Below, piece by piece: positions 1 to 64,000 of a DNA stretch of 64,000 nucleotides (position 1 is the first letter of the stretch; every line of letters starts with the position of its first letter). A program made the position numbers and the translations under genes. The stretch is from Phytoactinopolyspora halophila. Its GTDB lineage: Bacteria; Actinomycetota; Actinomycetes; Jiangellales; Jiangellaceae. Below the pieces are notes generated by a model. It did not search any database and had not been told where the DNA came from. It was given only the letters and a program-made list of their open reading frames with translations. The stretch lies in contig NZ_QMIG01000015.1 in the NCBI RefSeq assembly GCF_003287285.1, positions 1 to 64,000 on the forward strand. Direction: 5' to 3'.

Positions 1-50
1 TCTTCGCCGAACAACTCAAACACGCCGACAACAACGCCATCGGCGCCTAA
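1..50 (+). CDS. 3' end of a gene cut by the window edge
   Basis: The frame starting at base 3 is open to a TAA at 48-50 and encodes a polar tail ending NNAIGA. Only 15 codons are inside the window, so no family can be named. A strong hairpin begins 18 bases after the stop, as expected at a gene end. Confidence 0.5.
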   Translation, partial: FAEQLKHADNNAIGA

Positions 51-68
51 CCCCACCCCTCACCCTTC

Positions 69-115
69 AGGCGTGGGGATACGTATCCGGCACCCGGATA
101 CGTATCCCCACGCCT
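69..115. terminator. Perfect 22-bp hairpin between convergent genes
   Basis: Bases 69-90 and 94-115 are exact reverse complements separated by the 3-base loop CAC. The right arm runs into the TGA stop (115-117) of the minus-strand AraC gene, and the left gene stops at 50. This is probably a bidirectional intrinsic terminator without a clear T-tract, as is common in actinomycetes. Confidence 0.85.
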
Positions 116-909
116 CAGCCCGATACCCCGACCTCCGCCGAACGCGGCGTGATGGCCGCACAACCAACCGCTGAGAGTGTGCGCGCCGGCACCAGGTCGG
201 GCAACGCCAGCAACACGGGCGGATCGATCAACCGCGCCCGGCGCAGACGCATCGCGGCGCTGGTCACGTTTCCCCGCGTGACCCTCACCGACGCCTGCCT
301 GCCAACCAGCAGACTCCGGTGGAGCGCCGGATCGGGCCCGACGCCGTCGGCCACGCCCACCGCGAGCAATGACCACGTGCCTTCGGGCACGTCGGGCAGG
401 TGGTAGCACGCCGGACGGCCGCTCGGCACGTCGACGATGACAGCAGCGGCCGACGGGTGCTGAATGATGGGGGTCCGAAAGGCACCTATGTACACCCGTG
501 CGTTCCCGAAGCCTTCCGGCAGGCCAACCGTTCCGGCAACCGCGCCGGATCCGGTACCTGGCGGCGGCTCCGGGATGGGCCAGCCGTTCCCCCCGGTCCG
601 CGCCAGGCGGCGAAACCGGCCGGGAGAGAGACCGACGCTGCTCGCGAAATAGTTGCTGAACGACCCGAGGCTGTTGTATCCGACCGCGAAGGACACCTCA
701 GCCACACTCATCGAGGCGCTCACCAGCAGACGTTTGGCCTGGTGAACACGGACCGCAGCAAGAAATCGGCCCGGGGTGATCCCGGTCGCGTTCCGGAATA
801 TGCGAGCAAAATAGAAACGGCTGAGCGGAGACGCGATCTCAGCCAGAGACAACGGCTCGTCATATCGCTCCCAGATACCCTCGATCGCCCTCTCGACTGC
901 GTCATCCAT
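115..909 (-). CDS. AraC-family transcriptional regulator, N-terminal DNA-binding domain
   Basis: The 264-aa product has an AraC-type double helix-turn-helix at its N terminus (about residues 8-100), with SLAEIASPLSRFYFARIFR in the first helix pair and a VGYNSLGSFSNYF recognition segment followed by GLSPGRFRR. The C-terminal half (about 120-264) is an uncharacterised domain that probably senses a ligand. ATG 909 was chosen over upstream in-frame starts because an AGGTG element lies just before it and the HTH begins a few residues later. It is divergent from the acyltransferase gene at 1014 and may control it; that link is inference from position. Confidence 0.85.
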   Translation of the reverse strand: MDDAVERAIEGIWERYDEPLSLAEIASPLSRFYFARIFRNATGITPGRFLAAVRVHQAKRLLVSASMSVAEVSFAVGYNSLGSFSNYFASSVGLSPGRFRRLARTGGNGWPIPEPPPGTGSGAVAGTVGLPEGFGNARVYIGAFRTPIIQHPSAAAVIVDVPSGRPACYHLPDVPEGTWSLLAVGVADGVGPDPALHRSLLVGRQASVRVTRGNVTSAAMRLRRARLIDPPVLLALPDLVPARTLSAVGCAAITPRSAEVGVSG

Positions 910-1013
910 ACGCACGCACCTCACAACGCCGTGTCCTGACCAGCAGGATCGCCCGCAGCCGTCGCGATCGGCTCGAGCGGCACTCGTGCCAGCCCGATAG
1001 AGCAACCTCGAAG

Positions 1014-2435
1014 ATGGATACGCTCGCCGAGAGACGCAGGCTGGTGGATGTGCAGGACACCGAGATCACACATTCGACCACCGCTGGCCGGCCGGACCGG
1101 GCCGAGCCTCGCCCAGCTTCGGCAACCGATGATCACCAGCTCCTGCTCCTGGATGCGGAGTCCGTGCCGAAGCTGCGCGACGAGACAGCACGGCTGATCG
1201 ACCAGGACTGGGGATCGTCGTACGGCGGGCTCGATAACCTGGCCGCGACCTTGCAGGGCAGGCTCAAGGATCGTGCGGTGCGAGCGGGAGTCGTCGCGGC
1301 ATCGGCGGATCAGGCCCGCGAGCGCCTCGCCCAGCTGGCCGTGGCCCTGAACCGCGACGGCCAGCTGGGTGAGGCCATCCATGACGTCGGCAACGGGGTG
1401 TTCGCCGGCCGAGCCGGCGGCAAGCCGACGATCGGCTTCCTCTTCCCTGGACAGGGAGCTGACGTCAACGCCGCTACGAGCGCGCTCACGCGGCGGTTCG
1501 AGACGGCACGAGACCTCTACCGAACTGTCACGATACCGACGGCCGAAGATTCCACGGGGCTCGGTGCCAACGGGCAGCGGATCGTCGCTTCGTCCATCGC
1601 CGGTCTGCGGGTGCTGTCCATGCTCGGCATCGAGGCCTCGATGGCAGCTGGCCACAGCCTCGGCGAGCTGACGGCGCTGCACTGGGCGGGCGCGATGCGC
1701 GAATCCACGCTGCTTGCCCTGGTAAACGCCCACGGCCAGATCATGGCGAAGGCGTGCGACGGCCGAGGGTCGATGGCGACGATCTCCACGCGTCCGGAGG
1801 ATGTCGAACCGCTGCTGCGCGGCGAGCCGGTCGCCGTCGCCGGCTACAATACCCCCACGCAGACGGTGGTCGCGGGTCCGGCAGATGCCGTTGCCCGCGT
1901 GCTGCAGACTGCCGCGGCGACAGGGCTCCGGACGGCAGAGCTCCCGGTGCGGGAGGCGTTCCACACCCCCGCGATGGCACCCGCGATGGACGGGCTACGC
2001 GCCCACCTGGAGGGCATGCGTTTCCGGACGCTGGAGCGGACCGTCCAGTCGACCGTGACGGGTGATGCCCTCCCACCGGATGCAAACCTTCACGACCTCC
2101 TGGTCAGGCAGCTCTGCGAGCCGGTTCGGTTCAGCCAGGCGGTGGGCCACATGGCCGACGAGGCGGACCTGATCGTCGAGGTCGGGCCCGACCAGCTCCT
2201 GTCCCGCCTGGCAGTCCACATCTGCCCCGGCGTTCCCGTCGTGCCGCTGGCCACTGACAGCACGTCGTCATCCGGTCTGCTGTGCGCGGCGGCAGCCGCC
2301 TACGTGCTCGGGGCGCCGGTCCGGCACGAGCACCTGGTCTGGCCGCGCAGCGGCAGCACGCCACGGGAGAACGCCAACCCGCGCGCAGAAACTGACGGCG
2401 CGAACCCACATTCACCCGGCACGAGGAGAGCCTGA
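1014..2435 (+). CDS. Stand-alone polyketide-type acyltransferase with KS-AT linker remnant
   Basis: Residues 140-400 form an acyltransferase domain: GFLFPGQG near 141, GHSLGE with nucleophile Ser215, and catalytic His317 in EAFHT at the position of the HAFH motif of malonyl-type ATs. Residues about 42-115 resemble the KS-to-AT linker of modular polyketide synthases rather than FabD, so the protein looks like a linker-AT piece taken out of a modular enzyme. The Arg that normally binds the malonyl carboxylate (RG..M) is replaced by His240 (HGQIM). No KS, ACP or other PKS gene is nearby. It overlaps the hydrolase gene by one base (TGATG). Substrate and acceptor are unknown. Confidence 0.8.
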   Translation: MDTLAERRRLVDVQDTEITHSTTAGRPDRAEPRPASATDDHQLLLLDAESVPKLRDETARLIDQDWGSSYGGLDNLAATLQGRLKDRAVRAGVVAASADQARERLAQLAVALNRDGQLGEAIHDVGNGVFAGRAGGKPTIGFLFPGQGADVNAATSALTRRFETARDLYRTVTIPTAEDSTGLGANGQRIVASSIAGLRVLSMLGIEASMAAGHSLGELTALHWAGAMRESTLLALVNAHGQIMAKACDGRGSMATISTRPEDVEPLLRGEPVAVAGYNTPTQTVVAGPADAVARVLQTAAATGLRTAELPVREAFHTPAMAPAMDGLRAHLEGMRFRTLERTVQSTVTGDALPPDANLHDLLVRQLCEPVRFSQAVGHMADEADLIVEVGPDQLLSRLAVHICPGVPVVPLATDSTSSSGLLCAAAAAYVLGAPVRHEHLVWPRSGSTPRENANPRAETDGANPHSPGTRRA

Positions 2436-3211
2436 TGCGCAAGGTTGTCTCGCGAGACGGCACGACGATCGCCTACGAGCGGCTGGGTGACGGCCCGCCG
2501 CTCGTGCTTCTCAACGGCGCATTCCGCGATCACACGATCTTCGATTTCCTCGTTCCAGAGCTGACACCGCACTGCACCACCTACGTCTACGACCGCCGGG
2601 GGCGGGGGGAAAGCGGTGACTCCCCCGACTATGCCGTCACGAAGGAGATCGAGGATCTTGAGGCCGTGATCGACGCGGCCGGCGGCGAGGCGGTGGTGTT
2701 TGCCGGGTCCTGCGGCGCGAACCTGGCACTCGAAGCGGCCATGGCCGGCGTGCCGATCACCAAGCTGGCGCTGCACGAGCCGTTCTACCGGGCCGAAGGT
2801 TATCCGAAGCCTCCGGACGACTTCATGGACACCCTGCGGGCCTTGCTGGCACATGGCAAGCGCGACGAGGCCGCAGAGCACTTCCTCGCGAACCTGATGG
2901 GTCTCAGCCCCGAGGTGATCGCGGACTGGCGGAAGGGCCCGCTATGGGCAACGAACGAGGCTAACGCGCATACCCTCCTCTACGACACCGCCATCTGCGG
3001 CGACTTCAGCGTCCCGGCCAACCGCCTGGCCTCTGTACGGACGCCCACGCTGGTACTCAACAGCGACAGCACCAGCGATTGGTTGCGCGCGGCAGCGCGG
3101 GCGACCGCGGCCGCGCTGCCCAACGGCTGGGGTATGCAGTTGCCCGGTTCATGGCACCGGATCGAGACGGACATCCTGGGCCGGGTCCTGGTCGGCTTCA
3201 CCACGACCTGA
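2435..3211 (+). CDS. Alpha/beta hydrolase
   Basis: This 258-aa cytoplasmic protein has the alpha/beta-hydrolase layout: an early PPLVLLNGAFRD strand-loop, YDRRGRGES after strand 4, a nucleophile elbow AGSCGAN, an acidic region near LVLNSDSTSDW, and a C-terminal histidine in GSWHRIE. The elbow is A-x-S-x-G instead of G-x-S-x-G, a tolerated variant. GAGGAGA lies just upstream of the ATG, which overlaps the acyltransferase stop, so the two are translationally coupled. It could release or edit an acyl product made with the acyltransferase; that role is inferred. Confidence 0.85.
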   Translation: MRKVVSRDGTTIAYERLGDGPPLVLLNGAFRDHTIFDFLVPELTPHCTTYVYDRRGRGESGDSPDYAVTKEIEDLEAVIDAAGGEAVVFAGSCGANLALEAAMAGVPITKLALHEPFYRAEGYPKPPDDFMDTLRALLAHGKRDEAAEHFLANLMGLSPEVIADWRKGPLWATNEANAHTLLYDTAICGDFSVPANRLASVRTPTLVLNSDSTSDWLRAAARATAAALPNGWGMQLPGSWHRIETDILGRVLVGFTTT

Positions 3212-3236
3212 CGTGCCGCTTCCATGGGGAACCGCA

Positions 3237-3274
3237 CGCGTGGCGCTTCTGGCGATCGCCAGAAGCGCCACGCG
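3237..3274. terminator. 38-bp perfect palindrome between convergent genes
   Basis: Bases 3237-3274 form a loopless perfect palindrome around GGCGATCGCC. It lies between the hydrolase stop (3211) and the binding-protein stop (3298), so it is probably a bidirectional terminator. Confidence 0.8.
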
Positions 3275-3297
3275 CCGGGCATTCAGACGTCGGACAT

Positions 3298-4398
3298 TCA
3301 GAAGTCGTAGTCGTCGATGTTCTCGGCGTTGAACCTGGCCGGCGGGCCGAGCGTCACCACGCCGTCTTCGCCTACCGTGTACTCCCCGAGGTCGCCTGCG
3401 GTGAAGGTCTCACCTTCCGCGCCGGTGATGATGTTCGACGCGATCGCCGCGCCGGTATAGACGGCCAGCTCACCCAGCTCACCCGGATCCCAGAGCGCGA
3501 ACTCGGTCACCGTGCCGTCCTCGACATACTCGCGCATCTGGTTCGGCGTCCCCAGACCGGTCAGCGCTACCTCGCCCTGCTGATCCGAGCTCGACAGGTA
3601 ACGCGCCGCCGCGGCTATGCCCACCGTGGTCGGTGAGATGATCGCGTCCAGATCGGGGTTGGCCTGCAGCAGACCCTGCGTCTCCTGGAACGACTTCTCG
3701 TCCTCGTCGTCGCCGTAGGCCACTCCAGCCAGTTCGATGTCGGCGTAGTCCGGGTTGGTCTCGATCTGTTCCTCGATGACGTCGATCCAGGCGTTCTGGT
3801 TGGTGGCGTTCGCCGTCGCCGACAGGATGGCCACGGTGCCGGAGCCGCCGATCTGCTCGGCGGCCATCTCGATCAGCGTCTCCCCGACGGCGTCGTCGTC
3901 CACCTGGCTGACAAACGCGTCGCGGCAGTCGGCGTCGACGTCCGAATCGAACGTGACGACCACCGTGCCAGCCGCACGTGCCTGTTCGAGCGACGAGCAC
4001 AGCGCGTTCGGATCGTTCGCCGACAGCAGGATGACGTCCGTGCCCTGCTGGCTCACCGTGTTGATGTAGCTGACCTGCGACGAGGCCGTGGCGTCGGATG
4101 GGCCGGTGTACTCGTAGTCGCCACCGAGCTCGTCCACCACCTCAGCGGCGGCCTCGCTGGAGGTTTCGAAGTACGGATTGTTGACCGACTTCGGCAACAT
4201 CGCCAGGCTCAGGCCGGATTCGTAGTCGGCGTCCGGGTCGGCGACGGCGTCAGAGTCGTCGCTGCCGCTGTCGGTATCGTCCTGGCTGTCCTGGGTGGTT
4301 CCACCGCAGGCGCTCAGCGCGAGCGCCAGGGCGAGCCCGATGGCGGCCGGAGCCGCCGGGTGCACTGGGATCCGCTGGAGGGATCGGCCGATGGACAT
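3298..4398 (-). CDS. rhaS: Rhamnose-type ABC transporter substrate-binding lipoprotein
   Basis: This 366-aa sugar-binding protein has a lipoprotein signal peptide ending in the lipobox LALSACGG, then an acidic low-complexity linker to about residue 60 and a periplasmic-binding fold. Features matching the RhaS family are MLPKSVNNPYF at the first strand, ISPTTVGIAAAARY in the middle and TGLGTPNQM with FALWDPGELG near the end. It is the last gene of a minus-strand operon ATPase-permease-permease-binding protein. It should deliver L-rhamnose or a related methylpentose; substrate is assigned by family resemblance. Confidence 0.88.
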   Translation of the reverse strand: MSIGRSLQRIPVHPAAPAAIGLALALALSACGGTTQDSQDDTDSGSDDSDAVADPDADYESGLSLAMLPKSVNNPYFETSSEAAAEVVDELGGDYEYTGPSDATASSQVSYINTVSQQGTDVILLSANDPNALCSSLEQARAAGTVVVTFDSDVDADCRDAFVSQVDDDAVGETLIEMAAEQIGGSGTVAILSATANATNQNAWIDVIEEQIETNPDYADIELAGVAYGDDEDEKSFQETQGLLQANPDLDAIISPTTVGIAAAARYLSSSDQQGEVALTGLGTPNQMREYVEDGTVTEFALWDPGELGELAVYTGAAIASNIITGAEGETFTAGDLGEYTVGEDGVVTLGPPARFNAENIDDYDF

Positions 4399-4411
4399 GG
4401 GCGTTCCTTTC

Positions 4412-5440
4412 TCACGGGTTCGGAGCGGGCACGTGCGTTCGCCGCAGGCGACGACGCAGGACGCCGCGCACGCGGCCGAGGATGTTCGGCGCGAGAACCG
4501 AGATGATCAGCAGCGAGCCGGTGACCACCGTGAGGGCCTCGCTCGATACGTTGGCCAGCCGTAACGCGTTCTGCAGGGAGGACAGGAGCACGACACCGGC
4601 CAGCACGCCGGGCAGCGTTCCCTTGCCTCCGAAGATGGACACGCCGCCCAGCAGGACGGCGGCCACCACGGTCAGCTCCAGGCCGTGGGCGTTGTCGGCG
4701 CGGGCGCTGGAGAACCGCAGCGTCCAGAAAACGCCGACCAGGCCGGCAACGGCACCGGACGTCACGTACAGCCAGAACTTCAGTTTCGCCACCGGGATGC
4801 CGGCGAAGGCCGCCGCGACGCGGTTGGAACCGGAGGCGAATATGGCCCGGCCGACCGGCATCGCATGCAGCACTGCCGCGAACAGCCCGGCCAGCACGAT
4901 CATGGGGACGAGCACGTTGGGTATCGGGGTCTCCCCGATGGTGCCGATGGTCCAGGAGGAGTGCGAGCGCGGGAAGTCAGCGACGGCGGTGTCACCGAGC
5001 AGCACGAACGCCAGGCCACGGTACAGCGCGAGCGTGCCGATGGTGACCGCGAGGGATGGAAGGCCAAGCGCGGTGACGAAGAACCCGTTCACCGCTCCCA
5101 GGACGGCGCCGATGACGACGCACAACGGCATGATCGTCTCCAGCGGCACGCCGCTGTTCCACATCACGCCCATCGCGGAACTCGTCAACCCGACCGTGCT
5201 CGCCACCGAGAGGTCGATCTCGCCGGTCACGATGATCAGCGTCATCGGCAACGCGAGCAGCAGGATCGGCGCCAGCTCCAGCACGAGGAACGTGGCGTTC
5301 TGCGACGTGCCGAAATGCTGCACGGACGTCACGGCGAAGATCAGGAACACCACCGTCACGACGATGATGGCGACGTCCCACGTCGCGAACCTGCTCAGAT
5401 GCAGCCCATCGCGGCCCTGCCGTCCGGCTTCAACCGACAT
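4412..5440 (-). CDS. Rhamnose-type ABC transporter permease (second)
   Basis: This 342-aa polytopic membrane protein belongs to the RbsC/RhaPQ permease family. It has about nine hydrophobic segments, the GEIDLSVAS motif near residue 75 and the GGVSIFGGKGTLPG loop near 270. It overlaps the upstream permease by 11 bases and ends 13 bases before rhaS, which fits a single operon. The cytoplasmic tail is very basic. It should form a heterodimeric channel with the adjacent permease. Confidence 0.9.
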   Translation of the reverse strand: MSVEAGRQGRDGLHLSRFATWDVAIIVVTVVFLIFAVTSVQHFGTSQNATFLVLELAPILLLALPMTLIIVTGEIDLSVASTVGLTSSAMGVMWNSGVPLETIMPLCVVIGAVLGAVNGFFVTALGLPSLAVTIGTLALYRGLAFVLLGDTAVADFPRSHSSWTIGTIGETPIPNVLVPMIVLAGLFAAVLHAMPVGRAIFASGSNRVAAAFAGIPVAKLKFWLYVTSGAVAGLVGVFWTLRFSSARADNAHGLELTVVAAVLLGGVSIFGGKGTLPGVLAGVVLLSSLQNALRLANVSSEALTVVTGSLLIISVLAPNILGRVRGVLRRRLRRTHVPAPNP

Positions 5441-6476
5441 GTGACCCCTTCTTCCGCAGTGACTCCGCCACGCGCAGCGCGACGAGCCGGTCCACGGCGA
5501 TCGCGCCCACGATCAGGGCGCCGACGATGGCTCGCTGCCAGAACTGATCGATGTTCAGCACCGGGAGGGCGTTGCTGATCACAGTGAGGAGGAACGCGCC
5601 GAGCGCGGCGCCCAGGACGCTGCCGCTGCCGCCGAAGATCGCGACTCCGCCGACAACGACTGCCGCGACGATGTCGAGCTCCATGGCATATCCGGCCGAT
5701 GCGTCGACGGTGCCGTACCGCGCGGCGTAAAGCACCCCGCCGAGGCCCGCCAGCGCCCCGCAGAGCACGTAGGCCGTGAGCTTGCGGCGCCCCGCTGGAA
5801 TGCCGGCAAGCTCGGCGGCTTCCGGGCTGGAGCCAAGCGCGTACATGTCCCGGCCGGCGCGGTATCGGGAGAGGAACACCGCGACCAGGGCGAGGACGAC
5901 GAGCGAGATGAGGATCAGGTACGGCACGCCGAGAACGCGTGCGGACCCGAAATCGAGGAAACCGGCCGGCATGTCCGAGGCGTTGATCCGCGAACCGCCA
6001 GCCACGAAGTACACGACGCCACGGAAGACGTACAGCGTGCCCAGGGTCGCAACCAGTGGCGGCACCCTCCCGAAATGCACCACCGAGCCGTTGAACAGCC
6101 CGCACACCGCGCCGATGCCGAGGCCCACGAGCATGGCCACCGGGATCGATACGCCCGGGTTCTCGCTGAGCAGCCACGCGGTGCAGAAAGCCGACAGGCC
6201 CAGCACCGAACCGACGGACAGGTCGATGCCGCGCGTGAGCACCACAACGGTCATACCGGTGGCGAGTAACAGCGTGATCGAGGCCGCCAGCAGGATGTCC
6301 CGGATACTCGAGCCGCTCAGAAACCTCGGGTTCACGGCGGCCGTGACGGCCACGAGCGCCGCGAGCACCACCAGCAGGCCCAGCGCACGGAACCGCAGCA
6401 CCGTGTCGAGCAGAGTCGAACCGGTCGACGACGTGGCGCCGCCTTCGGAATCCCGCTCCCGTGCGAGCACCGTCAT
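5430..6476 (-). CDS. Rhamnose-type ABC transporter permease (first)
   Basis: The product is a 348-aa RbsC/RhaPQ-type permease with [10 protein letters not shown] near residue 85 and [14 protein letters not shown] near 275. ATG 6476 overlaps the ATPase stop in an ATGA, so this start is preferred to a long upstream extension that only shadows the ATPase gene. Two distinct permeases plus one double ATPase is the arrangement of rhamnose importers rather than ribose or xylose ones. Confidence 0.9.
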
Positions 6477-8020
6477 GCAGCCTCCCGGCCGGTCGCGAGG
6501 AACATCACCGATTCCTCGGTCGCGTCGGCCCTGCTGAGCTCGCCGCTCAGCCGGCCCTCCCGCATGACGAGGATCCGGTCGGCCATGCCGAGAACCTCCG
6601 GAAGTTCGGACGAGACCATCACGATCGCCACGCCGTCCGCGGCCAGCGACGAGAGCAACCGGTGCACCTCCGCCTTGGTCCCGATATCGATGCCGCGGGT
6701 CGGTTCGTCGACGATCAGCACCTTCGGCCCGGTGGCCAGCCACTTGGCCAGGACGACCTTCTGCTGGTTCCCTCCCGAGAGGGTCGCGGCCGGGTCGCCG
6801 AGCCGGCCGTAGCGCGTCTGCAGCCGGCCGGTCCATTCCTCTGCCTCGCGCCGTTCCGACCCGCCGATCAGGAATCCGAGCGTGGACAGCCGGTGCCGGC
6901 GGGCGAGCGTCGCGTTCCGGATGATCGACAGGTCGAGCAACAGCCCCTGCTGGCGCCGGTCCTCGGGCACCAGGGCGACGCCGGCACGCATCGCCGCCCG
7001 CGGATTGGCAGGCGGCAACGTCTGGCCGTCGACCTGAACCGACCCGCTGTCGCGTGGGTCGACTCCGAAGATTCCCTGCACGACCTCCGATCGGCCGGCG
7101 CCGACGAGACCGGCGAGCGCGACGATCTCGCCGGCGCGCACGTCGAAGCTGACGTCTCGATACGCTCCCTCGCGGCTGAGGCCGTCGACCTTCAGGATCA
7201 CGTCACCCGCGTCGACGTCCTCCTTGGGGAACAGGGCGCCGAGCTCGCGTCCCACCATCCGGCGCACGATCTGATCGATGGTGACGTCGGCCAGCCGGTC
7301 CGTCGACACGCGCGCACCGTCACGCATCACCGTCACGCGATCACACAGCGCCTCGACCTCGTCGAAACGGTGCGAGATGAACAGCACGGCAGCTCCGTCG
7401 TCCCGCAACGAGCGGGTGACGGCGAAGAGGCGGTCCACTTCCACGCCGGACAGCGCGGCGGTGGGCTCGTCCATGATGAGCACCCGCGCGTCCAGCGAGA
7501 TGGCCTTAGCGATCTCGACCACTTGCTGGTCGGCGATGGACAGGCCGCGAGCCGGCCGGTCGGGTGCCAGCGGCACGCCGAGGCGGTCGAAGAGTACCGA
7601 CGCCTCCCGGTTCATCCGCGCGCGATCGATCAAGCCGAAGCGAGTGCGCGGCTGGCGTCCGATGAAGATGTTCTCGGCGACGGTGAGGTCGGGAAAGAGG
7701 GTGGGCTCCTGGTAGATGACGGCGATACCCGCGGCCTTCGCGGCGGCGGTGCCGGAGAACTCGACCGGGTGTCCGTCGATCTCCAGCGTCCCGCTGTCCG
7801 GGCGGTGCGCGCCGGCGAGAATCTTGATCAGCGTCGACTTTCCGGCACCGTTCTCACCCACCAGCGCGTGGGCCTCTCCGGCATGGATATCGATACTGGC
7901 ATCGCGAAGGGCGACGACCGAGCCGAAGCTCTTCGAGGCGCCGGTCAGGCGCACGGCGGGCCGTTCGCCCGGCGGCCAGGCCGGCAGCTGCCCCGTGGCC
8001 TCGGTTCCCGTACCGGACAC
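6473..8020 (-). CDS. Rhamnose-type ABC transporter ATPase (two ABC domains)
   Basis: This 515-aa protein contains two fused ABC domains. Domain 1 has Walker A GENGAGKS, signature-region LSIADQQ and Walker [12 protein letters not shown]. Domain 2 has a degenerate P-loop GLVGAGRSE, signature LSGGNQQKV and Walker [13 protein letters not shown]. That asymmetry is normal for the RbsA/RhaT family, in which only one site hydrolyses efficiently. It is the first gene of the operon, with GGAGGG upstream of its start and a LacI-type operator about 17 bases before it. Confidence 0.92.
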
Positions 8021-8036
8021 CCGCGCCCTCCGTTAA

Positions 8037-8051
8037 ATGAATCGTTTCATA
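8037..8051 (-). promoter_or_regulatory. LacI-type operator of the rhamnose importer
   Basis: On the minus strand this reads TATGAAACGATTCAT, with TGAAACGATTCA (8038-8049) as a dyad around a central CG, typical of LacI-family operators. It sits just before the ATPase gene. The identical 15-mer, in the same orientation to its genes, is at 51691-51705 before the rhamnosidase operon. Confidence 0.8.
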
Positions 8052-8154
8052 TAGATTGTTGTGTACCTTAGATTCGGCCGTTGCCACGGTCAACCCTTCT
8101 CGCCAGCACCTCGCGATCGTGATGGTTTCGTTGTACGAGACAGCTTGCCGCGCG

Positions 8155-9132
8155 TCAGCCGGGATCGGGGGTGAGCACCACCTTCAGTCGCCCGGACCGC
8201 GGCACCGACGCGAGCTCGAACGCCCGCTGCGCCGAGCTCCACGGCAGCACGTGGGTCACGACGGCTCGCGCCAGCTCGGGATGCTCGGCCAGGTAATGGC
8301 AGGCCCGTTCGAGGTAGCGGCGGCGCTCGTAGGTGATCCCGCCGATCACGGTGAGATTCTCACGCACCAGCGTCGACACGCTCACGGGATAGTCGTCGAC
8401 TTGCGGGATACCGAAGCAATACACCGTGCCGGAGGTGGCGACCGCACCGAGGGCATCGCGCAAGGTGGCCACCTGATGCCCAACCGCCTCGATGACGACG
8501 CCGGGGCGGTCGGCCGGGTCGAGCGTCTGGAGCCACTGCGTACTCGTGGCGATCACCGGTTCGGTGACACCGAACCGGCCGGAAACGTCGCTCCGGTCCA
8601 CGGGGTCGACGCCGGTCACCCGGGTGGCACCCCGGCTGTCGAGCACGTGGCTGAAGATCAACCCGATGGGACCCAGGCCAAGCACCGCGACATGCGTCCC
8701 GCGCACCGCAGGCAGGCGGTCGATGGCGTAGAGCACGCACGCCAGCGGTTGCGCCACGATCACCTGCCACGGCGGAGTGTCCGGTGTACACCGGGCAAGG
8801 TGGGCGCCACCGGTCACGACGAGTTCGGCCAGCCCGTCGTCCCCGCTCGCCCACCCGACCACCCGATCGCCGGGCGCAAGATCCGGGTCCGCGGAAGCGA
8901 CCACTTCGCCGACGATCTCGTGGAGCGGGAAACCGGGCGGTGGAGCGTCACGCCCTGCCGATGCGATGCTGTCGGCTCGGGCGCCGTGCACGAAGTGTGG
9001 GATGTCGCTGCCACACACCGATGCCGCGAGAATCCGGACAAGCACGTCGTCACCGGCCAGCTGCCCCGCGTCGGGTACCGGCGCGGGAACCGGACGCAGC
9101 TGCCCCGGAGCGCTGAGCTGGAACGCCTTCAT
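8155..9132 (-). CDS. Zinc-type medium-chain dehydrogenase/reductase
   Basis: The 325-aa protein has an MDR fold: catalytic-zinc Cys in SVCGSD near residue 42, PLHEIVGEV with the usual GHE changed to LHE, and a nucleotide-binding AVLGLGPIG near 155. The four-Cys structural zinc loop is absent. It resembles sugar-alcohol or threonine-type dehydrogenases; the substrate cannot be read. It lies upstream of the rhamnose importer on the same strand with a 134-bp gap containing the operator, so it is probably a separate transcript. Confidence 0.85.
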   Translation of the reverse strand: MKAFQLSAPGQLRPVPAPVPDAGQLAGDDVLVRILAASVCGSDIPHFVHGARADSIASAGRDAPPPGFPLHEIVGEVVASADPDLAPGDRVVGWASGDDGLAELVVTGGAHLARCTPDTPPWQVIVAQPLACVLYAIDRLPAVRGTHVAVLGLGPIGLIFSHVLDSRGATRVTGVDPVDRSDVSGRFGVTEPVIATSTQWLQTLDPADRPGVVIEAVGHQVATLRDALGAVATSGTVYCFGIPQVDDYPVSVSTLVRENLTVIGGITYERRRYLERACHYLAEHPELARAVVTHVLPWSSAQRAFELASVPRSGRLKVVLTPDPG

Positions 9133-9196
9133 GCACCGATCATCCCTTGACCGAGCCGGCGGTCATCCCCCGGGCCAGGAACGGCGCGCGGGCGCC

Positions 9197-9266
9197 GACT
9201 TCGATGCCGAAACGTGCGAAAAAGCCGCCAGATCTGCGAATACATGCATGTCTCGACATCGAAGTC
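9197..9266. repeat. 70-bp imperfect hairpin repeat, copy A
   Basis: The ends GACTTCGATG and CATCGAAGTC are exact inverted repeats; inner stem positions pair with a few mismatches, leaving a loop with TGCGAAAA, CCGCCAGA and GCGAATA. A second 70-bp copy at 34914-34983 matches at 56 of 70 positions. Copy A fills the gap between the dehydrogenase start and the RidA stop. Confidence 0.85.
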
Positions 9267-9269
9267 GCT

Positions 9270-9668
9270 TCACGAGCCCGACGGGACGTGGGCCAGAGCC
9301 TCGACCTCGACGAGGCAGTCCGGCCGGGCCAGCCCGGCTACCTGCAGGACGGTCACGGCCGTGGGATGCGCGCCCCAGACCTCCTGGGCCGCCGCGTATG
9401 CCGCGGTCGCGTCCGCCGGTCCGACGAGGTACACGGTCAGCCGGATCACGTTCTCCTGGGCCGCACCCGCCTCGCCCAGCACTGCGAGGACGTTGCGCAG
9501 CGCTTGCACCGACTGAGTGCCCAGGTCCGTACCGACGACGGCGCCGGTCGCATCCACACCGTTCTGACCTCCGACAACGACGAGTCGACCGGCGCCCTCC
9601 ACCTGCACGCCCTGACTGAACACGGGGCTGCGATGCAAGGACTCGGGGTTGAGATGGGTCAGCGTCAT
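9270..9668 (-). CDS. RidA/YjgF-family protein
   Basis: This 132-aa protein has the RidA features: early SPVFSQGVQV, GGQNGVDATG, and the conserved Arg in NVIRLTVYLVG. RidA proteins deaminate reactive enamines and imines in the cytosol; many paralogues act on other small molecules. ATG 9668 is preceded by AGGAG and sits 11 bases after the CGNR gene stop, so the two are co-transcribed. Confidence 0.9.
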   Translation of the reverse strand: MTLTHLNPESLHRSPVFSQGVQVEGAGRLVVVGGQNGVDATGAVVGTDLGTQSVQALRNVLAVLGEAGAAQENVIRLTVYLVGPADATAAYAAAQEVWGAHPTAVTVLQVAGLARPDCLVEVEALAHVPSGS

Positions 9669-9679
9669 GCCTAATCTCC

Positions 9680-10261
9680 TCACTTTGTCGATCTCTTCTG
9701 GCGAGCGCGTTGTTGCCGGACCTTGTTGCGGTTTCCGCAGCGCATCATCGAGCACCACGAGCGATTCCCGGAGCGGGATGTATCGAGGTAGATGACCTGG
9801 CAGTCACCGGCGGCACACTCGCGAATCCGGTCCGCGTGATCACGCAGCACGACGACCGCCTCCCGGGCCAGGCCGGCCAGCACCTGATCGAGTGTCGGCC
9901 GGGGATCGCGCCCAAGCTGCGGCGCGACATCCGGCCGAGCCGCGTGATCGTCGAGGAGCTCGACGGTCGCGGGAGGGAACGCCTCCCCTGCTGCCGCCCG
10001 GGTGACGAGGATGGCAACCGCGTCACGCAGCCGTTTCGTGGCAGCAAGGTCGCTGGCGGTGACGCGGAACCGGACGCCGAAGCGTTCTTCGAGCCACTGC
10101 GCCATGTCTTCGGGCGCGTGCCACCGCTCCCAAAGGGGGTTCGTGCCCATGGAACCCGTGTACGCGAAGTCCAGAGCGATCGATCCGGAGTCGAACCACC
10201 ATCGCGTGCCCTCCGCGGAGACGAACCATTGCCCGACGGAAGGCACGGTCCACGACAACAT
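9680..10261 (-). CDS. CGNR zinc-finger (ABATE-domain) regulator
   Basis: The 193-aa protein has an N-terminal ABATE-like domain that starts with a conserved LDFAYTGS segment and a C-terminal CGNR zinc finger: ECAAGDCQVIYLD, then WCSMMRCGNRNKV with four cysteines and a basic tail. This family is probably DNA-binding and stress-linked. It leads the operon with RidA and is likely autoregulated by a dyad over its start codon. Confidence 0.88.
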   Translation of the reverse strand: MLSWTVPSVGQWFVSAEGTRWWFDSGSIALDFAYTGSMGTNPLWERWHAPEDMAQWLEERFGVRFRVTASDLAATKRLRDAVAILVTRAAAGEAFPPATVELLDDHAARPDVAPQLGRDPRPTLDQVLAGLAREAVVVLRDHADRIRECAAGDCQVIYLDTSRSGNRSWCSMMRCGNRNKVRQQRARQKRSTK

Positions 10262-10272
10262 GTAACTATGTT
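10257..10272. promoter_or_regulatory. Dyad over the CGNR gene start
   Basis: AACAT and ATGTT are inverted arms separated by six bases, and the left arm includes the start codon of the minus-strand CGNR gene. The place suits an autoregulatory operator. The arms are short, so this is tentative. Confidence 0.35.
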
Positions 10273-10502
10273 AGGTGGTTACGCACCGATATCAAACCCG
10301 TGATCAGCGCCGATTTCCAGGAAATTGCACGGACTGCAGGAGGTAGCGTTAGACGAAGGCCGGTGCCACCCAAGAACTGGTCTTCGAGGCGCAGGTGGGA
10401 TGAAGCGTCCGCAAGACCCGAACCGCTGGCGCATGGCTTGAGAAGGGGGCGTCTGCGACGACACGGTGAGAACGAGCCAGAAACAGCGGCGATCGATATC
10501 TG

Positions 10503-11294
10503 ATGAGCGACTACACACTTCGCGCCGCCCAGACCTTCTCCTTACTGTCTCTGCCGGTGCTCATTCCGCAGATGCTGTGGGTGAAGCGGCGGACTCCACT
10601 CCTGCCCGAAGCGGCAGGGGCGTACGGAGAGGTACAGGGAAAGCATCCTGGAGTACGGCTCCTCGTGGTGGGTGACTCGATGGCGGCAGGGGTGGGCGTG
10701 GACCACCACCGTTCTGGTTTCGCTGGTCAGCTAGCTGAGCGGCTCTCGACCGCGGTGGACCGCTCCGTGACCTGGAGAGTCATTGCGCGATCTGGCGCCA
10801 CAACCCGTTCCACCACACGGAAGTTGTCTCAGGGAGCGATCGGCGTCGTCGACACCAAATCTGAGGAGGCCACGTCAGCTCCAGATGCGCCGCCGGATCT
10901 CGTGGTCGTCGTGGTGGGAATCAACGACCTGCTCCGGTTCCGCAGAATTATGGACTGGCGGCATGACATCGAGGACCTGATTACCACGATCCGCCGCGTA
11001 CTTGGGTCCGATGTGCCCATGGGTTTCTCTGGTATGCCGCCAGTATGGCGATTCCCTGCACTCCCCCAGCCATTGCGTGCGGTGCTCGGCATGCGGGCTC
11101 GTCTCATGGATCGCGTACTGCGGGAGAGTGTTAGTAGGTGCGACGCGTTCTGCGTCACGCTTCCGGTTGACGTTATAGCGGACGCGCCGCACATATTCTT
11201 TGCTGATGACCGGTTCCACCCATCGGCACGTGGCTATTCCGAGGTAGCAACCGCCTTCCTACCCCAGGTGCTCGACGTGGTTCACGCGGACTAG
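10503..11294 (+). CDS. SGNH/GDSL-family hydrolase
   Basis: This 263-aa protein carries the four SGNH blocks: GDSMAAG (nucleophile Ser near residue 59), a Gly in block II, VGINDLLRF in place of GxND, and DDRFHPSARGY with the Asp and His near the end. Substrates of such esterases cannot be read from sequence. There is no signal peptide. No strong ribosome-binding site precedes ATG 10503, so the start is uncertain. The 240-bp gap before it holds only the CGNR promoter region. Confidence 0.85.
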   Translation: MSDYTLRAAQTFSLLSLPVLIPQMLWVKRRTPLLPEAAGAYGEVQGKHPGVRLLVVGDSMAAGVGVDHHRSGFAGQLAERLSTAVDRSVTWRVIARSGATTRSTTRKLSQGAIGVVDTKSEEATSAPDAPPDLVVVVVGINDLLRFRRIMDWRHDIEDLITTIRRVLGSDVPMGFSGMPPVWRFPALPQPLRAVLGMRARLMDRVLRESVSRCDAFCVTLPVDVIADAPHIFFADDRFHPSARGYSEVATAFLPQVLDVVHAD

Positions 11295-11352
11295 GCCGTG
11301 TTTGAGAAGTGGGGTTGCACGTGGCATCGGGCGCAGTCGATCGAGTAGAGTC

Positions 11353-11374
11353 AACTAACCAAATTTGGCTAGTT
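11353..11374. promoter_or_regulatory. PadR-type operator before the VOC/padR operon
   Basis: AACTAACCAAA followed directly by TTTGGCTAGTT forms a 22-bp inverted repeat with one mismatch, 22 bases before the VOC start. It is AT-rich against GC-rich surroundings. The padR-like gene in the same operon is the natural binder. Confidence 0.7.
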
Positions 11375-11395
11375 CATCAGAAGGAGATCCCGGTC

Positions 11396-11779
11396 ATGTC
11401 GACCCTGACGCCCTACGTGATGGTGGAAAGCGCCCGCCCATTCGCCGAGTTCCTCTCCGACGTCTTCGACGCCGCCGTGTGCAACGTCGTCCCCCTGCAT
11501 ACGGACCCCGAGCGAGTGATGCACGCCGAGGCACGCATCGGCTCGGCGGAACTGTACTTCGCCGACGCCGGCCCCGATGGTGGCCAGTGCCAGCGCTTGC
11601 CCACCGAGCCCGCGCACATCCAGTTGTGGACGACGGTTCCGGACGCGGAAACCACCCATGCGCGGGCGATCACCCGTGGCGCCACCTCGGTGATGGAGGT
11701 GACGCGCCAGGACGACCACAGCCGGCTGGGAGGTTTCGTCGCGTTCGGCGCGCTGTGGTGGGTGAGCACGGCGGCCTGA
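11396..11779 (+). CDS. VOC-superfamily (glyoxalase-like) protein
   Basis: The 127-aa protein has two beta-alpha-beta-beta-beta repeats of the VOC fold, beginning TLTPYVMVESARPFAEFL and ending GGFVAFGALWWVS. It belongs to the PhnB-like group often annotated as glyoxalase or bleomycin-resistance protein; ligand unknown. ATG 11396 has a strong AAGGAG eight bases upstream, which rules out the longer upstream start. It is followed 28 bases later by a padR-like gene, and the shared operator suggests a self-regulated response pair. Confidence 0.85.
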   Translation: MSTLTPYVMVESARPFAEFLSDVFDAAVCNVVPLHTDPERVMHAEARIGSAELYFADAGPDGGQCQRLPTEPAHIQLWTTVPDAETTHARAITRGATSVMEVTRQDDHSRLGGFVAFGALWWVSTAA

Positions 11780-11807
11780 ACACCGATCCAACAGGAGCGC
11801 AACTACC

Positions 11808-12368
11808 GTGTCCGCTATTCGACTCCTCGTGCTCGGTGCCGTGCGACGCCGAGCACGAGCACATGGCTACCAGGTTCGTTCCGACTTGGAGGCATGGGGA
11901 GCGCACGAATGGGCCAACGCCAGGTCGGGTTCGATCTACCACGCTCTCAAGGCCATGAGCGGAGAAGGTTTGCTGCATACGCATGAGACGACGCCGAGTA
12001 CGGCGGGAGGCCCCCCTCGCATCGAGTATGAACTGACCGGCGAGGGCGAACATGCCTACCTCTCCCTGCTGCGCACGGCACTGTCCAGCCGCGAACCCCG
12101 TCTGGATCTCCTCGCCGCAGCGGTCGGCCTCATCGACGACCTCACCCGCGCTGAAGCGATTGACCTACTGCGGCAGCGCGCTCGGGCGATGGACCAGTGG
12201 CGAGCACGTATCACCGAGCACGTGCCCGCCGATGCCGACCTGGAGAGCTGGGGACCCGTCGGTGAGGTCATCGGCCTCTGGCTGCACACCGCCGACAGCC
12301 GCGCGGCGTGGACGCAGCAGATCATTCAGCGCCTCGAGAAGGGCTCGTACCGGATGGCCGACGATTAG
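11808..12368 (+). CDS. PadR-family transcriptional regulator (Vir-type C terminus)
   Basis: The 186-aa product has an N-terminal winged helix (AIRLLVLGAVRRR, then SGSIYHALKAMSGEGLL and the PPRIEYELTGEG wing) and a longer C-terminal helical dimerisation domain, as in subfamily-2 PadR proteins. The start is GTG 11808 with AGGAG upstream. It probably represses its own operon through the dyad at 11353-11374. Confidence 0.88.
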   Translation: MSAIRLLVLGAVRRRARAHGYQVRSDLEAWGAHEWANARSGSIYHALKAMSGEGLLHTHETTPSTAGGPPRIEYELTGEGEHAYLSLLRTALSSREPRLDLLAAAVGLIDDLTRAEAIDLLRQRARAMDQWRARITEHVPADADLESWGPVGEVIGLWLHTADSRAAWTQQIIQRLEKGSYRMADD

Positions 12369-12434
12369 CGCCTTCCGAGACGAACGCCTGACTCCACCAG
12401 GGGAATACCTGGCCCCGTTCGTCGCCAAATCAGG

Positions 12435-13148
12435 TCATGCTGGCCCACAGCTCCAGACGGTAAGCCGCCAGAACAGCCGGCTGCCTCGCTGATTCAGCCG
12501 GATGACGCCATCGGAGATCAACCGGGCGACGTCCTTGGCGCGACTGATCGCGTTGGGTAGCGGGAAGTCCCGGCTGGCCAAGGCGCGCATGTCGTCACCG
12601 AAGACACGCCGGGCTGCCCGCAGCACCTTCGACTCGTCCTGCAACGTCGCCGTCGGAAGATAGACCCGGCCGTGGGGCGTGAGATGGTTCTTGATGTCGG
12701 CCAGCATGGCGATCGGCAGCTCCGCACCAGTCGGTCCGCCTCCACGGCCATCAGGAAACCATCCGGTCGCCTCCGCCACGGCGTCTGGCACCCCGCTGAT
12801 GTCGGCAATGACGGTATCAGCTCGTATGTCGCTCACCGGTTCGAGCAGCGAACCGCACCGGAACTCGGTGATGTCGTCCAAGCCCAGCCGGCGGGCGTTG
12901 GCGTTCGCGCAGTCAATGGCCGGCTGCGACACGTCGCAGCCGATAACCCGGCTGGCGCCCGCACGCGCCGCCACGAAACTCAGGACGCCGCTACCACATC
13001 CGGCGTCAAGAACCGTGTCGCCGGGATTGATCTGCATGGTGTCGCCGAGCACGCGGCTGGTGCTACTCGGCGCGAAAACGCCGGAATCAATCGTCACCGT
13101 GAATGGGCCACCAGCGCCCGTCCAAGTGTAAGACCGTTCTTCATCCAT
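12435..13148 (-). CDS. Class I SAM-dependent methyltransferase
   Basis: This 237-aa protein has motif I VLDAGCGSGVLSF, an acidic end of strand 2 (VIGCDVSQ) and DTVIADISG at strand 4. The fold resembles PrmA/PrmC or protein arginine methyltransferases, but there is no NPPY motif, so the substrate is open. ATG 13148 follows AAAGGA; longer forms lack a better site. It is convergent with the padR-like gene, ending 67 bases from its stop. Confidence 0.8.
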   Translation of the reverse strand: MDEERSYTWTGAGGPFTVTIDSGVFAPSSTSRVLGDTMQINPGDTVLDAGCGSGVLSFVAARAGASRVIGCDVSQPAIDCANANARRLGLDDITEFRCGSLLEPVSDIRADTVIADISGVPDAVAEATGWFPDGRGGGPTGAELPIAMLADIKNHLTPHGRVYLPTATLQDESKVLRAARRVFGDDMRALASRDFPLPNAISRAKDVARLISDGVIRLNQRGSRLFWRLTVWSCGPA

Positions 13149-13517
13149 CGATGCCAGTCCTTTCCTCGCCATCGCCACCTGTACCCAGACCTCTTGCGAG
13201 ATCACCCATTATCGCTACCCTGCTCAGCCAGCCTTGGCGAGTCGCCACCTCTGTTGCAGGCCACCGTTGTCCATCCACGGAATCACCGACCCACCCTCAT
13301 CAGCCATGTTCCCATTATCCACCGCCATCCCCGTGGGTTCACAGCCATGCCCGCCCATCGTCATCTACCCGTGCACACTCCCTACTGCCGACAGACGAAT
13401 GGTTGAACTCTGCTGCCGTGCGACTCGACCGGGACCGAACGCCGACATCTTGCGTGACGAGCGATCGCGATATATCGTCTAAATATCGTGACCGCTCGGG
13501 TGGCAAGGAGGCGAACG
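13149..13517. other. 369-bp intergenic region
   Basis: This divergent promoter region lies between the methyltransferase start and the second padR-like gene. The plus strand is pyrimidine-rich from about 13200 to 13400 with no convincing reading frame. The only clear structure is the PadR-type site near its right end. Confidence 0.6.
13468..13489. promoter_or_regulatory. Likely PadR operator
   Basis: The 10-bp palindrome CGATATATCG (13468-13477) overlaps a direct repeat of ATATCGT at 13473-13479 and 13483-13489, one helical turn apart, 29 bases before the padR-like start. AT-rich sites of this kind are usual PadR targets. Confidence 0.5.
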
Positions 13518-14204
13518 ATGACCCATGCCACTGACTCGACCGACAGGCCATGGACATGGAGCAAGCACTGGTCCTGCGGCCCCGTTGAAGGATGGATCTC
13601 TGCGATGTCCGGCAAGGGCTACGGAAAGTTCAGGGGATTCGGGCCATGGGCGATGTTCGGCCACGCGCCGCCGTGGGCTCACCACTGGAGCGGTCCACCT
13701 GGATACGGCCGCGGCCCGAAGGCCCGGCGGGGCGATATCCGCGCCGCTATCCTGGGCATACTCGCCGAGGAGCCCATGAACGGGTACCAGATCATTCAAG
13801 AGGTTGCCGAACGCAGCCGGGGTGCGTGGAAGCCGAGTCCCGGATCGATCTACCCCACGCTGCAGCAGCTTGAGGACGAGGGGCTGGTGCGCACCGCCGA
13901 GCACACGCACACATCGAAGCGGCGCGCTTTCGAGCTCACCGACGAGGGCCGCGCGTACGTCGAGGCGCACCCGGACGAGATCTCGGCACCGTGGAAGACG
14001 TTCACCGACGCCGAGGAGGACGAGCACGACCTCCAGCCGCTCATCGCTCAAGCGGCGGCCGCTATGTGGCAGATCATGGCTACCGGCACCCCTGACCAGC
14101 AGGCACGCGCACGCGAGGTACTGGCCGAGATGCGGCGCCGCCTCTACGGCATCCTCGCGGACGGTGACGAGACCGACGACGCGGACGGAGGCGGCCAATC
14201 ATGA
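13518..14204 (+). CDS. PadR-family regulator with Gly/Trp/His-rich N terminus
   Basis: The 228-aa product starts with an 80-residue Gly/Trp/Pro/His-rich extension, followed by a PadR winged helix: IRAAILGILAEEPMNGYQII, SPGSIYPTLQQLEDEGLV and a RRAFELTDEG wing. Such extensions are common in actinobacterial PadR proteins and may bind metal or a ligand, though this is unproven. The start is fixed by AAGGAGG seven bases before ATG 13518. It overlaps the DUF1707 gene by four bases (ATGA). Confidence 0.88.
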   Translation: MTHATDSTDRPWTWSKHWSCGPVEGWISAMSGKGYGKFRGFGPWAMFGHAPPWAHHWSGPPGYGRGPKARRGDIRAAILGILAEEPMNGYQIIQEVAERSRGAWKPSPGSIYPTLQQLEDEGLVRTAEHTHTSKRRAFELTDEGRAYVEAHPDEISAPWKTFTDAEEDEHDLQPLIAQAAAAMWQIMATGTPDQQARAREVLAEMRRRLYGILADGDETDDADGGGQS

Positions 14205-14650
14205 CGGGGCAGGACTCCGTACGCATCGGCGATGCCGAACGCGACGCCGCGGCCTCCGCGCTCGGCGAGCACTTCGTGGCTGGCCGGCTCACGAAGGCCG
14301 AGTACGACGAGCGACTGGAAACGGTCTGGAAGGCCCGGTTCGCCGCTGACCTGCAGCCGATCTTCACCGACCTGCCCCAGTCCCCTGGTGCTCACGTGAA
14401 CCGCACGGCACGTACATCACATGGATGGGACGCGGATCGCCGGATCTCCCGGCGCGGGATGGCACACTCGCGTCCGAGCCATGCCCGGATGCACTGGCTC
14501 ACCCCGGTGATGATGCTCGGATTCGTCGGGTTGGCCGCCGTCGTTCTGCTGGGCCTACCGTGGCTGGCACTCATCGCGTTCTGGCTTCTCGCGTGTGGTG
14601 GGTTCGGCCACAGAGGACCCCGGCGGCAGGCGCGCACGTCTTGCGGATGA
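14201..14650 (+). CDS. DUF1707 membrane protein
   Basis: The 149-aa protein has an N-terminal DUF1707 (SHOCT-like) domain, with RIGDAERDAAASALGEHF followed by GRLTKAEYDERLE, a basic linker, and C-terminal transmembrane segments (about 101-140). The pair PadR/DUF1707 in one operon is frequent in actinobacteria and suggests a membrane or envelope function under PadR control; the molecular role is unknown. Confidence 0.85.
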   Translation: MTGQDSVRIGDAERDAAASALGEHFVAGRLTKAEYDERLETVWKARFAADLQPIFTDLPQSPGAHVNRTARTSHGWDADRRISRRGMAHSRPSHARMHWLTPVMMLGFVGLAAVVLLGLPWLALIAFWLLACGGFGHRGPRRQARTSCG

Positions 14651-14993
14651 CGGCCGGCGCAGGCCATCCCTAGCCGGCTACCGTGATGACAACCTTCCCC
14701 GGCGTATCCCCTGCTCCAGGTTACGTTCAATACCACCCAGCCACGGGCCGCCACCGAACACCTCGTCTTCGGCAGGAACAGGCGTGTCGACGGCCCCGAG
14801 CTCCAGGACAGGCGATGGTGAGCACGATCTGTACTCCGACGGCCGCGCCGATCCTCCACAGCAGTGTTGCCACGTACGGCACCGCGGTCAGCAGGACGAA
14901 GGCCAAGGATGGGGTCGCCACGAGCACCAGGAGCATCCTCGTTGGCCCGCTCGAGCGGAAGGGCGAGGTCGAACACCCGCCTCGACGTCCACG
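14651..14993. other. 343-bp region without a confident gene
   Basis: This lies between the DUF1707 stop and the PIN gene stop. A 69-codon minus-strand frame at 14727-14936 has a hydrophobic start (LLVLVATPSLAFVLLTAVPY) but a basic, Cys-rich end and no good start signal. It could be the remnant of a membrane protein gene. Confidence 0.4.
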
Positions 14994-15422
14994 TCATCGA
15001 CGGTATGTAAGATCACGAAACGGGTTCTCGACCGTGACACCGTCATAGACCGCACCGTCAGCAAGGTCTTCGGTCACCAGCCGTGTGCACGCCGACTGGC
15101 GGGCAGCCGCCAGCATCAGAGCATCCCAGTGAGACAATTGCCACCGCTGCCCGTCACGGATCGCGTTGCTGACCAGCGTCGCATCGACCGACACACAGAT
15201 GTACGCGGACATACTCGCGACTATCGCCGCGGCGTCCTGCGACGGCAGTGGCTTGGCCAGCTTTCTCGTCACGATCACGTAGAATTCGTTCAGAACCTGT
15301 GTCGAGATCACGATTTTCCCGCCCGAGCGAAGCACCTCGTGCGCACGCTCCTGCTTAGCGGGATCGGCCTTGTCAACTGCATAGACGAAGACATTGGTGT
15401 CGATGAACGGCCGATCAGTCAT
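14994..15422 (-). CDS. vapC: PIN-domain toxin (VapC-like)
   Basis: This 142-aa PIN-domain ribonuclease has the acidic metal-binding residues in place: Asp8 in FIDTNVF, Glu46 in QVLNEFY and Asp100 in SHWDALML, with a C-terminal ENPF motif. It overlaps the antitoxin gene by eight bases, the usual translational coupling. All key residues are present, so the toxin looks intact. It should cleave RNA unless bound by its partner; the RNA target is unknown. Confidence 0.88.
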   Translation of the reverse strand: MTDRPFIDTNVFVYAVDKADPAKQERAHEVLRSGGKIVISTQVLNEFYVIVTRKLAKPLPSQDAAAIVASMSAYICVSVDATLVSNAIRDGQRWQLSHWDALMLAAARQSACTRLVTEDLADGAVYDGVTVENPFRDLTYRR

Positions 15423-15666
15423 GCTGGCTCAGCCGCTCTTCGTATACGTTGTCGCGAGTCCAGACCCGCCCAGCCGAACCGCTCGACGCGCGGGCACGCC
15501 CCGCAACCGCGATGATCTCCTCGGTCACGTCTCGCTGCCGGTTTCCTGCCGCGTAGCTCTCCAGCCAGTCCCGGACCAGACTGTTCACGCTCTCGCCCTG
15601 CTCCAGCGCCCTGATCCGGGCACGGCGAAGCAGATCTTCGTCGATGGTCAGTGTCAAGTTCGCCAC
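15415..15666 (-). CDS. vapB: Ribbon-helix-helix antitoxin (VapB-like)
   Basis: The 83-aa protein begins with a ribbon-helix-helix segment, NLTLTIDEDLLRRARIRALE and GESVNSLVRDWLESY, followed by a charged toxin-binding tail. GTG 15666 is preferred to GTG 15675 because GAGGGG sits about nine bases before it. It is upstream of the PIN gene and should both neutralise it and repress the operon through the paired sites at 15680-15706. Confidence 0.85.
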   Translation of the reverse strand: MANLTLTIDEDLLRRARIRALEQGESVNSLVRDWLESYAAGNRQRDVTEEIIAVAGRARASSGSAGRVWTRDNVYEERLSQHD

Positions 15667-15679
15667 GCCTATCACCCCT

Positions 15680-15706
15680 CGTGTAGCACGGAATCAGTGT
15701 AGCACT
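15680..15706. promoter_or_regulatory. Paired antitoxin operators
   Basis: Two 11-bp palindromes, CGTGTAGCACG (15680-15690) and AGTGTAGCACT (15696-15706), share the core GTGTAGCAC and are 16 bases apart. They lie just upstream of the vapB-like gene, the place where RHH antitoxins bind as two dimers. Confidence 0.75.
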
Positions 15707-16132
15707 ATCCACCTATGGCATCGGGAAGATGTCCATGTGTGTCGCCCGTCGAGACCAGGCAAGTCAAGAGTTGCTGGCGTAGTTCACCCGCGAGTGCGCC
15801 CGCCAGGGCGTCGACGAGAGCGGCCGACACGTCGTACATCGTGGCGTCGTCCCCGTAGAAGTACCCACTCCACGACCGGGACGCGTCGGCCGCTCCGCGA
15901 CGGAGCCATCGACCTCGTCCGACGGACCTCGCCAGGCGAGCTCGACCACCGTGCCGGTCCTAGGATCGACATGGAACAGTTGAGTTGGGTCGTCGACCCT
16001 GTCGAATCTGTCGGCGCTCACCGGGGTCCGCAGGTACAGCCGATCCGGCGACACGGACCACACCAGGCTGCATTCCGCCTCCGGGGCGCCATCCTCCCAG
16101 TCCAGCGACACTTCACCGTCGAGACGAAGCAC
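15705..16132 (-). pseudogene. Frameshifted hypothetical gene
   Basis: A minus-strand frame from about 16132 reads as a normal protein (VSLDWEDG, CSLVWSVSPDRLYLRTP, FHVDPRTGTVVEL) until about 15890. Good coding sense then resumes in another frame (SWSGYFYGDDATMYDVSAAL and on to LAGELRQQLL), ending at TAG 15705-15707. A single indel near 15875-15925 would restore one protein. No ATG or GTG suits the 5' end, whose open frame runs back into the methyltransferase gene. The family is not recognised. Confidence 0.65.
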
Positions 16133-16220
16133 TCTGACCTCTGCGCAGGACTCCCGGTTGTCGTCCAGACACGCTTCGGCTACCTGGACGCTCGTCGCCG
16201 TGTCCGGCCAGCGTTCTGGG

Positions 16221-17051
16221 TCAGCGTTTGAAGCCGATGCCGCCCGCGATGCACTGCTGAGCCTGGTTCAGCTCCTTGAGTTGCGGGCCGTCGGGCCACC
16301 ACCGCGCGCAGAGCGTCACACCAGGCTCGATCAGCTCCAGGCCGTCGAACAACTCTTCGATCTCGCTCAGCGTGCGGAACGTGCCAGAGCCCATCGGGCT
16401 GTGCCGGAAATGCTCCTCCATATTCTGCGCGACCTCGCTGTACTCGTTCTCCGGGTCGAGGAAGTGCGAGATCGCCACGTACGAGCCCGGCGCCAGCTCG
16501 TCGATGAACGCCTTCATGATCTGGGCCACGTCCCCCCTCGGGCCCTCGTAATGGTGCAGCGTTCCGAGCTGCAGGAAAGCGATCGGCTCGGAGAGATCAA
16601 GGTGCTTGCGTACCACCGGGCTCTCCAGGACTTCCCGGGGATCGAAGATGTCGGCCGACACGAAGTGGGTGTACTCGTTCTCCTCAAGCAGCGCTCGACC
16701 GTGCGCCAGCACCACGGGGTCGTTGTCGACGTAGACGACTCGCGCCTCCGGGTTGAGCCGCTGGACGACCTGGTGAACGTTCTCCGCGGTCGGCAGCCCG
16801 GATCCACAGTCCAGGAATTGCCCGATGCCCGTCTGCGCCGCCAGGAAGCGGCACGCTCGGATAAGGAACGCGCGGTTGTCCACGGCGAGGTCGCGTACCT
16901 CTGGCGCGGCCGTGGCAACCTTGTTCAGCACCTCGCGGTCGATCTCGTAGTTGTCCTTGCCACCGAGTGCCGCGTCATACACCCGGGCGATGCTCGCCCG
17001 GTTCGGGTCCACGCCAACGGGAACGCGGCTGCTTTGCGGGGCGTCAGGCAT
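16221..17051 (-). CDS. SAM-dependent methyltransferase, PF04672 (DUF574) type
   Basis: The 276-aa protein matches the actinobacterial PF04672 group: DPNRASIARVYDAALGGKDN near the N terminus, FLDCGSGLPTAENVHQV as motif I, VVYVDNDPVV at strand 2 and a C-terminal VTLCARWWPDG. Substrates are unknown; these genes often sit beside XRE/DUF397 regulators, as here. ATG 17051 is preceded by AAGGA; the 35-codon upstream extension is not needed. It is divergent from the XRE gene across 224 bp. Confidence 0.9.
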   Translation of the reverse strand: MPDAPQSSRVPVGVDPNRASIARVYDAALGGKDNYEIDREVLNKVATAAPEVRDLAVDNRAFLIRACRFLAAQTGIGQFLDCGSGLPTAENVHQVVQRLNPEARVVYVDNDPVVLAHGRALLEENEYTHFVSADIFDPREVLESPVVRKHLDLSEPIAFLQLGTLHHYEGPRGDVAQIMKAFIDELAPGSYVAISHFLDPENEYSEVAQNMEEHFRHSPMGSGTFRTLSEIEELFDGLELIEPGVTLCARWWPDGPQLKELNQAQQCIAGGIGFKR

Positions 17052-17275
17052 CGAAGAGTCCTTGCCATACACGGGGGGTTCAGTTGTCACGTAGCATAAA
17101 GGCGGGTGATCACCAGCGCAACGGATTCGGCGGTCGCGAGGTCGTTTTATCGACAACTATCCTTGACTCTGAATTATGTGGCGGTAGCTTCGTAACGTGG
17201 TGGGGTCTGCGGCACTTGGGGCCTGTTGACCCGGTCAAGTCGGATTAGGGGCGGAGCGACGAGGAAGGTACGCAG

Positions 17276-18163
17276 ATGACGGGCGACGCAGCGGGTAACA
17301 GTCCCGCCGAGGGGTATGGCGGCGCGCCGACAGCCCGCCGAATGGTGCTGGGTGCACAGCTGCGACGCCTACGTGAAGCCGCCGAGCTGTCCCGCGCGGA
17401 GGCAGGCTTCACGATCCGCGCCTCCGAATCGAAAATGAGCCGCCTTGAGGCCGGCAGGGTCCGGTTCAAGGAGCGGGACGTCGCGGATCTGTTGACCACC
17501 TACGGCGTCAACGATCCGGTCGAGCGGGAGTCGTTCCTCGAAATGGTCGAGCAATCCAACCAGCGAGGCTGGTGGCATCGCTACAACGACGTGATTCCAA
17601 CGTGGTTCAACGACTTCGTCGGACTCGAATCGTCGGCGTCCCTCATTCAGTCATACGAGCATCAGTTCATCCCCGGCCTCCTGCAGACCGAGGACTACGC
17701 CCGTGCGGTCATGACACACGGGCGTCCGGAGTACGCGACAGACGAGATCGAACAGCGGATCGACGTGCGACGGCGTCGGCAACGGATCCTGGCGCGCCCG
17801 GGCGCACCGCGCCTGTGGGTGGTGCTCGACGAGTCGGTGCTGCAACGCCCGATCGGCGGCCGCCGCGTCCTCAAGGCACAGATCGACGCCCTGCTCGAGG
17901 CGACGAGCCTGCCGCACATCTCGGTGCAGGTCCTGACCTACGAGCACAACACGAATGTGGCCGAAGGGGCGTTCACGATGCTGCGGTTCGCTGAGCCGGA
18001 GCTCCCCACGATCGTCTACCTCGAACATCTCACCGGAGCGCTCTATCTCGACCGGCCAGATGAAGTAGAGACCTACGGCCGGGTCCTGGACACGCTGGCG
18101 GTCGACGCCGAGACCCCCGAGGACAGCCGGCAGATGCTGTCGAAGCTGCGCGCCGACGCCTGA
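17276..18163 (+). CDS. XRE-family regulator with DUF5753 domain (WhiJ-like)
   Basis: This 295-aa protein has an N-terminal helix-turn-helix (about residues 22-80: LGAQLRRLREAAELSRAEAG, SESKMSRLEAG) and a DUF5753 ligand or partner domain containing IPGLLQTEDYARAVM and the late VVYLEHL-type strand. GGAAGG precedes ATG 17276. Members such as WhiJ usually act with a DUF397 partner; the next gene downstream encodes one. It likely takes part in developmental or secondary-metabolism control, by family analogy only. Confidence 0.92.
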   Translation: MTGDAAGNSPAEGYGGAPTARRMVLGAQLRRLREAAELSRAEAGFTIRASESKMSRLEAGRVRFKERDVADLLTTYGVNDPVERESFLEMVEQSNQRGWWHRYNDVIPTWFNDFVGLESSASLIQSYEHQFIPGLLQTEDYARAVMTHGRPEYATDEIEQRIDVRRRRQRILARPGAPRLWVVLDESVLQRPIGGRRVLKAQIDALLEATSLPHISVQVLTYEHNTNVAEGAFTMLRFAEPELPTIVYLEHLTGALYLDRPDEVETYGRVLDTLAVDAETPEDSRQMLSKLRADA

Positions 18164-18332
18164 CGGCGCACTCCCGTTCTCCGCTAACAGCGCAGCAAAG
18201 TGCTCCACTAACGGCGCATCAACGGCTCCACGTCCGGCGACGCCAACTCATTCATGGCGTGCACTTCGTGCATCGGTCTCCTTTTGTACCTTTCTTCCGC
18301 ATTTTTACGTCAACGTGCAGAACGAGACTAAA

Positions 18333-18342
18333 AGGTGCACCT
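18333..18342. promoter_or_regulatory. Palindrome before the DUF397 gene
   Basis: AGGTGCACCT is a perfect 10-bp palindrome followed by a second partial copy (CTGCACATGCAT), in an A/T-richer stretch about 85 bases upstream of the DUF397 start. It could be a site for the XRE regulator; there is no direct proof. Nearby, 18183-18225 holds two loose copies of CTAAC-GCGCA-CAA. Confidence 0.3.
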
Positions 18343-18426
18343 GCACATGCATCAAAATCGTGCTACATTCGCCTGCAAAGCATCGATGCGCATGCTAGCC
18401 GACCGGTGTTACGGAGATGAGTTCGA

Positions 18427-19071
18427 ATGGACGAGGTCTTCAACGGCATGTCAGCGGCGGACGTCCCACATGCTGTCTGGCGCAAGAGCACTCGGAGCGG
18501 AGCACAGGGTAACTGTGTAGAACTCGCCCAACTACCCACCGGCACGATCGCACTGCGCAACTCCCACGACCCGGATGGCCCGGCGCTGATCTTCACGCAC
18601 GACGAGCTGGCGGCATTCGTCGCCGGCGCGAAGGCCGGTGAGTTCGACCTCCCCGAGCCCCACGAAACGTCACAGGGCCGAACACCGGCACAGCTGGACA
18701 CCAGCACCAAAGATCATCACGGCGGCACGCCCTCCCGCTACCAGGTGATCAATGCCGAGTTGCAGAACCTCACGAACCAGCTGCTCGCGGGTGACACCGT
18801 GCTCGACCGCGAGTCGTCGGAGCGGCTAGTGCGCATCCTCAGCGGCGTCGCACTGCTTCATCGCATGCACCGCGTCGATCGCAACGGCAACTGCACTATC
18901 TGCCGCACCAAGTCGCGACGGTGGCATCCCACGTCACGGCACGACGTGTGCTCGGTCTACGCCGCTCTGAGCCTGTACTTGGGCCGGTCGCTGATGGCGT
19001 CCGCCGAGCCACACGAGATGGCAGAACTGTCCGGACACTCGGCGCTTGGCCCGACGCGCCGCTCGTGGTGA
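18427..19071 (+). CDS. DUF397 protein fused to a Cys-motif domain
   Basis: Residues about 14-75 form a DUF397 domain: AVWRKSTRSGAQGNCVELAQ, IALRNSHDPDGPALIFT and a final LAAFVAGAKAGEFD. A linker leads to a second region (about 100-195) with NGNCTICR, a Trp, and RHDVCSVYAALSLYLG; three cysteines suggest a metal site. That second motif is usually met as a separate small protein near such loci, so the fusion is notable. It follows the XRE/DUF5753 gene by 263 bp and is presumably its partner. Confidence 0.85.
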   Translation: MDEVFNGMSAADVPHAVWRKSTRSGAQGNCVELAQLPTGTIALRNSHDPDGPALIFTHDELAAFVAGAKAGEFDLPEPHETSQGRTPAQLDTSTKDHHGGTPSRYQVINAELQNLTNQLLAGDTVLDRESSERLVRILSGVALLHRMHRVDRNGNCTICRTKSRRWHPTSRHDVCSVYAALSLYLGRSLMASAEPHEMAELSGHSALGPTRRSW

Positions 19072-19088
19072 GCGTGACGTGCCGTCGG

Positions 19089-19176
19089 GGCCGTAGCGAG
19101 CTCAATGCCGCCAGCTGACGATGAACCCCAACTCCAGCCCCCAAAGTCAACTGGCGGTATTGAACTCGCTACGGCC
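19089..19176. repeat. 31-bp imperfect inverted repeat
   Basis: Bases 19089-19119 and 19146-19176 are inverted copies with three mismatches and a 26-bp loop. Read as minus-strand RNA, two mismatches become G-U pairs. It follows the DUF397 stop by 18 bases, so terminator is the simplest reading, but the arms are unusually long. Confidence 0.75.
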
Positions 19177-19297
19177 TGCGTGCATCCCGTACGTCAACGG
19201 ACGCATACCCAAAACCGCTCCGTGACGGATGTGATCCGAACCCGGACGCGGTCATGGTTACACCGGCACATCACACCCACGTGCCGGGGAGGTAGCC

Positions 19298-19906
19298 ATG
19301 TACGCCGAGGAAATCCGTACCGCACGGTCGAGACCGCCCACCAACCGCTTGCGACCGCACACTCGCAAGACCATCCTCGTGATCCACGTCATCGCATCGG
19401 TCGCCTTGCTGGGCGAGGTATGGACCCTGGTCGCGCTCAATCTCTACTCGACACTCGCGGCCGATAACGAACTCGCCCGAGCGGCTTACCAGCTGATGGA
19501 CGTCCTCGTCTTCGCGGGCGGGATCCCGCTCAGCATGACGGCACTGGTCACGGGCGTTGCACTCGCGCTGGGCAGTCACTGGGGACTGGTCCGGCACTAT
19601 TGGGTGTTCGCCAAGCTGTTGCTGCTGATCGCGGTCATCTGCCTGGGCATGTTCCTGTTCCAGCCCGGTGTCATGGCCCAAGCCATCGAGCAGGGCTCGG
19701 AATCGGACACACAGCAGTGGCGCCAGGTCTTGGTGGTCACGGCGCAGCTCATCATGCTCGTCACCGCGACCACATTGTCGGTGTTCAAACCGAAAGGGCG
19801 CATCGGCTGGAGGTCGCAGCGGGCCGCCAGATCCCCGGGAGAGGTCTCGCACGTCCCGCGTCGCACCCGCGATGTCGCTCGCGAGCGGACGCATTCGCCG
19901 GAATGA
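19298..19906 (+). CDS. DUF2269-like integral membrane protein
   Basis: This 202-aa protein has four hydrophobic segments (about residues 25-48, 67-91, 102-124 and 143-162) between a basic N terminus and a basic tail. TILVIHVIASVALLGEVWTL at the first segment and a His in the second half resemble DUF2269-type or cytochrome b561-like small membrane proteins. GGGGAGGTAG precedes the ATG. Function unknown; it is convergent with the TetR gene. Confidence 0.7.
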   Translation: MYAEEIRTARSRPPTNRLRPHTRKTILVIHVIASVALLGEVWTLVALNLYSTLAADNELARAAYQLMDVLVFAGGIPLSMTALVTGVALALGSHWGLVRHYWVFAKLLLLIAVICLGMFLFQPGVMAQAIEQGSESDTQQWRQVLVVTAQLIMLVTATTLSVFKPKGRIGWRSQRAARSPGEVSHVPRRTRDVARERTHSPE

Positions 19907-19947
19907 TCACGCGACCGGGGTCGAGGTCCTGGCACCGAATCCGGCAT

Positions 19948-20610
19948 TCAGCCCGTGGGTCCGTACGCCCGCAAGAACGTCTCGACGCCCCGAAGGGCAC
20001 GGTCGTCGATCTCGGTGATCGCGGGCGGTTCTTGATCGATCGTGAACAGCGCCCGGTCCAGCTGCGCGCCCATGACCAGAAATGCGAAGTGTTCAGCGGC
20101 CAGCTCTGCATCGTCCACGCGGAGGGCGCCGCGTTCGTCGAGATGCCGCAATGCCTCAGCGAGTGTTGCCATCACCCGACCCGGCGCGCGGCTGTAATAG
20201 TCGGCGGCGAGTTCGGGGAAACGGGTGGCCTCGGCAATCAGGAGGCGGCGCAACGGAACGATCCGCCCGCCGACGACGGACCGGGCGAGCCGGACTGCTG
20301 TGGCTCGCAGTTCGGCAGGCACGTCATCCGCCTCCGCGAGCGACGACGCGGTGTCGGACGCAAACCGTTCCGCCGTGATCAACGCTTCGGCCAGGATCGC
20401 ACGGAAAAGCTCTTCCTTCCCGCCGAAGAGATTGTAGATGGTGCGCTTGGAAACCCGAGCCTCAGCGGCAACGTCGTCGACGCTCGTTCCGAGGTAGCCG
20501 TGCCGCATGAAGTGCTCGGATGCCGCCGCCACGATAACCGCTCGCGAGCGCGCCACCCGTGGATCGAGATCCGCGTCTTCGGCACGGATCAGCTCTGGCG
20601 GTGTTGCCAC
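19948..20610 (-). CDS. TetR/AcrR-family regulator
   Basis: This 220-aa protein has a TetR helix-turn-helix at about residues 21-66 (TSVDDVAAEARVSKRTIYNL then FGGKEELF) and an all-helical ligand domain with RLLIAEATRFPELAADYY typical of the AcrR-type C terminus. The start is GTG 20610 behind GAGGAGGG. It is divergent from the DUF998 gene, and the shared region carries tandem repeats suited to a TetR dimer, so local and auto-repression is likely. Confidence 0.9.
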   Translation of the reverse strand: MATPPELIRAEDADLDPRVARSRAVIVAAASEHFMRHGYLGTSVDDVAAEARVSKRTIYNLFGGKEELFRAILAEALITAERFASDTASSLAEADDVPAELRATAVRLARSVVGGRIVPLRRLLIAEATRFPELAADYYSRAPGRVMATLAEALRHLDERGALRVDDAELAAEHFAFLVMGAQLDRALFTIDQEPPAITEIDDRALRGVETFLRAYGPTG

Positions 20611-20633
20611 ATCGATCGCCCTCCTCGTCTGGT

Positions 20634-20690
20634 ACTAGCTAGTGCATTAATGCCCTAGCTAGTGTATTACTGTACTTAGTAGTGTAACTT
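20634..20690. promoter_or_regulatory. Tandem TetR operator region
   Basis: Palindrome ACTAGCTAGT (20634-20643) begins a series: CTAGCTAGTG-ATTA at 20635-20649 and 20655-20669, 20 bases apart, and a looser CTTAGTAGTGTAACTTA at 20675-20691. The two-turn spacing would put dimers on one face of the DNA between the divergent tetR and DUF998 genes. Confidence 0.7.
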
Positions 20691-20716
20691 ACCGCGCCGT
20701 GCCGGAGGTGCAGACA

Positions 20717-21415
20717 ATGAACAATCAGCCCTTACCGCCCGATGGATTCGATCGTTCCGCAGCGATCACCCGCTCCTTGCTCGGCTACGGAGTGATAGCG
20801 GGCCCCATCTATCTCGTCGTCGGCGTCATTCTCGGCATCGTCCGGGACGGGTTCGACTTCTCGCAGCACGCGCTGAGCCTGCTGATGCTCGGCGACTTCG
20901 GATGGATCCAGAAGCTCAACATCATCGTGGTCGGCCTGATGGTGATTGCCGCAGCCACCGGATTTGCCCGAGCGTTGCGCGGCTCGAGAATCGCGTCCTG
21001 GGCAGCACGACTCGTCGGCGGCTACGGCGCCTGCTTGATCGCGAGCGGGATATTTCCTCCCGACCCGATGGCCGGCTTCCCCGACGAATCGTCATCGGAG
21101 GACGGCACCGTAAGCGGAGTGCTGCATCTCGCGTTCGGCGCGATCGGATTCCTGGTCCTGGCCATCGCCGCCATCATGATCGCCCGCTGGTGCACGGGAC
21201 GGGGCGAGACTCGGCTGGCCCTGTACTCGCGCCTCAGCGCACTCGTCATCGTCGCCGGCTTCCTGGCAGGGGCAGCACTGGCCACCGAAACACCCGGCGT
21301 CCTCGCGCTCTGGATCGCCGTCGTTGCCGGCTGGGCCTGGCTGGCCACCACCTCGATCCATCTCTATCGCACCATTCCGCATCCCGACGCGCACCGCCGC
21401 CGGGCCGCCGCCTAG
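20717..21415 (+). CDS. DUF998 membrane protein
   Basis: This 232-aa protein has six hydrophobic segments and the DUF998 signature in order: GPIYLVVGVILGIVRDGFD, then FSQHALSLLMLGDFGWIQ and GIFPPDPMAGFP, ending WAWLATTSIHLYR. ATG 20717 is preferred to GTG 20699 because GGAGG lies eight bases before it. Function unknown; it is presumably expressed when the divergent TetR repressor releases. Confidence 0.88.
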   Translation: MNNQPLPPDGFDRSAAITRSLLGYGVIAGPIYLVVGVILGIVRDGFDFSQHALSLLMLGDFGWIQKLNIIVVGLMVIAAATGFARALRGSRIASWAARLVGGYGACLIASGIFPPDPMAGFPDESSSEDGTVSGVLHLAFGAIGFLVLAIAAIMIARWCTGRGETRLALYSRLSALVIVAGFLAGAALATETPGVLALWIAVVAGWAWLATTSIHLYRTIPHPDAHRRRAAA

Positions 21416-21450
21416 CTGGCCGTCGGTGATGGAGATGTATGAAGCGCCCA

Positions 21451-21516
21451 CTTCTTGGCTCTCCGGAACGTCCAGAGCGCTCGATGTCCTCCTGAACGTT
21501 CCGCAGAGCCAAGAAG
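21451..21516. terminator. 23-bp imperfect hairpin after the DUF998 gene
   Basis: Arms 21451-21473 and 21494-21516 are complementary except for two positions, with a 20-bp loop. It lies 36 bases after the DUF998 stop and before the iclR promoter, so it most likely ends transcription. Confidence 0.7.
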
Positions 21517-21582
21517 ACAGGCTCATCGCCCCCGCCACCCGGATAATCTTGACCAACTTGCGGGGTGTCGCTAGTGTAATGA

Positions 21583-21611
21583 CACTTAGTGATCCGGTGG
21601 ATCACTAAGTG
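21583..21611. promoter_or_regulatory. Operator of the iclR/TRAP operon
   Basis: CACTTAGTGATCC (21583-21595) and GGATCACTAAGTG (21599-21611) are perfect 13-bp inverted arms around GGT, 59 bases before the iclR start. The natural binder is the IclR protein encoded next. Confidence 0.75.
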
Positions 21612-21669
21612 AAACAACACCTGTAGGTCTCCATGATCACGGCGAGATGCCTGGTGTCGCGAGGGTGCG

Positions 21670-22506
21670 ATGAAACTAACCCGCTCGTTGCTGCGAGGCT
21701 TCGAGGTGCTGGAAGCGCTGGCCGAGGAAGGCCGGCCGCTCGGCCCCGCGAGAGTGGCCGAGCGCGTCGGCCTGGACAAGGCCACGGTGTCCCGCTTGCT
21801 CGCGACGCTGAGCCACGCCGGATACGTGACCCGCGACCCGACGGCGGGCAACTACCGGATCACCGCGCGCGTGCTCCGGCTCTCCCGCGCCTTTCTGGAA
21901 CAGTGCGACCTGCGCGGCATCGCCCGGCCCCACCTGACCCGGCTGCGAGACGAGGTCGGGGAAACCGTCCACCTCGGCCAGGCCGACGGTGATCAGATCG
22001 CCTACATCGACAAACTGGAAACGGCCCGATCGGTTCGCCTCGTGTCCGCAATCGGCCAGACCATGCCGGTGACCACGACGGCACTGGGCAAGGCCATGCT
22101 GTCCGCGCTCGACGAGCCGGATCGATCGATGATCATATCCGCGCTGGGCCTGCCGGCCCGCACGGCCCGCTCGCTCACCGATCCACAGGACCTCATCGAT
22201 GATCTCGATCGCACGGCCCGGCGCGGCTACGCCATCGACCAGGAGGAGAACGAGGACGGGGTGATCTGCGTCGCCGTGCCGGTTAAGGACGGCGACGGAC
22301 GGCTCGTCGCGGCGATCAGCATCTCGGGGCCGGACTTTCGCGTGGGACCCGAGGTGGACCGCCTCGGCACTGCCTGCCGCGACGCGGCCGAGGCGATCGC
22401 GCGAGACCTACCCGCGGGGGTGGTCGCGCAGGTCGGCTTCGGGCGCATCGCTCAGAACGACGCCTCACCCACCCAGCTGGGGACATACGGCGAGGAGAAC
22501 GAGTGA
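21670..22506 (+). CDS. IclR-family regulator
   Basis: This 278-aa protein has the IclR winged helix (LRGFEVLEALAE, ARVAERVGLDKATVSRLLAT) and the C-terminal effector domain with GETVHLGQADGDQIAYIDKL, TALGKAMLSAL and AVPVKDGDGRLVAAISISGP. It precedes a complete TRAP transporter by 13 bases and is thus likely its ligand-responsive regulator. IclR/TRAP pairs usually serve uronates or other carboxylic acids; the ligand here is unknown. Confidence 0.92.
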   Translation: MKLTRSLLRGFEVLEALAEEGRPLGPARVAERVGLDKATVSRLLATLSHAGYVTRDPTAGNYRITARVLRLSRAFLEQCDLRGIARPHLTRLRDEVGETVHLGQADGDQIAYIDKLETARSVRLVSAIGQTMPVTTTALGKAMLSALDEPDRSMIISALGLPARTARSLTDPQDLIDDLDRTARRGYAIDQEENEDGVICVAVPVKDGDGRLVAAISISGPDFRVGPEVDRLGTACRDAAEAIARDLPAGVVAQVGFGRIAQNDASPTQLGTYGEENE

Positions 22507-22519
22507 GAGGTGGAGGACG

Positions 22520-23671
22520 ATGACGGCACTCCGGCAAGCAAGCACCGACTGGCCCGTCCGGCTGGGTGCTCCCTTGGCCGTGCTGGCCCTGCTGGTTCCG
22601 GCCTGCGGGGGTGATTTCGGCGGCGATTCCGACGACGACGGCGGCAGCAGCAGTGGCGACGACGCGGACGCGGACGCCGAAGGTAGCGAAGGCCCTGACC
22701 TGTCGGCCCCTCCCGAGATCGAGTGCGAGGTCATCGAGGAGGATCTGGGCGAACACACGATCAAGTTCGGTATCGGACTGGCCGAGGATTCCCCACAAGG
22801 AATGGCGGTGCAGTTCTTCGGCGACTACCTCGACGAGTGCACCAACGGCCAGCTCACCGTGCAGCTGTTTCCGGACAGCCAGGTCGGCGATGACCTGGAG
22901 ATGATGGACGGGCTGCGCAGCGGCACGCTCGAAATGACCTTCCCATCCACGTCTCCGGCGGTCGCGTTCGTGCCAGAACTCGGCGTGTTCGACCTGCCAT
23001 TCTTGATGCCCGACGTCGAGGCGGCCGACCGCGTGCTCGACAGCGAGCTCGGGCAGCAGTTGCTCGACGAGTTCGATGGCACCGGGATGAAAGCGCTGGC
23101 CTGGGCCGAGAACGGGTTCCGCCAGGTCACGAACAGCGTTCGCCCCATCGAGAGTCCCGAGGACGTCGAGGGCCTGGACCTGAGGGTGATGGAGAACGAG
23201 ATTCAGACCACGATCTGGGAGGCGCTGGGCGCCAACCCGACCACCATGGCGTTCGGTGAGGTGTTCAGCGCGATGGAGCAGGGCGTGGTCGACGGGCAGG
23301 AGAACCCGTGGGTCACCAACCTGACGTCGAACTTCTGGGAAGTTCAGGAGTACGGATCGCAGACCCGCCACGTGTACACGCCGTTCATCATGATGATCGG
23401 CGAGGAGTTCTTCGACGAGCTCGATCCCGCCTACCAGCAGCTGATCCAAGAAGCCGCCGACGCGACGCGTGACTACCAGCGCACCATCTCCCGGGAGATG
23501 GACGAGTGGGCCCGGGGTCAGTTCGAGGAGAACGGTCCGGAGGTCAACGTCCTCGATGAGGATCAGATCGAGGAATTCCGCCAGGCGACCGAGGAAGTCT
23601 ACGACCAGTGGGCACCCGAATTGGGAGAAGAGTTCGTCGACGAGGTCCGGACGTTGGCGCGGCAGGAGTGA
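22520..23671 (+). CDS. TRAP transporter substrate-binding lipoprotein (DctP family)
   Basis: This 383-aa protein has a lipobox LLVPACGG near residue 30, an acidic Asp/Gly/Ser linker, then a DctP fold: FGIGLAEDSPQGMAVQFFGD, FPSTSPAVAFVPELGVFDLP, GLDLRVMENEIQ with the Arg that binds the substrate carboxylate, and MEQGVVDGQENP. The lipoprotein form is usual in Gram-positives. It is four bases from the DctQ gene. Confidence 0.92.
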   Translation: MTALRQASTDWPVRLGAPLAVLALLVPACGGDFGGDSDDDGGSSSGDDADADAEGSEGPDLSAPPEIECEVIEEDLGEHTIKFGIGLAEDSPQGMAVQFFGDYLDECTNGQLTVQLFPDSQVGDDLEMMDGLRSGTLEMTFPSTSPAVAFVPELGVFDLPFLMPDVEAADRVLDSELGQQLLDEFDGTGMKALAWAENGFRQVTNSVRPIESPEDVEGLDLRVMENEIQTTIWEALGANPTTMAFGEVFSAMEQGVVDGQENPWVTNLTSNFWEVQEYGSQTRHVYTPFIMMIGEEFFDELDPAYQQLIQEAADATRDYQRTISREMDEWARGQFEENGPEVNVLDEDQIEEFRQATEEVYDQWAPELGEEFVDEVRTLARQE

Positions 23672-23674
23672 CTG

Positions 23675-24238
23675 GTGGCTGCTTCGTCGCCTGGCGCTGA
23701 CGATGTCACCGGCGCGCAGACCGAGGCCGGCGACGCGCGCACCCAGCGTGGTCCTGTCCGCCGGAGTGATCTACCGCTGCCGTTCCGTCTCGTCGACATC
23801 GCCTGCAGTGCCGTCCTGGTGGTGCTCGTCGCAGGCATGCTGATCGTCGTCGGCTGGAACGTCGTCGGGCGTTTCGTCTTGGATCACTCGCTGACCTGGT
23901 CCGACGAGGCCGCCCGGTACATGTTCATCTGGATGATCTTCCTCGGTGCGCTCGTCGCGCACCTGCGCCAGGAGCACATCTCGGTGGAGTACTTCGTCGC
24001 CCGGGCGCCTCGACCGGTGCGGCTTGCTGCCGCGATCACCCGCGAGTTGGTCATCCTCGTCGTTCTGGGCATCATGCTGTGGGGTTCCACGCACGTGATC
24101 TCGACGACGTTCGGGCGCTCCGCGCTGCTCGGCGTGCCATTCAACGTCGTGAACTATTCGGTACCGGTCGCGGCGGCGCTGATGGCAGTGATGTCGATGT
24201 ATCGCCTGATCCGCCTGCTCACCGGGCGAGACGAGTGA
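23675..24238 (+). CDS. TRAP transporter small permease (DctQ family)
   Basis: This 187-aa protein has four transmembrane segments after a 35-residue polar N terminus. DEAARYMFIWMIFLGALVA and HLRQEHISVEYF match DctQ. The start is GTG 23675, four bases after the binding-protein stop. It pairs with the DctM subunit encoded next. Confidence 0.9.
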   Translation: MAASSPGADDVTGAQTEAGDARTQRGPVRRSDLPLPFRLVDIACSAVLVVLVAGMLIVVGWNVVGRFVLDHSLTWSDEAARYMFIWMIFLGALVAHLRQEHISVEYFVARAPRPVRLAAAITRELVILVVLGIMLWGSTHVISTTFGRSALLGVPFNVVNYSVPVAAALMAVMSMYRLIRLLTGRDE

Positions 24239-24247
24239 GGTCGAGCC

Positions 24248-25519
24248 ATGCTCTGGATCTTTCTTGCGATCTTGTTCGGCGGGATTCTCATCGGCATCCC
24301 GGTGTCATTCACGCTCGGCTTGTCCGCCGTGGTGCTGATGTTTCTCATGGACGTCGACCCCGCCGTGGTGGTGGAGCAGGCGATCCGCGGGGTGAACAGC
24401 TTCCCGCTGCTGGCCGTGCCGTTCTTCATCCTGGTGGGCGAGGTCATGAGCCGTGGCGGGATCGCGCGCCGGCTCGTGGAGCTCGCCCAGGCATGCGTCG
24501 GATTCGTCAGTGGGGGCCTCGGCCAGGTCAACGTTGCGGCCTCGATGTTCTTCGGCGGGATCAGCGGCTCCGCCGTGGCGGATACGTCGGCTATCGGCGG
24601 GATGATGATCCCGGCGATGAAGGAACAGCGCTACACCGGCGAGCACGCCACAGCGATCACCGTGTCGTCGGCGGTGATCGGGATTCTCATCCCGCCGTCG
24701 ATTCCGATGATCCTGTTCGGGATCGTCACCGAGACCTCGATCACCCGGCTGTTCATCGCGGGCGTCATCCCGGGCTTGCTCGTCGGCCTCGCCCTGATGA
24801 TCGCCACGTTCGTCACGGCGCGCGTGGAGCACGCCGGGCAGCGGCAGCGCTTCTCCCTCCATGCCCTGGCCGTGGCGTTCCGCCGCGCCTTTCTCGGCCT
24901 GCTGCTGCCGGTCATGATCGTCGGCGGGATCCTCGGCGGCGTGTTCACGCCGACGGAGGCCGCGGTGGCAGCGGCGATCTACTCCCTGCTGATCTCGCTC
25001 GTCGTGTATCGCGAGCTCAAACCGCGCGATCTCGTCGGGATCGCCATCCGCACCGCCCGGCTGACCGGCATGGTGTTGTTCCTGCTGGCCATGGCGATGG
25101 TCGTCGCCTGGCTGCTGACCACCGCCTTGGTTCCGCAAGAGCTAGTGGAGGCCGCGGGCCAGCTGACGAGCAACCCCTACGCGATCCTCGGGGTCATGGC
25201 GGTGTTGCTGCTGGCCGTCGGGGTCGTCATGGACCTCACACCGGCGATCTTGATCCTTGCGCCCATCATGACGCCGACCGTGGTCGCCGCCGGGATCGAC
25301 CCCGTCTACTTCGGGGTGATCATGTCATTTGTCCTGGGCATAGGGTTAGCGACACCGCCCGTGGGAACGGTCTTGTACGTGGGTTGCGCCGTCGGCCGCG
25401 TCAAGATGGAAGGGCTGGTGCGGAACATGCTTCCCTTCTACGGAGCCTTGTTGGCGGTTCTCGTGCTACTGATCGCGTTCCCGCAACTGGTGCTGTGGCT
25501 ACCGGGCACGCTGGGCTGA
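24248..25519 (+). CDS. TRAP transporter large permease (DctM family)
   Basis: This 423-aa protein has about 12 hydrophobic segments. Family marks include FPLLAVPFFILVGEVMSRGG, FFGGISGSAVADTSAIGG, IPPSIPMILFG and GIGLATPPVGTVLYVGCAV. It uses an ion gradient, usually sodium, to import the acid delivered by the binding protein. It ends the iclR-TRAP operon; tandem GC-rich repeats and a hairpin follow. Confidence 0.93.
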   Translation: MLWIFLAILFGGILIGIPVSFTLGLSAVVLMFLMDVDPAVVVEQAIRGVNSFPLLAVPFFILVGEVMSRGGIARRLVELAQACVGFVSGGLGQVNVAASMFFGGISGSAVADTSAIGGMMIPAMKEQRYTGEHATAITVSSAVIGILIPPSIPMILFGIVTETSITRLFIAGVIPGLLVGLALMIATFVTARVEHAGQRQRFSLHALAVAFRRAFLGLLLPVMIVGGILGGVFTPTEAAVAAAIYSLLISLVVYRELKPRDLVGIAIRTARLTGMVLFLLAMAMVVAWLLTTALVPQELVEAAGQLTSNPYAILGVMAVLLLAVGVVMDLTPAILILAPIMTPTVVAAGIDPVYFGVIMSFVLGIGLATPPVGTVLYVGCAVGRVKMEGLVRNMLPFYGALLAVLVLLIAFPQLVLWLPGTLG

Positions 25520-25525
25520 AGCCCT

Positions 25526-25584
25526 CCACGGTGCCGGGTGGGCCCGGTAGGCTGAATCCCCACGGTGCCGGGTGGTGCCCGGTA
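25526..25584. repeat. Two GC-rich direct repeats
   Basis: CCACGGTGCCGGGTGG and CCCGGTAG occur together twice (about 25526-25550 and 25559-25584), and each copy can fold through CCGGG and CCCGG. They follow the DctM stop and probably form back-to-back terminators. Confidence 0.6.
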
Positions 25585-25608
25585 GAACGCGATCAGGCGC
25601 TCCCCGAG

Positions 25609-25664
25609 CGGTGATCGTCGACGATCATGCACACGATGATGGACATCATCGTCGACGATCACCG
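25609..25664. terminator. 17-bp hairpin with nested stem
   Basis: Arms 25609-25625 and 25648-25664 are exact inverted repeats. Each arm is itself nearly palindromic around GTCGAC, and the loop holds a small nested GATGAT/ATCATC stem. It lies between the convergent TRAP and peptidase genes, so a bidirectional terminator is likely. Confidence 0.75.
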
Positions 25665-25678
25665 AGCCGCGAAACGCC

Positions 25679-27310
25679 TCAGCCGGGGAACGGCTCCCCG
25701 TCTTGCTCGCACACCGAGCCAGCGGGCGGGAGGGTCCCGGAAATCAGGTAGTCGTCCACCTTCGCTGCCACACATTCGCTCTCCCCGAGAGCGCCGTGGC
25801 CCCAGCCGTCCAGCGTCAACATGCGGGAGCCTTCCAGCAGCGTGTTGAGCACCCGTGCGCCGCTGATCGGCGACGCGGGGTCGTGCAGATGGGCGACCAG
25901 GAGCACGGGATTGGAGGTCTCCGCCTCGAACGGCCCGCGGTACGCGTCCTCCGACGAGCCTGGCCACTGCGAGCAGACCGAGGACCGCCAGCTCCACAAC
26001 CGGCCGAACCACGGGGCCTCCCGCTCGGCCCGGTCAGCCGCGTCGACCCATGCCCGCGGGCTGTCCGGGTTGCCGCTGTCGGCACAGATGATCCCCTGGG
26101 TCACCGGCATCAGGTCATCGCTCTCATCGCTGGTCGCCGGCTCCGGGTCGTCGGCGATGTGCCGCTGAAGACGTGTGAATGCCGCGCCGGCGTCAGCCTC
26201 CTCGCGTTCGCGTGGGCTGCCGAACATGGCGTCATGCGTCTCGTCGATGAACCGCATCAGCGGCAGGTAGGACGTGACAGCGCGCAACGAGCCGTCCACG
26301 GTGATCACCACGTCCTGGTACCGCAGCTGCGTGCCGTCGACGTCGACCGGCCCCTCCTCGAGGCGGTTCATGATGCGATGCCACTTCGCCGTGGACTCGC
26401 CGGCGATCGGGCAGCGCTTCTCGCCGACACGATCGCACTCGGCGAACGCGCTGGTCAGCGTCTCCCACGCGCCTCTCGCGCTCCCCCATCGCTCCGTGAC
26501 CGGCTTCTTCGCGTCGTCCTCATCGTGTCCCGTCGCGTACCCGATCGGGTCGATGACGCCGTCGACCACCACGGCGCGCACCCGGTCCGGGAACATCGCG
26601 GCATACGTCGCACCGAGGTAGCTGCCATAAGAGATGCCGTAGTACGTCAGCTGCTCGTCGCCGACGGCTTGCCGGATCAGATCCATGTCTCGCGCCGTGT
26701 CGGCGGTGGTCATGTGGTCGATGATCGGGTTGGCGTCGGTGCGGCAGCTGCGCTGGAGATAGCGGTCATAGCGCAGCCACGTCCGCTCTTGAGCCCGGGT
26801 GAGCGGGAACGCCCACGACGGCGCCTCGGCCGCGTCCCCTTGACCACGGCCGCGACACCGCAGCGGCGTACTGTCGCCGACGCCACGCGGATCGATACCC
26901 ACCACGTCGAACCGGCGACGGGTGTCTGACGGGAGGTTGTCCACGTACCACGGCACGGACTGGACGGCCGAGTCGCCGGGGCCTCCCGGATTCACGAACA
27001 GCGTGCCGAGGCGGGCGTCCGGGTCGCCCGCCGGATGCTTCGCGAGGGCGAGCTCGGCCGTCTCACCGCCCGGGTCGTCGTAGTCCAGCGGCACCTGCAC
27101 TGTCGCGCAGTGCAGGCCGTCCTCGCACGCCTCCCACTCGATGTCGGGAACGGGTGCGTCGACCTCGGCTGCTGCCTGGTCAGGTGCCTGGTCAGATGCC
27201 TGGACGGGCACACCGTGTGCCGGGGATGCGTTCGCCTCAGGTGGGCTGGCGGAAACGGCGCCGATCGCCGTCGCCGCCGCTACGCCCACGATTACCAGAT
27301 GTTTCGTCAT
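25679..27310 (-). CDS. Secreted S33-family alpha/beta-hydrolase peptidase
   Basis: This 543-aa protein has a signal peptide (about residues 1-28) and the fold of actinomycete tripeptidyl aminopeptidases (SlpD/SlpE, TAP). Marks are LFVNPGGPGDSA near 105, DVVGIDPRGVGDS near 135, the nucleophile Ser227 in GISYGSYLG, Asp in AHLHDPASP and His in DGWGHGALG with a C-terminal TAP-like domain. All catalytic residues are present. It should trim peptides outside the cell. ATG 27310 places the signal peptide correctly; a longer start adds only shadow sequence. Confidence 0.9.
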   Translation of the reverse strand: MTKHLVIVGVAAATAIGAVSASPPEANASPAHGVPVQASDQAPDQAAAEVDAPVPDIEWEACEDGLHCATVQVPLDYDDPGGETAELALAKHPAGDPDARLGTLFVNPGGPGDSAVQSVPWYVDNLPSDTRRRFDVVGIDPRGVGDSTPLRCRGRGQGDAAEAPSWAFPLTRAQERTWLRYDRYLQRSCRTDANPIIDHMTTADTARDMDLIRQAVGDEQLTYYGISYGSYLGATYAAMFPDRVRAVVVDGVIDPIGYATGHDEDDAKKPVTERWGSARGAWETLTSAFAECDRVGEKRCPIAGESTAKWHRIMNRLEEGPVDVDGTQLRYQDVVITVDGSLRAVTSYLPLMRFIDETHDAMFGSPREREEADAGAAFTRLQRHIADDPEPATSDESDDLMPVTQGIICADSGNPDSPRAWVDAADRAEREAPWFGRLWSWRSSVCSQWPGSSEDAYRGPFEAETSNPVLLVAHLHDPASPISGARVLNTLLEGSRMLTLDGWGHGALGESECVAAKVDDYLISGTLPPAGSVCEQDGEPFPG

Positions 27311-27435
27311 GCCCGAGAGCCTGCCTGCCAGGAACGCAGGTGTCGGTAGCTCTGGTTGCCGACCTGGGGTGAACGTAGGTACACCCTCAATTCGGGAGGT
27401 CGCGCCATCGTGGCGCAGTCCATCCCTTCCGTAGC

Positions 27436-28710
27436 ATGACTTACATGACAATCACGGCAACGGACAGTGATGGGGTGCGTAGCGCACCTGGAACGGCGTT
27501 GCGCGCACTCTGGTCGGCACGGACGTGGCGCGCCACGACCCACCTGGTCACCGGGCTCCTCATCGGTCTCGCGAGCTTCGTCGGGGTCTTCCTGCTCGTG
27601 GCCGCGACGTTCACCCTAGCCCCGACCCTCGTCGGTGCCGTGCTCTCCATGGCGTTGCTCTTGGTCGTTAACCGTGCTCTGACCGCGTTGCAACGGTCCC
27701 GGTTCGCCGCGTTCCTGAACCTGCAGATCCAGCGACCGGCCGCACCAGTAACCGGCGAGCCGTTCGTGCGCCGGACACTGCGCGGCCTCGGAGCGGGCAG
27801 CACCTGGCGACAGCTTGGATACCACGTGCTCGCGGGAGTGTTCGGCGTTCTCGCCGGAGCGATCGCGATCGCCGTGTGGTCGGCCGGATTGACGTTCCCG
27901 CTCGCGTTCCTCTACACGCAGGCATGGGGCGGAATCAGCCTGGCCGCAGGCGCCGCTTCGACTGTCACCGGGCTCGTGCTGCTGTTCGCCGCACCGTGGA
28001 TCGTCCGCACCCTCGCCATGGCGGACGCGGCGATCGCGCAGGCACTGTTGAGCGCCGAATCCACCGAGGAACTGACGCATCGGGTGGTGACCTTGGCCGC
28101 GAGCCGCGAAGGCGTGGTCGATGCGGCCGACACCGAACGCCGCCGGATCGAGCGGGACCTGCACGACGGCGCCCAGCAACGGCTGACCTCGCTGGCCATG
28201 AACCTGGGTATCGCCCGAGCGAGCCTCGCCGACGCACCAGAGCCCGCGCGGGACGTCATCGCCCAGGCGCACGACGAAGCGAAACACGCCCTCGTCGAGC
28301 TCCGGGACGTGGTCCGCGGCATGCACCCCGCCGTGTTAGACGACCGCGGGCTCGACGCCGCGCTCTCGGGGCTCGCCGCGCGCTCGCCAGTGCCGGTGCG
28401 ACTCGACGTGCAGATGCCCGAGCGAGCGGCACGTGAGGTCGAAGCGGTCGCGTACTTCGTGGTGTCCGAAGCGCTCACCAACGCCACCACCCACGCACAT
28501 GCATCGAGCATCGATGTGCGTGTCAAGTTCGAACGGGACCGGCTGCAGGTCACCGTGACGGACGACGGGAATGGCGGCGCCGATCCCGCCCGTGGCACCG
28601 GGTTGGACGGGCTGCGCAAGCGAGTCAGTTCCGTCGACGGGACGCTGCACATCTCCAGCCCTCCCGGCGGACCCACCACCCTCACCGCGGAGATGCCATG
28701 CGCGTTGTGA
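27436..28710 (+). CDS. NarL-type sensor histidine kinase
   Basis: This 424-aa protein has four hydrophobic segments in the first 195 residues (sensor domain), a HisKA_3 box ERRRIERDLHDGAQQRL with His243, and an HATPase domain with SEALTNATTHAH, DDGNGGADPARGTGLDGLRK. It overlaps the response-regulator gene by 13 bases. ATG 27436 and ATG 27445 are both possible starts. The signal is unknown, but the membrane-embedded sensor and the DUF4097 gene downstream suggest envelope stress. Confidence 0.92.
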   Translation: MTYMTITATDSDGVRSAPGTALRALWSARTWRATTHLVTGLLIGLASFVGVFLLVAATFTLAPTLVGAVLSMALLLVVNRALTALQRSRFAAFLNLQIQRPAAPVTGEPFVRRTLRGLGAGSTWRQLGYHVLAGVFGVLAGAIAIAVWSAGLTFPLAFLYTQAWGGISLAAGAASTVTGLVLLFAAPWIVRTLAMADAAIAQALLSAESTEELTHRVVTLAASREGVVDAADTERRRIERDLHDGAQQRLTSLAMNLGIARASLADAPEPARDVIAQAHDEAKHALVELRDVVRGMHPAVLDDRGLDAALSGLAARSPVPVRLDVQMPERAAREVEAVAYFVVSEALTNATTHAHASSIDVRVKFERDRLQVTVTDDGNGGADPARGTGLDGLRKRVSSVDGTLHISSPPGGPTTLTAEMPCAL

Positions 28711-29339
28711 TCGCCGAAGACTCCGTGCTGCTCCGCGAGGGCCTGGCACGGCTACTCCAGACCGCTGACATCGAAGTTGTCGACACCGTCAGCGACGCGG
28801 ACGCGCTGCTACGCGCCGCCGACGAGCACCGGCCAGATCTCGCCGTCGTCGACGTCCGCATGCCTCCCGACTACACCGACGAGGGAGTACGCGCCGCGCT
28901 GGTCCTGCGCCGCCAGTGGCCGGACATGGCGGTCCTGCTGCTCTCGCAGTACGTCGAAGAGCGCTACGCCGTCGACCTGCTGACCGGCGAGACCAGCGGT
29001 GTGGGCTATCTCCTCAAGGACCGCGTCGCCGACGTCACCGAATTCCTCGACGCCCTGCACCGGGTCATGGACGGTGGCACCGCGCTGGACCCGGAGGTCG
29101 TGTCCCAACTCCTCGTCCGCCGTCAGGGTGACCCGCTCGATCGGCTCACCCCACGCGAGCGGGACGTGCTGGGCCTGATGGCCGAAGGGCGCTCCAACAC
29201 CAACATCGCCCAGGCGCTCGTGCTCAGCGACAGCGCCGTCGCCAAGCACATCAACAACATCTTCACCAAGCTCGACATCCCCCCGACGGACAGCAGCAAC
29301 CGCAGGGTGCTGGCCGTCCTGCAATTCCTGCACAGCTGA
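28698..29339 (+). CDS. NarL/LuxR-type response regulator
   Basis: This 213-aa protein has a receiver domain with Asp52 in AVVDVRMPPDYTD, acidic pocket EDS at 7-9 and the late LLKDR lysine, and a LuxR helix-turn-helix at the C terminus (LTPRERDVLGLMAEGRSNTN, SDSAVAKHINNIFTKL). It is the partner of the overlapping histidine kinase and likely controls its own operon. Confidence 0.94.
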   Translation: MRVVIAEDSVLLREGLARLLQTADIEVVDTVSDADALLRAADEHRPDLAVVDVRMPPDYTDEGVRAALVLRRQWPDMAVLLLSQYVEERYAVDLLTGETSGVGYLLKDRVADVTEFLDALHRVMDGGTALDPEVVSQLLVRRQGDPLDRLTPRERDVLGLMAEGRSNTNIAQALVLSDSAVAKHINNIFTKLDIPPTDSSNRRVLAVLQFLHS

Positions 29340-29350
29340 AAGGCGAAGAC

Positions 29351-30190
29351 ATGACCGAGTTCGAGACGAGTACCGCATCCACCACGAAGACCACCCGCCG
29401 CCAGCGTGTGACCTGGCTGGCCGTCGGCGCACCACTCACCGTCGTCGCGCTCGTGGTCGGCTCGCTGGGAGTGGTCTCAGCCTGGTCCACCCTGGACGGT
29501 GCCTTCACCGAGACCGACAGCTCGACGGCGAGCTACTCTCGGGCCATCTCACGCCTCGACCTGGATCTCGCTCTCGGAGAGGCCCACATCACGGGAGGCG
29601 GGACCGAGGGCGTCGAGATTCGCCGCGAGCTCACCTGGGCCGGCACCGAGCCCACGATCGACGAGACGTGGGATGGTGACACGCTTCGCGTCGATACCGA
29701 ATGCCCGAACTCGTTCCCTGACTGGTTCAACCCGGAGTGCTCCATCGACTACACGGCACAGGTGCCACGCACTGCCGGAGCCGACGTTCGCACGGCAACG
29801 GGACGCATCGACGTACGCGACCTGGACGGCGAGGTGGCGTTGGTGTCCACGACCGGCACGATGATGGTCGACAATCTCGGTGGTCCGCTGTCGGCGCGCG
29901 CCACCACTGGCGATCTCACCGGTTCGGATCTGGCATCGCCGGAGGTCGACACGAGCATCAAGTCGGGTGTAACGGATCTGCATTTCACCGAGGCACCGGA
30001 TCGCATCACGGCTGAGGCGACGACCGGCCAGATCATCATCGAGGTCCCTCGCGACGATGGCCCGTACCGTGTCGACGTGCAGACCACCACCGGCGAGCAG
30101 CGCGTCGACGTCGCGACTGATCCTGACGCGGACCGCGTGATCGGCGTGCAGACCACCACCGGTGACGTACACGTCCGGTACGCCGCGTAG
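29351..30190 (+). CDS. DUF4097-type beta-helix membrane protein
   Basis: The 279-aa product has one N-terminal transmembrane segment (about residues 22-45) and an extracellular region made of repeated short strands (VALVSTTGTMMVDNLGGPLS, ARATTGDLTGSDLA, TTTGEQRVDVA, QTTTGDVHVRYA). This is the DUF4097 repeat fold, known from LiaF/LiaG-like proteins at two-component loci. It starts 11 bases after the response regulator and is probably its output or a modulator. Confidence 0.85.
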   Translation: MTEFETSTASTTKTTRRQRVTWLAVGAPLTVVALVVGSLGVVSAWSTLDGAFTETDSSTASYSRAISRLDLDLALGEAHITGGGTEGVEIRRELTWAGTEPTIDETWDGDTLRVDTECPNSFPDWFNPECSIDYTAQVPRTAGADVRTATGRIDVRDLDGEVALVSTTGTMMVDNLGGPLSARATTGDLTGSDLASPEVDTSIKSGVTDLHFTEAPDRITAEATTGQIIIEVPRDDGPYRVDVQTTTGEQRVDVATDPDADRVIGVQTTTGDVHVRYAA

Positions 30191-30259
30191 ATGTACTCGG
30201 CCGTTGTCCGCAGTGGTCACCCCACTTGGACGCTATACAGCGGGAAGCTGTCGTCGTCT

Positions 30260-31582
30260 TCACGAAGTCTTCTCTGCCTCGGAGCTGAGCGACAGGAGAA
30301 ACCGCCATGCCGGCACCACGTTGACAACGCCGTTTGTGACAGCAAGCTGATCGTTTTCGTTGCGTGTGACGATCGTGCCTTCAGCGAGGCCGAGCTCGGT
30401 CATGGCTTCGGAGATAGCTGCCACTTCACGGCTGCGTGTTCCTTGATCAACCATTGACTCGCAGACCTGGATCAGCATCCGTTTCCGCTCTGGAACCTGA
30501 GCCACGAAGTCGACTTCCTTCCCGTTCCCGGTGCGGTAATAGAAGATCTCGGCCGTTATGCGACGCAAGGCGGAGAAGATCAGATTCTCGAGCAGGTGTC
30601 CAGTGTTGACCAGGATTCCCGAACCGGCAGATGCGGCCAGCGCGTGATCAACGCAGTAAATTTTCTTGGGGTTCACATTGGAACGGGACAGCGAGGCGTC
30701 GAACAGGCGTACCTGGTAGATGAAGAAGGCATCTTCGAGCCACGCGAGGTATTCAGTGATCCTGTTACGCGAGATCTTGTGCCCCAAGGATTTCAGATAT
30801 CCCGTGAGACTGTTCGCGGTCTGCAGGGAGGCCACGTTGTCGATCAAGCGATGGGTCAGATCGGCGACAGCCTGCGGGTGACTGATATCGTGTCGCTCCA
30901 CGAGGTCACGGAACAGGACCGTATTCAGGTACTCCTGATGAATCATCGTGCGCAGACGACGATCGAGACCAGCGACCTCGGGGAATCCACCCGCCTCCCA
31001 GAAGTGCTCGAAGGCCTTCTGCACTGCCAGGCGTTTCCTTGTCGAGAGCGGCTCGGAGTGATCGACATCGTGAAATTCCATGAACTCTTCGAACGAGAAC
31101 GGGAAGATCTCCCAAGACAACGCCCGACCACGCATCTGTGTCGCAACCTCTCTCGACAGCATCTGCGCCGACGAGCCAGTGATATAGACCTCGCTCTGCT
31201 CGGTGCGCATCAAGCGATCGACGAAGGGTTCCCAGTGTGGTAGCACCTGGACCTCGTCAAAGAAACAATAGATGGTCTCGGTGTTCTTCTTCTCCGGATA
31301 CAGCGAGAAGTAGGCTTCGGTGATCACGCCAAGATCGCTGTGGCGCAACGCGTGCAGGCGATCATCGAAGAAGTTGAGGTGGAGAATGTTCTCGCGCGGA
31401 ACGCCATCGTCAAGCAAGCGACTCATCAACTGCAACATGAAAGTCGACTTCCCGCTGCGCCGCACCCCAATGCAGACCGTCGCCTTGCCCGGCACGGTTC
31501 GAACATCGAGATGTCGAGGTATACCAGTGTCTAGAGGCATCTCCTGTGCATCGAGGATGAGCTCACGAAGCACGTCGAGCAT
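30260..31582 (-). CDS. AAA+ ATPase with DUF4143 domain
   Basis: This 440-aa protein has an AAA_14 ATPase domain (Walker A GVRRSGKST near residue 42, Walker B YCFFDEVQ, sensor ITGSSAQML) and a C-terminal DUF4143 domain that ends in a nuclease-like FYYRTGNGKEVDFV motif. Such proteins are scattered in mobile regions; their role is not settled. Codon use is visibly less GC-rich than neighbours, suggesting transfer. ATG 31582 is preferred over TTG 31621. Confidence 0.87.
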   Translation of the reverse strand: MLDVLRELILDAQEMPLDTGIPRHLDVRTVPGKATVCIGVRRSGKSTFMLQLMSRLLDDGVPRENILHLNFFDDRLHALRHSDLGVITEAYFSLYPEKKNTETIYCFFDEVQVLPHWEPFVDRLMRTEQSEVYITGSSAQMLSREVATQMRGRALSWEIFPFSFEEFMEFHDVDHSEPLSTRKRLAVQKAFEHFWEAGGFPEVAGLDRRLRTMIHQEYLNTVLFRDLVERHDISHPQAVADLTHRLIDNVASLQTANSLTGYLKSLGHKISRNRITEYLAWLEDAFFIYQVRLFDASLSRSNVNPKKIYCVDHALAASAGSGILVNTGHLLENLIFSALRRITAEIFYYRTGNGKEVDFVAQVPERKRMLIQVCESMVDQGTRSREVAAISEAMTELGLAEGTIVTRNENDQLAVTNGVVNVVPAWRFLLSLSSEAEKTS

Positions 31583-31687
31583 CAGGCACCCTGCTCTCGA
31601 TCCGACAACAACGGAAAGCAATCTGGTCCCTAGAATAACAACGTCTCGAGCAAAGTGGTCCGATTGACGACAACCCCGCCGGTCGCC

Positions 31688-32698
31688 TCAGACGACCACG
31701 CGCCGTCCTTCGGCGGCTGAACGGCGAACGGCGTCGGTGAACTCCATGTAGCGGACAGCCGTGGCGACGTCATTGAGCCGCACCTCATTGGCACCGCGGA
31801 TCGCGCCGATGAACTCCGCCTCGACCTGCCAGTCGCCATGCTCGTCCGGCCGTGGTGACACCTTCTCCTCGTGCCCCTCACTGCGCAGCAAGATCTGCTG
31901 GCCGGTGATGTCGACGATCAGCGTGCCCTCGGAACCGAATAGATACACCTCGTTGTTTCCCGCGAACCGGGCGTGTGGTGTCAGCTCGAGGTTCAGCCTT
32001 GCCCGGCCAGGCAGCTCGGCCAGGACAGAGATCAGGTCCGGAATGTCTGCCGGGCCGTACTCGCCGTGCGGGTCGATGATCTCCTCGGCCGCTTGGACCC
32101 ATTGAGCGTGGCCAACCCATCGAGCTAGCTGCTCGTAGGCGATGCCGAGTTGCAGCGCGTTATTCCCACTATACCGACGATCACGTCTCCATCCGGGGCC
32201 ACCATGGACGGCGCCATCGCCACCGTTCCAGAAGCTGCGGACAAGATGCAGGTCACCGATCGTGCCGTCGGCGAGCAGGCGGCGAACACACGCATCGGCC
32301 CAGAACGTGAACGGTGCGGGCACCACCATCGTCACCAAGCCCGGATGCCGCTGCGCCGCGGCTTGGATCGCACGTGCCTCTGCGGCATCCATCGCCAAGC
32401 GGGCTTGGATGAGGACGTGCTTACCCGCCTCCAGCGCCGCGGTCGCCACCGGCGCATGCAAGTAGGGCCAGGTTCCGACGACAACCGCCTCCACACCCGG
32501 ATCGGCGACAACGTCGCTCCAATGCGCGTGCACGCGCGCGAAACCCAGCTCGGAGGCAGCGCGTTCACCCGATTCGCGGTTGCGGTTCGCCACCGACTCG
32601 AGCCGGACACCGTCCAGAGCCCGAAAACCCGGAACGTGGCGATCCCGCACGATCTTTCCCGCGCCTACCACGCCGATCCGGACGATGTCATCTGCCAT
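31688..32698 (-). CDS. Gfo/Idh/MocA-family oxidoreductase, variant active site
   Basis: This 336-aa protein has an N-terminal Rossmann domain (IGVVGAGKIVRDRHVPGF, VANRNRE) and the alpha/beta C-terminal domain of the family. The usual EKP motif, whose Lys is catalytic, reads QAR here (residues 98-100 in HVLIQARLAMD), so it may not be a standard sugar dehydrogenase. Its closest context genes give no pathway. Start ATG 32698; the 235 bp upstream hold an A/T-rich probable promoter. Confidence 0.85.
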   Translation of the reverse strand: MADDIVRIGVVGAGKIVRDRHVPGFRALDGVRLESVANRNRESGERAASELGFARVHAHWSDVVADPGVEAVVVGTWPYLHAPVATAALEAGKHVLIQARLAMDAAEARAIQAAAQRHPGLVTMVVPAPFTFWADACVRRLLADGTIGDLHLVRSFWNGGDGAVHGGPGWRRDRRYSGNNALQLGIAYEQLARWVGHAQWVQAAEEIIDPHGEYGPADIPDLISVLAELPGRARLNLELTPHARFAGNNEVYLFGSEGTLIVDITGQQILLRSEGHEEKVSPRPDEHGDWQVEAEFIGAIRGANEVRLNDVATAVRYMEFTDAVRRSAAEGRRVVV

Positions 32699-32933
32699 CC
32701 GAGGCTCTCCCTCTCCGATCTAGCCCGCTATCAGCTGCGCGCAGATAGATACACCAAGGCCACCGCCATGTCGCGGCTTGTGAGCGTTCGGGAGCGTGAG
32801 CACCTACAGACGAGAACCACACCGGTGCCGCAGCGACATGTGGTGCAGTGAAGTCTATTAAGGTCAACCATAAAAGGCAATAGTTACGTGCACTAATTGA
32901 CGCCAAATCCCGCTGCGCCGCCCGTGCCGGTCG

Positions 32934-33242
32934 CTACGCCGCAGCCAGAACGGGACCGTCAAAGCGCCGGTTGGCCGCCTGCTCGCCGTCGTGAATGAAC
33001 GAGGTCACGTATTGACGGACTTCAGCGCCGAACTGGGCGATCTCGTCGGAGTCGAAACCAGCGATCATGGCTAATGCCTCGATGTCCGGCACTTCCGCGT
33101 TCACCAGCGATTCCGTCATGTGATCGAGGTCGAGTCCACACGCCTCGGTCAGCGTCGCGATAGTCTCGCCTCGCTCCAGCGCGGCTTCCAGAGCGCTAGG
33201 TGTGACACCCAGGATCTCCGCCGCAGTCGAAATCGCGTACAT
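32934..33242 (-). CDS. Small helical protein of unknown function
   Basis: The 102-aa product begins MYAISTAAEILGVTPSALEA, a helix-turn-helix-like segment, followed by repeated short acidic helices. It has no membrane segment. AGGAG seven bases before ATG 33242 fixes the start. It resembles small regulatory or anti-sigma-like proteins only in general shape; no family is recognised. Confidence 0.65.
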   Translation of the reverse strand: MYAISTAAEILGVTPSALEAALERGETIATLTEACGLDLDHMTESLVNAEVPDIEALAMIAGFDSDEIAQFGAEVRQYVTSFIHDGEQAANRRFDGPVLAAA

Positions 33243-33428
33243 CCTCTCGCTCCTCTCGCGAGGACTACCTCGTTCGCTCCCCCATTCTTTGGTCGTCAAC
33301 CTGAGAGAATCCGTAAAAAGTCCTGAAGGTCCCGTGTGACTTCGACCTCGTTTAAAGCTCTCCTGCGCACGTTCTTGACGCCAATCGCGCGCCGAGCGGC
33401 AGCAGCATTGAGATGACGTCGACCGTCG

Positions 33429-33893
33429 TCAGTCCTCGGCGGCCGGGGTCGTTGGTGCCAGCGCGGCGACGCAGGCTGCGAGATGATCGCGTAACCGGCG
33501 CTGATCTGCCGGAGACAGCGGCGCGAGCATCTGCTGCTCGACGGCGCGCACGGCGGTGCTGGCCGCGCGCAGCTGGTCACGCCCGGCGGGAGTGAGCTGG
33601 GTGGGAAGCGCTCGGCCGTGAGGTGCCTGCTCGGGTCGGGTCAGCAGGCCGCGGTCTTGCAGGCCGCGCAGTACGAGATTCATGGACTGGCGGGTGACGA
33701 ACGCTCCCCGGGCGAGCTCGGCGTTGGACAACCCTGGACGCTGGCCGAGCAGCTCCAAACAGGCGTACTGCGGCACGGTGAGCCCGAGAGGGCGTAGTGC
33801 GGCTTCCATCGCCGTGCGTAGTGCGGCATGTGCCTGCTTGAGGACGTAGCCCGGCGACTCCTCCAGCGGTCCGACAGTCTCCTCTTGACTCAT
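33429..33893 (-). CDS. MarR-family regulator
   Basis: This 154-aa protein has the MarR winged helix: LGLTVPQYACLELLGQRPGL, SNAELARGAFVTRQSMNLVL, and a DRGLLTRPEQAPHGRALPTQ wing. It is divergent from a VOC gene. ATG 33893 was chosen because the operator overlaps it and upstream codons make no sense as protein. Confidence 0.9.
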   Translation of the reverse strand: MSQEETVGPLEESPGYVLKQAHAALRTAMEAALRPLGLTVPQYACLELLGQRPGLSNAELARGAFVTRQSMNLVLRGLQDRGLLTRPEQAPHGRALPTQLTPAGRDQLRAASTAVRAVEQQMLAPLSPADQRRLRDHLAACVAALAPTTPAAED

Positions 33894-33935
33894 GTCAATA
33901 TTCTGACATACATTGCGAGTGTCAATACATTGACA
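33893..33935. promoter_or_regulatory. Two MarR operators
   Basis: TGTCAATATTCTGACA (33893-33908) and TGTCAATACATTGACA (33920-33935) are near-identical 16-bp dyads with arms TGTCA/TGACA, 27 bases apart centre to centre. The first covers the marR start codon. They should allow the regulator to control itself and the divergent VOC gene. Confidence 0.85.
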
Positions 33936-33996
33936 TGCGGTCCGGATCGACATACGGCGGGCGTCGATACACCCATTCGCTGAAAAGAGGACCATC

Positions 33997-34422
33997 ATGA
34001 GCGGAGAGATCGTCTACTTCGAACTTCCCGGCAACGACGTCGAGGCGACCCAGCGTTTCTGGGGATCGCTGTTTGGCTGGGCGTTCAACGAAGGCAACTT
34101 TGCCGGTTACTCGATGATCGACGGGCCCAGCCCTATGGGCGGCACGCCGCACGGAGACCCTTCGCACCACCCAAGGATCTTCTTCCGCGTCGACGACATC
34201 TCGGCCGCTACCACCCGGGTGCGCGAACTCGGCGGCACGGCAGAGGAATCCGTCAACGGGCGGACGTCGCCTCAGTGCGCGTCCTGCGCACACACCTCGT
34301 CCCACCGCTACCCGGAGCGCCCCGGCACGACCTCGCCATGCTCATCCGGACTGCCGCGATCAAGGATCTCGACCACACGCGACACAGCGATGAGGTCGAA
34401 GCCCTCGGCGGCACGGAGGTGA
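33997..34422 (+). pseudogene. VOC-family gene with lost C-terminal half
   Basis: The first about 88 residues are a good VOC domain (GEIVYFELPGNDVEATQRFW, SLFGWAF, RIFFRVDDI, VRELGG). After GGTAEESVNG the frame becomes Ser/Arg/Pro-rich and no longer looks like protein, while another frame from about 34262 carries a different conserved-looking gene. The simplest explanation is a deletion that joined two genes. It is under the MarR operators and probably non-functional. Confidence 0.75.
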
Positions 34423-34766
34423 TTGCCGGATCCAACGCGGCCCGTATCGGGCACACCGAGGCCGATGAGGCTGCAACCTTCCTGCTCAACCACTTCACCG
34501 TGGCCGGCGCCGCCGATCCGGTCAAGGTCTGGCGCGGCCTCACCGACTGGTACACATCGAAGATCGGGATCGACAACTCCACAGCCTTGCTCGCTGTCGA
34601 CAGCCGATCTCCTTTTGCTCTGGTGAACTACGTGCGCCTGCCGTCCAACCCGCCGGCCTTTCTGCTCAACCAGCTCCTACGACCGAGTTTTCATCGGATC
34701 GTCAGGAGCGCCTTGAAGAATCACCAGATGCGTGCCCTGCCGGGCTTTTACCACATGATCCGCTAG
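34338..34766 (+). CDS. Hypothetical protein, probably 5'-truncated
   Basis: From ATG 34338 the frame encodes 142 residues (MLIRTAAIKDLDHTRHSDEV, FLLNHFTVAGAADPVKVW, ALPGFYHMIR). Sensible coding in this frame begins earlier, near 34262 (ASVRVLRTHLVPPLP), without a start codon before GTG 34275, so the real 5' end was probably lost in the deletion that cut the VOC gene. No family is recognised. Confidence 0.5.
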   Translation: MLIRTAAIKDLDHTRHSDEVEALGGTEVIAGSNAARIGHTEADEAATFLLNHFTVAGAADPVKVWRGLTDWYTSKIGIDNSTALLAVDSRSPFALVNYVRLPSNPPAFLLNQLLRPSFHRIVRSALKNHQMRALPGFYHMIR

Positions 34767-34913
34767 ATGATTCCCTGAACGTTTCTCGGGTCAGGGGAAC
34801 GCGAATGGTCTCGTGATCAGCATCGATACTCGCCTCAGTCACGTACGACCCGGCCCGTCCCGCGCGACCCGTCAAGCGACTCCGGCCGCCAGCGAACGGC
34901 CCCGGCCGCCGGC

Positions 34914-34983
34914 TACTTCGATACCCAGACATGCGAAAACACCGCCAGAACGGCGAATAAACGCACGTCTCGGTATCGAAGTC
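34914..34983. repeat. 70-bp imperfect hairpin repeat, copy B
   Basis: Inverted ends ACTTCGATAC and GTATCGAAGT flank a loop with TGCGAAAA, CCGCCAGA and GCGAATA. It matches copy A at 56 of 70 positions. The end-stem pair at positions 10 and 61 is G-C in copy A and A-T in copy B, a compensatory change. Confidence 0.85.
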
Positions 34984-35020
34984 GGCCCAGCCCGCACCCG
35001 AAACCGCACACTGCTGATCA

Positions 35021-35353
35021 TCAACGATCACCGACATGGACATGTACACCACCGTCAACGATCACGCAGGGCTCGATCACGGTGGCCTGCCGCCTGATCG
35101 AGCCCCTACTCGGCGAAAAGGCGCACCAAAGCAGCCGCAGCGAGAACAGGTAGAACAGTGGAAAACCGATGTTGTGGAACACTCTCGCCTGAATGTGCGC
35201 GGCGCCGGTGTAGGAAAGGACCAGGCCGACACCGGTCGCGATTCCGAGCTCGTCGACGCAGAGCAGACCGAACAGCAATCCCAAGGCCCCAGCGCCTTTC
35301 AGTGCCCCGATCACCGTCGACGGCACACCCAGCGCGGTGATCGCACCAGCCGC
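35021..35353 (-). pseudogene. 5'-truncated DoxX-family membrane protein gene
   Basis: The open frame encodes ITALGVPSTVIGALKGAGAL, then GLLFGLLCVDELGIATGVGL and FHNIGFPLFYLFSLRLLW: the last three helices of a DoxX-like protein. The first helix and start are missing; an in-frame TGA at 35354-35356 and then the methyltransferase gene take their place. It is likely a remnant. Confidence 0.7.
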
Positions 35354-35388
35354 TCAGCGAGCAGCGGGAGGCTGTGTTCCTGTTTCGG

Positions 35389-35994
35389 CTACAGCTGGCG
35401 TACGGCGGTGAGCGCCCCGTGAGGCCGGACACCCGGATCGCTGCGCGTATGCCTCTCCTGAACGACGAAACCGGCGTTTTCGACATGGCACGCCAGCTCG
35501 TCGACCGGCCACCGGTATGCCATCGTCACGGCATGCGCAAACGGCTCAACCTTTGGCCCCTCGAAAAAGCCCAGAAGAAGACCTCCACCAGGGATGAGAC
35601 AACGGGCGAACTCTCCCAGCGCCTGCCCGATGTGCTCGGGCGCGGTGTGGATCAGGGAGTACCAGCAGAGCACACCCGACACGGACCGATCACCGACACC
35701 AAGATCATCCAGCGTGGCAAGCCGGAACGTGGCAGCAGGAAACCTCGCCACAGCTTCGGCTAGGAACTCCGGGACAACGTCGACTCCTTCGACATCAACC
35801 CCCCACTGGCGAAGGAAGTCTGTCCACTGTCCAGGACCGCAGCCAGCATCGATGACCGGGCCCTGACAGCCACGCACCCACCGCACCACCAGGTCGCGGT
35901 CGGCTTCGTGAGCCACATCCATGGTCCCTAACGCGTCTGCGTACTCAACCGCTCGTGCCCCGTATGCCGCTCTCACCTCATCAATCGCCACCAA
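35389..35994 (-). CDS. SAM-dependent methyltransferase (UbiE/Methyltransf_11 type)
   Basis: This 201-aa protein has motif I VIDAGCGPGQWTDFL near residue 48, acidic VEGVDVVPEF at strand 2, post-I ATLDDLGVGDRSVSGVLCWY and LIPGGGLLLGFFEG at motif III. Substrate unknown. It is complete although it lies in a stretch of damaged genes, with a 30-bp gap to the next minus-strand gene. Confidence 0.87.
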   Translation of the reverse strand: MVAIDEVRAAYGARAVEYADALGTMDVAHEADRDLVVRWVRGCQGPVIDAGCGPGQWTDFLRQWGVDVEGVDVVPEFLAEAVARFPAATFRLATLDDLGVGDRSVSGVLCWYSLIHTAPEHIGQALGEFARCLIPGGGLLLGFFEGPKVEPFAHAVTMAYRWPVDELACHVENAGFVVQERHTRSDPGVRPHGALTAVRQL

Positions 35995-36024
35995 CCAAAA
36001 CTATATGTCCTGTCTGAAGCCCGG

Positions 36025-36561
36025 TCAGCGCAGGGACATGCCCTGGTCCGCGAGGGTATCGGCGAGGATGCGTACGGCCTTTGGGCCGACGCCGTGCAAA
36101 GCGAGCAGCTCCGCCTTTGTGCAGGCCGCGATCTGATCGAGTGTGGTCAACCCGGCAACGGCCAGCGCGCGGGTCGCTACCTTGCCGATGCCGGCCGGCA
36201 GTTCACTGTCTGGCCGCGTAGGCGACGCCACGATGGCATCCAACCCGGCAGCCAACTGTTCTGGCGCACGGTGTTTCCACGCCGTCATCACCAGGGACCA
36301 CAAATGCTGACCGTCTACGTCGGCGAGCGGAGCTTGGAATCCGACCGTGCTGCCCGCGTGGACCAGCCGTTCGGCCCTCGGGTAGGCCGCTACAGCGTCC
36401 TCGGCCTCCGCGCTGGGCAGGCGCAACCGGACTATGCCTTCCTTGGTGATGGAGGCGAATTCCTCTCCTCGAACGGAAAACACCTCCGTCCCCTCTTCAG
36501 AGTGTTCGTCAACCTCCGGAAAGGTCATTGCCGTCTTACGCAATTGAGGCTGTGTCGTCAT
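36025..36561 (-). CDS. MmcQ/YjbR domain plus helix-hairpin-helix protein
   Basis: The first about 115 residues form a MmcQ/YjbR-like domain (MTFPEVDEHSEEGTEVFSVR, ITKEGIVRLRLPSAEAEDAV). The last 55 form a helix-hairpin-helix pair (LPAGIGKVATRALAVAGLTT, LLALHGVGPKAVRILADTL) as in DNA-binding proteins. The two-domain form is known in actinobacteria, but its role is not established. Confidence 0.85.
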   Translation of the reverse strand: MTTQPQLRKTAMTFPEVDEHSEEGTEVFSVRGEEFASITKEGIVRLRLPSAEAEDAVAAYPRAERLVHAGSTVGFQAPLADVDGQHLWSLVMTAWKHRAPEQLAAGLDAIVASPTRPDSELPAGIGKVATRALAVAGLTTLDQIAACTKAELLALHGVGPKAVRILADTLADQGMSLR

Positions 36562-36747
36562 GCCATCACGTTAAACATAGGCACCGACAACCAGCATCGG
36601 TACGCACAGAGCCCGAAACCGCAACGACGAACGCCCTGTTCGCCGCGCACGAATGCTCTCATCTCTGACCAGCAGATGAGTTGCTGACGATTCGATCGAG
36701 CAACGCATCAATCGTTGAAACGCGCCGACGTCGCCACCGCTGACGAG

Positions 36748-36993
36748 TCATCGCGACTTTGATGCCAGGCCGGCGGCAATGCGGCGTCGCTGTCTTGCAC
36801 CCTTAACGATTGCCGTTGCCCGGACATCATCCGCTGCGACCGTCATGTCGAGAATCGCGGCCGCCCAACGCGTCGGCAGCTGAGCCAGCAGCGCGTACCC
36901 CTATTCTCGACAGGGCGTCATCGGCCTCACCAGGTCCGCCTCACTGAAGCGCCGTCCGTCAGGAAACTCGATCGAGCCGCCCTCGTCGCTCAT
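36748..36993 (-). pseudogene. About 80-codon gene interrupted by an in-frame TAG
   Basis: ATG 36993 opens MSDEGGSIEFPDGRRFSEAD and reaches TAG at 36901-36903 after 30 codons. The same frame continues with sensible protein (GYALLAQLPTRWAAAILDMT, VAADDVRATAIVKGARQRRR) to TGA 36748-36750. One substitution (for example from TGG, CAG or GAG) would explain it. Neither half alone looks complete. Family unknown. Confidence 0.65.
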
Positions 36994-37110
36994 TTATCAA
37001 CCATACCTTCAATCCACTCGTGGCATGGTCACTACTGAACGGCTCTCACGTTGTAATCAAATAGTGCACCTGGTTCCCTGAGTCGTCGCCTTGCCTTCGG
37101 CGTTCACTGG

Positions 37111-37572
37111 CTAACCGGGAAATTGTGACCGCCTGGCGATACGGCGAAGGTTGCGCTTGCCAAGCACGCCAAGGAAGGGCTTGACAAGGAACCACTCGCC
37201 GAAGCGATAGTCTTCGCCACGGACCAAGCGCTGCGCCAGATCGGGACGCTGCCGCTGCAGATAGGTGCGGCCCTTTTCGGCGTGAAGCGAATGGGACAGG
37301 ATCTTGATGCGATCTGCCTTCTCGATGAACGGCACGGCATTCCGGATATTCTCCCACGTGCAACGCAGACCCACACGAACCCGCCACCGGTTCACGACAT
37401 TTGCGCGCCAACCTGAGTTACGGAAGCCAAGAACGACAACAGCTTCACCGCCAGGGAAGGCATCGCGTTCGGAACGGACGCACCGGCGAGACGAGCGCCA
37501 ATGCTCGAACTCACCCCAGAACAGAACCAGGGCCACTCCGCCAGCCAACCAGAACTTCTTGCGCAGTACCAC
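37111..37572 (-). pseudogene. YdcF/SanA-like (DUF218) gene with internal deletion
   Basis: This 153-codon frame has the two ends of a DUF218 protein: EAVVVLGFRNSGWRANVVNR and, much later in the fold, TWENIRNAVPFIEKADRIKI, SLHAEKGRTYL and DYRFGEWFLVKP. The middle that normally holds the GG-P-EA..M segment and the strand before TWENI is absent, with the frame kept. About 35-45 residues seem lost, including active-site residues. A single N-terminal hydrophobic segment is present. Confidence 0.7.
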
Positions 37573-37779
37573 GACGCGTTGATCCTACGAATCCATTCAG
37601 TTGCCGCGTCCGACTGCATCGTTCACTGGGGCCTGATCAAGAGTCCGCGATATGGGTTCGCGTACCTGCAGGGCAGAAACGATGGGTGGATGGTATGTCG
37701 ACGCGCCGTCATGCAACCCGATCCGGTTCCGTTTCCGTGGACACGGTGAGAGTGTCGACGCCACGGGACGGAGGTGGAC

Positions 37780-38337
37780 GTGCTGACGATCGATGAGGCT
37801 TCCTACCGGGAGTTCGTGGTCGCTCGCCGTCGCGGCCTGCTCCGCACAGCCTTCCTCCTCAGTGGCGATTGGCACCTTGCCGAGGATCTGGTCCAGGAAA
37901 CCCTGGCCAAGCTGTACCTGGCCTGGCGGCGGGTGAAGCGACGCGACGAGGCGGACGGCTATGCGCGCAAGACACTCCTTAACGTCTACATCGACAGCCG
38001 ACGACGACCTTGGCGTCGCGAGCACGCCACCGACCTGAGTTTGCATGACGGCAGCACGGAGCACTCCTCGACGATCCGGGAACGAGGTTCTGGTGATCCG
38101 GCTGAACTCACCGACCCGGGGCTTCGCCGCTGCCTGATGAACGCGCTGGCCGAGCTCCCTCCCCGCCAGCGGGCCGCGTTGGTCCTTCGGTTCTGGGAGG
38201 ATCTGTCGGTAGAGCAGGTCGCGGATCTGCTCAACTGCAGCGCTGGCACGGTAAAGAGCCAGACCGCTCGCGGATTGGAGCGCCTTCGCACTCTCCTCGG
38301 TGACACCGCCCGTGCTGAGATGGAGGAGCAGGTATGA
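37780..38337 (+). CDS. SigE-family ECF sigma factor
   Basis: This 185-aa protein has region 2 (YREFVVARRRGLLRTAFLLS, WHLAEDLVQETLAKLY, with ARKTLLNVYIDSRR) and region 4 (LAELPPRQRAALVLRFWEDL, CSAGTVKSQTARGLERLR). This is the actinobacterial SigE/SigM-like type with four-letter DLVQE core-binding motif. GTG 37780 is placed after GGAGG; GTG 37774 overlaps that site. It overlaps the next gene by ATGA, which probably encodes its regulator. Confidence 0.92.
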   Translation: MLTIDEASYREFVVARRRGLLRTAFLLSGDWHLAEDLVQETLAKLYLAWRRVKRRDEADGYARKTLLNVYIDSRRRPWRREHATDLSLHDGSTEHSSTIRERGSGDPAELTDPGLRRCLMNALAELPPRQRAALVLRFWEDLSVEQVADLLNCSAGTVKSQTARGLERLRTLLGDTARAEMEEQV

Positions 38338-39626
38338 CCGAGCGGGGACTACGAGACCTGTTCGAAGCGGCGCTGGACGACGAGCCAGAGCACATCGGCT
38401 TGGTCGACGACGACATCGCCCGGGGCCGAGCGAGGCGCGCCCGACGAATGCGGCGACTTGCTGGCAGTGGCGCCGTCAGTGTTGTGACTGCCGTTGCCGC
38501 CGTCACAATTCCCGCGTCTCCGCTGTCGATCGTCGACGGGGATGAAGACCCGAATCAGGTCGCCACCACTACCGGCATCGTGGCCCCTGAGGTGGCCAAC
38601 GACCCTCTTCGGCGAGATCTGTGGCATTCGATTCAAGAGAGCCTGCCGGACGATGCCCGGCTCGCCGATGGGTCGTCGGTGCACGGGCTCACCCATGGGG
38701 CGCCGGGCATCCGCTTCGTCCTGGAAAAGCAGCACCAGGGCCATGATCGCCAGATCGGCGTGAACATCGCCTTGCAGAACGCGCGGCCCGAACTCGACAA
38801 CTTCCATCCCTGCAACGACACCAACTCCGAACTCGAGTCGTCGCCATTCGACGGGACCTGCGAGGCGGGCCGCGATGCGGAAGGGCGCTGGCGAGTATTT
38901 GGAACGCACGATGACCTCTCCACGGGGGCAGTAGTTCTGGAAGGCGGGCACGTTGCCACGACGGTGACGTGGAGTGACATGGCTGCCGAGGCCGAGGAGG
39001 ACGGCCAGGTCACCGCCGAGACGGCGGAGCTTCTCTCGCCACAGGAGGCCGACGCCATCGCCAGCGCCGCCTGGCACGTGGGTACCGAGCGTGACGAGGC
39101 CGAACTGGTCAGCGGCATCGACCTCACAGCCACGCTCGATGCCTGGCAGCAGCTGGCGGGCACGTTGGAAGACGAGCTCGAACTTGGGCCGTTGACACCG
39201 GTGCGCCCCGATGACGACGCGGAGATCGGTGGTGCGTACGACGACACGACCGGCGCCATCAGTGACATCGACCGGCAGCACCAGAGTGGCGTCATCGCTG
39301 CGCGCTATCGCACTGACGAAGGAACCGAGGTTGACGTCGTGATCTGGCAGAAGGATCGAACGTACGACACCTTCTGCCATCCTCGCCTTCCGCTGTGTGA
39401 CAGCATCGACGCCGCACACCTTGAGGATGAAGACAGATCCGACCTCCTGTCGGGGATCTCATCCCTCGGCAACCGGGCCGGGCTGTATGTCGCCCTCGAC
39501 AGTGGTGAGCCAGTGGACCCCGACGAGCCAGAAGGGGCCGAGCTCAACGAGAGGGTCGTGTCAGCCCAGACGAGGCTCACCCAGGCAGTGTCACTCCTGG
39601 GAGACGATCGGCACTCCGACCTCTGA
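38334..39626 (+). CDS. Membrane-anchored partner of the sigma factor (putative anti-sigma)
   Basis: The 430-aa product has a charged cytoplasmic N terminus (about 40 residues, with RARRARRMRRLAGSG), one transmembrane segment (about 41-65) and a large acidic extracellular domain with four cysteines. That layout and the ATGA overlap with the sigma gene fit a membrane anti-sigma factor, though no zinc-binding HxxxCxxC motif is present. No known domain is recognised outside. Confidence 0.75.
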   Translation: MTERGLRDLFEAALDDEPEHIGLVDDDIARGRARRARRMRRLAGSGAVSVVTAVAAVTIPASPLSIVDGDEDPNQVATTTGIVAPEVANDPLRRDLWHSIQESLPDDARLADGSSVHGLTHGAPGIRFVLEKQHQGHDRQIGVNIALQNARPELDNFHPCNDTNSELESSPFDGTCEAGRDAEGRWRVFGTHDDLSTGAVVLEGGHVATTVTWSDMAAEAEEDGQVTAETAELLSPQEADAIASAAWHVGTERDEAELVSGIDLTATLDAWQQLAGTLEDELELGPLTPVRPDDDAEIGGAYDDTTGAISDIDRQHQSGVIAARYRTDEGTEVDVVIWQKDRTYDTFCHPRLPLCDSIDAAHLEDEDRSDLLSGISSLGNRAGLYVALDSGEPVDPDEPEGAELNERVVSAQTRLTQAVSLLGDDRHSDL

Positions 39627-39809
39627 CGGCACAGGAGCATCGGGACAGAGACCGCACACGGGCCTGGGCAACTCACCACCGGCGGGCCGCGTGCACGCGG
39701 ACGGAAATGTGGGTCAAGCCCTTAAGAAGTAGTCGCGACTTTCCGAAGTTATAAGGCGATGACGTCAGCTGCAAATTGATTACTTATACAGCGTATTTGA
39801 GTTGGTGTT

Positions 39810-40724
39810 GTGATGAGAACGAAACTCGTGCCGATCGTGCCGATCGGGTTGATTGCGCTCGCACTCTCGGCTTGCTCGGAAGGCGGCTCAGAGAGCTCGT
39901 CGGAAGATATCCCTGAACCGCGGACTATCACCAACATTGACGAGCTGTCGCTTCCATTGGACGCGTATTCTGCAACTCTCGACGAAGTCGTGACCTACCA
40001 GCGTGCTGTTGACATCATCCAGCGCGACTGCTTGGCGAGTTTCGGAATTGAAGTGCCTCCACAGCCCGACGAATTCTATGCGCAACAACGCGAGAGGCTT
40101 TCATTTTTCAGATCGCTTGTGGGATTGACCGATCGAGACGAGGCCGAGCAGTTCGGGTACGGCACGGAGCAGGCAGAAGAGGAAGAGGAAGGCGGGGTGC
40201 GAAGCACATTCGCCCAGTTGAGTCCGTCGGAAGAGGATGTCCTCGACGGGAACGTCGACGCTTACAACGGGCAGACCGTGCCGGAAGGTGGGTGTGCAAT
40301 GGAGGCCACTCGCCAACTCAGCCCTGACCGTGTCGACAGTTGGGTGCCGGTCACGCAGTCAGTCTATGTCGGTGAGGAAGACATGAGAATGCAGGCACAC
40401 TTCGCGGCACAGGCGGATCCGGCATTCTCTGACCTCAACGCCGACTGGAGCGAATGTATGGCTGAGTCAGGCTACGACTACGCAGATCCCACAAGAATAC
40501 CCTTGCAGCGTTCAGCCGGGGAGGCGCTGGGCGGAGAGGAGCGACAACTGGCTCTCGCTGACGTGGCATGCAAGGAGCAGGTGAATTACCTGGGCAGGTG
40601 GGAGGCAGTTCATATCAAGTATGAGCAAGAGGCTATTGATGCGAATGTCTCGGAGCTCAAAGAGACACAGGAGCGGCTGGAGGCGCAGCTGGAACTCGCG
40701 GCGAGCGTGGTCGGCGGAGAGTAG
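39810..40724 (+). CDS. Lipoprotein of unknown function
   Basis: This 304-aa protein has a signal peptide with lipobox LALSACSE and an acidic mature part rich in Glu, containing several conserved-looking Cys (RDCLAS, GGCAMEA, SECMAESGYDYAD, ADVACKEQV) that could form two disulfides. It lies 40 bases before the efflux adaptor gene, as such lipoproteins often do in actinobacterial export operons. Start GTG 39810 or ATG 39813. Confidence 0.78.
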   Translation: MMRTKLVPIVPIGLIALALSACSEGGSESSSEDIPEPRTITNIDELSLPLDAYSATLDEVVTYQRAVDIIQRDCLASFGIEVPPQPDEFYAQQRERLSFFRSLVGLTDRDEAEQFGYGTEQAEEEEEGGVRSTFAQLSPSEEDVLDGNVDAYNGQTVPEGGCAMEATRQLSPDRVDSWVPVTQSVYVGEEDMRMQAHFAAQADPAFSDLNADWSECMAESGYDYADPTRIPLQRSAGEALGGEERQLALADVACKEQVNYLGRWEAVHIKYEQEAIDANVSELKETQERLEAQLELAASVVGGE

Positions 40725-40763
40725 CGAGCACCGACGTGGTGCAGCGGACGGATTGGGGTCGAG

Positions 40764-42209
40764 GTGCAAGGCGAGTCCCGAACGTTACGGCATCGCCGGA
40801 GTTTCCTGCTTGCATTGGTGGGTGCCGCAATGCTGGGCGTGCTGGCGGGTATGGCGGCCTCGACCTGGGTGAAGTCACCTCGCGAGGTCACCGCCGAGTC
40901 GGAGCCTCCACCGCCCACCCGACTAACCGAAACCGTGGATCGGCGAGTCCTGGAAGAAACGGTCGTTCTGCGGGGGACGGTGGGGTTCGATCGTACGGTG
41001 GACGTACGGGTGCGCCCAGGTGAAGGGGAACGGTCGGAGCCGATCGTCACCGCCGTCCAGAGCAGCAACGGTGACGACGTGAAGGCTGGGCAGGTGGTGG
41101 CTGAGGTCGGTGGACGGCCTGTGGTGGTGTGGCCCGGGAGTGTGCCGACGTATCGGGATCTTCGGCCGGGCGCCGAGGGTGACGATGTCGCTCAATTGCA
41201 GGCGGCCCTAGAGAACGCTGGGTTTGGTGTGGGGTCGGACACCGCCGGTGTGTATGGCCCGGGCACGAAAGACGCGGTGAGGCAATTTTACGACTCCATT
41301 GGCTATCCCGTGCCTACAACGGGCGATGAAGCGGAGGTTCGGGCAGCCGCCGACGAGGTCGAAGCTGCCGAACGTGTCCTTGAGGATGCCCGCGACGCGC
41401 TCGAGCATGCAACGTCGGCCGCTGCCGGGAATGCTGACGAGGACGGCGCCACCGAGAGTGGCGGTGGGGATAGCACGGACGATCATGATGCCGGTTCGCC
41501 GGACAATGCCGCCACGGATGTGGACGAGGCAACGAAGCAGGTAGAGAGAGCTGAGGAGGATCTCGAGGATGCTCGGGAGGCGTATCACGCGACAGTAGCC
41601 ACCTCAGGTCCGATGGTTCCCCGTAGCGAGTATGTGTTCCTCCCGGAACTTCCGGCCCGCGTGGTGCGGGTCAATGCGCGTGTGGGCGAGACCGTGAATG
41701 CGGACCAGGCGCTGCTGGTGCTCTCTTCGGGACGGCTGGCGGTGACCGCAGATCTACAGGCTCGCCATGAGCGGCTCGTCCGGGAAGGGCAGGCCGTGAA
41801 GGTGCTGTCCGAGGCGGCCGACTCGTCGGTCGAGGCGGAAGTCGCAGCTGTTGAACGAGTGGAGCGGCAAGACACCTCCGAGCAGGATGACACCGCGTCC
41901 GGTAGTGGCGGCGAAGAGGCCGGCTCGGTCGCACAGGCGCGGATTCGGGGAGATTTCCCGGACAAGATGGCAGGGGCCGATGTGCGAGTGACGATCATCG
42001 CCGCCAGCACCGAGGAAGCGGTGCTGGTCGTTCCCACCACGGCAATCTTCGGAGATCCGGATGGGACAACCCGAGTGATCTCGGTGGACGGGGAACGTCA
42101 GGAGCGAGTTGAGGTCACCACCGGCACGTCCGCGGACGGGTTTGTCGAGGTGACGCCTGCGGAGGATCAAACCCTGTCCGAGGGCGACGAGGTTTTGGTG
42201 AGCGAATGA
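40764..42209 (+). CDS. HlyD-like export adaptor with peptidoglycan-binding domain
   Basis: This 481-aa protein has an N-terminal membrane anchor (about 13-36), a barrel-sandwich start (VVAEVGGRPVVVWPGSVPTY), a PG_binding_1 domain (RDLRPGAEGDDVAQLQAALE, GVYGPGTKDAVRQFY), a charged coiled coil of about 110 residues with a Gly/Asp-rich insert, then the returning lipoyl half (PARVVRVNARVGETVNADQA) and beta-barrel. It should link the ABC exporter to the cell wall. It is coupled to the ATPase gene by ATGA. Confidence 0.87.
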   Translation: MQGESRTLRHRRSFLLALVGAAMLGVLAGMAASTWVKSPREVTAESEPPPPTRLTETVDRRVLEETVVLRGTVGFDRTVDVRVRPGEGERSEPIVTAVQSSNGDDVKAGQVVAEVGGRPVVVWPGSVPTYRDLRPGAEGDDVAQLQAALENAGFGVGSDTAGVYGPGTKDAVRQFYDSIGYPVPTTGDEAEVRAAADEVEAAERVLEDARDALEHATSAAAGNADEDGATESGGGDSTDDHDAGSPDNAATDVDEATKQVERAEEDLEDAREAYHATVATSGPMVPRSEYVFLPELPARVVRVNARVGETVNADQALLVLSSGRLAVTADLQARHERLVREGQAVKVLSEAADSSVEAEVAAVERVERQDTSEQDDTASGSGGEEAGSVAQARIRGDFPDKMAGADVRVTIIAASTEEAVLVVPTTAIFGDPDGTTRVISVDGERQERVEVTTGTSADGFVEVTPAEDQTLSEGDEVLVSE

Positions 42210-42901
42210 TTACGGATGCGGTGATCGAGTTCGACGGTGTGGGCCGCACCTATCCGGGCCCGCCACCGGTGCATGCACTGCAGCCGACCACCCTGACGGT
42301 ACGAAAGGGCGAGTTTGTCGCTGTCATCGGGCCGTCCGGATCCGGGAAATCGACGTTTCTGAATATCACTGGTCTCCTTGACCGTCCGACGGCTGGGACG
42401 TACCGCCTCGACGGCATGGACGTGGACACGCTTGGCGAATCCGAACGCACGGCGTTGCGGGGTCGACGGATCGGGTTCGTCTTCCAGGCGTTCCACCTGC
42501 TGTCGCACCGCACTGCGGTCGAAAATGTGATGGTGCCGATGGCCTACGCCGGCGTGGCCCGCAGGAAACGGCACAGGTTGGCGTTAGAAACGCTACGCCA
42601 CGTCGGCCTGGGACATCGGGCGCAGGCGATGAGCAATCAACTCTCCGGTGGTGAACGTCAACGGGTCGCGGTCGCGCGGGCTCTGGTGACCCGTCCAAGC
42701 CTGCTGCTCTGCGACGAGCCGACAGGAAACCTGGACACCACTACCGCCGGCTCCGTGCTCGAGCTGCTGGACGGGCTGCACCGTGACGGCCAAACAGTGG
42801 TCGTCGTCACGCACAACCCCGACGTGGCTGCACATACCCAGCGGAGGCTGCTGATCCAGGACGGACATGTCCACGAGACGACGCAGGGCGCGTTGGCATG
42901 A
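42206..42901 (+). CDS. MacB/LolD-type ABC transporter ATPase
   Basis: This 231-aa ABC ATPase has Walker A GPSGSGKS, Q-loop FQAFHLL, signature LSGGERQRVAVARAL and Walker B LLLCDEPTGNLD, all intact. The GNLD ending is typical of the LolD/MacB group that works with FtsX-type permeases. It overlaps both the adaptor and the permease genes by four bases. Confidence 0.94.
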   Translation: MITDAVIEFDGVGRTYPGPPPVHALQPTTLTVRKGEFVAVIGPSGSGKSTFLNITGLLDRPTAGTYRLDGMDVDTLGESERTALRGRRIGFVFQAFHLLSHRTAVENVMVPMAYAGVARRKRHRLALETLRHVGLGHRAQAMSNQLSGGERQRVAVARALVTRPSLLLCDEPTGNLDTTTAGSVLELLDGLHRDGQTVVVVTHNPDVAAHTQRRLLIQDGHVHETTQGALA

Positions 42902-44139
42902 TTGTCGAGCCCACTCGCCTCGGCATACGTGACCTCGCTTCCGAAGCCCTGGCCGGGATCATCGCCCGTCCAGGGCGCTCAACCCTGACCGTGCTCGGCA
43001 CGGTGCTGGGGATCGCAGCATTCGTCGCCGTGCTCGGCCTGACCTCTACGGCCACGAGCCAGATCAGCGTCAGGTTCACCACCCTGATCGCAACCGAAGT
43101 CAGGGTCCAACCGACCGGGACCGTAGAAACCGCGGGGCGCACCACCGGCCCGATGTTTCCGGACGATGCCGAGGCCCGGGTGGAGCGCATCAACGGCGTC
43201 CAATCGGCGGGCATATCCTGGTCCGTCGGCCTGGACCAGGTCCCGGGCGTCGCCCCGGTCAGCACCCTCCCTCCGGGAACCGGAACCGCCGCCGACGCCG
43301 AGTCATTCGAGATCATGGCATCCTCACCCGGCTACTTCCGCGCGATCCACGCCGAGTTCGCCGCCGGCCGCGCTTTCGACACGTTCCACAACACGCACGC
43401 CGAGCCCGTAGCAGTCCTCGGCGAGGCCGTCGCCCGCAGACTTGGCATCACTCGCCTGGACACCAGCCCCACCGTATTCCTCGCTGGCGAGCCGTTCAGC
43501 GTGATCGGTATCCTCAACCAGGCCGAGCGCACGCCGGAAGCACTGCTATCGGTGATCACACCCGCGGGCACAGCTGAACAGATGTGGGGTCCGCCCAGTA
43601 CAGCCAATACACCTCAGATGATCATCGATACCGAGGTGGGCGCCGCACAGCAAGTCGGCGACCACGTTTCCCTCGCCCTGCGGCCGAACGCCACTGACCA
43701 GTACGACATCACCGTCCCACCAGACCCACACACCCTCCGCGATCAGGTCAACACCGACCTCAACATGTTGTTCCTGACGCTGGCAGCAGTTTCCCTCATC
43801 GTCGGCATGGTCGGCATCGCCAACACCACCCTGGTAGCCGTGCTCGAGCGCATCGGCGAAATCGGGCTACGCCGAGCCGCCGGAGCCCGCCGCCGCGATA
43901 TCGCCCTACAGTTTCTGTCGGAATCCGCCGGGCTCGGCCTGCTGGGCGGCCTCGTCGGCACCTCCCTCGGTGTCATCACCGTCGTCGCCGTGGCCGTCGT
44001 CCAAGAATGGACACCCGTCATCGAACCCGTCGTTACCCTGCCGGCACCACTGGGCGGCGCAATCATCGGACTGCTCGCCGGGCTCTATCCCGCATGGCGG
44101 GCCAGCCGCATCGAGCCAGCTGAAGCACTTCACCGCTGA
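42898..44139 (+). CDS. FtsX/MacB-type ABC permease
   Basis: This 413-aa protein has one N-terminal transmembrane segment (LTVLGTVLGIAAFVAVLGLT), a large extracellular MacB_PCD domain (about 50-265) and three C-terminal segments with IGEIGLRRAAGARRRDIALQ between them. With the adaptor and ATPase it forms a tripartite-like exporter for peptides, lipids or drugs; the cargo is unknown. Confidence 0.92.
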   Translation: MIVEPTRLGIRDLASEALAGIIARPGRSTLTVLGTVLGIAAFVAVLGLTSTATSQISVRFTTLIATEVRVQPTGTVETAGRTTGPMFPDDAEARVERINGVQSAGISWSVGLDQVPGVAPVSTLPPGTGTAADAESFEIMASSPGYFRAIHAEFAAGRAFDTFHNTHAEPVAVLGEAVARRLGITRLDTSPTVFLAGEPFSVIGILNQAERTPEALLSVITPAGTAEQMWGPPSTANTPQMIIDTEVGAAQQVGDHVSLALRPNATDQYDITVPPDPHTLRDQVNTDLNMLFLTLAAVSLIVGMVGIANTTLVAVLERIGEIGLRRAAGARRRDIALQFLSESAGLGLLGGLVGTSLGVITVVAVAVVQEWTPVIEPVVTLPAPLGGAIIGLLAGLYPAWRASRIEPAEALHR

Positions 44140-44174
44140 GCCGGCCGTGACGTCAGCACGCGTGCTCGATCAGC

Positions 44175-44464
44175 CACGAACACTTCGTTACGGGTCCCGA
44201 TGACGGCCCGGAGAACGGCCTCGGCACCGGCGGCGAGCAGTTGCACGCATGGCTGTTCGACGGCGACTCCGAGGCCCGCGGTGGGGGTCGGCCTACCGGT
44301 CATCCGGACCGCCGCGGCCAGCCTTCCGGTGGTCCACGAGATGCTGGCCACGGGTGCAGTGCTGACGGGCAGGCGGACGTTCGATGCGGCTGGCGGCTGG
44401 GGCGGCGACAGCGCAGCTAGCGCTGCGGGCCGGAGTGCTGGACGAGGTGGTCGGCCACGCGTAG
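44175..44464 (+). pseudogene. RibD-C-type reductase remnant
   Basis: Three pieces of one family appear in order but in different frames: HFVTGPDDGPENGLG with LHAWLFDGDSE (about 44181-44276), EMLATGAVLTGRRTFDAAGG (about 44339-44400), and ATAQLALRAGVLDEVV ending at TAG 44462-44464. These are the start, middle and end of a dihydrofolate-reductase-like RibD C-terminal domain. Frameshifts and deletions have destroyed it. Confidence 0.75.
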
Positions 44465-44470
44465 CGCTAG

Positions 44471-45028
44471 CTACCCATCGCGCACCGCCGCAAAGACCAG
44501 CATGTCTCGGCGCTGCCCGTTGATCTCCTGATGACGTCGTAGCAGTCCTTCACGCACGTAGCCGGCACGCTCAGCAGTACGTATCGAACCGACATTCCAC
44601 GGCTCGATATACAGCGCAATCCGAAACAGTCCCGGCACCGTCCATCCGAATGCCGTCAGCGCGATGAGCGCATCAGCAGCCAACCCGCGTCCCCGAGCCG
44701 ACGGCGCGATCGAATACCCAGCACTGCCTCGGCCTTCTCCCAGCTCCTTGAGCCACAGCCCACAGTGGCCAGCCGCCGCACCGCTTCCTGCCTCAGCGAT
44801 CGTGAACGAAAACCCCGCAGCCTCGACATGTCGCTCCCGCTGCCGGTGCACCCAGGCCAGCGCCTCATCCTCGCTGGCATTCACCGGAAGAGAGCCGATC
44901 GCCGGGACATAAGGATCTGTCGACAGCTCCCGGGCCATACCCACGTCCGTCTCACACACCGCGCGGAGCACGACACCGCCGTGGGCTGGCGGCGTGTCCG
45001 GCCAGGGAGGCAGCGACGACGAACCCAC
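44471..45028 (-). CDS. GNAT-family acetyltransferase (RimJ/RimL type)
   Basis: This 185-aa protein has the GNAT core: GSAGYSIAPSARGRGLAADA (acetyl-CoA loop R-G-R-G-L-A), LFRIALYIEPWNVGSIRTAE and RAGYVREGLLRRHQEINGQR. That ending matches acetylation of ribosomal protein N termini or similar amines; substrate unknown. Confidence 0.9.
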   Translation of the reverse strand: MGSSSLPPWPDTPPAHGGVVLRAVCETDVGMARELSTDPYVPAIGSLPVNASEDEALAWVHRQRERHVEAAGFSFTIAEAGSGAAAGHCGLWLKELGEGRGSAGYSIAPSARGRGLAADALIALTAFGWTVPGLFRIALYIEPWNVGSIRTAERAGYVREGLLRRHQEINGQRRDMLVFAAVRDG

Positions 45029-45218
45029 ACGTCCAATTTCAGCACGCCGATCCAGACCGCACTAACCCCCGCACGCGGCCGAGATAACGGGCCATCAAAC
45101 ATCCGCTGCTGGCCAACCACAAGGTTTGAAATCTGACCCGCCGCGATCACCCGGCCGTCAGAGGCGTTCCGGGAGGGCAGCGACGTAAGCCTCCAGGTCG
45201 TATCGGCGTGACGATGAT

Positions 45219-45515
45219 CTAGTCAGGAGTGAGATAGGTGGGTGGTTGGGAGTATCGCGCCGACCAAGTGGCGATCTCGGTCAGGGGCCCGGGCCTGAGG
45301 GAGTAGATGCGGCGGCTGGCCTGCTCGGTGTAGCTGACCAGGCCAGTCTGCCGCAGGATGCTGAGGTGTTCTGAGACGGTCGAGTGGCACGTGGCGAAGC
45401 TGCGTGCGAGTTCCCCTGCGGTACGTGGCTGTTCCGAGAGTAGTTCGATGATTCTCCGCCGGGTGGGGTCGGCGATCGCTCGGAACGGGTCTTCTCCCGC
45501 CTGTGGTCGTGGCAT
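45219..45515 (-). CDS. ArsR-family regulator
   Basis: This 98-aa winged-helix protein reads FRAIADPTRRRIIELLSEQP, RTAGELARSFATCHSTVSEH and LSILRQTGLVSYTEQASRRI, the autorepressor/ArsR type that usually lacks metal-binding Cys pairs. It is divergent from a VOC gene with 43 bp between starts, so it very likely controls it. ATG 45515 was chosen because upstream codons lie in the promoter region. A short remnant reading DLEAYVAALPERL sits just downstream (45158-45205). Confidence 0.87.
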   Translation of the reverse strand: MPRPQAGEDPFRAIADPTRRRIIELLSEQPRTAGELARSFATCHSTVSEHLSILRQTGLVSYTEQASRRIYSLRPGPLTEIATWSARYSQPPTYLTPD

Positions 45516-45558
45516 GATTACATAGTACGGTTTTCGTCTAAACCCGAAAGGTATTGCC

Positions 45559-45924
45559 ATGAAGTTCATTTCCGTCGTCTCTGTCCCGGTCAGCGATCAA
45601 GAGCGCGCCAAGAGCTTCTACCTTGATCAGCTCGGCTTCACCCTCGTCGCCGAGTCCACCTTTGGCGATGACCTGCGCTGGATCCAGGTCGGAATACCTG
45701 ATGCCCAGACCAGTCTGACGCTAGTGACCTGGTTCGACGAGATGCCACCCGGATCACTGCGCGGGCTGGTGATTGACTGCGAGGACCTGGACGAGCAATA
45801 CAGGACACTCGCCGACCGCGGCGTGCCGTTCAACGGCCCCCCAAGCAGACAGCCCGGCGGTGTCTTCGCGATCCTCAGCGACCCAGACGGCAACCAGCTC
45901 AGCCTACGCCAAGCGGGCAGTTGA
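45559..45924 (+). CDS. VOC-family (glyoxalase-like) protein
   Basis: This 121-aa protein has the complete VOC double repeat: ISVVSVPVSDQERAKSFYLD, LGFTLVAEST, RGLVIDCEDLDEQYRTLADR and AILSDPDGNQLSLRQ. It is the usual partner of ArsR-type autorepressors. Substrate unknown. AAAGG lies upstream of the ATG. Confidence 0.9.
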   Translation: MKFISVVSVPVSDQERAKSFYLDQLGFTLVAESTFGDDLRWIQVGIPDAQTSLTLVTWFDEMPPGSLRGLVIDCEDLDEQYRTLADRGVPFNGPPSRQPGGVFAILSDPDGNQLSLRQAGS

Positions 45925-46100
45925 TCGAGCTGACCGAACGGCTGAAAGGCCGACCAAGCCCCCGGGGATATCTCGGCTGCAAGATCGAGTGGGCGCGACC
46001 ACTGAGATCCCGATTCGTCGGCCGGTCGGGGTGAAGATAGCTACAACCCGATTCGGCATCCATCACTACCGACGTGGACCGGCTCGCCGCGACACCCTTG

Positions 46101-46116
46101 CTGTCTGTACACACAG
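46101..46116. promoter_or_regulatory. Dyad before the YtrB-like ABC operon
   Basis: CTGTCTGTACACACAG matches its reverse complement at 14 of 16 positions and ends 25 bases before the GTG start. A GntR/YtrA-type repressor would be the expected binder, but no such gene is adjacent. Confidence 0.4.
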
Positions 46117-46141
46117 CGGGAAACACGAGGAGACGAGATCG

Positions 46142-46852
46142 GTGACGCACATCGTCGAAATTGCAGACGTCACGAAACGATATGGCGACGCGAACGCGGT
46201 CAACCAGCTCACGGTGACGGTCGACCAGCCCGGCATCCACGGACTTCTCGGGAGGAACGGAGCCGGTAAGACGACACTGATGAAGCTAGTCGCAGGACAT
46301 CTCAAGCCAACCAGTGGAGAAGTCCGCATCAACGGGGAGGCATGCTCGCCGCAACGGATGTCGCGTTCAGTCTCCTTCGTCGAGAGCCGGGCGTCACAGT
46401 TCAACATGGGCGCCTCTAGTCTCCTGAGGGCCGCACACCAGTTGCACAACGATTTCGACGATGAGTTCGCGCGCACGATGCTCAGCAAGTTCGAACTAGA
46501 TCCGAAGAAGAAGTACAAACGGCTCTCCTTCGGGATGCAGACGATGGTGTCGACGATCATCGGACTGGCGATAAACACCGACGTCGTGATGCTGGACGAA
46601 CCTTCCCTCGGCTTCGACGTGGTCATGCGTCGCCGCTTCATTGACCTCCTGCGCGAGAGCCTGGACCGGCACCCGCGGATCATCCTCGTCTCCACTCACC
46701 AGATGGACGACATCGCCAGGGTGGCCGACCACCTGCTGGTCATCGACGCCGGCACTCTCCGCGCTCGGGCACCGATGAGCGACATCGCCTCGCAGTTCGC
46801 ATCAGCCGACGACTACTTCCTCAGCGTTCTGGAGGGAAGCACCGATGAGTAG
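46142..46852 (+). CDS. ABC-2 type transporter ATPase (YtrB/BcrA-like)
   Basis: This 236-aa ATPase has Walker A GRNGAGKTT, signature-region LSFGMQTM and Walker B DVVMLDEPSLGFD with VSTHQMDD as H-loop. The LSFGM variant is typical of the YtrB group involved in peptide-antibiotic response. GTG 46142 follows GAGGAGA. It overlaps the membrane-protein gene by eight bases. Confidence 0.9.
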   Translation: MTHIVEIADVTKRYGDANAVNQLTVTVDQPGIHGLLGRNGAGKTTLMKLVAGHLKPTSGEVRINGEACSPQRMSRSVSFVESRASQFNMGASSLLRAAHQLHNDFDDEFARTMLSKFELDPKKKYKRLSFGMQTMVSTIIGLAINTDVVMLDEPSLGFDVVMRRRFIDLLRESLDRHPRIILVSTHQMDDIARVADHLLVIDAGTLRARAPMSDIASQFASADDYFLSVLEGSTDE

Positions 46853-47576
46853 TCCCACAATCGTGTCGAATGGGTCGATCAGCAGTAAGGCCTGGACTGT
46901 GACCCGGCTCAGCCTGTCCAACCTCGCCCTCGCCTGGGCGGTGCTGCTGGCGTGCTTCGCGCTGGTCACCATTCCGAGCGTCATTCAGGTCGTGCAAGCG
47001 GGGCCGGACGAGTATTTCGACAACAGCTATCTGCTCAGCAGCGGCAACGCCTTCTACGTGCTGATCTTCATAGCGCCCGCGGTCGTCGCCCTCAGCCATC
47101 TTATGAAGGTCATGTACCTCAACGCGGCCAAGGAAACATTCCTCGCGGGTGCGGTACTGCTCTACGCTCTCCTGGCCGCGGCGGTCTCGGCAGCCAACCA
47201 CGCCTTCCACTACACGCTGGACCAGTCATGGGAACAGACGTTCCAGGTCGTCAATCTGGCCGCGATCTTCGGCTGGACGGACCACGGCGTGCTGGTCGGA
47301 TTCCTCCAGCAGTTCGCATTCATGTTTCTGGTCGCCATCGCCGTCCATACGCTCGCGTCGCTACAGCGCTCCTGGGTGGGCTGGTTGGTCGACCTGATGT
47401 TGATTGGCCTGTTCAGCGCATCGCTGGTCACGGAACCGCTGGTCAGTGTGCGCTCGTGGCTGTCTGAGGTGCTGGTCTCCCATTCGAGTGCGCCCGTCCA
47501 GATCGGCTCCTGCCTGGTCGCGGCTGCGCTCCTGTATGGGATCGCATTGAAGGTGCTGCGCCGAAAGGAGCTCTGA
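46845..47576 (+). CDS. ABC transporter membrane subunit
   Basis: The 243-aa product has six hydrophobic segments (for example NLALAWAVLLACFALVTIPS and the final VGS-like CLVAAALLYGIALKVL) and pairs with the overlapping ATPase gene. Both resemble GntR-linked systems of actinobacteria, but the expected GntR gene is missing. The cargo is unknown. Confidence 0.85.
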   Translation: MSSPTIVSNGSISSKAWTVTRLSLSNLALAWAVLLACFALVTIPSVIQVVQAGPDEYFDNSYLLSSGNAFYVLIFIAPAVVALSHLMKVMYLNAAKETFLAGAVLLYALLAAAVSAANHAFHYTLDQSWEQTFQVVNLAAIFGWTDHGVLVGFLQQFAFMFLVAIAVHTLASLQRSWVGWLVDLMLIGLFSASLVTEPLVSVRSWLSEVLVSHSSAPVQIGSCLVAAALLYGIALKVLRRKEL

Positions 47577-47641
47577 CCCGCAGCCCCAGCTCGAGCACGC
47601 CTGCCGTCTCCGATGTGCCGGGGCCGGCGGGATGCGATAGC

Positions 47642-47911
47642 TCAGGCGACCGGCAGGTCGACGTCGCGCACGACGTCCACAGGTGACGGGTGCTCCAACT
47701 CCATTTCGGCAGCCAAATCCTTCGACGCCTCGACGTCTTCAGGATCGTTGCGCAACGCCTCCGCCTCAGCCCGCATCCGCGCACGGCGCTGTTCACGTTC
47801 AGCCGTCAAGATCGCTTCACGCGCAGCCTCCGAACGCGACTTACCATCCCTGGCCAAGGCGGCCAATGCGCGCTCAACCACAGCATCCGTGCGAATCCTC
47901 AGCGTACCCAT
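47642..47911 (-). CDS. Orphan ribbon-helix-helix antitoxin-like protein
   Basis: This 89-aa protein begins MGTLRIRTDAVVERALAALA and continues DGKSRSEAAREAILTAER, an RHH DNA-binding unit, followed by a charged helical tail like that of type II antitoxins. No toxin gene follows on the minus strand; the space downstream belongs to the convergent ABC gene. ATG 47911 is preferred to GTG 47929. It may be a solitary antitoxin or a plain repressor. Confidence 0.75.
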   Translation of the reverse strand: MGTLRIRTDAVVERALAALARDGKSRSEAAREAILTAEREQRRARMRAEAEALRNDPEDVEASKDLAAEMELEHPSPVDVVRDVDLPVA

Positions 47912-47921
47912 ATGACATATG
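47909..47921. promoter_or_regulatory. Operator over the orphan antitoxin start
   Basis: CATATGACATATG is a 13-bp palindrome around a central A and includes the start codon of the RHH gene. Binding there would block its own translation start and transcription, as expected for RHH autoregulation. Confidence 0.55.
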
Positions 47922-48111
47922 TGTAACACAATTCCTCGTGCATTCGGCCGCGACTGGGAAATTCACGAGAACACCCCACCCGCTGTGGCCGGTTACGGCC
48001 ATGTTGCGGCAACCCGTCTTGACCAGGGACAAAGCGGCGTAGATCGTTGCACACAACCAGGTGCGAACGCCGAGTTCGCGTCGCCGGAGCGATTCAGGAG
48101 GGATCGACACC

Positions 48112-50349
48112 ATGGCCTCGACACGTGCGAGATGGTTGCGCAGAGTGCAACGACGGTGGGGCATGGCCGTCGCCATCGCGACCGCCACGATGATGTCCGC
48201 TGCGCTGCTGACCGGCTTCACTACCCAGGCACAGGACTCGAGCCAGTCAGTGGATCTGGAGGAGTGCCCCTGGATGGACACATCACTGTCGCCGAGCGAA
48301 CGTGCCCGCCTGCTTCTGGACGCGTCAACGCTGGCGCAGAAGATGCGGTGGATCGTCGAGCATCCGGCGACGCGACCCGATGGCACCACATTCAGTGGTG
48401 TCGAGTATCCGGAGGCGTTGCCGTGCACTCCCGATGTCCAGTTCACCGATGGAGCGTACGGCGTACAGTCCGGCAACCCACCCGCGACCGCCTTCCCCGC
48501 GCCGATCGCTGAAGCATCGATGTGGGACACGGAGGTCACCCACGAGAAGTACACGACGGTGGCGCGCGAAGCGTGGGGAAACCGCCGCAGCGTCATCCTC
48601 GCCCCAGGCCTGTCCGGCGGGCGGAACCCGCTGCTGTCACGGACGTCGGAGTACCTGGGTGAGGACCCGGTCCTGGCCGGAGTCCTCGGTGCCCGAGCCG
48701 TGCAGGGCCTGCAGGAGGCCGACGTCCCGATGATCGCCACACCCAAGCACTACGTCGCCAACGAGCACCGCTTCGACGAGAACACCTCGTCGAGCAACAT
48801 GGACGAGCGGACGCTGCGCCAGCACTACGACCTCCCGTTCGCCATCACGATCAAGGAGGGCGACCCGGGCTCGATCATGTGCTCCTACAACGCCGTCAAC
48901 GGCGCGAGCATGTGTGAGAACCCCGAGGTTCTCGACCTGCTTGATGAGGCAGGCTTCGACGGATTCGTGATGTCGGACTTCGGTGGGGTGTATTCGACGG
49001 CACCGTCGCTGAACGCCGGCCTCGACATGGAGCTCAACCGGCCGGTCTATTTCACGCCGGAGAACCTGCACGCCGCGCTCGACGCTGGTGAGATCACCGA
49101 AGGGCGCATCGACGAGGCCGCGTTCAATGTGGTCCGGTCGTTCATCGAGCACGGCCTGTTCGACACACCTCGACTGGACGAGCCGGCCGAGGAGATCGTC
49201 ACGCCAGAGAGCGTGGCGCTGGCCCGGAACATGGCCGAGAAGGGCACCGTCCTGCTGAAGAACGACGATGCGCTGCCCATCGACGACGAGCCGCTCACCA
49301 TCGCCGTGATCGGCCGGACCGCGTCCAACGAGCCGACCGACGGTGTCAGCGCGATCACGGTGTGCGGCGCGCACGGAATGCAGGGCCCTGGCGGCCGGGT
49401 GAACTGCGATGACAACGTCGCACCGCTGGATGCGATCACCGAGCGCGCCGCCGAGGCGGGCGCCACGGTCGTGTACGACGACGGCACCGATCCCGCCGCA
49501 GCCGCCGACGTCGCCGCCGGGGCGGACGTCGCGATCGTCTTCGGCTACACGTACACGGGTTACTCGCAGGACTACACCGACCTGCGGTTGCTCGACGGTG
49601 GAGACGAGCTGATCCAGGCCGTGGCGGCGGCCAACGATCGGACCATCGTGACGTTGCAGACCGGCACGGCGGTGGAGATGCCATGGCTCGACGACGTCGA
49701 CGCCGTGTTGCAGGCGTGGTACGCCGGTCAGCAGATGGGGCCGGCGCTGGCGAACCTGCTCTGGGGAGATGTCAACCCGTCTGGCAAGCTGCCGATGACT
49801 TTCCCGGAGTCGTTCGAGGACACGCCGGTCGCATCACCGGAGCGGTATCCAGGAATCCTGGATGACGACGGCTGGCGCCAGGTCGAGTTCAGCGAAGGTC
49901 TCGCCGTCGGCTACCGGTGGTACGACAGCCAGGGCATCGAGCCGCTCTTCGAGTTCGGGCACGGCTTGTCGTACACCACCTTCGAGTACGAGAAGTTGCG
50001 GGTCACTCCCCGCAAGACCGACGGCACGAAGGAGATCCGAGTCAGGTTCCGGGTGACCAACACCGGCGATCGCGCTGGCCGGGAGATCGCGCAGGTCTAC
50101 CTCGATCTGCCGGACGAAGCGGGCGAGCCGTCGAAACGCCTGGTTGGCTGGGCCAGCGTCGAGCTCGAGCCGGGTGAGCACGAGAACGTGATGGTCCGGC
50201 TCGACGCCGATGATCTCGAGAACCGGCACCTGCTCGACTACTGGAACGAGTCGTCCGGCGAGTGGGTCACGCCGGACGGCAGCTACACCGCGCACGTCGG
50301 CGCCTCGTCGCGCGATCTCCCGCTGGAGGAGACGTTCGAGGTCCGCTGA
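48112..50349 (+). CDS. Exported GH3-family beta-glycosidase
   Basis: This 745-aa protein has a signal peptide (about 1-42), a GH3 N-terminal barrel (ATPKHYVANEHR near 205, GFVMSDFGGVYSTAP with nucleophile Asp near 290), a C-terminal alpha/beta sandwich (KGTVLLKNDDALPI, IVFGYTYTGYSQDY) and an Fn3-like domain (RFRVTNTGDRAGREIAQVYL). SDF replaces the commoner SDW. AGGAGG precedes ATG 48112. Likely substrates are plant beta-glucosides or xylosides; it sits beside the rhamnosidase operon. Confidence 0.9.
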   Translation: MASTRARWLRRVQRRWGMAVAIATATMMSAALLTGFTTQAQDSSQSVDLEECPWMDTSLSPSERARLLLDASTLAQKMRWIVEHPATRPDGTTFSGVEYPEALPCTPDVQFTDGAYGVQSGNPPATAFPAPIAEASMWDTEVTHEKYTTVAREAWGNRRSVILAPGLSGGRNPLLSRTSEYLGEDPVLAGVLGARAVQGLQEADVPMIATPKHYVANEHRFDENTSSSNMDERTLRQHYDLPFAITIKEGDPGSIMCSYNAVNGASMCENPEVLDLLDEAGFDGFVMSDFGGVYSTAPSLNAGLDMELNRPVYFTPENLHAALDAGEITEGRIDEAAFNVVRSFIEHGLFDTPRLDEPAEEIVTPESVALARNMAEKGTVLLKNDDALPIDDEPLTIAVIGRTASNEPTDGVSAITVCGAHGMQGPGGRVNCDDNVAPLDAITERAAEAGATVVYDDGTDPAAAADVAAGADVAIVFGYTYTGYSQDYTDLRLLDGGDELIQAVAAANDRTIVTLQTGTAVEMPWLDDVDAVLQAWYAGQQMGPALANLLWGDVNPSGKLPMTFPESFEDTPVASPERYPGILDDDGWRQVEFSEGLAVGYRWYDSQGIEPLFEFGHGLSYTTFEYEKLRVTPRKTDGTKEIRVRFRVTNTGDRAGREIAQVYLDLPDEAGEPSKRLVGWASVELEPGEHENVMVRLDADDLENRHLLDYWNESSGEWVTPDGSYTAHVGASSRDLPLEETFEVR

Positions 50350-50385
50350 CCACGTCCGGCCACGTCCGCACACCACGCGTGTAAC

Positions 50386-50417
50386 GGGGGTGCCCGTGCC
50401 CTGCGCCGGGCACCCCC
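50386..50417. terminator. 11-bp GC-rich hairpin after the GH3 gene
   Basis: GGGGGTGCCCG (50386-50396) and CGGGCACCCCC (50407-50417) form a perfect stem with a 10-base loop, 36 bases after the GH3 stop. It should separate the GH3 gene from the lacI-type gene. Confidence 0.85.
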
Positions 50418-50523
50418 GACCACGCCGCGACGCGTGCCCGGGGAGCTTGGCCCATGGACGGCGTCTCGAACCCGTCCCGGTCGATAGCGGCCCCACGTTA
50501 CGGAATCGTGAGGTCGCCCTCTT

Positions 50524-50557
50524 GTAGATCGGTCTACATCAGCGTAGATTGCTCTAC
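50524..50557. promoter_or_regulatory. Tandem dyads in the lacI promoter
   Basis: GTAGATCGGTCTAC (50524-50537) and GTAGATTGCTCTAC (50544-50557) share arms GTAGA/TCTAC and are 20 bases apart, 22 bases before the lacI start. They differ from the TGAAACGATTCA operator, so they may bind another regulator. Confidence 0.65.
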
Positions 50558-50578
50558 ACTCCGACGAAGGAGCTGAGC

Positions 50579-51652
50579 ATGGCGACAGGTGATTCGACGA
50601 GACACGCGACGATCGAAGACGTCGCGCGCGCCGCCGGCGTCTCCCGGGCCGCGGTCTCGAAAGTGCTCCGCGGCGCTTACGGCGTTAGCCCGGACATGCG
50701 CCAGCGCGTCACTACCGCGATCAAGGAGCTGGGCTACCGGCCACGAGTATCCGCGAGGGGAATGCGCGGCGCGACGTACACGCTCGGCATCGAGATCCCC
50801 GATTTCACGAACCACTTCTTCGCCCAGATCATCGATGGCGCGAACGCGGAACTGGCCGGCACGCCGTACCAGCTCATCATCGCGCCGGCCGACCCCGTGC
50901 ATCCGGAAGGCTACCGGGCGATCGAAGCCCTCGCTGATCGCCAGGTCGACGGGCTCGTGGCGGTCTCCCCGATGGTCTCGTCAGCGTGGCTAGAGGACCT
51001 GGCACCCCGAATACCGCTGGTCATGCTGGGCCGGCATGACGAGAACCCGCAGAGATACGACACGGTCGTCGGTGACGACGACGCCGGCACCCAGCTGGTG
51101 CTCAGCCACCTGCTGGAGCTGGGCCACCGCGACATCGTCCACCTCACGCTTACCGAGGACATCACCAAGTGCCAGCCGGGCACGCCGCACGAGATCCGCC
51201 TCCGGAGATATCAGGAGACCATGGTCGAGGCCGGTCTGGCCGATCACGTCCGCGTCGTGCGCGCCGAACCGGGACGGCACGAGGCCTACAAGGCGGCCAT
51301 GGCCCTCCTGGAAAGTGCGGATCGGCCGACGGCGATCTACGCCGCCCACGACGAGACGGCGCTGGGTGTCTTGCATGCGGTGGCCGAACTGGGCCTCACC
51401 GCCGACGACGTGTCGGTGGTCGGCTACGACGATACGGACATCGCCGGCCACCCTCAGATGTCGCTGACCAGCGTCAACCAGTCAGGCATGGAGATGGGAG
51501 CCCGCGCCATCGCCCTCCTGCTCGAACGGATCGCCGGCCGGACGAGCCCGCGCCGGCTGACAATTGCCCCCCGCCTGGTGGTGCGCGACAGCACCGCTCC
51601 CCCGCGCCAGCAGGAGTCGTCCTCGGCGCACCGCCAGGCAAGTACGGACTGA
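50579..51652 (+). CDS. LacI-family regulator of the rhamnoside operon
   Basis: This 357-aa protein starts with a LacI helix-turn-helix (ATIEDVARAAGVSRAAVSKV, then LGYRPRVSARGM hinge) and has a sugar-binding core (LGIEIPDFTNHFFAQIIDGA, IYAAHDETALGVL, VVGYDDTDIAGHPQM). AAGGAG before ATG 50579 fixes the start. It lies directly before the importer/rhamnosidase genes, separated by the operator at 51691. L-rhamnose or a rhamnoside is the likely inducer. Confidence 0.9.
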   Translation: MATGDSTRHATIEDVARAAGVSRAAVSKVLRGAYGVSPDMRQRVTTAIKELGYRPRVSARGMRGATYTLGIEIPDFTNHFFAQIIDGANAELAGTPYQLIIAPADPVHPEGYRAIEALADRQVDGLVAVSPMVSSAWLEDLAPRIPLVMLGRHDENPQRYDTVVGDDDAGTQLVLSHLLELGHRDIVHLTLTEDITKCQPGTPHEIRLRRYQETMVEAGLADHVRVVRAEPGRHEAYKAAMALLESADRPTAIYAAHDETALGVLHAVAELGLTADDVSVVGYDDTDIAGHPQMSLTSVNQSGMEMGARAIALLLERIAGRTSPRRLTIAPRLVVRDSTAPPRQQESSSAHRQASTD

Positions 51653-51679
51653 CCCGAGTGGAGATACACCGATGTCGGT

Positions 51680-52729
51680 TTGGACAGCATTATGAAACGA
51701 TTCATATCGCGACCTGGCGCCGTCGGTGCTGCTGGCCCGCCAGATGACCAACCAGGCGTGACAGCCCGTCCTGACGACGGGCGTGCGATCACGGCCGAGC
51801 CCGATATCGGCACTGCCGGACGGATCAACGGCCGCCCTTCACCTGGCCGCCCACGGTGGCGTGCCCGCGCGGTGCCGTTCTGGTTCCTGATCCCGGCGCT
51901 AGCGCTGTACGGATTCGTCGTCATCTGGCCCAGCCTGCAAGGCGCCGCCTTTTCGCTGACCGACTGGGACGGGCTCAGCCCGACGAAAGACTTCGTGGGG
52001 CTGGCGAACTTTCGAGAGCTGTGGTCAGACGACGTCGCACGCGGAGCCGTCCGGCAGACGATCATCATCGCTATCGCCGTCACCATCATCCAGAACGGTT
52101 TCGGCCTGCTGCTCGCACTCGGCGTGAACACGCAGATACGCAGCCGGAACTTGCTGCGCGTCCTGCTGTTCGCGCCGGCGGTCATTACCCCGGTCATCAC
52201 CGCGTTCCTCTGGAGGCACCTGCTGGCGCCGACCGGTGCGGTCAACGACGTGCTCGGCGCGGTCGGCCTCGGGGCCCTGCAGCGGGATTGGCTTGGCAAC
52301 CCCGACCTCGCGCTGTGGTCGGTTGTCGCCGTCATCGTGTGGCAGTTCGCCGGCCTCTCCATGGTGATCTTCCTGGCGGGATTGCAGAGCATCCCGCGAG
52401 AGATCTACGAGGCCGCCGCCATTGACGGCACCGGTCCAATACGGCGCTTCTGGTACGTCGTGCGCCCCATGCTGGCACCCGCGATCACGATCAATCTGGT
52501 GCTGTCGATGATCGGCGGCCTGAAGCTGTTCGACCAGGTGTGGGTCATGACCGGAGGCGGACCGGGCCGGGCAACCGAAACCCTGTCCACCCTGCTCTAC
52601 AAGGAAGCGTTCCAGTTCGGCGCGTTCGGTTACAGCATCGCGCTCGCCATCGTGCTCACCGCGTTCGTCGCGGTGCTGGCCAGCGTCCAGTACGGATTCT
52701 TGCGGCGTCAGGAGGAATCGGCACAATGA
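51680..52729 (+). CDS. ABC sugar transporter permease (MalF/UgpA type)
   Basis: Six transmembrane segments follow a polar N terminus (first at about 65-90: AVPFWFLIPALALYG), and the EAA loop reads EIYEAAAIDGTGPIRRFWYV. ATG 51680 and ATG 51692 would both place the start on or before the operator at 51691-51705; GTG 51758 is also in frame, so the true start is probably downstream of the operator. It is coupled by ATGA to the next permease. Confidence 0.88.
   Translation: MDSIMKRFISRPGAVGAAGPPDDQPGVTARPDDGRAITAEPDIGTAGRINGRPSPGRPRWRARAVPFWFLIPALALYGFVVIWPSLQGAAFSLTDWDGLSPTKDFVGLANFRELWSDDVARGAVRQTIIIAIAVTIIQNGFGLLLALGVNTQIRSRNLLRVLLFAPAVITPVITAFLWRHLLAPTGAVNDVLGAVGLGALQRDWLGNPDLALWSVVAVIVWQFAGLSMVIFLAGLQSIPREIYEAAAIDGTGPIRRFWYVVRPMLAPAITINLVLSMIGGLKLFDQVWVMTGGGPGRATETLSTLLYKEAFQFGAFGYSIALAIVLTAFVAVLASVQYGFLRRQEESAQ
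51691..51705 (+). promoter_or_regulatory. LacI-type operator of the rhamnosidase operon
   Basis: TATGAAACGATTCAT, with the dyad TGAAACGATTCA at 51693-51704, lies 38 bases after the lacI stop. It is the exact 15-mer found before the rhamnose importer (8037-8051, minus strand). Confidence 0.85.
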
Positions 52730-53547
52730 CCCGTTATCGGCTGGGCACGTTCTGGCTCGAACTCGTGATGATCGCCGTCACCGCGGTGATGGCGTTCCCG
52801 CTCTACGTGCTCGTGAACATGTCACTGCGGCCGGAAGGCAGCGTGAGTTCACCCACGGCTCCAACGACCTCGCCCACGTTGGAGAACTACGGCGACGCGT
52901 GGAGCCAAGCGGGACTCGGCAGCGCGCTGCTCAACAGCATCACGATCACCGGGCTCAGCATCCTCATCCTGGTCCTGGTCTCGTCGATGGCCGCATACCA
53001 CCTGGCCCGGGTGACGGCGATGTGGTCGCGCGGCGTTTTCGTGCTCGTCATGGCCGGGCTGTTGCTCCCGTTCCAGCTCGCGCTCATCCCGCTGTATGTC
53101 ACCGTCCGGGATCTCGGGCTGCTTGGCTCGGTCTGGTCGCTGGTCCTGTTCCACAGCGGGCTCCAGATCCCCCTGTCGGTCTTCCTCTACGTCGGCTTCA
53201 TCCGGGCGCTCCCACGCGAATATGAGGAAGCGGCCCGGATCGACGGATCGGGATCGTGGCAGACGTTCCGCCTCGTGGTGTTCCCGCTACTGCGGCCCAT
53301 CACGGGCACGGTGATCGTCATCAACACCGTACTCATCTGGAACGACTTCCTGACGCCCCTGCTCTATCTCAGCGGGAGCCCATCACAGACGGTACCGGTG
53401 GCGATCTACAGCTTCGTCGGCCAATACATCACCCGGTGGGAGTTCGTCTCCGCCGCCCTGGTGCTGGGCGTCCTACCGGTCCTGATCGCCTACTTCGCCA
53501 TGCAAAAGCACGTCATCAGGGGATTCGCAGGAGGACTCAAGGGATGA
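52726..53547 (+). CDS. ABC sugar transporter permease (MalG/UgpE type)
   Basis: This 273-aa protein has six transmembrane segments and the EAA loop EYEEAARIDGSGSWQTFRLV. GGAGG precedes ATG 52726, which overlaps the previous stop. It has the CUT1 layout, so the importer should take oligosaccharides or glycosides rather than free sugars. No ATPase gene is present; a shared MsiK-type ATPase elsewhere is probable. Confidence 0.92.
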   Translation: MTRYRLGTFWLELVMIAVTAVMAFPLYVLVNMSLRPEGSVSSPTAPTTSPTLENYGDAWSQAGLGSALLNSITITGLSILILVLVSSMAAYHLARVTAMWSRGVFVLVMAGLLLPFQLALIPLYVTVRDLGLLGSVWSLVLFHSGLQIPLSVFLYVGFIRALPREYEEAARIDGSGSWQTFRLVVFPLLRPITGTVIVINTVLIWNDFLTPLLYLSGSPSQTVPVAIYSFVGQYITRWEFVSAALVLGVLPVLIAYFAMQKHVIRGFAGGLKG

Positions 53548-56273
53548 CCAGCTACAGTACAGCGCCGCAGGAGGCACCGCAGCTCACACCGTTTGGGCTG
53601 ATGTGCGACCACCGGGTGACGCCACTCGGTATCGACGAGCCTCGGCCCAGGCTGTCCTGGAAGCTCGCGTCGGACCGTCGCGGCGATCGCCAGGTGGGCT
53701 ACCGGGTCGTCGTCATGCTGCCACCAGACCATCTCAACGGGACCGGCCGGGTGGTGTGGGACACCGACTGGCGGGACGGGGATGCGACGGCCGTCGACTA
53801 TGACGGCGCCCCGTTGCAGTCGTCCACCCGCTACCGGTGGCAGGTCTCGGTTCGCGACACGGACGGCCGGATCACCGAGACCGCGGAGTCGTGGTTCGAG
53901 ACGGCGTTGCTGCACGGCGAGTGGGACGCGGCCTGGATCGCGCACGACCCGCTGGTCATGGCCCCCATGGAGCCGCCGCAAGACGACGACCGATCCGAAC
54001 GCACACGTCACCTACAGCCGGCGCCATTCCTGCGGCGGGCTTTCGATCTCGACGCCCGGCCGGCGCGAGCGCGCGCGTACGTCACCGCCCGCGGACTTTA
54101 CGAGTTGCGGATCAACGGCGAACGCGTGGGCGACGCCGAGCTCGCGCCCGGGTGGACCGACTACCACCGGCGAATCCCGTACCAGGTGTACGACGTCGGC
54201 CACCTCGTCAACGCCGGTTCGAACGTCGTCGGCGCCGTCCTCGGCGACGGCTGGTGGTGCGGCTACATCGGCTTCGACTCGCGCCGACATGCCCAGCACT
54301 ACGGCGAATTTCCCGAGCTGATCGCGCAGCTGGTGTTCGACTTCCACGACGGCTCGCGGCTGACCCTCGGCACGGACGGGACGTGGCGCGAGACCGACAG
54401 CCCCATCCGGTACGCGGATCTGCTGATGGGCGAGTACGTCGACGCGCGCACGGAGCTCGCCGGATGGGACCGGCCCGGGTATGACGACTCGTCCTGGTCC
54501 CCCGTCCTTGTCACCAGCACACACACCGACATGCTCGAAGCAGCCAGCGATGAGCCGATCCGCGTGGTCGAGAAGCTGGCGCCGGTGCGTGTCGATCACC
54601 ACCCGGATGGCACAGCGATCGTCGACCTGGGCCAGAACATGGTTGGCCGGGTACGGCTGACTATCCGTGGAGCCGGGCCAGGTCAGCGGATCAAGCTGCG
54701 GTTCGCCGAGATGCTCGACGCGGATGGCAGCGTCTATCTCGACAACCTGCGCACCGCGGAAGCCACGGATGTCTATATCGCGCGCGGCGCCGAGAGTGAA
54801 ACGTTCGAACCGCGTTTCGCTCTCCACGGATTCAGGTACGTCGAGATCAGCGGATACCCGGGCCACGTCTCGGCCGATGACGTCTCGGGCATGGTGCTGG
54901 CGAACGATATCCCGTGGACCGGTTCGTTCACCTGCTCCGACCGGCTCACAAACCAGCTGGTCTCCAACGTCGCATGGAGCCAGCGCGGCAACTTCGTCGC
55001 GGTGCCGACCGACTGCCCGCAGCGCGACGAACGGCTCGGCTGGACGGCGGACGCGCAGATCTTCCTGCCCACAGCCATGCGCCAGGCCGACGTCGCCGCG
55101 TTCATCACGAGGTGGCTCCGCGACGTCGTCGACGGCCAGCATCCCGACGGGGCCTTTCCGGACGTGATCCCCGAGATCGCGATGACCGGCCCCGGCGCCC
55201 CGGCATGGGGCGACGCGGGAGTGATCATTCCCTGGCTGATCTACCAAGAGCACGGCGACGATCGGGTCCTGCGCCGCTGCTTTCCGGCGATGCGGCGATG
55301 GGTGGACTACATCCACCGCCACAATCCCGACCTCGTCTGGCGCCACCGGACCGGCCGGCACTATGCCGACTGGCTCCAGGTCGATGCCGCGACGTCGCGG
55401 GACGTGCTCGCCACCGCCTACTTCGCCCGCAGCACCGAGCTGGTGTCACGCGCCGCCGCGGCTCTCGGCCAGGACGACGTGGCCGAGGACTACACACGGC
55501 TTCGCGGGCGGATCGCGGACGCCTTCGCCCGCGCGTTCGTCGACGGGGACGGACGCGTCGAGGGAGACACGCAGACCGGCTACCTGTTAGCGCTGTCGTT
55601 CGACCTGTTGCCAGCCGACCTAAGGCCCTGGGCGGCAAAACGGCTCATCGAAGACGTCGAATCCCGCGGCAGCCGCCTGACCACCGGGTTCGTCGGTGTC
55701 GCGCTGCTGTGCCCGACGCTGTGCGCCATCGGCCGTCCGGATCTGGCTTATGACCTGCTGCACCAGGAGGACTACCCGTCCTGGAACTACTCCATCCTGC
55801 ACGGCGCGACCACGATCTGGGAGCGGTGGGACGGCTGGACCCAGGAATACGGATTCCAGTCGGCCGAGATGAACTCGTTCAATCACTACAGTCTCGGCTC
55901 GATCGGCGACTGGCTCTACGGCTGGGTCGCCGGCCTGCGTCAAGCTGAGGATTCCACGGCCTGGCGGCGCATCCTGATCGCGCCCCTTCCGGGAGGCAAG
56001 CTGCACTCGGCCGCGGCCACGCAAATCACCCCGCGCGGCCTGGTCAGCACGGACTGGCAGCTGACCGACGGCACTCTCGACCTCCATGTCCAGATCCCGC
56101 CCGGGGACGCAGCAGAAGTCCGGCTCCCGACCGGCGATCCCCACAGCGTGCAGCTCAACGGTGATCCCGTCGCTGTCGCCGACATGGACGTCCAGTCCGG
56201 CTACATATCAACACGCGTCGAGCCGGGGCAGCACCACATCACGGCTCGCGCAGAGCATCGGCACGAGGGTTGA
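53544..56273 (+). CDS. GH78 alpha-L-rhamnosidase, cytoplasmic
   Basis: This 909-aa enzyme has the family's domain order: N-terminal beta domain (DEPRPRLSWKLASDRRGDRQ), carbohydrate-binding domain (ARAYVTARGLYELRINGERV), a linker domain (VDLGQNMVGRVRLTIRGAGP) and an (alpha/alpha)6 barrel with PTDCPQRDERLGWTADAQIF (acid Asp/Glu cluster) and TIWERWDGWTQEYGFQSAEM with the second catalytic Glu, then MNSFNHYSLGSIGDWLY. There is no signal peptide, so it acts inside the cell on imported rhamnosides. ATGA overlap with the permease gene. Confidence 0.94.
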   Translation: MTSYSTAPQEAPQLTPFGLMCDHRVTPLGIDEPRPRLSWKLASDRRGDRQVGYRVVVMLPPDHLNGTGRVVWDTDWRDGDATAVDYDGAPLQSSTRYRWQVSVRDTDGRITETAESWFETALLHGEWDAAWIAHDPLVMAPMEPPQDDDRSERTRHLQPAPFLRRAFDLDARPARARAYVTARGLYELRINGERVGDAELAPGWTDYHRRIPYQVYDVGHLVNAGSNVVGAVLGDGWWCGYIGFDSRRHAQHYGEFPELIAQLVFDFHDGSRLTLGTDGTWRETDSPIRYADLLMGEYVDARTELAGWDRPGYDDSSWSPVLVTSTHTDMLEAASDEPIRVVEKLAPVRVDHHPDGTAIVDLGQNMVGRVRLTIRGAGPGQRIKLRFAEMLDADGSVYLDNLRTAEATDVYIARGAESETFEPRFALHGFRYVEISGYPGHVSADDVSGMVLANDIPWTGSFTCSDRLTNQLVSNVAWSQRGNFVAVPTDCPQRDERLGWTADAQIFLPTAMRQADVAAFITRWLRDVVDGQHPDGAFPDVIPEIAMTGPGAPAWGDAGVIIPWLIYQEHGDDRVLRRCFPAMRRWVDYIHRHNPDLVWRHRTGRHYADWLQVDAATSRDVLATAYFARSTELVSRAAAALGQDDVAEDYTRLRGRIADAFARAFVDGDGRVEGDTQTGYLLALSFDLLPADLRPWAAKRLIEDVESRGSRLTTGFVGVALLCPTLCAIGRPDLAYDLLHQEDYPSWNYSILHGATTIWERWDGWTQEYGFQSAEMNSFNHYSLGSIGDWLYGWVAGLRQAEDSTAWRRILIAPLPGGKLHSAAATQITPRGLVSTDWQLTDGTLDLHVQIPPGDAAEVRLPTGDPHSVQLNGDPVAVADMDVQSGYISTRVEPGQHHITARAEHRHEG

Positions 56274-56293
56274 TGATCGAAAGGAGCACGGCA

Positions 56294-57622
56294 ATGCGAA
56301 ACCAACGACGGTTCGTCACCGCCGCAGTCGCGGCCACGACGATGGTGCTCGCGGCATGCGGCGGCGATGCCGACAGCGACGAGACAACGGAAGGGACGGG
56401 TGCGGAGGGAAACCAGGCCGACGCGCCGGCGGGTGAGGACGGTGCGGATCTGTCCGGAACGCTGACACTCTCCGGCACCGCCTCCGACCGCCCCGCAGTC
56501 GAAGCGGTGATCGAGCTCTTCGAGGCCGAGTACCCGGACGTGACCGTTGAGACCACGTTCGCCGACACCGAGCCTTACCAGGCGACACTGCGCACGCAGC
56601 TGACCTCCGGCACCGCCCCGGATGTGTTCTTCGCGTGGCCGGGTAACGGCAATCCGGGCGCGGTCCAGGTGCTCGCGCCCAATGGCTTTCTGCGGGATCT
56701 CGGCGACCGGCCGTGGGCCGACAGCGTGCCCGAAGGCATGCACGCGGTCACCGACGTCGACGGGACCCGATACCTGCTGCCAATGGCATTCAGCGGAATC
56801 GGCGCGATCTACAACCAGGCGGCCATGGACGAGATCGGCGCAGCCGCACCCGAGACATGGGACGAGGTGCTCACGCTCTGCCAGACCGCACAGGACGCCG
56901 GAAAGGTCGCCTTCGCCCTGGGAAATCAGACCAACTGGGTAACACAGCTGATCAACTACGCGCTCGCGGCGACGAACGTCTACGGTGCTGACGAGAACTT
57001 CGTCGACAGCATGGCGGCCGGTGACGCGACCTTTGCCGGCTCGGACTGGGTCGGCACGATGGAACAGTACATGCAGATGAACGACGCCGGGTGTTTCCAG
57101 TCCGACCCGCTCGGCACGTCGTACGAGACGACCATCGACATGGTCGCCACCGGCGACGCGCTGGCGGTCGTGCAGGGAACGTGGGCCATCGCGTTGCTTG
57201 CCGAGCAAGCACCCGACGGCGAGTTCCGATTGGCGGCGCTTCCGGCCACGAACGATCCGAACGAGACGGTCATGCCTGGCGCGCCGTCCGGCACGTTCGC
57301 CGTTAACGCCGAACCCGCTGAACCCGACCTGGCACTGGCGTTCATCGACTTCATGGCGACACCCGAAGCGATGAACACCTTCGCTGAGACCGGTGGATCG
57401 CTCCCGGCGATTCCGAACGACCAGTACGAGGTCGATCCCGCCCTCGAAGAGCTCATCGAGTTCCAGAGCGCGGGTCGGACCGTGCCGTTCATGGATCAGC
57501 TGTGGCCGAATCCCCGCGTCCAGGAGGCGCATTTGACCGGTGTGCAGGAGATCTTCGCCGGTGAAACGTCGATCGGCGACGTGCTACAGACCATGGACGA
57601 GGCGTACGCCAAAGGCCAGTAG
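56294..57622 (+). CDS. ABC sugar transporter substrate-binding lipoprotein
   Basis: The 442-aa product has a lipobox VLAACGG near residue 25, an acidic linker and a CUT1 solute-binding fold (TLRTQLTSGTAPDVFFAWPG, LPMAFSGIGAIYNQAAMDEI, VMPGAPSGTFAVNAEPAEPD). AAAGGAG precedes ATG 56294. It completes the lacI-permease-permease-GH78 operon and should bind a rhamnosylated oligosaccharide or glycoside. Confidence 0.92.
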   Translation: MRNQRRFVTAAVAATTMVLAACGGDADSDETTEGTGAEGNQADAPAGEDGADLSGTLTLSGTASDRPAVEAVIELFEAEYPDVTVETTFADTEPYQATLRTQLTSGTAPDVFFAWPGNGNPGAVQVLAPNGFLRDLGDRPWADSVPEGMHAVTDVDGTRYLLPMAFSGIGAIYNQAAMDEIGAAAPETWDEVLTLCQTAQDAGKVAFALGNQTNWVTQLINYALAATNVYGADENFVDSMAAGDATFAGSDWVGTMEQYMQMNDAGCFQSDPLGTSYETTIDMVATGDALAVVQGTWAIALLAEQAPDGEFRLAALPATNDPNETVMPGAPSGTFAVNAEPAEPDLALAFIDFMATPEAMNTFAETGGSLPAIPNDQYEVDPALEELIEFQSAGRTVPFMDQLWPNPRVQEAHLTGVQEIFAGETSIGDVLQTMDEAYAKGQ

Positions 57623-57632
57623 CTACACCATC

Positions 57633-57679
57633 GTGGGGCCGGTCCGCCGGTCGTTCACCTGCCGACAGACCGGCTCCAC
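57633..57679. terminator. 12-bp imperfect hairpin after the binding-protein gene
   Basis: GTGGGGCCGGTC (57633-57644) and GACCGGCTCCAC (57668-57679) pair with one mismatch over a 23-base loop, starting 11 bases after the stop. A probable operon terminator. Confidence 0.6.
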
Positions 57680-57748
57680 GTCGCAGCTCACAGCGGATGC
57701 GGGCGGATGTCTTTGCGATAGTGTGCGATCCCATCGAGGAGCCGTGAC

Positions 57749-57970
57749 ATGCCTGGCACAGCACGGAGACTTCACCGAGCGACGTTGTCACGAGAAGATG
57801 TCAAGCTACTGTCGTTGCTGGCCGAGGGCATGCCCATGGCCCTGGTGGCACGCCACATGCACCTGTCCGAACGCAGCGTCCGGCGCCGGGTCCGCACCAT
57901 CTGTGACCAGCTGGGGGTACGCACGTCGATCCAGGCTGTCGCCTGGGCTGCCCGGCGCGGGCTGGTCTGA
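57749..57970 (+). CDS. Small LuxR-type helix-turn-helix protein
   Basis: This 73-aa protein is almost only a DNA-binding domain: LSREDVKLLSLLAEGMPMAL, HMHLSERSVRRRVRTICDQL, GVRTSIQAVAWAARRGLV. No receiver domain is present. The frame continues past its TGA into an antitoxin remnant, so it may have landed in an old toxin-antitoxin locus. It could be a stand-alone regulator. Confidence 0.75.
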   Translation: MPGTARRLHRATLSREDVKLLSLLAEGMPMALVARHMHLSERSVRRRVRTICDQLGVRTSIQAVAWAARRGLV

Positions 57971-57973
57971 TCG

Positions 57974-58099
57974 GTTCTCGCCGACGGCCTCCAGCGTGAG
58001 CCCGTCACGATCGTCGACCTGCTGAGCACGGACGAAGGCGCGGATATCGAGTTCGAACCCGAGCGTTTGGTTCTGGCCGCGCGAACTCCTGAGCTGTGA
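57974..58099 (+). pseudogene. 3' fragment of an antitoxin gene
   Basis: The frame reads VLADGLQREPVTIVDLLSTD and [20 protein letters not shown] before a TGA (58097-58099) that overlaps the GTG of the PIN remnant. This is how antitoxin/toxin pairs of the Phd or FitA type overlap. The DNA-binding N-terminal half is missing; the LuxR gene ends right before it. Confidence 0.6.
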
Positions 58100-58372
58100 A
58101 ATACGTCTTGGACACAAACGTGGTGTCCGCGTTGCGAGTCCGAGGACGCAACCGGCCCGTGGAAGCCTGGGCAGCGTCGATCCCCGTGGCCAACCAGTTT
58201 CGTGACGGCTACGACCGTCGCCGAGATCGAGCGCGGAGTCGCCGCCATCGCACAGGCCGCCGATATGACCGTCGCGACGCGCAACACCAAGCACTTCGAA
58301 CCCCTCGGCGTCCGATGCCTCAACCCATGGGAGCCACACACACCGGACGCGAGCTCGACGACAGTGCGCTGA
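58096..58372 (+). pseudogene. PIN-domain toxin remnant
   Basis: Starts as a good PIN domain ([34 protein letters not shown]), shifts frame near 58200 ([18 protein letters not shown]), and then joins the C-terminal part ([24 protein letters not shown]) with about 60 middle residues missing. Ends at TGA 58370-58372. Inactive. Confidence 0.8.
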
Positions 58373-58443
58373 CGCCAGCGCGGTTTCGATCCGGCAGCCA
58401 GCTGACTCGAGCGAACCGCGCTTGACTCGATAGCGTGCAACAC

Positions 58444-58881
58444 ATGCCCATCAAACTCGAGAACGTCGGGATCGCCGTCCGCGATCTCGAAGCGACGATT
58501 GCCTTCTTCACCGATCTCGGGCTCACCGTGCTCGGCCGTGACACGGTCAGTGGCGAGTGGACCGACACAGCCGTCGGCCTCGACGGCAACCACGCCAACA
58601 TCGCCATGCTCCAGACGCCAGACGGCAACGGTCGTCTCGAGCTCTTCGAGTACATCAACCCCGAAGCGATCGAGACGGATCCCACCCGCCCCAACGAGAT
58701 CGGCATGCACCGCGTGGCCTTCTCGGTCGACAACATCGACGAGGCCCTCGAGATCGCCGCGAGGCACGGCTGCCACCCGCTGCGCGGCGTGGCGACCTAT
58801 GGGGACATGTTCAAACTCACCTATGTCCGCGGCCCCAGCGGCATCATCGTCATGCTTGCCGAGGAGCTGACGAAGAGCTGA
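58444..58881 (+). CDS. VOC-family protein
   Basis: This 145-aa protein has a complete VOC double repeat: IKLENVGIAVRDLEATIAFF, LGLTVLGRD, NGRLELFEYINP, MHRVAFSVDNIDEALEIAAR and SGIIVMLAEEL, resembling dioxygenase/epimerase-like members. Start ATG 58444 or GTG 58435. No ribosome-binding site is clear. Ligand unknown. Confidence 0.85.
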   Translation: MPIKLENVGIAVRDLEATIAFFTDLGLTVLGRDTVSGEWTDTAVGLDGNHANIAMLQTPDGNGRLELFEYINPEAIETDPTRPNEIGMHRVAFSVDNIDEALEIAARHGCHPLRGVATYGDMFKLTYVRGPSGIIVMLAEELTKS

Positions 58882-58948
58882 CCCCGGCTCATCCCCATGT
58901 GGCGCCCCGCAGGGCACGGCGGACATTCGGACGGTGTGACCAGGGTGG

Positions 58949-59236
58949 TCACTCCACCGCATACAACGTACCGACAATCGCACGACTGAAGCGGCCTCGC
59001 CCCACGTCGTACAGAAGCCATGTATAGGGCAGGCCACCAACGGGAGGGGCAGCCAGTACTCCCCAGCCGAGGCCACGGATGGCACATGTTTCGCTCACGG
59101 CCCCGATGATGGGTAGCACGCCGATGACGAGGGGTGCTGGTGCGAAGACTGTGGTCAAGACAGCGGCCAGACGTGCTGATGGCCGGTGCCACGGCGACTG
59201 AAACTTGGCCACGTATGGGGCAAGAATGGGGAGCAA
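58949..59236 (-). CDS. Possible small membrane protein
   Basis: The 95-codon minus-strand frame encodes two hydrophobic segments (AVLTTVFAPAPLVIGVLPII and GLGWGVLAAPPVGGLPYTWL) and ends FSRAIVGTLYAVE. It opens with TTG and has no clear ribosome-binding site. It could be a short orphan gene or a remnant. The rest of the 58882-59693 interval holds only the tRNA-like piece and the fic promoter. Confidence 0.45.
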   Translation of the reverse strand: MLPILAPYVAKFQSPWHRPSARLAAVLTTVFAPAPLVIGVLPIIGAVSETCAIRGLGWGVLAAPPVGGLPYTWLLYDVGRGRFSRAIVGTLYAVE

Positions 59237-59315
59237 CCGATTTCAGCGGATCATGACCAGACCCGACAAGATCGCCCGTCACTCGCGTTTCCGCAGGTGA
59301 GGGGCGATCTACCAA

Positions 59316-59366
59316 TGGTAGCCCCGACGGGATTCGAACCCGCGCTACCGCCTTGAGGCAGCGGCA
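59316..59366 (-). tRNA. tRNA-Glu 3' half (pseudo-tRNA, likely att scar)
   Basis: On the minus strand this region ends CGGGGCTACCA and contains a T-arm (GCGGG, loop TTCGAAT, CCCGT), a four-base variable region and an anticodon stem CCGCT/GGCGG around a loop with anticodon CTC (59355-59357). These match the 3' half of actinobacterial tRNA-Glu. The expected D-arm and 5' acceptor strand do not pair, so it is not a working tRNA. Integrating elements leave such 3' copies. Confidence 0.7.
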
Positions 59367-59658
59367 TACCCGCGCCGAGCACACATAGGCTGACCTGCAA
59401 CGATGCGCTTGATGGCGGTCCGAGCGGAAAGTTGGGCACCTATTCGACACAAACCGTAATTCAACACCGGACACGGTCGGACACCACGTCCATGTGGACA
59501 CCGTCGAGATCAAGCGAGCATAAAGAGTTCCCCCACAAGTGGCAACACATCGCTCACATCGAATCCACCGAGCCAGAGCAAGCGCCACGATACGCAGGCT
59601 AATATGTGCTCTCACCTGACACGTCGGGACGGACATGGTAAGTTTTCTCGATATTCTT

Positions 59659-59679
59659 AACATATTGAGAGGACATGTT
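59659..59679. promoter_or_regulatory. AT-rich dyad before the fic gene
   Basis: AACAT and ATGTT are inverted arms 11 bases apart in an AT-rich stretch 15 bases before the Fic start. This is probably the promoter and possibly an operator. Confidence 0.35.
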
Positions 59680-59693
59680 GAAAGAGCTGACAC

Positions 59694-60776
59694 GTGCCCT
59701 GGAACCCTGAACTCCCGTTCAACGAGCTACCGCCACTGCCACCGCCCGGATTCGATCTCGAACCAAGGTCAGTCCTCAAAGCGGCCATCGAAGCACGGAC
59801 TACGCTGGCGACTCTGGCGCAAGCCGGACAACTGCTGCCCAACCCGAACGTGCTAGTCCACGCCGTCCCCCTCCTTGAGGCACAAGCAAGCTCCGAGATC
59901 GAGAACATCATCACCACAGCCGACGAGTTGTTCAAGCATGTCGACTCCGGCGGCGGCGACCACGCCACCAAGGAAGCACTCCGCTACCGCAGCGCCCTCT
60001 TCGCCGGAGTCGAGGCAATCCAGGAACGGCCACTGTCCGCACGAACCGCGACCATGATCTGCTCCCGCCTTCAGGGTCGAGACATGGATGTGCGCGTGAC
60101 GCCCGGGACACGGATTGCCAACCCGGCCACCCATGAGATCGTCTACGCGCCACCCGAAGGGGCCGAGGTCATCCGCGAGAAGCTCGCCGACTGGGAGCGC
60201 TTCGTGCATCGGCACGACGACCTCGACCCACTGGTGCGCATGGCAGTCGCGCATTACCAGTTCGAGGCCATCCACCCGTTCCACGACGGCAACGGCCGCA
60301 CGGGACGCGTCATCAACATCCTCATGCTCATCGAGGCCGGGCTCCTGAATGATCCGATTCTCTACCTATCCAGATCGATCATCGTTCGGAAGAACGACTA
60401 CTACCGCCTCCTGCGCGCAGTGACCGCTGACGGCGCATGGATCGAATGGATCCACTACATGCTCGACGTCGTCCGCGAATCCGCGGCGTCGACCTCCCGC
60501 AAGATCGGTTCCATCCGCACCTGCCAGGAAGACATCGGCGAGCGCGCACGTGCAGCAACGCCCGGCGGACGGGACGCGCGCTTCCTAGCCGTGTTGTTTG
60601 AGCAGCCCTACTGCCGGATCGGCACAGTCGTTGACCGGTGCGACGTCTCCCGCCAAACCGCGTCGACCTGGCTCCACGCACTCGTCAGGGCGGGTCTGCT
60701 TCAAGAAGTCAAGATCGGCCGTGACCTGCTCTTCGTCAACCACGAGTTCCTTGACGTACTCACCCGTGCCGAGTGA
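59694..60776 (+). CDS. Fic-domain protein, self-inhibited (class II)
   Basis: This 360-aa protein has an N-terminal Fic_N domain, the inhibitory motif S66xxxE70N71 (SSEIEN), the catalytic motif HPFHDGNGRTGR (194-205) and a C-terminal winged helix (IGTVVDRCDVSRQTASTWLH). The motif before the Fic core makes it class II. All residues for AMP transfer from ATP to a protein target are present. Start GTG 59694. It lies next to the tRNA scar, suggesting arrival with a mobile element. Confidence 0.92.
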   Translation: MPWNPELPFNELPPLPPPGFDLEPRSVLKAAIEARTTLATLAQAGQLLPNPNVLVHAVPLLEAQASSEIENIITTADELFKHVDSGGGDHATKEALRYRSALFAGVEAIQERPLSARTATMICSRLQGRDMDVRVTPGTRIANPATHEIVYAPPEGAEVIREKLADWERFVHRHDDLDPLVRMAVAHYQFEAIHPFHDGNGRTGRVINILMLIEAGLLNDPILYLSRSIIVRKNDYYRLLRAVTADGAWIEWIHYMLDVVRESAASTSRKIGSIRTCQEDIGERARAATPGGRDARFLAVLFEQPYCRIGTVVDRCDVSRQTASTWLHALVRAGLLQEVKIGRDLLFVNHEFLDVLTRAE

Positions 60777-60910
60777 CGAACACACCGACTCCATAGATCC
60801 AGGCTCGCACACCTACCGGCGAGGGCTTCCTCGACGTCGCCAAAGACGTCACCAGCCGCCACGTCCACCAGAACAAGCACACACGAACGTAACTAACCAG
60901 CAGGGACAAA

Positions 60911-61412
60911 TCACCCCCGGCAGGAAGGTATAGCACTGCCCAATAGAGCCCGTTGAGGGCGACCGCCCCCCGTCGTCGCGGCTCCGAGCCGTCGCCCACG
61001 GATGGCGGCATGCCCGGCCGAACCTCCACCAGGTGCACGGTCGGAGATGGCGTCGGCATCGGGCGGGATCAGCCGCCAGGCGACGACGGCCAGCACCAGG
61101 GCCACCGGAGCCGGCGAAGCGAATGTCCAGCCAACTGATCTCCGTCAGTACACCGGCAAGCACCAGGCCGGTCGAGAATCCCCATGCCCCGAACGCCGAG
61201 TACGTGGAGACGGCCCGCTGGCGTCGCACCAGCCGGCGCCCGCCGATCAACGTGACACCCATACCGATCGCAAACCCGGTGACCACCCAGTGCAGATCGG
61301 CTCCATCCGTGCCGAAGTCGGCTCCGATGTCCGCGACGGAAACCAGAGCCGTCGACACCTCGAGCGCGTCGAGCAACATCGTCCCGGACAGGCACAAGAG
61401 CAGACACCACAT
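60911..61412 (-). pseudogene. MFS transporter remnant
   Basis: From ATG 61412 the frame gives MFS helices (MWCLLLCLSGTMLLDALEVS, HWVVTGFAIGMGVTLIGGRR, STYSAFGAWGFSTGLVLAGV). It then jumps frame to ALVLAVVAWRLIPPDA, a later part of the same family, before decaying. Several helices are missing and the second half of the transporter is absent. A drug-efflux-type MFS gene broken by deletions and frameshift. Confidence 0.75.
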
Positions 61413-61485
61413 TCGCGGTGTCCATTCCCGACGGGCTTCCCGATCTGTCCCGCCGGCAGTGTCAATTGGGAGACTCGATCGCCGT

Positions 61486-62073
61486 TTACTCCTGGGTCCC
61501 GGGGTATGGCACACGGGCGCGCTGGCGGCGGAGGGCGTCGCCCCACCAGATCAGTTCATCGATCATCTCGTCTGCGGCCTGCTCGTAGCGCTTCGGCTCG
61601 ATCGGTTGCCCGTCGTGGTCGAACACCTCGGGGTAGTTGGTGAAGGAGACCGTGGTCCGAACGGACGTCGCGTGCAGCTCATTGAACACCAGCCGCAGCG
61701 CCTCCACGGCTCGCAGCCCTCCAGCGACCCCGCCATAGCTGACGTATCCGATCGGCTTGGCCCGCCACTCGTCGAAGTACCAGTCGATGGCATTCTTCAG
61801 CGCCGCGGGGTAACTGTGGTTGTACTCCGGCGTCACCATGACGAACGCGTCAGCGTCGCCGAGCCAGGGGGCCAGCTCGCGCACCGGCCGCGGCGGTTGG
61901 TCGTCGTGGTTGAGCACGTCGGGCAGCCAGCATTCGGCCAGGTCGACGACGCTGACGTCGACGTCGGACCGGCGGCGGGCGCGTTCGGCAAACCACTCGG
62001 CGGCCGTCGGCCCGAAACGGCCGACACGGGTACTACCAATGATCACAGTCAGGCGGAGTGGTTCGTCGATCAT
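61486..62073 (-). CDS. NADPH-dependent FMN reductase
   Basis: This 195-aa flavodoxin-like protein has the FMN phosphate loop IIGSTRVGRFGPTAAEWF, FVMVTPEYNHSYPAALKNAI and YGGVAGGLRAVEALRLVF, the three marks of the SsuE/ChrR-like family. It should reduce FMN or quinones with NADPH. AGAGGAG precedes ATG 62073. It is divergent from the AfsR-like gene across 124 bp. Confidence 0.92.
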   Translation of the reverse strand: MIDEPLRLTVIIGSTRVGRFGPTAAEWFAERARRRSDVDVSVVDLAECWLPDVLNHDDQPPRPVRELAPWLGDADAFVMVTPEYNHSYPAALKNAIDWYFDEWRAKPIGYVSYGGVAGGLRAVEALRLVFNELHATSVRTTVSFTNYPEVFDHDGQPIEPKRYEQAADEMIDELIWWGDALRRQRARVPYPGTQE

Positions 62074-62197
62074 GTTGGTGGCTCCTCTCAAAGGCTTTCG
62101 CATCGCCCGGGCGATCTGAGGACGACCATGCACGTCCCCGCTTCGGATCCACTTCGGGCCGACTTTGGATCTGCTCCTGCTCGGTTAGGGTTGAAGT

Positions 62198-64000
62198 GTG
62201 AGGTTCGGTGTTCTCGGGACGCTGGAGGTGCACACCGACCGTGGAGAACCGGTCCGGGTGCCCGAGCTCAAGGTCCGTGTCCTGCTCGCCGACCTGCTCG
62301 CACACAGGGGCACGGTGGTCTCCGCCGACCGCTTGATCGAGGATCTGTGGGACGCTCAGCTGCCGGCCAACCCCCGCACGGCCCTGCAGGCACGCGTGTC
62401 GCAGCTTCGTCGGGCTCTTGACGACGCCGAACCGGGCGCTCGTGAATTGGTTGTCTCAGAGGGGCCGGGTTACGCCCTTCGCGTCCGGGATGACGCAGTG
62501 GACGCTGACCGGGTCGCCGAGTTGCTACAACGGGCGCGCGACACCGACGATCCACGACAGCGCGCCGCGCTGCTCGACGACGCATTGGCCCTGTGGCGAG
62601 GTCCGGTGTTTGCCGATACGGCTGACGCGCCGTTCGCGCGCGCCGCCGTCGCCCGGCTCGACGAGCTGTGGCTGACCATTCATGAGGAGCGCGCCGAAGC
62701 GCATCTTGCGGCGGGGTCTCCAGCGGAGCTGACCGGACAGCTCGCCGCGTTGGTCGCCGAGCATCCGCTGCGTGAGCGGCTGCGAGCAGCGCTGATGCGC
62801 GCGCTCTACCAGGCCGGCCAGCCCAACAAGGCACTGGAGACATACCGGGACATCGACACCCGGTTGCGCGACGAGCTCGGGACCGAACCCGGTCCCGAGC
62901 TCGTCGCCGTGCACCACGCCGTGCTCACTCACGACCCGCAGCTGCGCCCGGCGCACCCGTCCAGCAGCGACGAGCACCTGGCGCTGCCAGCAACCTTGAC
63001 TCCACTGGTTGGCCGAGACAACGACCTCGCGCGAGTGCAACGGGCGCTCGACGGGCGGCGCCTGGTGACCCTCGTCGGTCCGGGCGGGGTCGGCAAGACC
63101 CGGCTGGCGCTGGCCGTCGCTCACCAGGTGGCCGATCAGTCTGCTGACGGTGTCCGGCTGGTCGAGCTGGACCAGGTGCCCACTGGAGCTGGCGAGGCTG
63201 ATGTGGCGGGCGCGATCTCTGCAGCCTGCGGGGTGCGCTCAAGCGCGACGTCCCGCGTGCGCGACCCGGAGGCTTGGGCGGACCCCGTCAGCCAACTGAT
63301 CAATGCTCTGCGCGGGCAGGACATGCTGCTGGTGCTGGACAACGTCGAGCACCTGGTGGACGCCGTTGCCGCTATGGTGAGCCGGCTGCTCTCCGCCGCG
63401 CCAGGGCTCCGGGTGCTCACTACCAGCCGGGAGCCGATCACGCTGCCGGCCGAGACGGTACTTCCGGTCGATCCGCTGGACGTCGACGGTTCCGACGGCA
63501 CCGACTCCGCCGCCGCCGTGGAGCTATTCACTGCCCGCGCCCGCACAGCCGACCCCGACGCCGAGCTCGACCCGGCGACCGTGCGCAGGTTGTGCCATCG
63601 CCTCGACGGTATTCCACTCGCGCTCGAGCTGGCTGCCGCGCGGGTCCGCGCGCTTGGGGTAGCAGGCCTGGTCGAACGCCTCGACGACCGGTTCGCGCTC
63701 TTGAGCCGGGGTGGTCGTGACTGGGGCCCGCAACGGCAACGGACGCTTCGGGCGACACTGGACTGGAGCTGGGAACTCCTCGACGATGCTGAGCGAGCGG
63801 TGCTACGTCGACTGGCCCCGTGCATCGGAGGGTGCACCCTGGAGGCCGCCGAGGATCTGGCCACCGGGTCAGACGTTGCCCCCGACGAGGTCGCTGATCT
63901 GGTCGCACGACTGGTGGACCGCTCCTGGCTGGTCTCGTCCGGTCAAGGCCAACCGCGACGCTTCCGGATGCTCGAATCGATCGCAGCCTACGCTGCCGAG
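62198..64000 (+). CDS. AfsR/BTAD-type regulator with NB-ARC domain (partial, runs off the window)
   Basis: From GTG 62198 the frame is open for 601 codons to the window end. It has an OmpR-type winged helix (RFGVLGTLEVHTDRGEPVRV, LARVSQLRRAL-type wing), a BTAD domain (about 95-245) and an NTPase domain with P-loop GPGGVGKTRLA near residue 293, MLLVLDNVEHL as Walker B, LTTSREP and IPLALELAAARVRAL. TPR repeats probably follow outside. Such proteins regulate secondary metabolism or the divergent gene. Confidence 0.93.
   Translation, partial: MRFGVLGTLEVHTDRGEPVRVPELKVRVLLADLLAHRGTVVSADRLIEDLWDAQLPANPRTALQARVSQLRRALDDAEPGARELVVSEGPGYALRVRDDAVDADRVAELLQRARDTDDPRQRAALLDDALALWRGPVFADTADAPFARAAVARLDELWLTIHEERAEAHLAAGSPAELTGQLAALVAEHPLRERLRAALMRALYQAGQPNKALETYRDIDTRLRDELGTEPGPELVAVHHAVLTHDPQLRPAHPSSSDEHLALPATLTPLVGRDNDLARVQRALDGRRLVTLVGPGGVGKTRLALAVAHQVADQSADGVRLVELDQVPTGAGEADVAGAISAACGVRSSATSRVRDPEAWADPVSQLINALRGQDMLLVLDNVEHLVDAVAAMVSRLLSAAPGLRVLTTSREPITLPAETVLPVDPLDVDGSDGTDSAAAVELFTARARTADPDAELDPATVRRLCHRLDGIPLALELAAARVRALGVAGLVERLDDRFALLSRGGRDWGPQRQRTLRATLDWSWELLDDAERAVLRRLAPCIGGCTLEAAEDLATGSDVAPDEVADLVARLVDRSWLVSSGQGQPRRFRMLESIAAYAAE

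Follow-up and report, generated by a model that had tools for sequence, protein, structure and literature searches.

The 64-kb stretch of DNA analysed here, referred to in its whole length as the window, carries an L-rhamnose import operon and a rhamnoside permease/rhamnosidase operon, each associated with a copy of the same 15-base sequence, TATGAAACGATTCAT. The importer operon begins with its ATPase gene, whose orthologues are 76-81% identical, and includes the gene for the binding protein RhaS:

3298..4398, minus strand: L-rhamnose-binding protein RhaS (TIGR02637, 361 bits against a cut-off of 342)
4412..5440, minus strand: importer permease 2 (monosaccharide ABC permease models; synteny with orthologues)
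5430..6476, minus strand: importer permease 1 (monosaccharide ABC permease models; synteny with orthologues)
6473..8020, minus strand: rhamnose ABC importer ATP-binding protein, RhaT-like (NCBIfam sugar ABC ATPase matches below the equivalog cut-offs)
8037..8051, minus strand: TATGAAACGATTCAT, predicted RhaR-type operator 1, 16 bp ahead of the ATPase start codon

The second locus combines a glycosidase gene, a LacI-family gene, which encodes what is called below the window LacI, and an oligosaccharide permease/GH78 operon:

48061..50349, plus strand: GH3 glycosidase upstream of lacI (Pfam GH3)
50523..50538, unstranded: TGTAGATCGGTCTACA, conserved dyad, predicted autoregulatory operator of the window LacI
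50543..50558, unstranded: CGTAGATTGCTCTACA, weaker second copy, 20 bp from TGTAGATCGGTCTACA (dyad match)
50579..51652, plus strand: LacI-family regulator (PF00356 and sugar-binding domains)
51691..51705, plus strand: TATGAAACGATTCAT, predicted RhaR-type operator 2, between lacI and the permease/GH78 operon
51680..52729, plus strand: oligosaccharide ABC permease A (UgpA/MalF-type permease models)
52726..53547, plus strand: oligosaccharide ABC permease B (GlcU/MalG-type permease models)
53544..56273, plus strand: GH78 alpha-L-rhamnosidase (five Pfam rhamnosidase domains above cut-off, best E 5e-121)
56270..57622, plus strand: sugar ABC substrate-binding protein (carbohydrate-binding-protein models)

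The repeated sequence and its surroundings

A string match over the whole window locates TATGAAACGATTCAT exactly at 8037-8051 on the minus strand and at 51691-51705 on the plus strand, 43.65 kb apart, with each copy oriented in the direction of transcription of the next gene. When up to three mismatches are allowed, the 15-mer is still confined to these two places in the window, each of which matches on both strands because the sequence is a near-palindrome; dinucleotide shuffles of the window gave a mean of 0.23 matches and in 0 of 100 cases reached four. Each copy forms a dyad in which six of seven half-site pairs are complementary about a central CG, an arrangement usual in LacI-family operators. 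In the genome as a whole (5.04 Mb) the core TGAAACGATTCA occurs at the two window sites only, with none for the reversed-pattern control. A sequence-only reading of the window had already described this identical pair with its LacI-like dyad and central CG, had placed it before a rhamnose importer and a GH78 operon and had pointed to a LacI gene ahead of the second copy; on all of these points the string match, the TIGR02637 and Pfam assignments and the lacI stop codon at 51652, 38 bp ahead of site 2, bear it out.

The start codon of permease A is uncertain, with TTG 51680, ATG 51692 and GTG 51758 all in frame, so that site 2 may either precede the coding region or overlap its start. A seven-codon open reading frame, ATGTCGGTTTGGACAGCATTATGA, at 51672-51695 follows lacI and overlaps the in-frame ATG of the permease extension, which is a possible instance of translational coupling or else a coincidence. 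A scan for sigma-70 consensus promoters at the 8037 and 51691 sites found none.

RhaR and the distribution of its predicted operator

Outside the window, on contig C25, another LacI-family gene (C25:362340-363395) is divergent from a rhaI-rhaEW-rhaB operon, and the gap between regulator and rhaI holds the perfect palindrome TGAAACGTTTCA at C25:362243-362254, its sole occurrence in the genome. The products of the operon are assigned with differing margins: rhaI scores 618 bits with TIGR02635 against a cut-off of 531, and rhaEW, a bifunctional aldolase/dehydrogenase, 1081 bits with TIGR02632 against 568, while the rhamnulokinase-like rhaB product reaches 442 bits with TIGR02627, below the cut-off of 528. 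No rhaA-type isomerase (TIGR01748) was found in the genome, in which the rhamnose isomerase is of the Gram-positive RhaI type (TIGR02635). As the C25 LacI gene adjoins these catabolic genes with a palindrome between them, its product is identified as RhaR; at the recognition-helix positions (LacI positions 17, 18, 19 and 22) it carries V-G-T-N.

The motif is conserved with RhaR across the family. RhaR orthologues with the motif upstream are present in 18 of the 21 other family genomes, and among the 19 promoters that these make up together with the genome's own, TGAAHCGDTTCA is matched at 12 of 12 positions in 18 and at 11 of 12 in one, a result found in 0 of 200 shuffles for each. All 19 sites take the form TGAAWCGWTTCA or TGAAYCGRTTCA, in one case with one mismatch. 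Further afield, 42 of 80 named RhaR-like proteins, which span Actinomycetota from Phytoactinopolyspora to Streptomyces and Rhodococcus and of which the closest is that of Phytoactinopolyspora alkaliphila (76% identity), have at least 11 of 12 motif positions within 350 bp upstream, as compared with 0 of 1600 shuffles. In about half of the 80, many from Streptomyces, the motif is missing; these proteins may be paralogues.

The sites also mark a consistent set of genes. The 25 TGAAWCGWTTCA sites tallied across the 22 family genomes are not scattered at random: 23 belong to a RhaR promoter, to a RhaS-type or RhaT-like importer, or to a GH78 gene or operon, and the remaining two are found on the genome's own contig C27 and before a sulfatase gene in G020. 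In G010 and G012 a GH78 gene with a site is a neighbour of RhaR, and a further GH78 gene with a site is found in G015. G005, G011, G013, G016 and G020 each have the importer operator as well, 3.6-3.7 kb ahead of rhaS, and all five of these genomes have a RhaR orthologue. Within the present genome, allowing one mismatch to TGAAWCGWTTCA gives eight places, with no matches for the control; two of these, C8:9084 and C39:16332, adjoin genes without a link to rhamnose and are taken as chance. The earlier proposal of one regulon for rhamnoside import, rhamnoside cleavage and rhamnose uptake is thus supported at the level of predicted operators and would extend to rhaI-rhaEW-rhaB on C25.

Which LacI protein reads the sites

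The reading preferred here, to which a probability of about 0.8 is given, is that the two 15-mers are operators through which RhaR represses both operons, while the window LacI is a separate regulator acting on TGTAGATCGGTCTACA. This comparison of operators and regulators relies on the test patterns TGTAGAnCGnTCTACA and TGAAHCGDTTCA, which were picked after some of the sequences had been seen, so that the shuffle frequencies of the crossed operator test describe the data and are not to be taken as strict significance values; a more independent check is provided by the genomes found later (G218, G210 and G109) and by the 80 named loci. A whole-genome protein search with the window LacI found orthologues in eight other genomes, and a separate scan of the collection found no relative. 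The promoter of the window LacI gene matches the TGTAGA dyad at 14 of 14 positions and the TGAA motif at 8 of 12 at best, which is the level of shuffled sequence. Upstream of its four closest orthologues (G011, G218, G210 and G109) the TGTAGA dyad is matched at 12-13 of 14 positions (shuffle frequency at most 0.003), and less well upstream of a fifth, in G159 (10 of 14, shuffle frequency 0.09); the 15-mer-type motif in the five reaches 7, 10, 10, 7 and 9 of 12, the TGAA-like matches of 10 of 12 in G218 and G210 having a shuffle frequency of about 0.01. Conversely, the TGTAGA dyad was found in 0 of the 19 RhaR promoters, the best match being at shuffle level in every one.

The pairing of operator with LacI clade extends to the recognition helix. 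The window LacI has R-A-A-K where RhaR has V-G-T-N, and those orthologues that keep R-A-A keep TGTAGA-type dyads, while in a sister group with a T-T-A helix (G074, G144 and G091) the site is GGGTAACGTTACCC or nearly so. The dyads are paired in G218, G109 and G210 as they are in the window; in G218 and G210 they lie between the LacI gene and the transporter genes divergent from it, while G109 has them upstream of its LacI gene, and GH78 is part of all three loci. Orthologues of the window LacI adjoin genes for a substrate-binding protein, permeases and GH78, and TGTAGATCGGTCTACA itself has no other match in the genome within one mismatch. The window LacI is therefore probably, on these sequence comparisons, a local rhamnoside regulator that does not read the two 15-mers.

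The sequence-only reading had instead made the LacI encoded at 50579-51652 the protein that binds both 15-mers and governs the regulon. Its gene is the nearest LacI gene and ends 38 bp ahead of site 2; in G011, too, the orthologue precedes such a site, and more distant orthologues in G074, G144 and G091 have a TGAAWCGWTTYA site upstream. Against this assignment stand a promoter with its own conserved operator, TGTAGATCGGTCTACA, in place of the 15-mer motif that RhaR promoters carry, a recognition helix unlike that of RhaR, and the importer site in G005, G013, G016 and G020, in none of which was an orthologue of the window LacI found at the search threshold (G011 has one). The crossed operator test led to its rejection as the main model, and it is now considered very improbable. 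A still fainter prospect, close to negligible, is that the repeat reflects chance or coding coincidence. Site 2 can indeed fall within an ORF extension that reads MKRFIS upstream of the permease frame, but the expectation from base composition for a 5.04-Mb genome is just 0.09 occurrences for the 12-mer core and 0.0005 for the 15-mer, the conserved counterpart of site 2 in G011 (TGAATCGTTTCA, at the same position, 36 bp after the LacI orthologue) is non-coding, and in the 22 family genomes TGAAHCGDTTCA occurs at 45 places as compared with 2 for the reversed pattern; this explanation was rejected as contradicted by both conservation and expectation.

A third candidate is a second RhaR-like LacI, encoded at C27:10919-12010 and 54% identical to RhaR, which could read the two window sites instead of RhaR or along with it. 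Its helix, V-S-T-N, is nearly that of RhaR, three of the eight near-matches in the genome lie around its gene, and the C27 cluster (C27:1-20000) contains TGAATCGATTCA at 3825 and TGAATCGTTACA at 13559; as the palindrome TGAATCGATTCA is one base off the window sites, the C27 protein may cross-bind them. In G006 and G019, moreover, a RhaR paralogue (50-52% identical to RhaR) adjoins a RhaS-type importer with TGAATCGATTCA. In G005, G011, G013 and G016, however, the importer site is present and the sole close RhaR-type LacI is the true RhaR orthologue, and the C27 cluster was found to contain no rhamnose isomerase/aldolase genes and resembles a sugar-acid pathway. A role for this paralogue at the window sites is accordingly considered unlikely, if less so than one for the window LacI. 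The cluster also encodes an enolase-superfamily dehydratase, a DHDPS-like aldolase, an SDR protein, an IclR regulator, a sugar ABC importer and a sulfatase, and is probably a pathway for a sugar acid or a sulfated glycan, with an operator almost identical to the present one.

With RhaR as the reader of the 15-mers, a dimer bound to TGAAWCGWTTCA-type sites in the absence of rhamnose would block the catabolic promoter, the importer promoter (8037) and the permease/GH78 promoter (51691). A rhamnose-derived inducer would then free RhaR from its operators, so that rhamnoside cleavage, uptake and catabolism are proposed to begin together. The window LacI would control its own gene through the paired dyads at 50523-50558, and because transcription of lacI can continue into the GH78 operon, it probably adds a rhamnoside-specific layer by read-through.

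Whether such layering is general is suggested by the relatives. TGAA sites of at least 11 of 12 are found at the LacI locus in G011, G074, G144 and G091, and the upstream region of a GH3 gene in G210 (L217:3040-3298), whose product is 52% identical to the window GH3, combines a TGAAACGGTTCA site with two TGTAGA-type dyads; together these suggest recurrent two-layer control. A more specific version, held tentatively and at somewhat less than an even chance, is that rhamnoside-import/GH78 loci in several actinobacterial families stack a local GH78-linked LacI (on TGTAGAnCGnTCTACA, or on GGGTAACGTTACCC in the sister group) with the general RhaR (on TGAAWCGWTTCA), the local protein presumably sensing an oligosaccharide and RhaR rhamnose, the pair acting as an AND-gate or as a feed-forward switch in two steps. 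The window GH3 is possibly also a member of the rhamnoside locus. Directly upstream of it, at 48038-48053, lies CGTAGATCGTTGCACA, which matches the dyad at 11 of 14 positions and is a weak candidate for an operator of the local LacI.

Relation to described systems

The operators of Cra/FruR in Enterobacteria (TGAAACGTTTCA) are a very similar LacI-family palindrome, and the TGAAACGTTTCA string was found in a paper on Cra. Cra/FruR differs from RhaR in regulator, pathway and phylum, so that the likeness would be convergent or due to shared LacI-family recognition only. A literature search for the letters of the motif found no rhamnose regulator among the papers listed.

In the literature searched for LacI control of rhamnose genes, PMC3870299 alone was relevant. 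There, a LacI-family RhaR is described for Actinomycetales that co-regulates the uptake and catabolism of rhamnose and rhamno-oligosaccharides, including rhamnosidases (Rodionova et al. 2013, PMC3870299). The present system resembles that regulon, as far as its description was consulted, in having a LacI-family regulator beside the rhamnose catabolic genes (here on C25) with a RhaEW pathway, in its palindromic LacI-type operators, here at the regulator/catabolic promoter and conserved in relatives, and in the co-regulation of rhamnose uptake and catabolism with rhamnoside ABC transporters and alpha-L-rhamnosidases, here represented by predicted operators before the rhamnose importer and the rhamnoside transporter/rhamnosidase genes. 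The likeness is one of genes, operator placement and palindrome type, and the rhamnose circuit as such belongs to a known kind. The 15-mer motif is absent from the promoters of the window LacI and its closest orthologues, and the second, local LacI with its TGTAGA operator has no mention in what the consulted parts of PMC3870299 say of the RhaR regulon. The same source, in the sections drawn on here, describes RhmR in Chloroflexus and RhiR in Rhizobiales and Erwinia as LacI-family regulators of rhamno-oligosaccharide loci (PMC3870299). The window LacI resembles these by gene arrangement, as a local gene beside a rhamnoside transporter and a rhamnosidase; by that account RhmR and RhiR are specialised regulators of their own locus, whereas at the window locus a predicted operator of RhaR, the general regulator, is present as well.

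What is modestly new is that predicted operators of two LacI proteins are stacked repeatedly at rhamnoside loci, which illustrates how a general sugar regulator can overlay a locally regulated oligosaccharide locus. Pairing each of the two LacI proteins with its own operator corrects an assignment by nearest neighbour and defines a testable rhamnose regulon for a Jiangellaceae genome, and the operator can be used for predicting rhamnose genes across Actinomycetota.

Two observations concern the neighbours of the rhamnose genes. Genes for a GntR regulator, the L-lactate dehydrogenase LldD and FAH-family proteins lie near RhaR in the present genome (L039) and near the importer in relatives (L112, L113, L114 and L111), a company that fits a route from lactaldehyde to lactate and pyruvate. 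In G005 (L111:6382-9360) a gene for a DUF5722 protein, a family of unknown function, lies divergent to the rhamnose importer and has TGAATCGGTTCA 20 bp ahead of it; the gene is a candidate for addition to the rhamnose regulon.
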